Positions 1 through 24,606 of a DNA stretch of 24,606 nucleotides are shown in pieces. The DNA comes from a virus: positions 1 through 24,606 of the IMG/VR virus record IMGVR_UViG_3300021962_000621; one strand, given 5' to 3'. Every line of letters begins with the position of its first letter. Position 1 is the stretch's first letter. A program made the position numbers and the translations under genes. Under the pieces are notes generated by a model. The model saw only the letters and a list, made by a program, of their open reading frames with translations, searched no databases and was not told the DNA's origin.

Positions 1-160
1 ACAACACTGCAACGATCACGATGTAGATCAGGTACTCAATTTTCTCCATCCGCTTTGAGCCATCAGCAAAGCTCTTCTGGATGCCAGCGTACCTTTCGGC
101 GCAGATGGCCTCATGCACCGACAGCTTGGCCTCTGTCTCGCTGATCATTTTCTCAGTCAT
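1..160 (-). CDS. Holin-like small membrane protein, 3' end cut by window edge
   Basis: The frame opens with an ATG overlapping the stop of the upstream gene (TGATG) and stays open for 53 codons to the left edge, so the C-terminus is missing. The N-terminal ~40 residues are charged and helical (MTEKMISETEAKLSVHEAIC, then a segment containing AERYAGIQ and RMEKIEYL). A hydrophobic stretch, YLIYIVIVAVL, then begins a membrane helix. A charged coiled N-terminus followed by one C-terminal membrane helix is typical of XhlA/holin-type small phage proteins, and the position after the tail fibre block fits a lysis gene. The family assignment is inference, because no pore-forming activity can be read from the sequence. 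It could also be another small membrane protein, such as a superinfection-exclusion factor. Confidence 0.6.
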   Translation of the reverse strand, partial: MTEKMISETEAKLSVHEAICAERYAGIQKSFADGSKRMEKIEYLIYIVIVAVL

Positions 161-999
161 CACACACCCATCTTCTTTCTGATGTCAGTTGCGGAGATAG
201 CATGGGTGGCTGCATCAAACACTTCCTGCTCAATCTTGTAGCCCACGTCACGCCCGTAGGTGATGTTCACCACATTGGGCACAAGCTGTATCTCGTACTG
301 CCCTTGGTACAAGGGGTCTAGATCACGCTTGATCAAGTCTTTTACTTGCTCTGCGGCAAACGGGTTGGAGCCGTTCCAGCCTTGGCAGTCCCTGATCTGG
401 ATAACTACTTGGCCTGTCTTGGCAATAGCCCGGTCAAACAACGCCCTGTGGCCCGGATGCCAAGGTTGCCAGCGGCCCAGCATCTGCACGGTTTCCTTCT
501 TCCAATCAAACACAGGGCGGCGGCGGCTGTCTAGGATGTGCTGACCGATAAACTCTGCCCACTTCTCGGCGTTCTGCTCAGTAATTCTGAAGTCATATTC
601 CTTCGGTGGAATAAATGCCTTGTTGGTATCGTCAAACCTACCCTGATCGATGGTGTCCATCCAGACAGTCCAATCGGCCTTGAAGTTGTTCCGCATCTCT
701 ACCAGCGGGGCCACAAAGTCGCAGATCACATAGTCGCCAGTGGACTTGAGGGCAAACTCAGCCATCCGCAATGACTGACGAATGCGGCCCTCCTTGGAGA
801 AATCCCAATCGTTGAACCGCTTGCGGATGTCGTCAGCGTTGAACCAGTCCACACTGCACTTGTAAGACATAGGAACCGTGTCCTGCATCCTGTGTGCTGG
901 CATATTCTTGATGCTTGAGTTGTTCTCAAGGTAGGCTTTGAGGGCGGTAGCAAGGTAGGTCTTGCCGCTGCCCGGTAGCCCCATGACTAGTATTTTCAT
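160..999 (-). CDS. Bifunctional APS-kinase-like P-loop kinase fused to HxGH nucleotidyltransferase
   Basis: This 279-residue protein has two catalytic modules. Residues 1-155 form a P-loop kinase: Walker A GLPGSGKT at 7-14, an NADDIR segment at 54-59 and a DFS...R..Q..RM region at 66-79 matching the adenylylsulfate-kinase pattern, then ICDFVAP near 92-98 followed by MR. Residues ~170-279 form a cytidylyltransferase-fold domain with GRWQPWHPGH (HPGH at 181-184) and the late signature ISATDIRKKMG (268-278). APS kinase makes the sulfate donor PAPS from APS and ATP. The second domain transfers a nucleotidyl group to an unknown substrate and could act like a small ATP sulfurylase or an NMN adenylyltransferase. 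The start overlaps the preceding stop by 4 bases (ATGA) with no clear Shine-Dalgarno, so translation is probably coupled. The neighbouring sulfotransferase supports a PAPS role. NadR-like NAD salvage is the main alternative. Confidence 0.75.
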   Translation of the reverse strand: MKILVMGLPGSGKTYLATALKAYLENNSSIKNMPAHRMQDTVPMSYKCSVDWFNADDIRKRFNDWDFSKEGRIRQSLRMAEFALKSTGDYVICDFVAPLVEMRNNFKADWTVWMDTIDQGRFDDTNKAFIPPKEYDFRITEQNAEKWAEFIGQHILDSRRRPVFDWKKETVQMLGRWQPWHPGHRALFDRAIAKTGQVVIQIRDCQGWNGSNPFAAEQVKDLIKRDLDPLYQGQYEIQLVPNVVNITYGRDVGYKIEQEVFDAATHAISATDIRKKMGV

Positions 1000-1388
1000 A
1001 GCAGAGCGTCAAGCTGATCGTGAGTTGTAGCGGCTTCAATCGCAGCGACCTTGGGTGCAATGGCAGCTTGTGCAGCGGCAACGGCAGCAGGGTCGTACTT
1101 GGACGGGTCACGCATCTGCTCTTGGACAACTTGCTGGAAGCTGAACGATGCATTGGCTTTCATCCCGGCCTTACGGTCTTCAACAGGAATGTCGTAGGTT
1201 CCGTACACGATCTGCACTGGGTCAGTGGACAAATCAAATGTGTGGGCTGTATAGCCTTGACGGTGCGCTGTGATAGCTGGCCTCACTTCAATGGCTGATT
1301 TCCAACCATCTTGACCAACGGGGGGTGGCGTATCCCAACAGTCGGTTACTTGGCCCGACTGAATCCTGACAAATAAACTATTGCTCAT
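996..1388 (-). CDS. Conserved phage protein of unknown function (130 aa)
   Basis: I recognise this as a type of conserved hypothetical found beside tail fibres in aquatic phages, but no function is known to me. The first ~75 residues look like compact beta structure (VRIQSGQVTDCWDTPPP, then a segment ending IVYGTYDIPVEDRK). The last ~40 residues are alanine-rich and helical, ending VAAIEAATTHDQLDALL. A strong Shine-Dalgarno (AAGGAG, six bases before the ATG) decides the start. The ATG overlaps the stop of the sulfotransferase fusion by 4 bases, and the stop overlaps the next start by 4 bases, so it sits inside a tightly coupled run. Its position would fit a fibre-associated or fibre-assembly protein, but this is only a guess from context. 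Confidence 0.7.
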   Translation of the reverse strand: MSNSLFVRIQSGQVTDCWDTPPPVGQDGWKSAIEVRPAITAHRQGYTAHTFDLSTDPVQIVYGTYDIPVEDRKAGMKANASFSFQQVVQEQMRDPSKYDPAAVAAAQAAIAPKVAAIEAATTHDQLDALL

Positions 1389-3154
1389 GCAACGCTCCTT
1401 AATGCGGGTTTCTGGCCCAAACGGTCTTTAATACGGTTAAATGGGGCTTGCCAATCCCCAAACATTTCTTGGCGAATCAGCTTCATTGAGTCGTAGTAGG
1501 GCGTAGTCTCGCCATCAAGTGCATACAAAAAGTAAGGCATGATGGGTGTAACTGTCCACGTTTCAACGCCCATAGCGGCTGCTAAATGGCCTACAGAGGT
1601 GCAAGAGCTAATCACCAAGTCGCACGATGCCACTGCCTGACGGGTGTCTTCCCAGCTACTTAAAGGCACAGGCTTGACCCAATCCGGGGCAGCGTCAACG
1701 CCTTGATCCCGTTGCAAACTAATGAACTCAGCGTCTGCGTCTTTGACTGCGGTGAACATCAATTCATAAGGAAAAGCTTTGTGATGTTCATGTTCAAACT
1801 GGGCAGAACCTTGCCAGCGTAGGCCAATGCGTTTCTTGCGGCTTTTGATGGTCACAGGCTTAGTTAGATACGAAGCGCCAGAAAGGTCTGCCAACTCAAA
1901 GCCAAGTGGCACAACAGCCGACATACCAGCAACCCAGAAGTCATGGTAGATGCCAAACACAGCTTCGTGCTGGATGACTGAGGATACACCTTCAACATCA
2001 ACGAATAGGGATGCTAGTGAGCCACTGCAAGCAACAATAACTTTGCAACCCCGTGCGGCAATGTATTTGGCGTAGCGCACTTGGTGAATCTGGTCACCCA
2101 GACCGCCTTCAAGGTTGAGCAGGATGATGCCTTTGGTCTTGCCGTCCCATAGTTGGGTGGGTACGTTGGGGCGCTTGTTACCAAACACATTTGCTAGTCG
2201 GCCCCTGTCCATCAGGCTGTAACCTTTTTGAATCTGCCCTTGACGTAGGTAGTACCAGCCACGGTTATAAGCTGCGCGGTGATTGTTAGGTTCTTTGGAT
2301 TCTAATTCTTGGGCCAAGCGCCAGCCTTCTTGAAAATTACCTATTGTGGACGCTGCAAGCTGTAAATCTAGTGCATGGATATCAGGCATTGTTCGTGGGG
2401 TATCTAGCCAGAACTCAGGCTGACAAAACTCTGAGTAGTAAGACTTGAGTAAATCTCTTGGGTCTTGTTTATGTTGGGCTTCCAGCTTTGGCTTGATACT
2501 GTGTAGGCCAACATAGCCGTGCAATTGCTCGTCATCTTCAGCTACCGTGGAACCGTCAATGTTGTCAAAGTCGTAGGAGAAATCAGGCAATTCAAGAAAG
2601 GCGTGAATACGCGCCAATTGCGCTTTAGGGTCAGACAGCAGGTCTTCATACTCAACAAACAGAAAGTTTTCAGGCGCAGAACTATATCCGTTTTGCAGCA
2701 TGAGGTAAGAACCTTTTAGGTGGCTCATCAGTTTCCCAGATTGCATAAACTCATCAAGATTTTCAGGTTTTGCTATACGAAGAAAGCTGGCTGCACAGTC
2801 AGGAATTGAACGTACCGTAGCGATAATTTTAGGCTGCTTGCCAAGGACTTGAAACATAGAGGACATGATCTCTGCAATAGGCCAGCTACGGGACTTGTCA
2901 ATAATGACCGGGGCAGTTTTGTCCTCGTAAAACGCATCAATCGCACCACGCATTGTTTGAGCCAGCTTTTTCTTTTCGGGGTCGTTATCGTTTAACAAAC
3001 CAGAAGAGTGCCAAGAAGTTGCCAAGCTATTCAATGCCTCAACAAGACCAGACGTTGTTGAGACGTGAGTCATTGGGTTCTGGTTAAGAATAGCCGCCAG
3101 CACCGTGCTGCCACTGCGCGGGATACCAGAAAGGAATGCTAGTTGTTTTTTCAT
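1385..3154 (-). CDS. Sulfotransferase-TPR-glycosyltransferase (GT9-like) fusion
   Basis: The 589-residue protein joins three modules. Residues 1 to ~250 are a PAPS-dependent sulfotransferase: the 5'-phosphosulfate loop is GIPRSGST at 10-17, and IIATVRSIPDCAASF near 110-124 corresponds to the 3'-phosphate-binding Arg/Ser element. Residues ~258-320 form a helical TPR-like linker (AYNRGWYYLRQGQIQKGYSL). Residues ~340-580 resemble heptosyltransferase/GT9-like enzymes: EGGLGDQIHQVRYAKYIA at 349-366, IGLRWQGS at 443-450, and DLVISSCTSVGHLAAAMGVE at 512-531, matching the family's nucleotide-sugar site pattern. It would transfer sulfate and a sugar to a glycan or protein, but the acceptor is unknown. 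The ATG shares one base with the stop of the propeller gene (TAATG) and has no Shine-Dalgarno, which implies coupled translation. The PAPS donor could come from the kinase fusion two genes downstream. Confidence 0.8.
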   Translation of the reverse strand: MKKQLAFLSGIPRSGSTVLAAILNQNPMTHVSTTSGLVEALNSLATSWHSSGLLNDNDPEKKKLAQTMRGAIDAFYEDKTAPVIIDKSRSWPIAEIMSSMFQVLGKQPKIIATVRSIPDCAASFLRIAKPENLDEFMQSGKLMSHLKGSYLMLQNGYSSAPENFLFVEYEDLLSDPKAQLARIHAFLELPDFSYDFDNIDGSTVAEDDEQLHGYVGLHSIKPKLEAQHKQDPRDLLKSYYSEFCQPEFWLDTPRTMPDIHALDLQLAASTIGNFQEGWRLAQELESKEPNNHRAAYNRGWYYLRQGQIQKGYSLMDRGRLANVFGNKRPNVPTQLWDGKTKGIILLNLEGGLGDQIHQVRYAKYIAARGCKVIVACSGSLASLFVDVEGVSSVIQHEAVFGIYHDFWVAGMSAVVPLGFELADLSGASYLTKPVTIKSRKKRIGLRWQGSAQFEHEHHKAFPYELMFTAVKDADAEFISLQRDQGVDAAPDWVKPVPLSSWEDTRQAVASCDLVISSCTSVGHLAAAMGVETWTVTPIMPYFLYALDGETTPYYDSMKLIRQEMFGDWQAPFNRIKDRLGQKPALRSVA

Positions 3155-4830
3155 TACGTTGATTTGGTAACTAATAGTGTATTTACAGTATTAGCTATAG
3201 TTAACCAAGTAGTCAATGTGCCTACCTGCACGGGACTTGAACGATTAGTAAGATTGTTTTGGCCTAACTGCCCAAAATTATTTACGCCCCATGTCCAAAG
3301 TGTACCGTCTGTTTTTAGGGCTACTGAAAATAAAGTACCGCCTGCGACTTTACTCCAAGCGGTCAATGCACCTACTTGTTTAGGGCTTGAATAGCTTGTA
3401 GTGTTACTTAAACCCAAAGCCCCGTAAGCTCCAAATCCCCAAGACCAAAGAGTACCGTCGGTCTTAACGGCTAACGTATGACTATTACCATTACAAGAAA
3501 GTTGACTCCAGTTTGTTAAACTTCCAACTTGAACGGGAGAAGAGTAGTTTGTAGTGTTGCCTAACCCCAATTTGCCATTTGCACCATTACCCCACATCCA
3601 AAGAGTGCCATTTGTTTTAATTGCTCCAGCCCAAGTTTGACCCATGCTAATTTTTGACCAAGTAGTCAACGAGCCAACTTGCTTTGGAGAAGAATAGGCC
3701 GTTACATTACCTAAACCCAATTGACCATAACTGTTAAAACCCCATGTAAAAATAGTCCCTCCAGTGGTTAGACCTATTGCAGGGTTGCCTTCAGCATTTG
3801 CGGATACGTTAGCCCAAGTGGTTAATGCCCCCACTTGTTTAGGAGAAGAATAATATGTGACATTACCTAAACCTAAAGCACCTTGGCCGCTACCTCCCCA
3901 AGACCAAAGAGTACCGTCGGTCTTAATTGCAAGAGTAAAAGCGTACCCGTTACTAACTTTTGACCACCCCGTTAAACTGCCAACTTGTTTAGGAGAAGAA
4001 TATCTAAAATAAGTGCCGCTATTCCCCAGTCCTAATTGTCCACGGTTATTATTGCCCCAAGACCATAACGTGCCGTCTGTCTTAACAGTAGTTGTAAAGT
4101 TTTGCCCCCCAGTTGTCACAGACCAGTTAGTCAGTGTGCCGACTTGAGTGGGAGATGAGCGATATGTATATACGCCAGAATCCCCCAGACCCAACTGACC
4201 AAAGTTGTTTCGACCAGAAACCCACAACTGCCTTGCAACATCCGTTGTGATGCTGTTACTAGCAGAACTCGCTGCGCTTGTACCAACTGCATTGGTTGCC
4301 GTAACGGTAAAGGTGTAACTCGTACTAGCAGCCAACCCAGAAACTGTAATTGTTCCAGACCCTGCTTGGTTCAAAGTTCCTGTAATGCCAGAAGGTGAAC
4401 TTGTAGCAGTGTAAGAAGTAATTGTAGACCCGCCATTATTTGCTGGCTGAGTAAATGCAACTGTTGCTGTAGTTTGACCCGTAGCCGTGGCAGTGCCAAT
4501 GGTTGGTGCGTCTGGGACTGATGTCACTGTTGCTGTGGTATTGGAATCAGCCGTAACCCCAGATGGTGCAATGGTATTGGTGGCTTTCACCCGGCAAAAA
4601 ATACCAAACCCACGATCACCTATAACCAGCACATAGCTTGAAGAAGTTGCACCGCCAATGGAAGTACTAGGACTTCTAAACCATTGATAAGTAAACGTCG
4701 GTGCTGGTGCGCCTGTCCAAGTACCGTCAGTCGTTGTAAGCGTAGAGCCAACAGTGGTTGTACCTGTAACTGCGGGAGCTACAGTGTTAACAGGGGCAGC
4801 ACCGTAGCTGCCACCCACAACTGTGAGCAT
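3154..4830 (-). CDS. Fibre/receptor-binding protein with Ig-like, FN3 and seven RCC1 repeats
   Basis: From the ATG at 4830 the protein is 558 residues. Residues ~12-105 look like an Ig-like beta sandwich (PAPTFTYQWFRS, SSSYVLVIGD). Residues ~106-196 look like a fibronectin type III domain (SGLAASTSYTFTVTATNAVG). Residues 200-558 are seven RCC1 repeats of 54, 53, 52, 50, 51, 50 and 49 residues, each built around [T][LI][WF]xWGxxxxGxLGLGN...SSPxQVGxLTxW...KTDG. Seven blades make a complete beta-propeller. Exposed Ig/FN3 domains and propellers are typical surface-binding modules, so adsorption is the likely role. The start is chosen because the frame upstream of 4830 merely reads the end of the preceding fibre gene out of frame, giving a Cys-rich peptide. 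The stop overlaps the next ATG. Confidence 0.85.
   Translation of the reverse strand: MLTVVGGSYGAAPVNTVAPAVTGTTTVGSTLTTTDGTWTGAPAPTFTYQWFRSPSTSIGGATSSSYVLVIGDRGFGIFCRVKATNTIAPSGVTADSNTTATVTSVPDAPTIGTATATGQTTATVAFTQPANNGGSTITSYTATSSPSGITGTLNQAGSGTITVSGLAASTSYTFTVTATNAVGTSAASSASNSITTDVARQLWVSGRNNFGQLGLGDSGVYTYRSSPTQVGTLTNWSVTTGGQNFTTTVKTDGTLWSWGNNNRGQLGLGNSGTYFRYSSPKQVGSLTGWSKVSNGYAFTLAIKTDGTLWSWGGSGQGALGLGNVTYYSSPKQVGALTTWANVSANAEGNPAIGLTTGGTIFTWGFNSYGQLGLGNVTAYSSPKQVGSLTTWSKISMGQTWAGAIKTNGTLWMWGNGANGKLGLGNTTNYSSPVQVGSLTNWSQLSCNGNSHTLAVKTDGTLWSWGFGAYGALGLSNTTSYSSPKQVGALTAWSKVAGGTLFSVALKTDGTLWTWGVNNFGQLGQNNLTNRSSPVQVGTLTTWLTIANTVNTLLVTKST
3437..3926 (-). repeat. 31-bp exact direct repeat within RCC1 blades
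   Basis: The segment at 3437-3467 is repeated exactly at 3896-3926. Both encode the KTDGTLWSWG blade junction. Exact identity over 31 bases in repeats that are otherwise diverged suggests recent blade duplication or gene conversion within the propeller. Confidence 0.8.
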
Positions 4831-4838
4831 TATTCCAC

Positions 4839-5918
4839 TCACGATACGTTTCCAGTAATAAAGACAACAGAGGCAGTTACAAACAAAACTGTGCAAACCC
4901 CTCGACTAGCTAGTGTGAATGAAGTTACTACTGTATTTGTACCGCCAAGGTATGCGGTTATTGCAGAGCTAGTATTTGAAATACCTGCTGTAGTATTATT
5001 TACTATGGATATAACATCCCCCGCAGCAAAAACGCTGGCTGGAATCACAATCGTGCCGCTTGTGCCTAGCTCAATAAACTTACCAACATCTCCAATAACA
5101 AGGGTGTAGCTTGTTGTTTTAGCGCCTGAGTTTGGTATGTTTAGATAGCCAACTTTGTTTGTACCGTCTACTGTGCAGTTGCTCAAAGTGCCAGAAGTTG
5201 GTGTACCAAGAACGGGAGTCACCAAAGTTGGGCTTGTTGCCAACGCTACAACCGTTCCCGTACCTGTGGTTGTGTACGAAGTCCCCCATGCAGAGCCAGT
5301 TGAATTTGCTATGCCAGCGCCGGGATACGTTTGTGCCGCTACTGCTTGAAAAGTGGGGGCCGCACTTGCATTAGCAGTTAAGACATACCCTGCTGTGCCT
5401 GCGGAAGTGGTTGCCAAGACGCTTGTGGTTGAGGCATAAGTTACGCCGTATTGGGTAAACGCACTGCTCTGACCTGTTCCACCAGAAGTGTTTGGCAGAG
5501 CAGCGCCGAGGGTTAAAGCTGAGAAGTAGTTCTGGGCAACGATGATGTCTGTGCCGTTGCTGACTAGGGCCATCTTTGCTGCGGCCGGGATGGACACCCC
5601 GGTCTGGCCTGTGACCTTGAATGTGATGGCAGATGCGGTGTTGTTAAAAACAAAGTACATCTTTGTTTTGGTTGTGGGGACGTTGACTGTGCCCCCGCCT
5701 GTACCGTTAAGCTGGATGTAGATGCTCCGAGCTACTCCGGTTGTGCCGTCAGGGATGGTCAGTGTGTCTGAGCCTCCAGTGGCTGAAAATGCCTGATATC
5801 CCAATGCTTCGTCGAGCATGTTGGTGATGTTGGCATTGACCGTTGTGCCCCAAGTACCCGACAACTCTCCCGTAGCGGGTAGGGCCAGAGCCAGATTTGT
5901 ACTGTATGACGTTGCCAT
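4839..5918 (-). CDS. Tail fibre protein
   Basis: The 359-residue protein begins MATSYSTNLALALPATGELS followed by GTWGTTVN, a common N-terminus of podophage fibre and appendage proteins. The middle carries the GGTGQSS...YGVTYAST...GTAGYVLTANASAAPTF fibre repeat pattern. Residues ~265-359 (TTSYTLVIGDVGKFIELGTS onward, ending in VFITGNVS) match a beta-rich domain often found at the C-terminus of phage fibres. A strong Shine-Dalgarno (AGGAGG, five bases from the ATG) lies immediately after the upstream stop. The composition is rich in Thr, Ala, Gly and Ser, as expected of a trimeric beta fibre. It is followed eight bases later by the propeller protein, so the two are probably components of one host-recognition apparatus. 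The fibre assignment is fairly sure; its exact place on the virion is not. Confidence 0.8.
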   Translation of the reverse strand: MATSYSTNLALALPATGELSGTWGTTVNANITNMLDEALGYQAFSATGGSDTLTIPDGTTGVARSIYIQLNGTGGGTVNVPTTKTKMYFVFNNTASAITFKVTGQTGVSIPAAAKMALVSNGTDIIVAQNYFSALTLGAALPNTSGGTGQSSAFTQYGVTYASTTSVLATTSAGTAGYVLTANASAAPTFQAVAAQTYPGAGIANSTGSAWGTSYTTTGTGTVVALATSPTLVTPVLGTPTSGTLSNCTVDGTNKVGYLNIPNSGAKTTSYTLVIGDVGKFIELGTSGTIVIPASVFAAGDVISIVNNTTAGISNTSSAITAYLGGTNTVVTSFTLASRGVCTVLFVTASVVFITGNVS

Positions 5919-5927
5919 TAAATCCTC

Positions 5928-6638
5928 CTAATTCGTTAAAACAGCAGACCAGTTGGCATTCTGCGTATTATCAATTACATCCCAGAATGGTCGCCCTGTT
6001 ATTGCATCTGTCCCTGCCGCCAACTCCACAATGGAAGCTACAAAGGCCGCTGCTGCTGCCAACGTGTCTGCGCTGACCGCTGTCTCTGCTACTGATGCAT
6101 TAAAGCTCGCCGTTGTTGCAACTGAATCTGTGCCCGTTGCTGTCTCAGTTACCGCTGCACTAAGAGACAGTAGGGAATCAACTGCATCTGTCCCTGTTGC
6201 TGTCTCTTGTACGTCCCCAAACAACACAAAACTTGAATCTACCGCATCAGAACCCGTTCCTGTCTCACTGATAGTCGCCGCATACACCGGCACACTAGAT
6301 ACTGCATCCGTCCCAGTTGCCGTTTCAGTCACTGACGGGAAGTACGTTGGTACAGATGTAACTACATCACTACCTGTCGCCGTCTCAGTAACCGCCGCTC
6401 CAGACCCTTGCGCCGCTACAACATCATCTGTGCCTGTTGCCGTCTCCGTAACCGCCGAGTTGACACCTGCCAAACTCGTTACCGCATCTGTACCCGTCCC
6501 TGTCTCGCTAACCGCAGCCGCCAGTGCCGCTAAAGCCGTTACCGCATCTGTACCAGTGGAGGTTTCGTCAATGGTGCTGGCAAAAGCTGTGTAGCCCCAG
6601 CCTCCTTCACCCCATGTGCCGGAACCCCACGCTGACAT
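5928..6638 (-). CDS. Repeat protein of ten 20-residue TETATGTDAV units, probable fibre or surface protein
   Basis: The 236-residue protein has three parts. Residues 1-20 are Trp/Gly-rich (MSAWGSGTWGEGGWGYTAFA). Residues 21-220 are ten uninterrupted units of exactly 20 residues with consensus [AS]V-T-E-T-A-T-G-T-D-A-V-T-S plus a variable six-residue tail. Residues 221-236 form a short cap (VIDNTQNANWSAVLTN). Units 9 and 10 are the most degenerate. An invariant period with acidic and Thr positions suggests a regular beta-solenoid or fibrous stack. It sits directly upstream of the fibre genes. The start follows the previous stop by one base, with AGGA four bases before the ATG. I know no defined function. 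A fibre shaft or ligand-binding repeat is likely from context. Confidence 0.75.
   Translation of the reverse strand: MSAWGSGTWGEGGWGYTAFASTIDETSTGTDAVTALAALAAAVSETGTGTDAVTSLAGVNSAVTETATGTDDVVAAQGSGAAVTETATGSDVVTSVPTYFPSVTETATGTDAVSSVPVYAATISETGTGSDAVDSSFVLFGDVQETATGTDAVDSLLSLSAAVTETATGTDSVATTASFNASVAETAVSADTLAAAAAFVASIVELAAGTDAITGRPFWDVIDNTQNANWSAVLTN
5979..6578 (-). repeat. Ten tandem 60-bp coding repeats
   Basis: Ten consecutive 60-bp units encode the 20-residue repeats. The DNA copies share the E-T-A/G-T-G-T-D core and diverge in the last six codons of each unit. All units are in frame with no length variation. Confidence 0.9.
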
Positions 6639-6639
6639 A

Positions 6640-7218
6640 CTATCCTGCCAAGCTGAATGTGTAGGTCACAGACAGGGTGTCACTATTCACCACCGAGCGA
6701 TCACCGGGGGAGCCAAAGTCAGCCGCAGAGAACAACGTACCTGCTGTACCGCTCTTCGCACTGCCGCTGGTTAGGAAAGCCCCACCGACTGTCGTTGTGC
6801 CGTTGATATTAAACACAGCAGGAGAAGCTGAGTTTGTTGCCACGGAAGGGTTGGCAGTGGTTGCTGTTGCAAACGTAGCAGCTACACGGGTAACATTGCT
6901 GTAGGCCACAACCTCTGTCCAACCAGCGTGGGAAGACATCGTATCTGCCGCCGCCGGGGTGTTACTGGCCCCAGCACCGTACAAACCAATGTACCAAGAG
7001 GTAATAGCGGCGACTGAAGTTAGAGCAGAGCCAGCCATATAGGCAAGTCCGACATTGACCACTAGGTTTTTGGATTGCGCTTCCCACTTCAAATTACCAT
7101 CTTTGTCATGGCATTTAATCTCAAACAAGCCGGTTGCTTGTGCAGCTTCTCCAGCTTTTGGGTTGCAAATCAGGCCGCTAGAAACAGTGTCAGTAGCTTT
7201 AAGTTTTTCGGTAGTCAT
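6640..7218 (-). CDS. Conserved phage virion protein (192 aa)
   Basis: The N-terminal third contains GLFEIKCHDKDGNLKWEAQS followed by KNLVVNVGLAYMAGSAL, a pattern I recognise from a widespread hypothetical family near the tail fibres of aquatic podophages. The middle has SWYIGLYGAGASNTPAAADT. The C-terminal half is Ser/Thr/Ala-rich beta structure (VFNINGTTTVGGAFLTSGSA). That part is weakly like the FTARGALIYN region of the two paralogous proteins upstream, so all three may share a fold. AGGA lies six bases before the ATG, which is 13 bases after the previous stop. A structural role at the tail or fibre attachment site is likely but not proven. Confidence 0.7.
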   Translation of the reverse strand: MTTEKLKATDTVSSGLICNPKAGEAAQATGLFEIKCHDKDGNLKWEAQSKNLVVNVGLAYMAGSALTSVAAITSWYIGLYGAGASNTPAAADTMSSHAGWTEVVAYSNVTRVAATFATATTANPSVATNSASPAVFNINGTTTVGGAFLTSGSAKSGTAGTLFSAADFGSPGDRSVVNSDTLSVTYTFSLAG

Positions 7219-7231
7219 GTTAGATCCTAAG

Positions 7232-7648
7232 TTAAGGTAGCCGTATCAATGCAGTGGTGGATGAGTTGGTGGGCATAACAACAGTAAACGATGAGGTAGT
7301 GGTTTTGTCAGCGCCAAAATCCAATACTGCCACCGATTTGTTGCTCTTGGTTAGATTGTAAATCAGCGCACCCCGTGCTGTAAACGCCCCTGTTGTCCAG
7401 ACCACATTGCTGAAGTTTACAAAGGCTGTGGTGTCTGTGACACTGACCGAGATGCCTGTCATCACCTGACCTGTCGCGGTGTAGCCTGTGCCTGAAATCT
7501 CCCCGGTCGCTGTGTAAACGGTGGTAGATGCCCCTATATCGGCATTGGCTGTGTACAGCGCCATATAGAAGGTGTCTGTGGAGAAATCATGCACCGCCTC
7601 AAGCAGTTGCTGCTTGAAGGATGTGGTCAAGGTCTGGGAAATGCTCAT
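7232..7648 (-). CDS. Virion structural protein, paralogue B
   Basis: The 138-residue protein starts MSISQTLTTSFKQQLLEAVH and contains YMALYTANADIG, TVYTATGEISGTGY, FTARGALIYNLTKSNKSVAV and LDFG. It is clearly homologous to the 144-residue protein at 8300-8734 along its whole length, with shared SISQT.TTSFK, ALYT..A.G, YTATGE, FTARGALIYN and SVAVLDF blocks. The start overlaps the adaptor-like gene's stop by 4 bases. Proteins of this type are recurrent conserved hypotheticals in short-tailed phages. A small beta-rich virion component is my inference. What differs between the two copies (B lacks the PTAPN segment after the first helix) may reflect separate positions in the particle. Confidence 0.7.
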   Translation of the reverse strand: MSISQTLTTSFKQQLLEAVHDFSTDTFYMALYTANADIGASTTVYTATGEISGTGYTATGQVMTGISVSVTDTTAFVNFSNVVWTTGAFTARGALIYNLTKSNKSVAVLDFGADKTTTSSFTVVMPTNSSTTALIRLP

Positions 7649-8298
7649 GTTACTGCAACCCTAACCTGTCCACTGCGGTATGCGTCCTGCCTTTCGAGGC
7701 CGTCACCCAGACGTTTCAGTTGGCCCATTGCCTCTTTGTACTTGCCATCGTACAAGGCAAGCATGTCTGGCTCACCCTTCATGTAGGTGTGGGCTTCAAT
7801 CAGTGTCCCATACAGGAGTGCTGGGTCATAGTTGTCACTGAGCCATGTGTTTGACGCTGTGACGATGGACTCTGGATAGTAGAAGTAATGGAGTTCAGTG
7901 CTGTAAACAGCGTCTGGTGTGGGGCCAAGGATGAAGGTAAGCTCTGCTTCGTTGTCTGAACGGGGGCCGAAGATGGCGTAGTACTTAGGTACGCCTGTTG
8001 CTGTAGGGGTGGGAAACACTTCCCTGATGAAGTTCACATCCTTGTTGAGCAGGAATGTGTACGCACCCGTGGTTGGGTCTATTGCTGCCAAGGAGAAGGT
8101 GGACAGAAAGTCAGTGGGGCATTGCAAATACTTATTGCTTGCAGTTGTGCTGCCCGTGACGTTCTTGCGTAGAGATGGAATCTGTACGGCGTTGTATATG
8201 CGTTTCTCTGCCTGTGTGATGAACAAGTTCATGTCCACCGTAGGGAAGGTGTTCTCGGTGTAGGAAGCAACGGCAGAAACAAGTGCGGCGTAGTTCAT
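7645..8298 (-). CDS. Head-tail adaptor-like / head completion protein
   Basis: From the ATG at 8298 the protein is 217 residues: MNYAALVSAVASYTENTFPT, then DMNLFITQAEKRIYNAVQIP. It continues through NKDVNFIREVFPT, a FILGPTPDAVYSTELHYFYYP segment and KEAMGQLKRLGDGLERQDAY, and ends RSGQVRVAVT. I recognise the pattern from aquatic podophages and myophages, where it is placed as a head-tail connector or adaptor. The N-terminal helices plus beta core resemble other small adaptor proteins. The start is chosen at the conserved MNYA, one base after the upstream stop. A longer GTG reading from 8322 has no ribosome-binding site and departs from the usual family N-terminus. It lies between two paralogous virion proteins. 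Confidence 0.65.
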   Translation of the reverse strand: MNYAALVSAVASYTENTFPTVDMNLFITQAEKRIYNAVQIPSLRKNVTGSTTASNKYLQCPTDFLSTFSLAAIDPTTGAYTFLLNKDVNFIREVFPTPTATGVPKYYAIFGPRSDNEAELTFILGPTPDAVYSTELHYFYYPESIVTASNTWLSDNYDPALLYGTLIEAHTYMKGEPDMLALYDGKYKEAMGQLKRLGDGLERQDAYRSGQVRVAVT

Positions 8299-8299
8299 G

Positions 8300-8734
8300 T
8301 CATGAGATGCGAATAATCGCACTGGTTACATTTGACGAGGGGAACCTGATAATAAAATTATTCCCAGTCCCTGTCTGATTTGTCGCAAAATCCAATACTG
8401 CCACCGAGCGATTGGCATTTGTGCTGTTGTAGATCAACGCGCCACGGGCCGTGAAACTAGCTCCTGCCCAAGTAACATCACTGAAAGACAGCAACATGGT
8501 TGTCCCGGAGGATGTTGGCGTTGTGCTTACCACCAAGGTCTCCCCGCCTGTGGTGTATCCACTGCCGCTGGCCACCTCGCCCGTGGCCGTGTAGGCGGTT
8601 GTAGCGCTTCCCAAAGAGGCGCTGGAGGTGTACAGGGCGATTTTGAAGGTGTTGGGGGCAGTAGGGCCGAAATTGTGTAAGCCCTGAGCAAGCTCAACCT
8701 TAAAACTGGTGGTAGCTGTTTGGGATATGGTCAT
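8300..8734 (-). CDS. Virion structural protein, paralogue A
   Basis: The 144-residue protein begins MTISQTATTSFKVELAQGLH and contains TFKIALYTSSASLGSATTAY, TATGEVASGSGYTTGGE, FTARGALIYNSTNANRSVAV and LDFATN. Homology with the protein at 7232-7648 is end to end, so the pair arose by duplication and was then separated by the adaptor-like gene, or the adaptor was inserted between them. The ATG overlaps the zinc-ribbon gene's stop by 4 bases. Composition and context suggest a beta-sandwich virion component such as a tail collar or fibre-attachment protein. No named family can be assigned with certainty. Confidence 0.7.
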   Translation of the reverse strand: MTISQTATTSFKVELAQGLHNFGPTAPNTFKIALYTSSASLGSATTAYTATGEVASGSGYTTGGETLVVSTTPTSSGTTMLLSFSDVTWAGASFTARGALIYNSTNANRSVAVLDFATNQTGTGNNFIIRFPSSNVTSAIIRIS

Positions 8735-9063
8735 GTTATTTCAACCGTAACAGTCCCAATTGTAACCCCAAGGATGATTGCGGGAGCAATCGGAGCAGGC
8801 TGCATTCCAACACTTGCAAAGGCGGAATCCCCCGGGGAACCCACAAAAACATTCAAATCAGCTTTAGCATCTGGGCGCGGCTCAAACAAGGCCTGCGGGT
8901 CGGTAACCGTCCGCTTTGTCTCAAGCTGCGGATGCTTCGGTTCATAGCATTCATAGCAGACCTTGAACCCCGTCCACTCCTTCTTTAAGGTGTTAAGAAG
9001 AAATTGTTGGCCACATTGGTCACATATGCCAAGTGCTTTTTTGCCTTCGGCATATCCGCCCAT
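8731..9063 (-). CDS. Zinc-ribbon protein (conserved phage family)
   Basis: This 110-residue protein has two CxxC knuckles (C14, C17, C36, C39) framing LLNTLKKEWTGFKV, followed by YECYEPKHPQLE. This four-cysteine ribbon is a well-conserved small protein in pelagiphage-like and cyanophage genomes, usually next to tail adaptor genes. The central segment (DPQALFEPRPDAK) is part of the same signature. The C-terminal ~25 residues are hydrophobic and beta-like (APAIILGVTIGTVTVEIT). It probably binds one zinc ion. Whether it acts as a structural virion part or a DNA/RNA-binding protein is unknown. The ATG lies five bases after the upstream stop with no good Shine-Dalgarno, so coupled translation is likely. 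Confidence 0.75.
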   Translation of the reverse strand: MGGYAEGKKALGICDQCGQQFLLNTLKKEWTGFKVCYECYEPKHPQLETKRTVTDPQALFEPRPDAKADLNVFVGSPGDSAFASVGMQPAPIAPAIILGVTIGTVTVEIT

Positions 9064-9068
9064 GGTGA

Positions 9069-9740
9069 TTACTGCCCAAAGTCCGGGGTCAAATAGACAC
9101 TGGCAATGTCCCTGTCTTCTATTGCCGCCCGTGCAAACTCTTCCTCATAAATTGTTTTTAACAACTGGATCCGTTCAGGGGCCTTTTTGAGGGCAAGATA
9201 GTAGGACAGGCCTGCCACCAAACAAGGCAGGAACCGGAACACCACATCAGCAGTGTTGGTGTATACGCCCACGTCCTCAATCCTGCGGACTGCGTAGTAC
9301 CTGAAAGTGTAGGTCTGAGCAGTGTCTGGCGCTGGGTATACAAACAGGACCGGAGTGGTAGTCCTTTGGACAAAGTACTGAGCCGGACGGCCTGTTGTCA
9401 GCTTGTTGGGCATGAACAGGTACTCGTTCTGGCTGATCCGGTCTATGGTGATGTCTTGCTGGGAAGTGCCTGATCCAGTGCGAATTACCGCAGAAAGGAC
9501 GTTTACGGTGTCCGCAGGCAGGTTGTACTGGGCTGTTCCTGCCACCATGGCCACGGACCGTTGCTCTATGGTCCAGAGATTTAGCCCACGATTTGCCCAG
9601 TCTGCAAACAAGAGGTTTAGGGAACGCCGGGCCGTGCGAAGATCGTAGCCCGTCCTAGACTCCAGTCCGCAGCGTTCGTAAGCCTCTTCAATCAGGTCAT
9701 CAAACTCAAGATTGAAAGTTGCAGTACCGGAGGTGGCCAT
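9069..9740 (-). CDS. P22 gp4-like head-tail adaptor / tail accessory factor
   Basis: The 223-residue protein has a helical N-terminal half containing LEFDDLIEEAYERCGLESRT and DLRTARRSLNLLFADWANRG. A beta domain follows (TAQYNLPADTVNVLSAVIRT; PTPVLFVYPAP-like strands). The end is helical (RFLPCLVAGLSYYLALKKAP; LLKTIYEEEFARAAIEDRDI). This helix-beta-helix plan with conserved RTA..SLNLLF.DWANRG is typical of the P22 gp4-type factors that bind the portal and plug the filled head. The 782-residue P22-type portal in the same window supports the role. The ATG lies two bases after the upstream stop and lacks a clear ribosome-binding site. Confidence 0.75.
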   Translation of the reverse strand: MATSGTATFNLEFDDLIEEAYERCGLESRTGYDLRTARRSLNLLFADWANRGLNLWTIEQRSVAMVAGTAQYNLPADTVNVLSAVIRTGSGTSQQDITIDRISQNEYLFMPNKLTTGRPAQYFVQRTTTPVLFVYPAPDTAQTYTFRYYAVRRIEDVGVYTNTADVVFRFLPCLVAGLSYYLALKKAPERIQLLKTIYEEEFARAAIEDRDIASVYLTPDFGQ

Positions 9741-9742
9741 TT

Positions 9743-9925
9743 TTACTTGGGCCGCTGGCTTACAACTTTAGCCATATTTCGACCGTATTTCAGCATTTCA
9801 GCGCCTGTTTTTCCACCGGAACCCTTACCCTTTGCCATTCCGCCTTTTTTCATTGCGGGAGGAGGCATTGTCCGTTGAGGCATTGCAGCGCCCCTACTCA
9901 TCATATTACGTGGTTTCATGACCAT
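9743..9925 (-). CDS. Small basic KGG-tag protein (60 aa)
   Basis: This is a 60-residue Met-, Pro-, Lys- and Gly-rich protein: MVMKPRNMMSRGAAMPQRTM, then PPPAMKKGGMAKGKGSGGKT, ending in a helix GAEMLKYGRNMAKVVSQRPK. It carries the KKGGMAKG version of the tag found in neighbouring genes. The start abuts the previous stop (TAAATG), and AAGGGG lies about seven bases upstream of the first ATG. A second ATG two codons later is also possible. The function is unknown. Its basic charge and place among structural genes suggest a virion-associated or DNA-binding peptide. Confidence 0.6.
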   Translation of the reverse strand: MVMKPRNMMSRGAAMPQRTMPPPAMKKGGMAKGKGSGGKTGAEMLKYGRNMAKVVSQRPK

Positions 9926-10213
9926 TTAAGTGCCCCTTCGTTTGGATTTAATATAGCCGCCATGCTTAAATTTCTTGGTAAGAGTAAAACCCGCACCAGT
10001 AATTCTGCCTTGTACACCCTCATCTTTTGGCTTAAAAGCAAATCCATCTACGTTAACGTCAATGCTGGTATTCTTACCAATTTCCTTGGTAGCAGTGAGC
10101 GTACCTCCGGCCCCTGCCCCATACTCATTGCCTGATCCGCCACCCTGAAGCCTAAGAGTGTAGTCCTTTGTACTGCCAAAGTTATAGTCTTCTTTTTTAG
10201 AGTTGTTTGGCAT
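9926..10213 (-). CDS. Beta-rich KGG/HGG-tag protein (95 aa)
   Basis: The 95-residue protein has alternating-residue beta strands (YTLRLQGGGSGNEYGAGAGG; TLTATKEIGKNTSIDVNVDG; GRITGAGFTLTKKF) and ends in the basic tail KKFKHGGYIKSKRRGT. The strand pattern looks like a small beta-barrel or amyloid-like repeat rather than a helix bundle. The HGG tail is a variant of the KGG tag of the surrounding proteins. The ATG abuts the upstream TAA (TAAATG), with AAAGGA about twelve bases upstream, so translation may depend partly on re-initiation. I do not know a function; a virion component is plausible from context. Confidence 0.6.
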   Translation of the reverse strand: MPNNSKKEDYNFGSTKDYTLRLQGGGSGNEYGAGAGGTLTATKEIGKNTSIDVNVDGFAFKPKDEGVQGRITGAGFTLTKKFKHGGYIKSKRRGT

Positions 10214-11005
10214 TTAGTACTGCTTTCCTTTGGTTAGGCCCCGGACGGCGCATCCGTTCCCCCGCGCAGGGGACTTGTCTGCCGAGCCGCCTTTGGCGTA
10301 CTTCTTGATCATGCCGCCTTTTTTCTTGAGCCTGAATCCTTGGTCCCTGCCAAGGACCTCTTTCTTCATGTAGTCCAAGCCTGCTTGAGGAACTGTTTCC
10401 ATGTCAATGCCGTACCTTCGGGCATTTTCTTGCAGCATCTCTTGGTACTTCTCTGCCGCACGATCAGCACGTTGCTGTGTCATCATCTCGGCTTTAGTGG
10501 GCGCTGCGGTGACGTTTTTATCGTAGCCAATTTTGGGAAAAAGGTCATCGTAGAAAGAGGGATCCTTTTTCACAAACTCGTCAGCGCCTTTTTTGGCAGA
10601 GCCAAAGAGTTTCTTTCCTGCCATCCTAAGAAGTCCGGGAGCAATAGCGGCGGTTTCCTCTAGCGTGGTGTCCGTTTCTAGGGCGTCCCTTTTGTCCAAG
10701 GCATCCCTTCTATCCCGGGCAGCCTGCATTTCATTGGCCCTAGCAACCGTAGGGCCCGGGCGATCCGCAGACAAGGTTCTTGTGGACTTTGGCTCGTCAC
10801 TGGAAGACGAAGACGGTTTGACATCCCCCCGACTTTCCCTTGGCTTGTAGGTTCCGCTGGTCGCCTTGTACGGATTTGACTCTACATCAGAGGCCATCTT
10901 CTTAGAGTAGGTCTTGCCATCAAACTCAAAAGTTGGTGAGCTTTTATCTTTCAAGCGAGCCTTAAACTCAGCATTGAAACGTTTTCTGGTTTCAGAGATG
11001 GCCAT
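10214..11005 (-). CDS. KGG-tag protein with RGNG tail (263 aa)
   Basis: Starting at the ATG at 11005 (AGGA eight bases upstream, right after the preceding TAG), the product is MAISETRKRFNAEFKARLKD onward. Residues ~15-40 form a small charged domain (FEFDGKTYSKKMASD), followed by a Ser/Pro/Arg-rich disordered stretch. A helical region follows (RANEMQAARDRRDALDKRDA; KLFGSAKKGADEFVKKDPSF; MMTQQRADRAAEKYQEMLQE). The C-terminus is KKKGGMIKKYAKGGSADKSP followed by ARGNGCAVRGLTKGKQY. The last ~37 residues match the C-terminus of the 331-residue protein nearby. A longer frame from 11053 overlaps the upstream gene and lacks a binding site, so I reject it. The function is unknown; a packaged virion protein is inferred. 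Confidence 0.65.
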   Translation of the reverse strand: MAISETRKRFNAEFKARLKDKSSPTFEFDGKTYSKKMASDVESNPYKATSGTYKPRESRGDVKPSSSSSDEPKSTRTLSADRPGPTVARANEMQAARDRRDALDKRDALETDTTLEETAAIAPGLLRMAGKKLFGSAKKGADEFVKKDPSFYDDLFPKIGYDKNVTAAPTKAEMMTQQRADRAAEKYQEMLQENARRYGIDMETVPQAGLDYMKKEVLGRDQGFRLKKKGGMIKKYAKGGSADKSPARGNGCAVRGLTKGKQY

Positions 11006-11015
11006 GACTGTTTTC

Positions 11016-11219
11016 CTAGCAAATACGTGTCGTATTGCTCTTGGCTGCCCCATTACCGCGAGACTGGACCTTGGTTACAGAACCACCGCCCATCATCCCC
11101 TTGGCCATGCCTCCGTGGCCCATCCTAAGGGGCTTGCTGTCCATGGACATCATGTCATCCCCAGCCTTACCTTTTTTAGTAAATTTGGGCATGGTGGACT
11201 TGTTTAGCTTAAATTTCAT
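11016..11219 (-). CDS. Small KGG-tag protein with RGNG tail (67 aa)
   Basis: This 67-residue Met/Gly/Lys-rich protein begins MKFKLNKSTMPKFTKKGKAG. It continues through DDMMSMDSKPLRMGHGGMAK to GMMGGGSVTKVQ and ends SRGNGAAKSNTTRIC. The HGGMAKG and SRGNGAA elements are variants of the tags seen in the 331- and 263-residue proteins. Shine-Dalgarno AAGGA sits seven bases before the ATG and overlaps the previous stop. No domain is recognisable. Almost the whole protein is tag-like, as if it were a minimal carrier of the signal. Confidence 0.6.
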   Translation of the reverse strand: MKFKLNKSTMPKFTKKGKAGDDMMSMDSKPLRMGHGGMAKGMMGGGSVTKVQSRGNGAAKSNTTRIC

Positions 11220-11228
11220 GATTTTTCC

Positions 11229-11384
11229 TTATTTAGATTTAGCCGCTCTCATGTTGTCCACAAGATTGGGGTACGGACGACCAGCCTTCTTAGCCGCAGC
11301 TTTTGCTTTGGCTTTCTGCTTAGGGGCCAGAGGGCTTGGGGCCCCTAGCGATTTAGGACGGGGTTTATCCCAGACTTGTTTCAT
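11229..11384 (-). CDS. Small basic conserved phage protein (51 aa)
   Basis: From the ATG at 11384 the peptide is MKQVWDKPRPKSLGAPSPLA, a helical AKAKAAAKKAGRPYP segment, then NLVDNMRAAKSK. The Lys/Ala-rich helix and GRPYPNLVDN ending are a pattern I associate with small hypotheticals of aquatic podophages. The ATG lies one base after the upstream stop (TGACATG), with GGAAGG ten bases before it. A GTG ten codons earlier would also read through but overlaps the previous gene, and I consider it less likely. No function is known; the strong positive charge suggests nucleic-acid contact. Confidence 0.6.
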   Translation of the reverse strand: MKQVWDKPRPKSLGAPSPLAPKQKAKAKAAAKKAGRPYPNLVDNMRAAKSK

Positions 11385-11385
11385 G

Positions 11386-12381
11386 TCAATACAACCTTCC
11401 TCTGGTCTTGCCACGCACAGCTATGCCATCACCACGGGATGATGCGGAAGAGACCATGCCGCCCTTGGCGTACTTCTTAACCATGGCGGAGTTCTTCATC
11501 ATCTTGCCGTCAGGCATCTTGTGTTTGCCTTTATCACTGGCCATGCCGCCTTTGGCATAGGCATATTCAGGGTCCATTGGGGGCTGGCCCTTTTCTTTCA
11601 TATAAATCGTAGCATCAACTTTCTGCTCATTTTTTTTGCGCGTGTAGTCAGAGAGTTCTTTGGCGGTCGGACCGCCTTGTCCACCGCGCCCCGCGCCTGC
11701 GCCCATGTCCTGCTTAGGGGGCTTGGCAGCCGACCCCATGTCATTGTTCTCGGGAGGATCACCCATTTCCTTTGTGTAGATGTCTTTGTACTTGAGTTTC
11801 TTGGTGTTTATACTGCCGCCCTTGTCATATTTCTTAATCATGCCGCCTTTTGCACGGTCATTGGAATTGAACGATCCTGCATTAGAATTGAACGATCCTG
11901 CATTACTATTTCCTTGTGCCGTTACACCATCTGCTATGGCTTGCATAGACTGCCTGTGGGACGCAGCTTCCTCAGGTGAGGAGTCAGGGGCAATTGTGGT
12001 TCTACCATACCTTCCCACAGGAGAACTAACAGGGGCGTCTTCTGCTTCGGGAGCAATCGTGACCCTGCCAAAATATCCCGGAGGGGCATTAACAGGGGCG
12101 GCTTCTGCTTCAGGAGCAATTGTAGTTCTGCCATAGCTAACAGGGGCACTAGATGGCGCACCGGGAAATCTAGACGTAGTATCACCGGCCATTACTCGTC
12201 TACTGGTAAGGTTTGAGTTGTCGCCGTCACTGTCATAGCTGTCATAGCTGTCATAGCCCCCGCCCGGAATATTCCCGCCAGTTCCGGGTGCATTAGCGCC
12301 GCCGCCAGTTTCACCAAAACCATAGCCCTCGCCATAGCCCTCACCGCCCTCATTAAACCGTTTAACTTTTCTTGTAGCCAT
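11386..12381 (-). CDS. Low-complexity repeat protein with multiple KGG tags (331 aa)
   Basis: This is a disordered, repeat-rich protein with no recognisable enzyme domain. Residues 7-13 are KRFNEGG, followed by GYGEGYG and YDSYDSYDSD. Residues ~83-139 hold three ~21-residue repeats of YGRTTIAPEAE-A-APV. Residues ~158-174 repeat SNAGSFN. The sequence RAKGGMIKKYDKGGSI is at 176-191. Two related IYxKExGxPP segments lie at ~201 and ~259. AYAKGGMASDKGKHKMPDGK begins at 274 and KKYAKGGMV at 302, and the tail is SSRGDGIAVRGKTRGRLY. A good Shine-Dalgarno (AGGAG, six bases) overlaps the upstream stop. Three or four tags in one chain suggest a scaffold-like, multivalent binder. I know no function. Confidence 0.65.
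   Translation of the reverse strand: MATRKVKRFNEGGEGYGEGYGFGETGGGANAPGTGGNIPGGGYDSYDSYDSDGDNSNLTSRRVMAGDTTSRFPGAPSSAPVSYGRTTIAPEAEAAPVNAPPGYFGRVTIAPEAEDAPVSSPVGRYGRTTIAPDSSPEEAASHRQSMQAIADGVTAQGNSNAGSFNSNAGSFNSNDRAKGGMIKKYDKGGSINTKKLKYKDIYTKEMGDPPENNDMGSAAKPPKQDMGAGAGRGGQGGPTAKELSDYTRKKNEQKVDATIYMKEKGQPPMDPEYAYAKGGMASDKGKHKMPDGKMMKNSAMVKKYAKGGMVSSASSRGDGIAVRGKTRGRLY
11864..11905 (-). repeat. Two perfect tandem 21-bp repeats
   Basis: A 21-bp unit at 11864-11884 is copied exactly at 11885-11905 and encodes the SNAGSFN duplication. It is a likely recent slippage or duplication event in the 331-residue protein. Confidence 0.9.
12232..12258 (-). repeat. Three tandem 9-bp repeats
   Basis: GTCATAGCT-type 9-bp units, the last with one base changed, encode the YDSYDSYDS run. 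The perfect frame and unit length point to replication slippage in a disordered segment. Confidence 0.85.
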
Positions 12382-12390
12382 AATATTCTC

Positions 12391-12648
12391 CTAGCATTTC
12401 CATCTTGCAAGAGCCGCTGCTTTGCGGGTTGGTCTGCCTTTTTCGTCTTTCATTGGCCCCGGCATACCTGACATCCGCGCACAGAACGAGTCTTTGCGTG
12501 GGCCACCTTGGGGCTGTGGGGCTTTGAGGTTGCTGCCCGTTGCTGCGTTGTACCGTGCCCTACCCTTGGCAGTCAGACCAGCCCCCTGAGAGATCGGTAG
12601 CTTCTCGCCCCGACCAACAGAGAGAACCGGGCCTTTCTTCTTAGCCAT
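12391..12648 (-). CDS. Conserved phage DUF protein with SFCARMSGM motif (85 aa)
   Basis: The C-terminal half, SFCARMSGMPGPMKDEKGRP followed by TRKAAALARWKC, is one of the best-conserved short motifs among marine and freshwater phages and myophages (I believe the family is DUF6321, from memory). The N-terminus reads MAKKKGPVLSVGRGEKLPIS and then GLTAKGRARYNAATGS, also family-typical. It is small, basic and has two cysteines near the end. The ATG overlaps the upstream stop by 8 bases. The function is not established. Its recurrent place among structural genes suggests a packaged or assembly-associated protein. Confidence 0.8.
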   Translation of the reverse strand: MAKKKGPVLSVGRGEKLPISQGAGLTAKGRARYNAATGSNLKAPQPQGGPRKDSFCARMSGMPGPMKDEKGRPTRKAAALARWKC

Positions 12649-12946
12649 AGAAAATCGTAGCTGAAGTTACGTTCGTCACAGTCCCATGGACATTGGTAAC
12701 AAACAAAGCGCCCTGAGCGGGGATTAGCATATAGGTTGGCTGTGTAGCGGAGGCTACCGTATTGAGAGTCATGACGATTGCGCCACCTGACCCACCATCC
12801 CTAAACACAACACTGCCAGCACTGCCTGATGGGACTATGTAAACAGCCTTGACCCTTGTTCTACCAAGAGCCGTAGGTGTCTGATTGGTAAATTGCCCGG
12901 TAGTAGTTAAGGGGACACTCGCTAGTACATCAGTTTGAATCGCCAT
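12641..12946 (-). CDS. Small beta-rich virion protein (101 aa)
   Basis: This protein begins MAIQTDVLASVPLTTTGQFT. It then has RTRVKAVYIVPSGSAGSVVF, RDGGSGGAIVMTLNT and IPAQGALFVTNVHGTVTNVT. The strand-turn pattern resembles small beta-sandwich phage structural proteins (decoration or head-surface type). I recognise it as a recurring hypothetical in aquatic podophages. GGAG lies seven bases before the ATG, which is inside the end of the upstream 53-residue gene (17-base overlap). Its exact role is unknown. Confidence 0.7.
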   Translation of the reverse strand: MAIQTDVLASVPLTTTGQFTNQTPTALGRTRVKAVYIVPSGSAGSVVFRDGGSGGAIVMTLNTVASATQPTYMLIPAQGALFVTNVHGTVTNVTSATIFYG

Positions 12947-13091
12947 TTTCTTGCTCCGGTTTGTCTGCTATCTTTTGCAGCCAGTACTGACATTCCTGCA
13001 TGGCTCCAGCGATAGCATTTAGATTGGCTTCCATTTGCCGCCTTTGGGCCTCTAACGCCTCAAGGCGCTCTTTAAGGTCTAACTCGGTCAT
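12930..13091 (-). CDS. Small coiled-coil protein (53 aa)
   Basis: This short gene runs from an ATG at 13091 to a TGA at 12930-12932 and encodes MTELDLKERLEALEAQRRQM, then EANLNAIAGAMQECQYWLQK and IADKPEQENGDSN. Heptad-like Leu/Ala/Met spacing over residues 4-41 predicts a helical coiled coil. The ATG overlaps the stop of the preceding gene by 4 bases (ATGA), and its end overlaps the next gene by 17 bases. That tight packing supports a real gene despite its length. I do not recognise a function. Small coiled-coil accessory proteins are common next to structural genes. Confidence 0.65.
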   Translation of the reverse strand: MTELDLKERLEALEAQRRQMEANLNAIAGAMQECQYWLQKIADKPEQENGDSN

Positions 13092-13672
13092 GTCTGGCTA
13101 CTGTACAGTGGGATGTAGCGAGTAAGACCGTTGACCCTAACACGCAAAGAACCACTTAGTGAAGTGGGGGCAACAGTGGTAAACAATACATTGCCGGATG
13201 CGCCTGTGCTGACTGTAGAAGTACTACGCCCCACGTCAAACAAATTCAATACGCCCAAGCTGTTTTGTGCGTCATCACCAAAACCAACAAAAGCCGTGGG
13301 CCGCACACCCCGTGAACCAGAGAACGATGTAAAGTCAAAAACAGCACCATAAGTAGCACCTGTGTTTGTGCTTGCGCCCATGTCTACAACACCCATTAAA
13401 GCAGTATTAAGACCTGTGATTGCAGTGCTTGCTGACGCTCCCATTGAAGTCTGGGTATAGCAGCCAATGATCGTGCCGCCAGAAACTCCAGCCGTGCGAT
13501 GGTTAGCCGCGCCAACCAAGGCAGCAACAGTGCCAGCCCAATTCGAAGTGGGGCGTACAGTGAAATCGGTGAGGTTAAAACTGCCGGTTGAAAGATTGGC
13601 AGCAGTCAGGGTGTCGTCTGAGTTAAAGCCAGCGTTAGACGTAACTGGGCCGGAGAACGTGGTTTGAGCCAT
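13088..13672 (-). CDS. Virion structural protein following the capsid gene (194 aa)
   Basis: It begins MAQTTFSGPVTSNAGFNSDD, a start typical of a recurrent structural family that follows the capsid gene in pelagiphage-like genomes. The rest is Thr/Gly/Ser-rich beta structure, with SGGTIIGCYTQTSMGAS near the middle and RVRVNGLTRYIPLYSSQT at the end. AAGGA lies six bases before the ATG. The gene is separated from the capsid gene by a terminator and a structured leader, so its expression is set apart. I infer a head surface or minor capsid component; no specific name is certain. Confidence 0.7.
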   Translation of the reverse strand: MAQTTFSGPVTSNAGFNSDDTLTAANLSTGSFNLTDFTVRPTSNWAGTVAALVGAANHRTAGVSGGTIIGCYTQTSMGASASTAITGLNTALMGVVDMGASTNTGATYGAVFDFTSFSGSRGVRPTAFVGFGDDAQNSLGVLNLFDVGRSTSTVSTGASGNVLFTTVAPTSLSGSLRVRVNGLTRYIPLYSSQT

Positions 13673-13683
13673 GATTTTTCCTT

Positions 13684-13740
13684 ACATACAAGTTAGGCGC
13701 ATTAGTCTGTATGTCGTCAGCCGGGGCTGTCTAATGCACC
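13684..13740 (-). promoter_or_regulatory. Structured leader RNA, possible pseudoknot, upstream of the post-capsid gene
   Basis: In the transcript, GGUGCAUUAG (13740-13731) can pair with CUAAUGCGCC (13705-13696) as a 10-bp stem with one G-U pair. Inside its loop lies the small hairpin CAGCC-cc-GGCUG. A further loop segment ACAUACA (13714-13708) can pair with UGUAUGU (13690-13684), which directly abuts the Shine-Dalgarno AAGGA at 13683-13679. Stem 2 joins the loop of stem 1 to the downstream sequence, which is the topology of an H-type pseudoknot. It could control translation of the next gene. A protein-binding site, or plain chance, remains possible. Confidence 0.45.
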
Positions 13741-13774
13741 GGAAAGCCCGGAGTGGCTGCAATATACACCAAAA

Positions 13775-13800
13775 GAAAAGGGGGCGCAAGCCCCCTTTTC
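13775..13800 (-). terminator. Intrinsic terminator after the major capsid gene
   Basis: A perfect 11-bp stem (GAAAAGGGGGC, TTGC tetraloop, GCCCCCTTTTC on the minus strand) is followed by TTTT. The G/C core and T-tract are canonical for Rho-independent termination. The stem is near-symmetrical, so it could work in both directions. It would cap the abundant capsid transcript. Confidence 0.85.
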
Positions 13801-13803
13801 AAT

Positions 13804-13823
13804 TAATCCACTGGAGTGGATTA
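13804..13823 (-). other. Perfect inverted repeat at the capsid stop codon
   Basis: TAATCCACT, two bases, then AGTGGATTA forms a 9-bp perfect hairpin that includes the capsid gene's TAA. It lies directly ahead of the terminator. It may be a second mRNA 3'-end structure protecting the capsid message. Confidence 0.6.
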
Positions 13824-14735
13824 GGCTCCTGCGGAACCATAAATGCCACGTGGGTCGGACCAGCCAAAGCTGTACCGTTCCCGTGCTTTATAGCGCACAT
13901 TGCCCGTGTCAAAGTCGCCTTCAAAAGCGGTTTTGATGGGAGAGCGGTTGAACATTTTCAAGCCGTTTGGAGCATCGGTCATGAGGAACCATGCATCCGT
14001 ATCGGTCAAAAAGTGGTTTACCGCATAGCCTTCAGGAATCATGCCCATCGATTTGATGGCGTTGATGTCATTGTCGGCAGTGGCTGTGCGAAGCGTGGTC
14101 TTCATCAGACGTTCAGCAGTAAACTGCTGTTCTTTTGGAATCACAAGTTTACGGGCTTGAATGGCGATTTTAAGGCCGCGCTCATCCGTGAAACTTGCAA
14201 CGTCGATGATACCCTGCTCAAGGGAAGTTTCATTCAAGTCAGCCTGTGTGGTAGGCGTGTTGCTGAAATTTGGCCCCAAAGCAGTTGGGTGGGCAGAGTT
14301 GCACAGGGAAACACCATCGCCGCCGTTGTAGCTGCCGCCGGTATTAAACGCTTGGTTCAATACAGAAGCTGCTTTGACCTGCTTGGTGTTGGCCATAGAA
14401 CGAGCCAACGCCTTGGTGTAGCGCCCAGACAGTCGGTCATAGAGGTTGTCCTCAATGGCCTCTTCGGTCAGGGCAAATGCCATTGCAATGGTCTCATGAG
14501 TGTACCGAGCCGTGAATGATTCCTGAGCAGAATCATACGAGACACCGGAGCCCTCATTCTTGACCGGAGCAGCACCAAAGCCAGTGAGCATGACCTCTTC
14601 TTCAAATGCGCGGTCAGAACTCTCCACTGAGAAGATTTCTGTGTGCTCATTTTCGTAGCGGTCATATTCCATTCCAAACAGTGCGTTTAGTCCGGGCTCA
14701 AGTTCTTTTACAAGTTGTGAACGAGAAATTGCCAT
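13821..14735 (-). CDS. Major capsid protein (HK97 fold)
   Basis: The 304-residue protein starts MAISRSQLVKELEPGLNALF and contains FEEEVMLTGFGAAPVKNEGS, followed by GVSYDSAQESFTARYTHETI and AMAFALTEEAIEDNLYDRL. A PTALGPNFSN loop region, IAIQARKLVIPKEQQFTAER and NAIKSMGMIPEGYAVNHFL follow, with a C-terminal beta strand YSFGWSDPRGIYGSAGA. This arrangement matches HK97-type capsid proteins of pelagiphage-like podoviruses, and the length is within the family's range for subunits without a delta domain. A strong Shine-Dalgarno (AAGGAG, seven bases) precedes the ATG. Scaffold, decoration-like protein and terminator around it complete a classic head module. Confidence 0.9.
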   Translation of the reverse strand: MAISRSQLVKELEPGLNALFGMEYDRYENEHTEIFSVESSDRAFEEEVMLTGFGAAPVKNEGSGVSYDSAQESFTARYTHETIAMAFALTEEAIEDNLYDRLSGRYTKALARSMANTKQVKAASVLNQAFNTGGSYNGGDGVSLCNSAHPTALGPNFSNTPTTQADLNETSLEQGIIDVASFTDERGLKIAIQARKLVIPKEQQFTAERLMKTTLRTATADNDINAIKSMGMIPEGYAVNHFLTDTDAWFLMTDAPNGLKMFNRSPIKTAFEGDFDTGNVRYKARERYSFGWSDPRGIYGSAGA

Positions 14736-14746
14736 GATTTAGCTCC

Positions 14747-15331
14747 TTATGCTATGCCAGCCACACCAACACTGCCGTATTGATGGGTATTGATTTTTAC
14801 AACTGCCACAGCGTAGGCCCCTAGCTCATTACTGGGGCTGGCAAGAAGGCCACAGATCTTCAACGCAAGCGTAGAAGTGACTGCTGCGCTTGATCCCAGC
14901 AAGGTACTAGCAGACACACCAGTGGTGGTGCTTCCGGTTGTACTTGTGGTAATGGCTGCATTTAGCCCAACCATAGCCTGCGTCATAGCAGTGGAATCAA
15001 ACTGAATCAAGAACTGTTGGCTTGGATCGTCAAACACGTCAGCAGTAATCACCCCAGTGGTGATATTTGTGCTGGCCGGGTAGAAGTTTTTCCAAACGTA
15101 CTTTCCGGTAGTTGGATCCGTGTAGTTACAGCCGTTGAACACACCGATAGCCGTTGCATGCGAAAGTGCAACAAACTTGACGATATATCCACCAGCCAGA
15201 GCTACCAAGTCTCCTTGAAAAATGCTTGTGCCGTAGTTGTCTGAAATCTGGTATCCAGAGCTTTTTTGAGCCCCGGTAGCAGATAGGTTTCCAACTGGGC
15301 GCAAACCAAAGGGTTTATCTGTATTTGCCAT
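14747..15331 (-). CDS. Capsid decoration / head stabilisation-like protein (194 aa)
   Basis: It begins MANTDKPFGLRPVGNLSATG, a conserved N-terminus of proteins immediately upstream of the capsid gene in aquatic podophages. It continues with SDNYGTSIFQGDLVALAGG, IGVFNGCNYTDPTTGKYVWK and a Ser/Thr-rich beta tail. AGGA lies seven bases before the ATG. Position and composition suggest a capsid-surface protein, but I cannot tell decoration from minor capsid role. The frame is clean, and the stop is followed 11 bases later by the capsid start. Confidence 0.7.
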   Translation of the reverse strand: MANTDKPFGLRPVGNLSATGAQKSSGYQISDNYGTSIFQGDLVALAGGYIVKFVALSHATAIGVFNGCNYTDPTTGKYVWKNFYPASTNITTGVITADVFDDPSQQFLIQFDSTAMTQAMVGLNAAITTSTTGSTTTGVSASTLLGSSAAVTSTLALKICGLLASPSNELGAYAVAVVKINTHQYGSVGVAGIA

Positions 15332-15348
15332 TTAAGTGTCCTAAAAAA

Positions 15349-15816
15349 TTAACGACTTCCAAAGGTGGTACGGGAGGTCCGTTCCGGGTTTTGAATACGC
15401 ATTGAAGAGTGTGCGTTCTCACGCAGCATCTCATTGTCCACTGCTTCCAGTTGTTCCCTTGACCGTTTTTGGTAGTAATCGTTGCGTTCCTTGATAGTCT
15501 CCAACGGAATGCGGGCAAGCATTAAGCCGCCCACGGCAACAACACCCGCATGCCTGCCACTATCAATGGTTGGCATTGTGTCGCGGTGCTCTTCGTCAAG
15601 CTCTTCGTTTCGGACTAGTTCATAGCCCTCGCGCAAGCGCCCGTAGACGTGCTGTTTATCCTCATATCCGTTGACTTCTGCACGAATCCAACGATGTTTA
15701 AACCCTTCGGGTGCGGGCGGCGCATCAAGACGAGAGGGGGGAGCCCATGGCTTGCGACGAGTTTCCTTTTCGCGTGTAACGCGAGGGCCTTTGTCGATGG
15801 TGATTTCTTTGCTCAT
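15349..15816 (-). CDS. Conserved phage protein upstream of the head genes (155 aa)
   Basis: The start is taken at the ATG at 15816, with GAAGGA six bases upstream. A TTG two codons earlier lies too close to that site. The protein has a basic N-terminus (SKEITIDKGPRVTREKETRR), a compact central domain with GFKHRWIRAEVNGYEDKQHV then YGRLREGYELVRNEEL, the hydrophobic GVVAVGGLMLARIPLETIKE and a charged helical C-terminus. The GFKHRWIR...RLREGYE pattern is common to a conserved head-region hypothetical. It follows the scaffold gene by two bases. The role may be in head assembly; I know no defined activity. Confidence 0.7.
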   Translation of the reverse strand: MSKEITIDKGPRVTREKETRRKPWAPPSRLDAPPAPEGFKHRWIRAEVNGYEDKQHVYGRLREGYELVRNEELDEEHRDTMPTIDSGRHAGVVAVGGLMLARIPLETIKERNDYYQKRSREQLEAVDNEMLRENAHSSMRIQNPERTSRTTFGSR

Positions 15817-15818
15817 GT

Positions 15819-16718
15819 TCAATCCTTCACGTATTTTGCGTATTCCTCAAGAGGAACATTCAACTTTTTGGCAATAGCAACCTGACTCGGTGATAGCCGG
15901 ACAGTTCTGCGCGCTCCATTCACCCCGGAACTCCGGGTAGCAGGTGCAACAGCAGGCGCGATACGCTGTTGTCTGGTATTTGATTCTCCTACAAAACGCT
16001 TGGGAAGTTCTTCTCGAAGCCTTTTGTCCAGTTCAGTATAGTACTCATCTGAGTTCGGGTCAACACCCTCCTGTTCAATCATGGTTTGGTGTATGCCCCA
16101 AGCAGCATAGGTCATCATTCTATCCTGCCCAAACCAAGGATTGCGTTCCGCCCAGTTTTCCGCCTTGGGACTCGGAGGGGGCTTAGGAGGAGGCGCTTGT
16201 TGGGCCTGCGGCTGCGGCTGTTGTTGATACTGCTGCTTTTGAATATTCTCGCCCTGAGACTGAAGCCAGCCCGCCACTTGGCGTTGCTCCATGCCCATTT
16301 CAGCGAGTCGCTGCTGGGCCTCGGTCTCAGTATCTATATCCCCCTCTTCCCGGGCTTTTCGAATAATAGTTTTTAGGGTGGCCTGCTGACCTTCAAGGCG
16401 AGTTTTTGTTTCGCTCAGACGGTTGTAGTCAGTATGGACAAGCTTCTGCTGTAGGTCATTGGTCTGGTTTTGCAGGCCTCTGGCGTACTCCACTGCTGCC
16501 TGTTCCCTGCGCTCCGACTCGCGCATTCGGGCAGTGAGCTTTGAGATTCTCCTCTGCACCGAGTCATTTACGGCTTCCAGTTCGGAACGATGGCCTTCCG
16601 ATTCAATCGGGGCCGGTTTATTGTCTTTTTCGACGGGAGCATCAATTACGGCCACGTCTGTGGCCACTTCGTTCTCTCCGAGGTCAAATTCCAGTTGGCT
16701 GTCTTGTACTGTGTTCAT
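15819..16718 (-). CDS. Scaffolding-like protein
   Basis: The 299-residue protein has an acidic N-terminus (LEFDLGENEVATDVAVIDAP). A long charged coiled coil spans residues ~40-155, including LEAVNDSVQRRISKLTARMR and ARGLQNQTNDLQQKLVHTDY. A Gln/Pro linker follows at ~160-185 (QQYQQQPQPQAQQAPPPKPP). The C-terminal part is basic (ENWAERNPWFGQDRMMTYAA; SPSQVAIAKKLNVPLEEYAK). An acidic coiled coil with a basic C-terminus, placed before the capsid gene, is the classic scaffold plan: the tail contacts the capsid and the coil organises the procapsid. AAGG sits six bases before the ATG. Confidence 0.75.
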   Translation of the reverse strand: MNTVQDSQLEFDLGENEVATDVAVIDAPVEKDNKPAPIESEGHRSELEAVNDSVQRRISKLTARMRESERREQAAVEYARGLQNQTNDLQQKLVHTDYNRLSETKTRLEGQQATLKTIIRKAREEGDIDTETEAQQRLAEMGMEQRQVAGWLQSQGENIQKQQYQQQPQPQAQQAPPPKPPPSPKAENWAERNPWFGQDRMMTYAAWGIHQTMIEQEGVDPNSDEYYTELDKRLREELPKRFVGESNTRQQRIAPAVAPATRSSGVNGARRTVRLSPSQVAIAKKLNVPLEEYAKYVKD

Positions 16719-16726
16719 ATAAAGCC

Positions 16727-17179
16727 TTACATGTGCATGATGTCTTCAGGATCGTGGATTGTGGCAAGTATCTCGTCATCATTGAGGATGCGAATCTCGC
16801 CACCGTCAATATTCATCCTTGCCCCGGCATACCGTCCAAATATGATCCAGTCGCCCTTTTTGCACCATGGACCTGTTGGGAATTTGACAGTATCGGCATA
16901 GGCCAAAGGTCCCACCGACAGGACATACCCGCATGTAGTAGACACCTGCTGTCGTTCAATGGTCTGATCAGCCAGAACGATGCCGCCTTTGGACTTATTT
17001 GCACCCCGGTAGGGTAGGATGACGATTCGCCAGCCCGTAGGCGTTGGAATACGATCAATCACGGACTCACTAAGGCTCTCGGTCCTCAGTTTGCCATCTG
17101 AAGTATAGGCATCGGTCAGTTCCGGCGTCTTCTCCGCCGCATCCTTCGCCCATTTTTCCTCTAAAGCAGTTACTGTCAT
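16727..17179 (-). CDS. groES: Phage-encoded GroES-like co-chaperonin
   Basis: From the ATG at 17179 the protein is 150 residues. A ~40-residue charged N-terminal extension precedes the Cpn10 barrel, which starts around IDRIPTPTGWRIVILPYRG. The mobile-loop region ANKSKGGIVLADQ follows, then GYVLSVGPLAYADTVKFPTG, the barrel strand WCKKGDWIIFGRYAGARMNI and the closing GGEIRILNDDEILATI. Co-chaperonins cap the host GroEL ring and let it fold large phage capsid proteins, as gp31 of T4 does. The start is fixed by AGGAG five bases upstream; the GTG two codons earlier would have no spacing. The N-terminal extension is longer than in bacterial GroES (about 97 residues). Confidence 0.85.
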   Translation of the reverse strand: MTVTALEEKWAKDAAEKTPELTDAYTSDGKLRTESLSESVIDRIPTPTGWRIVILPYRGANKSKGGIVLADQTIERQQVSTTCGYVLSVGPLAYADTVKFPTGPWCKKGDWIIFGRYAGARMNIDGGEIRILNDDEILATIHDPEDIMHM

Positions 17180-17187
17180 TTGCACTC

Positions 17188-17373
17188 CTAGTCGATTGGG
17201 TATTTTTTAAGAAGATCTGAGATCACATCTTCCACAAAGGTATAACCTTCCAACCGGCCCAGCAAATGTTTGTACTGCTCCATGTCACGCGCTTTCCCCG
17301 CAAGTATTAAGCTTTCGGTGTCTTTGCGTAGCAGCCTAAGCTGCTTGTACAAGCTTTCTGTAAATTCAAGCAT
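17188..17373 (-). CDS. Small helical protein between portal and GroES (61 aa)
   Basis: A short, highly charged protein: MLEFTESLYKQLRLLRKDTE, then SLILAGKARDMEQYKHLLGR, LEGYTFVEDVISDLLKKYPI and D. Two amphipathic helices are likely, with a hydrophobic Val/Ile/Leu end. The ATG at 17373 is preceded by a weak GGA. A TTG at 17385 would add four residues and cannot be excluded. Small helical proteins in this position occur in many podophages. The RLEGYTFVEDVISDLLK segment is typical of a family I recognise only as hypothetical. Confidence 0.65.
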   Translation of the reverse strand: MLEFTESLYKQLRLLRKDTESLILAGKARDMEQYKHLLGRLEGYTFVEDVISDLLKKYPID

Positions 17374-17421
17374 GGATTGATCCAATGAAGCAGACAGTTA
17401 GGCCCCTGTCCGAGGGTTACA

Positions 17422-17436
17422 AGCGTAGTTTACGCT
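17422..17436. other. Short inverted repeat in the portal-downstream gap
   Basis: AGCGTA, three bases, TACGCT: perfect 6-bp arms at 17422-17427 and 17431-17436. It might be a small RNA hairpin or operator. Nothing else in the 17374-17553 gap looks like a gene apart from the short ORF at 17430-17528. Confidence 0.3.
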
Positions 17437-17528
17437 ATTTTGACCTTTTGCAACGCATCTTTCCTCAAAATATAGGTAGGTTTGTTAACTTGTATGCCTT
17501 TTTGGGGTGTTTTTCCCTGTTTTGGCAT
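17430..17528 (-). CDS. Possible 32-residue basic ORF after the portal
   Basis: An ATG at 17528 opens MPKQGKTPQKGIQVNKPTYI and ends LRKDALQKVKIA at a TAA. The peptide is very basic and the surrounding DNA is A/C-rich. There is no Shine-Dalgarno and no coupling to the portal stop, which lies 25 bases upstream. It may be noise in a real intergenic region. It is listed because it fills most of the only sizeable gene-free gap in the head block. Confidence 0.25.
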   Translation of the reverse strand: MPKQGKTPQKGIQVNKPTYILRKDALQKVKIA

Positions 17529-17553
17529 GGGTTTTGGGGGTGTTTTCTGCGAT

Positions 17554-19902
17554 TTATTGGACATTTGTTGCTCCATTATTCATCTTCATCAAGGCCAATT
17601 GGTCCCTGTTGGCGGCTATTTGCTGCTGCGAATTTAGCCGTGCCTGCTCTTCTGTCACGTTATTCTGCTCCTGCTGCTGGTCAAGTTGCAGTTTGGACTG
17701 GTCTATCTGCAAACGGCCCTGATCTCGCTGGGAATTTTGAGACAATTCCTGCTTTTTCAGTTCTATCAAGGGATCCGGGGGCTGCGGCTGGTTCTCACCC
17801 GACAATTCCGCTTGCTGTTGCCTGATAAGTTGGAAGAACTCCACAATCTTGAGTGCGATCATGGCTTCCCGTTGTAGCCCGGACACCATTTTATCGGGGT
17901 CAGTGCCATATTGACGGAACAACTCGGCCTCAACAAACTCCTCTGCCTTTAAACGCATGTGGTCAAAGATGTGTTTCTGCAAGGCCATTGCTGCTGCCGG
18001 AGAAGCACTGACCAGTGGGGACAATCCAAAGATCAAATGCGTCATGATATGGGCATCGTGCTGCTGGCCAGCAAATGCCTTGAGCGGAGAGCCGTCCAAA
18101 ACCTGCGAGTTCTCACTGGCAGGGTCTTTGGGCTTGTCCACATTCTGGCTAATTAAAATAGCGTCAATATCCCTGACGCCAATCGCTTCGTACATGCGCC
18201 TGAAAGCCTCGTACATGTTGTGCATCTGAGGCGCACTCTGCGCCATCTGCAATTGCGTCTGCGCCATGGTGATGCGCTGCGCCACAGAGAAGATGTTGGG
18301 GTCAGAAACCGGCAGTACATCCACACGTTCGTCAAAGTCCTTGCGTTTGATGGACCGCGACTCGCCCGGCACGTCATAGGGGTAGTCATCCGGCAGATAT
18401 TCTGCAAATCCCTTGGCCAGCAACTGAAACTCAAGCTTCTGTGCATAGTGCAGCCGCTTGTGAATGGCCGACATGACCGAGGAGCCCTTTTCCAGCAATG
18501 CAATCGTGGTCCCAACCGCTGCATTTTGGTTGCTGTCGCCTACTTGCAGGTCCGTGATGGAAGCCATACGGCGACCCGCATCCACGCAAAACCCAAGCAG
18601 GGCCATCAAAGTCTGACTTGGCTCCTTGTACGGCAGCGGAAGCATGGAGCCCTGTAGCTCAACGCCACCTGCGTCCATGTCACGCCATTCTCCCGGCTGC
18701 AAGGGCACATCGTCGTTCATGATCCGAGCGCCTTTGGCCTTGAACCCCGCCGGAAGGTTGCTCAGAGTGCCTGCGTCCACCAACTGGCGCAGTGCAGCAG
18801 AAGCGGTCTTGCTCAAACCACCAATCAACTGCAAAAACCCTAGGCCATAGGCCCCCGGTCCTTGGACAAGCTGGTAGTGGATGTAGTACTCCTGCCGTTC
18901 CTGTTTATTGCCGTCCTCTTTCCAGTTTCTACGCACACCAATGGTCTTGCCAGAGGACTCATCCAACGTAATCACATAGGGCAGCTTGATTCCCGTGGGT
19001 TCTCCCTCGTCATCCACGTCCTCAAAGCCCGGCAAGTCATAGTCCACCTGAAACTCAAGCAGGATGATCTCCTCCTCTTCCCCACTGGGTTGTAGGCCGG
19101 TGATCTTGTTGACTTGGTCCCTGATTTCGGTGGTCTGCGTGTCCTGTTCAGAGGAGGCGGCATCGATGTACTGCCCGTTGACCACGGCCTTGCGATAGGC
19201 GTTCATGGACATCGGAACCCGGCACGTGATGCGCTCACATTTGCTCATTACAGACGAGCCACCGTAGGGAATGTAGAGGTTGTCCGGCAGCACCAAGGCA
19301 CTTACCATGCGCTGCTGGTTTTGGTCAAAGTAGATCTTCTTGAATGCCGAGCCGCCATAGCCCACATAGAACAGCATCTGGTCAAAGTCGGGGGTGTACT
19401 CCTGCATCACCGTGGTGATCTGGTAGTTCATGAAGTCCGCTACCCGTTCGGCCTGCATGGTACGTTCGCGTGTCTCTTTCCCCAGCACCTGAGTACGCAC
19501 GGGCCCGCCCGAGGGGAGCAATTCTTTCAGGGCCTGTGCCTGAAATTGCACAATGCTCTCCGACAGGAGTGGGTGCTGGACGCCACACGCACCACGGAAG
19601 GGACGGGTGCGCTCCTCATTGGTAAAGCCCAGTAGCTCTAGGCCCTTGCCATACTGATCTTCCCAGTCCTTGCGTGAAGATTTGTCCGCCTCAAACAGCA
19701 TCATCAACTCACTGGAGATAGCGGTCAAGGTGCTGTCATCTAGGCCCTCGGCAAGGTTGGCTCCGTAGGGCAGTTCGTCGCCCTCCGCACCAATCTCTAC
19801 TGTGGCCCCGCCGTCCTCATCAAGAATAATCTCAATGTCCGGCATGTCCATGCCATCATCCACTTCAATGTCGATGGGGCTTGTGTTTTTTTCAATTGGC
19901 AT
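17554..19902 (-). CDS. Portal protein (P22-like)
   Basis: This 782-residue protein has an acidic, disordered N-terminus (residues 1-45, DIEVDDGMDMPDIEIILDED). It then has the portal-type helix EADKSSRKDWEDQYGKGLEL (71-90) and RPFRGACGVQHPLLSESIVQ (100-119). The core contains FYVGYGGSAFKKIYFD and LPDNLYIPYGGSSV. The stem/wing region contains LLGFCVDAGRRMASITDLQV. A C-terminal coiled coil rich in Gln and Leu occupies the last ~75 residues (KKQELSQNSQRDQGRLQIDQ, QSKLQLDQQQ). It forms the DNA-entry ring of the head and anchors the neck. Its length fits P22-type portals with an extended C-terminal barrel. AGGA lies seven bases before the ATG, downstream of the polyvalent gene. Confidence 0.9.
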   Translation of the reverse strand: MPIEKNTSPIDIEVDDGMDMPDIEIILDEDGGATVEIGAEGDELPYGANLAEGLDDSTLTAISSELMMLFEADKSSRKDWEDQYGKGLELLGFTNEERTRPFRGACGVQHPLLSESIVQFQAQALKELLPSGGPVRTQVLGKETRERTMQAERVADFMNYQITTVMQEYTPDFDQMLFYVGYGGSAFKKIYFDQNQQRMVSALVLPDNLYIPYGGSSVMSKCERITCRVPMSMNAYRKAVVNGQYIDAASSEQDTQTTEIRDQVNKITGLQPSGEEEEIILLEFQVDYDLPGFEDVDDEGEPTGIKLPYVITLDESSGKTIGVRRNWKEDGNKQERQEYYIHYQLVQGPGAYGLGFLQLIGGLSKTASAALRQLVDAGTLSNLPAGFKAKGARIMNDDVPLQPGEWRDMDAGGVELQGSMLPLPYKEPSQTLMALLGFCVDAGRRMASITDLQVGDSNQNAAVGTTIALLEKGSSVMSAIHKRLHYAQKLEFQLLAKGFAEYLPDDYPYDVPGESRSIKRKDFDERVDVLPVSDPNIFSVAQRITMAQTQLQMAQSAPQMHNMYEAFRRMYEAIGVRDIDAILISQNVDKPKDPASENSQVLDGSPLKAFAGQQHDAHIMTHLIFGLSPLVSASPAAAMALQKHIFDHMRLKAEEFVEAELFRQYGTDPDKMVSGLQREAMIALKIVEFFQLIRQQQAELSGENQPQPPDPLIELKKQELSQNSQRDQGRLQIDQSKLQLDQQQEQNNVTEEQARLNSQQQIAANRDQLALMKMNNGATNVQ

Positions 19903-19911
19903 GTTGCATCC

Positions 19912-22900
19912 TTAGAGGTACTTGCGATTATCGTTGGATTCTCGTTCCATGAAACCGCCTTTGGCACGTTTCTGAGGCGTAGTGACGTTCTTGAGTGCTT
20001 GCTGAAGGAGTTCGCTCAGAGTATCCCCATTCCCCACTAAAAGGGAAGACTTTTCGTTTAATCTAACTGCTTCTTCCACAACCTTACGCAAGCCTTCCGC
20101 TTTATCTCCATAAAGTGTTTTTAACAATGTCATGTGCCTAAGGAATTGGTCATGTTTTTTTGCATCGGTAGTTGAACTAAGCAAATCCTCAACACGTCTC
20201 ATGTTTGCAGACATGCCAATTTCAATTACTCCTGCTGGTTGTTGCCTGTCTCTGGGTATCTGCCTCATCCCTAATTGTTTTAAATGGGATATTTCTCTAA
20301 GGCCCCCATATAAGTGATCAAGGTCCTTAACATGCTCTTGGATTGCGGGAAGTGCAGGGTTGTTGGCAAAATCGTAAGAATTATTTCTTCCCGCTATGTC
20401 AACAATATCGTGGACTTCGTTATAACCGCGAGTCCCTTTTGATTGCACACTAACTTGGGCAACAGGGCGGGCTTTTTTACCGTCATTAGTCAGCACTATA
20501 GACAACCTCCTGTCTCCGCTCCCGTAGCCGAATGCATTTTGCTCATGCCGTGTGCACCACCCACCATCACAGCCCACATCAGTAACTATTCCTGCAAGTT
20601 CCTGATTTTTTGATTTAGTCAAATCAGGGATATAAACGCTTATGTACTTGTTATCAGACAAGAACTCTCTTTCAAACCGAGGGTCCGTGCGAAGAGCCGT
20701 GGTGGCCATGCCTTGCCTAGCCTGTTCTTGCCATCCTGTAAATCGGGCTACGCGATTAGACGCCGCCGCAACATTTAATTTTGCCAACGTGTCATCTGGA
20801 AGCAAAAACTCCGGGGGTATTTTAACGCCGGGCTGTCCATAGGCCGAGTATTGACCCCCTGATTGACGAATCTCCAACATCTTGTCGCGCAACTCTTCCA
20901 ACTTTAGGTTTTTTACCATGTCAGGAGAAAAGTCCATTGCCCGTGCTTCTGGATTGGTTGCTACAAGGCCGCGCATACTTATAGGCACTCTGTTTGGCGA
21001 TAAATCCGCTATGGCCTCTGGGTAAGCAGAGAGGTCTGTTAGGTCCTCAATGCGTTGCCCATACTCTGTTTTTGCCATGCCATATCTAGAAAACCCCTCA
21101 ACTTCGCGTGTGTTTTTTAGGTCAGGTTGTTTTTTTAATAGATACTTCTCAAGGGCATTGTCAGCAGCTACATCAAGGCGGAGGTCTTTAGGTGCAAGAT
21201 GTAACAGTTTGCCCTCATCCGCAGCCCTGACAAGCTGATCACTGGGGCTTGCAAAATCTGAACGTAAATAACGGGAAAAGGTTTTTAGGAACCAACTATT
21301 TAGTGCCGGATCTTCAAGACTAGAAGGAAATCCTGTCATGTTTCTGGTAAGAGATTGAGTAATATCCAAGTTTAGAAGGTTGGATACCTCATCCCTCGGT
21401 GCAAGATAAGATGCAGAAAAGTCTTTAAACTCTGGGGTTTTTCTTATTCCCTTGTAGTCCCATGAATTTAAATCAGGGTTTTTAGCAAAAAACGCATCGT
21501 TTTTTGTTTTGTCCATTGAAAGCAAAAAGTTGTCCGTCATAATATCCGCTGGGGGCTCTCGGACAGGGGACATGACCGTTGGTGTGCCCTTTGCACGGAC
21601 GGCGTAGCTTGCTCCGGGAGCCGCAAGCTGCTGGTTGTACTGTTGGAAGTCCTTGGCCAGCATCTTTGCTGCTTCCCCGGTCTTTTCGGCTACTTTTGCT
21701 GCTCCGCGCACGGGGGCGGCGGGGTTGATAAAGTTAGAACCAAGGTCCCCTAGCTCATAAAACCCCTTTAATGTGGGGTCAGTAGGGGGCGCTTGACGAA
21801 TTCCAAGCTGCGTCATCTTGTTTTTGATGAATTCGCTTGTCCCAAACTGTCCCGCAGGCGCTTGGCCCGTCAAACCCTGCCTCGCCAGCATAACTAGGTC
21901 CATGGGCGCACCAGCTAGGTTATAGGGCAGGTTAGTTAGGCCCTTGGCCGCTGCTGTGTAGGCTTCGCCCGAGGCCAAAGCGTCCGAAATCGGGCCTCTT
22001 TGCCGGTTCATGCCAGAGGACTGGGCCCTGAATGACGGTTTCGACGCTGCGTCTATCTCTTCCTGAGATATTTCCCCTTCCTCGGGGCTGCCTTTGGCGC
22101 GATTGACAGTGTTAATCCCCTTTTTAACAAGGAATTTTTTAAGTTTTTGTGCCGCATTGTCCAACATGCCCGGTTCTTTAGATTGCCCTTCCCAAACACC
22201 TCCATAAGGCACAGAGGACTGCGTAAAATAATAGTCAATTAAACTAGGGTCTTTTTTCAACATCTTTTTGCCCACTTCCGTGTCAACAAACGATGTTCCC
22301 TTAGGGTGCATTCCTTCATATCCCGCCAAATTAGCAATTTGTTCTTCTTGCGACCTATTTGGGTCAAGGCCCCAGTAAGAAGTAGCTAAACTATTTGGCG
22401 CGGACCCCTTGCGTACTTTTGAGTCCGGTTGAAATTCTTCCATTATTTCTTTAAGCCGCCTTCTCGCTAACCAATCACGGCCAACCGCCTCATTAACCAT
22501 CTTATCCTTGCCCAACAAAGAGCGTTTATCTGCAACTGCCCTTTGGTGATAAGCTTCATGCGCTTGAGTATTCACCCTATCCATAGCACTTTTGGGATCT
22601 TGCGGAGTATCTTTATCCCCTGAAATAACAATCTGCCCTTTAAGCGGACCAGATGTATAGGTCCATCCCCCTACGTTTAGGTCGTAGTTTATGTACCGAG
22701 GAGGAGGTGCGTTAGAGGTAACACTACTAGCTGGCAACGATGCGTTGGATTCTTTCAACAACTCTGCTAACTGCTTAGACGCAACTGTTTTAGAGTTCCG
22801 TATATATCTGCCTTCATCCCCCACTTCTCCACTACCCATCCCTTCGGAAATCTTTTCATCAAAGGAAGGCTCCTTGTCTTTTTTAAATTTTATTTCGCCC

Positions 22901-24606
22901 TCCTCAGGGCTGCCTTTGAAACGATTGACTTCTTGCCCTGCTAAAAGGTCAGGGGCGGCTGCGCCCATTGCCGCCGCAACTGCTGCGGTCCTGCGAAACG
23001 GGTCATATGCAGCAAAACTGGAGCGGACGTTATCTGATCCGGCAGGGAGCATGTACTGTGTCTGTGCCCCGCCCATGTCGGACATGTCGGTGACTTTTAA
23101 CCTGTCTATCCCGTACCCCGGAAGCCGGTTTATTATTTCTCTTTCCCCAAGGTCCGAGAATGTTGTGCTTAAATTCTCCACGTCTGGGATTAACTTGCCG
23201 TTGGGGTATCGGGCTTGAGGTATCAATAGTTTCTGTATTTCTTCTTCGGGAAGATTTAGTTTTTTTGCCAAGTTATAGCCAAATTGACTGTTATTGCCAA
23301 GGTTATCCATGTCAGAGATTGTTAGCTGCTGCCCCCTTATCCTTAAAGGCATTATTCTCTGGCCATCGCCCTTGCGGTACTTACCATAAAGATTTGCTAT
23401 CACTGGAAGCTCTGCGGCAAATACGGCCTTGTCAGGGTCAAAAGTTAGGAAGTCCTTGCTTGTTCCATGAAATACCTCGGTATCAAAGCCCATTGCCAGT
23501 GCTCTATCCATGGCAGTATTGTCTGGTGGCAACCCTAGTCCGCCCTGTTTAACCGGCAAAGCGGCATTGCGTTGAGCAATTGCCATACGAGCGACCCCTT
23601 CCGCGCCCGAGGATGAATCAACATTTGACACTGCCCTTTGGCGCTGCAAGTAGTCCTTACTTAGTTCCGCCGCTGATGCGGCGGGCTTTAGTGTTTTAGC
23701 ACCCATGCCTACCAACCCTTTAAGTGCCTTGGCTGCTGGGCCAATCATGGAAACCCCACCAGTAACCATGCCCTGCTCACCACGGCCCATGATCTTTTTA
23801 TAGTCCGGGTTCATGGGACTAAAGCCAAGCTGGTCAGGGGCTTCTCCTAGCATGCCTTGCACAAAAGAATAGGTCTGCGGGTCAGGCAATGTGTTGACAT
23901 CATTCGACCTATTGGCTTGCAGGGCCTTGGTCCTTGCAACCTGCCGGGCAAGGTTTGGATTTCCAAAGGCTGGACGGCTTGCTGCGTCTATCTCTTCTTG
24001 GGTTAGTTCCATCTCTCCGCCCCCGGCCATGCGTTTGACAGGGGAGGCTGCTGCTACCCGCTCTGCAAAGGGGGACTGGATCTTAAAGTCAAAGTCCGCG
24101 AGGGCGGACCGGGCACTGGGGCCGGTCAGGAATTGGGTAACGTCATCATCTTCGCGGGCCGCGCTAAGTCTACGGGGCTCGTCGCCAGAGATGCGTAGCT
24201 CGTCCTCATCATCTTCCTGCGGAGCGGGATTGGTGGTTTCGCCCAGAAAGCTCAGGGCCATTGCGGCCTGATAACTTGGGCCAAGGGCCGAGAGCCTGTC
24301 TTCTGCTTGCGCTCCGGGTCCCACTGTTTCACGTGAAACAGTGGGCCTGTTTGCCGGGGCGACTGGAACAGAAGGTGCACCTGCCGCCTGTCTAGGTGCG
24401 GGGGCCACGTCAGAGGGAGCGGGGGCCTTGGCCACTGCTGTCTCCGTTCCCATAACCTTCTTCACATAATTCTGCGTCTCTTGCGGCAGCCCGGCCTCAT
24501 CGGCCCCGGCATCCAGCCACTTCTGGGTATTTCCCGGGCCCCAGTTGTAGGCTATGGCAGCAGTGCGCTTGTCCTTGAACTTGTCCAGCATGGCCTTCAG
24601 GTAGTC
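19912..24606 (-). CDS. Giant polyvalent virion protein: lytic transglycosylase end, ART-like, HExxH and WCT domains (5' end missing)
   Basis: The frame is open to the right edge; the first five codons in the window are DYLKA and the visible Met at 24591 is internal. Positions count from that Met (1559 residues). Residues 1-48 are the C-terminal end of a lytic transglycosylase (AAIAYNWGPGNTQKWLDAGA). Residues 50-185 are a Pro/Ala linker. Residues ~370-535 resemble a phage ADP-ribosyltransferase-like domain (EVFHGTSKDF at 372-381; NVRSSFAAYDPFRR at 521-534). Residues ~600-790 carry HEAYH at 678-682, a zincin-type HExxH. Residues ~1010-1540 form an uncharacterised domain with GCDGGWCTRHEQNAFGYGSG. 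The basic tail is KRAKGGFMERESNDNRKYL. Such proteins are packaged and injected with the DNA: the glycosidase opens the wall and the other domains act on the host. Catalysis by the ART and HExxH parts is inferred. Confidence 0.8.
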   Translation of the reverse strand, partial: DYLKAMLDKFKDKRTAAIAYNWGPGNTQKWLDAGADEAGLPQETQNYVKKVMGTETAVAKAPAPSDVAPAPRQAAGAPSVPVAPANRPTVSRETVGPGAQAEDRLSALGPSYQAAMALSFLGETTNPAPQEDDEDELRISGDEPRRLSAAREDDDVTQFLTGPSARSALADFDFKIQSPFAERVAAASPVKRMAGGGEMELTQEEIDAASRPAFGNPNLARQVARTKALQANRSNDVNTLPDPQTYSFVQGMLGEAPDQLGFSPMNPDYKKIMGRGEQGMVTGGVSMIGPAAKALKGLVGMGAKTLKPAASAAELSKDYLQRQRAVSNVDSSSGAEGVARMAIAQRNAALPVKQGGLGLPPDNTAMDRALAMGFDTEVFHGTSKDFLTFDPDKAVFAAELPVIANLYGKYRKGDGQRIMPLRIRGQQLTISDMDNLGNNSQFGYNLAKKLNLPEEEIQKLLIPQARYPNGKLIPDVENLSTTFSDLGEREIINRLPGYGIDRLKVTDMSDMGGAQTQYMLPAGSDNVRSSFAAYDPFRRTAAVAAAMGAAAPDLLAGQEVNRFKGSPEEGEIKFKKDKEPSFDEKISEGMGSGEVGDEGRYIRNSKTVASKQLAELLKESNASLPASSVTSNAPPPRYINYDLNVGGWTYTSGPLKGQIVISGDKDTPQDPKSAMDRVNTQAHEAYHQRAVADKRSLLGKDKMVNEAVGRDWLARRRLKEIMEEFQPDSKVRKGSAPNSLATSYWGLDPNRSQEEQIANLAGYEGMHPKGTSFVDTEVGKKMLKKDPSLIDYYFTQSSVPYGGVWEGQSKEPGMLDNAAQKLKKFLVKKGINTVNRAKGSPEEGEISQEEIDAASKPSFRAQSSGMNRQRGPISDALASGEAYTAAAKGLTNLPYNLAGAPMDLVMLARQGLTGQAPAGQFGTSEFIKNKMTQLGIRQAPPTDPTLKGFYELGDLGSNFINPAAPVRGAAKVAEKTGEAAKMLAKDFQQYNQQLAAPGASYAVRAKGTPTVMSPVREPPADIMTDNFLLSMDKTKNDAFFAKNPDLNSWDYKGIRKTPEFKDFSASYLAPRDEVSNLLNLDITQSLTRNMTGFPSSLEDPALNSWFLKTFSRYLRSDFASPSDQLVRAADEGKLLHLAPKDLRLDVAADNALEKYLLKKQPDLKNTREVEGFSRYGMAKTEYGQRIEDLTDLSAYPEAIADLSPNRVPISMRGLVATNPEARAMDFSPDMVKNLKLEELRDKMLEIRQSGGQYSAYGQPGVKIPPEFLLPDDTLAKLNVAAASNRVARFTGWQEQARQGMATTALRTDPRFEREFLSDNKYISVYIPDLTKSKNQELAGIVTDVGCDGGWCTRHEQNAFGYGSGDRRLSIVLTNDGKKARPVAQVSVQSKGTRGYNEVHDIVDIAGRNNSYDFANNPALPAIQEHVKDLDHLYGGLREISHLKQLGMRQIPRDRQQPAGVIEIGMSANMRRVEDLLSSTTDAKKHDQFLRHMTLLKTLYGDKAEGLRKVVEEAVRLNEKSSLLVGNGDTLSELLQQALKNVTTPQKRAKGGFMERESNDNRKYL
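19954..24036 (-). repeat. Repeated R-x-x-K-G domain-boundary motif in the polyvalent protein
   Basis: Copies lie at 24036-23962 (KRMAGGGEMELTQEEIDAAS), 22923-22861 (RFKGSPEEGEIKFKKDKEPS) and 22101-22030 (RAKGSPEEGEISQEEIDAAS). Shorter forms lie at 21597-21580 (RAKGTP) and 19971-19954 (KRAKGG). DNA copies share stretches such as the 17 bases GCTGCGTCTATCTCTTC at 22046-22062 and 23981-23997. Each copy sits between recognisable modules. Confidence 0.8.
24320..24345. promoter_or_regulatory. parS: parS-like ParB-binding palindrome
   Basis: The sequence is a perfect 26-bp palindrome (13-bp arms). Its centre, 24325-24340, is TGTTTCACGTGAAACA, identical to the consensus chromosomal parS sequence bound by ParB. 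It lies within the coding sequence of the polyvalent protein, over residues 83-91 of its disordered linker. Because it is symmetric it has no strand. No ParB gene is visible in this window. Confidence 0.85.

Follow-up and report, generated by a model that had tools for sequence, protein, structure and literature searches.

Consensus parS sites held at the DNA level in a family of aquatic podoviruses, candidate loading sites for host ParB

The locus raises the question of why a phage virion gene should carry, letter for letter, the centromere site of bacterial chromosomes, and which protein would bind it there. The window (the whole stretch of DNA analysed, a 24.6-kb virus record) was described in an earlier note as containing an exact 16-bp parS core at 24325-24340, and the 16-mer is present there as claimed. 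The core TGTTTCACGTGAAACA fits the consensus TGTTYCACGTGRAACA exactly, so the sequence criterion for a chromosomal-type parS was met. This was the sole match in the window at up to three mismatches; shuffled sequence gave a mean of 0.09 such matches. The chance arithmetic offered with the claim was also correct (~24,600 positions x 4^-16 = 5.7e-6). The note had further extended the symmetry to 26 bp. The longer palindrome does exist in the window (Table 1), but its arms beyond 16 bp are not kept in the phage family: among 56 distinct family sites, 31 had no extension and only three had one of 5 bp. Significance of the extension was rejected on this ground. A mild bias to A was seen immediately 5' of each arm in the same 56 sites.

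The window belongs to a DSL-LC04/HTVC023P-like podovirus. Its portal protein shared 63% identity with the portal of Phage DSL-LC04 and 47-49% with those of the Pelagibacter phages HTVC023P and HTVC027P. Tail or adaptor proteins were encoded on the minus strand, as were the structural genes in Table 1. Adjoining the tail genes were two further minus-strand genes, one for a protein with RCC1 repeats and a fibronectin type III domain (3154-4896) and one for a sulfotransferase-domain protein (1385-3154). Catalogued relatives form an aquatic podovirus group with hosts including Pelagibacter, Roseobacter, Caulobacter, Alcaligenes and similar bacteria. The relative G020 is 61 kb long and terminally redundant, and has genes of its own for a polymerase, helicases, a primase and a terminase. 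At the DNA level, blastn of the window end against catalogued phages gave no useful match. A host search through genome contigs returned a single relative, on a contig in an Armatimonadetes metagenome-assembled genome that also contained an exact parS; evidence from one relative is too weak for the host to be named.

Table 1. Positions of the parS site and of the principal structural genes in the window.
Feature	Position	Strand	Basis and remarks
parS core TGTTTCACGTGAAACA	24325..24340	strand-neutral palindrome	exact match, DNA-level conservation in the phage family; proposed host ParB loading site
perfect 26-bp palindrome CCCACTGTTTCACGTGAAACAGTGGG	24320..24345	none	sequence; the extra 5 bp per arm seemingly incidental
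large virion gene containing parS	19912..24606	-	open reading frame; 5' end beyond the record
portal protein	17554..19902	-	phrog_1216 portal, E=7e-37; used to define the family
major capsid protein	13821..14735	-	PF25209, phrog_371
GroES-like co-chaperonin, a typical member of the family's structural cluster	16727..17185	-	PF00166 Cpn10, E=2e-10

The open reading frame that contains the site runs past the record end, which leaves its true start outside the record. Its product has an N-terminal transglycosylase (SLT) part followed by a Pro/Ala-rich linker, in which parS is read as V-S-R-E-T; the earlier placement of the site over a Pro/Ala linker of a virion gene thus held, the linker lying after the transglycosylase domain. 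The truncated product itself had no Pfam or PHROG match. In G020 the homologue is complete (1584 aa): residues 7-105 form an SLT transglycosylase domain, and a parS of its own follows directly behind it, near codon 129. The window parS lies further along, within the Pro/Ala-rich linker, and judged by eye the two sites are therefore not homologous in position.

Enrichment of the site was measured in 80 relatives gathered by portal similarity alone, from which 55 non-redundant loci (641 kb) were drawn. A site within one mismatch of the consensus was found in 25 of the 80 relatives. In the non-redundant set the exact consensus occurred 18 times, in 15 of the 55 loci, while none of the 839 alternative orderings of the half-site letters occurred as an exact palindrome. 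Against 5,040 degenerate alternatives in the same loci parS ranked first. The reverse test gathered IMG/VR stretches by the 16-mer alone: among the roughly 120 matches listed, 37 showed similarity to one or more of the window proteins (weak in some cases), and 29 had a portal match. Full IMG/VR scans with control palindromes of the same letters returned no stretches for TGTCTTACGTAAGACA and five for TTGTTCACGTGAACAA, as against at least 120 for parS. Shuffles and control palindromes, applied across the window, the relatives, IMG/VR and the catalogued phages treated below, rule out a chance origin of the site; its occurrence in the phage family is not chance.

The site is read in two ways within genes, one frame giving V-[SP]-R-[EG]-T and another F-H-V-[KE]; both readings are used, on both strands, and at some loci parS was found only within short open reading frames that are possibly not genes. 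The parS codons encoded every one of the 13 V[SP]R[EG]T peptides in open reading frames of at least 120 aa. Across three homologous sets, codons for identical amino acids were themselves identical at the site in 250/250, 196/196 and 9/9 comparisons, with flanks at 60%, 55% and 39%. Only site-carrying members entered these sets; neither the count of 13 nor the all-or-none pattern described next depends on that choice. In the small conserved protein encoded after the portal gene, the C-terminus (YVYRKDAF) is near-constant and the linker hypervariable, and this linker contained either parS with 0-1 mismatches (in one clade) or nothing near it (3-8 mismatches). The small post-portal frames of L172, L178 and L174 contained a half-like TGATCCACGTGTAACG with 3-4 mismatches, either a decayed site or chance; these three belong to the clade with parS in the transglycosylase gene. 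Sites with the full consensus differed only at the two degenerate (Y/R) parS positions, and these changes alter the protein (Ser/Pro, Glu/Gly).

The earlier note had proposed a comparison of homologous phages, with lack of the palindrome in relatives, or its decay at synonymous sites, among the refuting outcomes. Relatives were found to carry the palindrome fixed at synonymous positions, and no such decay was seen, absent sites being absent outright. The site is kept as DNA regardless of reading frame, which meets a further criterion for a chromosomal-type parS. It could still be supposed, since the window copy lies within an open reading frame and encodes VSRET, that the match is a coincidence or a peptide whose codons happen to spell parS. 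With parS codons in every such peptide, other frames and short-frame contexts in use, no control palindromes in the same loci and only parS-degenerate positions varying among full-consensus sites, this explanation deserves practically no credence; a conserved VSRET peptide as the cause is ruled out by the codon use and by the other frames and contexts. The site is held by selection on DNA and is not a protein motif.

On the portal tree, sites were present in several clades, at differing genes, frames and strands. They were placed just after the portal gene, at two or more points within the transglycosylase gene, near the C-terminus of a ~1,130-aa protein (G023, G017, G011), and in other open reading frames (L123, L166, L121, L019). 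We read this pattern, for which no formal test was made, as apparent repeated gain of parS in the family, a reading taken from the sequences alone. Family sites lay within the late structural region or next to it, many of them 2-6 kb ahead of the portal gene or ~0.1 kb past it; some were far from the portal gene (G017, G011). Most genomes (40-60 kb) had one site; clusters occurred in some, with five sites within ~0.9 kb in L044 and three in L053. These five exact parS of the viral contig L044 (10535-11462) and another five on the viral contig L017 (2657-3444) each fall within ~0.8-0.9 kb, and L044 encodes a distant relative of the family portal. Of the eight IMG/VR relatives that are 40 kb or longer, four contained parS. 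Alcaligenes phage QDWS535 carries TGTTCCACGTGGAACA, and HTVC027P a one-mismatch copy. No site was found in the complete relatives DSL-LC04, HTVC023P and CRP-901/902, nor in Caulobacter phage RW, despite the well-studied ParB-parS system of its host. Since several complete relatives are without it, parS is not obligatory.

Beyond the family, 50,697 catalogued phage records (INPHARED) were queried by masked blastn. The exact palindrome was present in 286 records, TGTTCCACGTGGAACA in 58 and TGTTTCACGTGGAACA in 147; these counts overlap and include near-duplicate genomes. None of three control palindromes occurred in any of the 50,697 records. Carriers included Listeria P100-like, Microbacterium, Arthrobacter, Gordonia, Lactobacillus, Pseudomonas and phi29-like phages as well as microviruses, and Escherichia and Salmonella were outside the ten commonest names in every carrier list. 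Escherichia coli has neither a ParB homologue nor a sequence like the Caulobacter parS (PMC5815017). Among the single-stranded DNA microviruses, bajarodino virus 6 (5.9 kb) matched at 12 places, equal to six palindromic sites, and Spiroplasma phage 4 had one. In the Klebsiella jumbo phages RaK2 and K64-1 (~346 kb) an exact TGTTCCACGTGGAACA falls within a gene whose annotation is baseplate wedge. Klebsiella is not expected to possess a chromosomal ParB, and for that reason these phages are an exception that calls for an explanation and counts against host ParB loading. In Vibrio phage phi 3 (821, 2934) and relatives of Pseudomonas phage phiPsa374 (~389), parS lies inside annotated terminal repeats at the genome ends, a location possibly relevant to the order in which the DNA enters the cell. 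Enrolment of host ParB through a consensus parS is, we think with some reserve, probably a general and repeatedly evolved strategy of lytic tailed phages and single-stranded DNA microviruses of ParB-bearing hosts. If so, the host segregation machinery handles much of the phage world during infection.

The ligand was sought among the phage genes themselves. The ParB_N domain was absent from all 34 relatives searched (including the 61-kb G020 and eleven complete catalogued phages), and HTH_ParB and ParA-type ATPases were each absent from the 22 searched; positive control genomes were detected. Tyrosine integrase (PF00589; tyrosine type only) was likewise absent from 34 relatives, on which basis integrative lysogeny was rejected. 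In the family records searched, the criterion of a phage-plasmid (encoding ParA and ParB) was thus not met, nor was that of an integrating temperate phage (a tyrosine integrase). The phi29-type criterion, a consensus parS without a phage ParB, was met in the relatives, the window's own phage being readable for 24.6 kb only. The window is a fragment and its missing part could not be searched, which leaves some room for the suggestion in the earlier note that a phage-encoded ParB elsewhere in the genome is the ligand. The domain searches gave this suggestion no support. ParBs of phages and plasmids usually have private sites, and the site here is instead the chromosomal consensus; a phage ParB beyond the window is accordingly very improbable. 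As no ParB, ParA or integrase was found in the relatives searched, the natural ligand is taken to be host ParB. Pseudomonas aeruginosa ParB prefers exactly the half-sites GTTCCAC and GTTTCAC and binds both (PMC10419367).

The presence of the site, its recurrence and enrichment, the constraint on it as DNA, its placement in different genes and the lack of ParB in the records searched were observed directly. Binding of host ParB here is inferred and very likely. That the site functions in loading host chromosomal ParB (Spo0J) and is kept by selection on DNA is held with good though not full confidence, in the absence of binding data. With a parS under DNA-level selection and no ParB gene found in the family, the phages seem to borrow host chromosome segregation. 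After injection or replication, dimers of host ParB would attach to the 16-bp palindrome, form a clamp that depends on CTP and spread onto adjacent phage DNA. To the cell the phage genome would then resemble an origin region, and host ParA and possibly SMC would handle it as such. By analogy with the entry of phi29 into spores via Spo0J, phage DNA might be kept with the nucleoid and passed to a daughter cell when lysis is delayed (slow growth, pseudolysogeny). Such retention or positioning is the role considered most likely, but it is inferred and not shown, and as the main benefit it is put forward tentatively, at slightly under an even chance; any retained state remains conjecture because no lysogeny genes were found.

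Loading of host ParB would also be compatible with other benefits. Replicated parS copies might act as decoys that pull ParB off the chromosome, the phage gaining from disrupted host segregation or division. Replication would multiply even the one site that is typical per genome, some genomes (L044, L053) have clusters, and the parS mimics of SGI1 have a double effect, stabilising that element and making its helper plasmid unstable (PMC10954446). A single site in a genome of 40-60 kb is nevertheless a weak decoy and the phi29 precedent favours retention; titration is considered possible but unlikely, and sequence cannot separate the two. The position of family sites in or beside the late structural region, together with a known ParB spreading range of ~2-10 kb from a single site (PMC5815017), would suit local regulation, in which spreading ParB silences or tunes nearby late genes and links phage transcription to host state. 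Against this, positions vary among relatives, the sites of G017 and G011 are distant from the portal gene and no promoter link was seen, so that local regulation appears distinctly improbable.

No report of widespread parS in phages was found in the searchable literature, which is incomplete for subscription papers, and priority elsewhere cannot be excluded. As far as could be found, use of host ParB by a phage was previously known only for phi29 and spores. The same consensus is now seen under DNA-level selection in an unrelated aquatic family, and hundreds of further phage records contain it. This makes directly testable the question of where virulent phages put their DNA in growing or starving cells and how they retain or shield it. 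The site serves as a one-motif predictor, and cultured carriers with laboratory hosts (B. subtilis, Pseudomonas putida, Arthrobacter, Microbacterium and Gordonia) allow site mutants to be combined with fluorescent ParB.

Among known systems, the phage-plasmids (P1, N15 and the extrachromosomal mycobacterial prophages) likewise are phage genomes with a centromere, but they encode ParA/ParB and have private sites, whereas searches of the present family turned up neither par nor integrase genes. Bacterial chromosomal parS of the ParABS systems has the identical 16 bp with the same Y/R degeneracy; the present sites differ in being on phages, mostly one or two inside genes, without an origin cluster or parAB nearby. 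SGI1 is a mobile element that has only parS mimics and no ParB and uses the ParABS of an IncC plasmid for its own stability (PMC10954446). It is a second precedent after phi29 and resembles the family in having parS-like sites without ParB and, as inferred for the family, in depending on the ParB of another replicon. It differs in that this ParB is plasmid-encoded with a private site; the present element is a phage and its site the chromosomal consensus. Phi29 contains four exact TGTTTCACGTGGAACA (at 10445, 15903, 17243 and 18760), of which one lies in the endolysin linker and reads VSRGT, and B103 contains TGTTTCACGTGAAACA in its endolysin linker, read VSRET. Host Spo0J (ParB) was reported to entrap the phi29 genome in spores (Meijer et al. 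2005, cited in PMC9437464). Phi29 shares with the family the consensus 16-mer and the lack of integrative lysogeny, and its reported capture by host ParB is the likeness inferred for the family. Its host is a spore-former and its reported use of the site is spore entry, while the present family consists of unrelated aquatic podoviruses; because the relatives infect Pelagibacter, Roseobacter, Caulobacter, Alcaligenes and others, the use of the site in this family must differ from spore entry.
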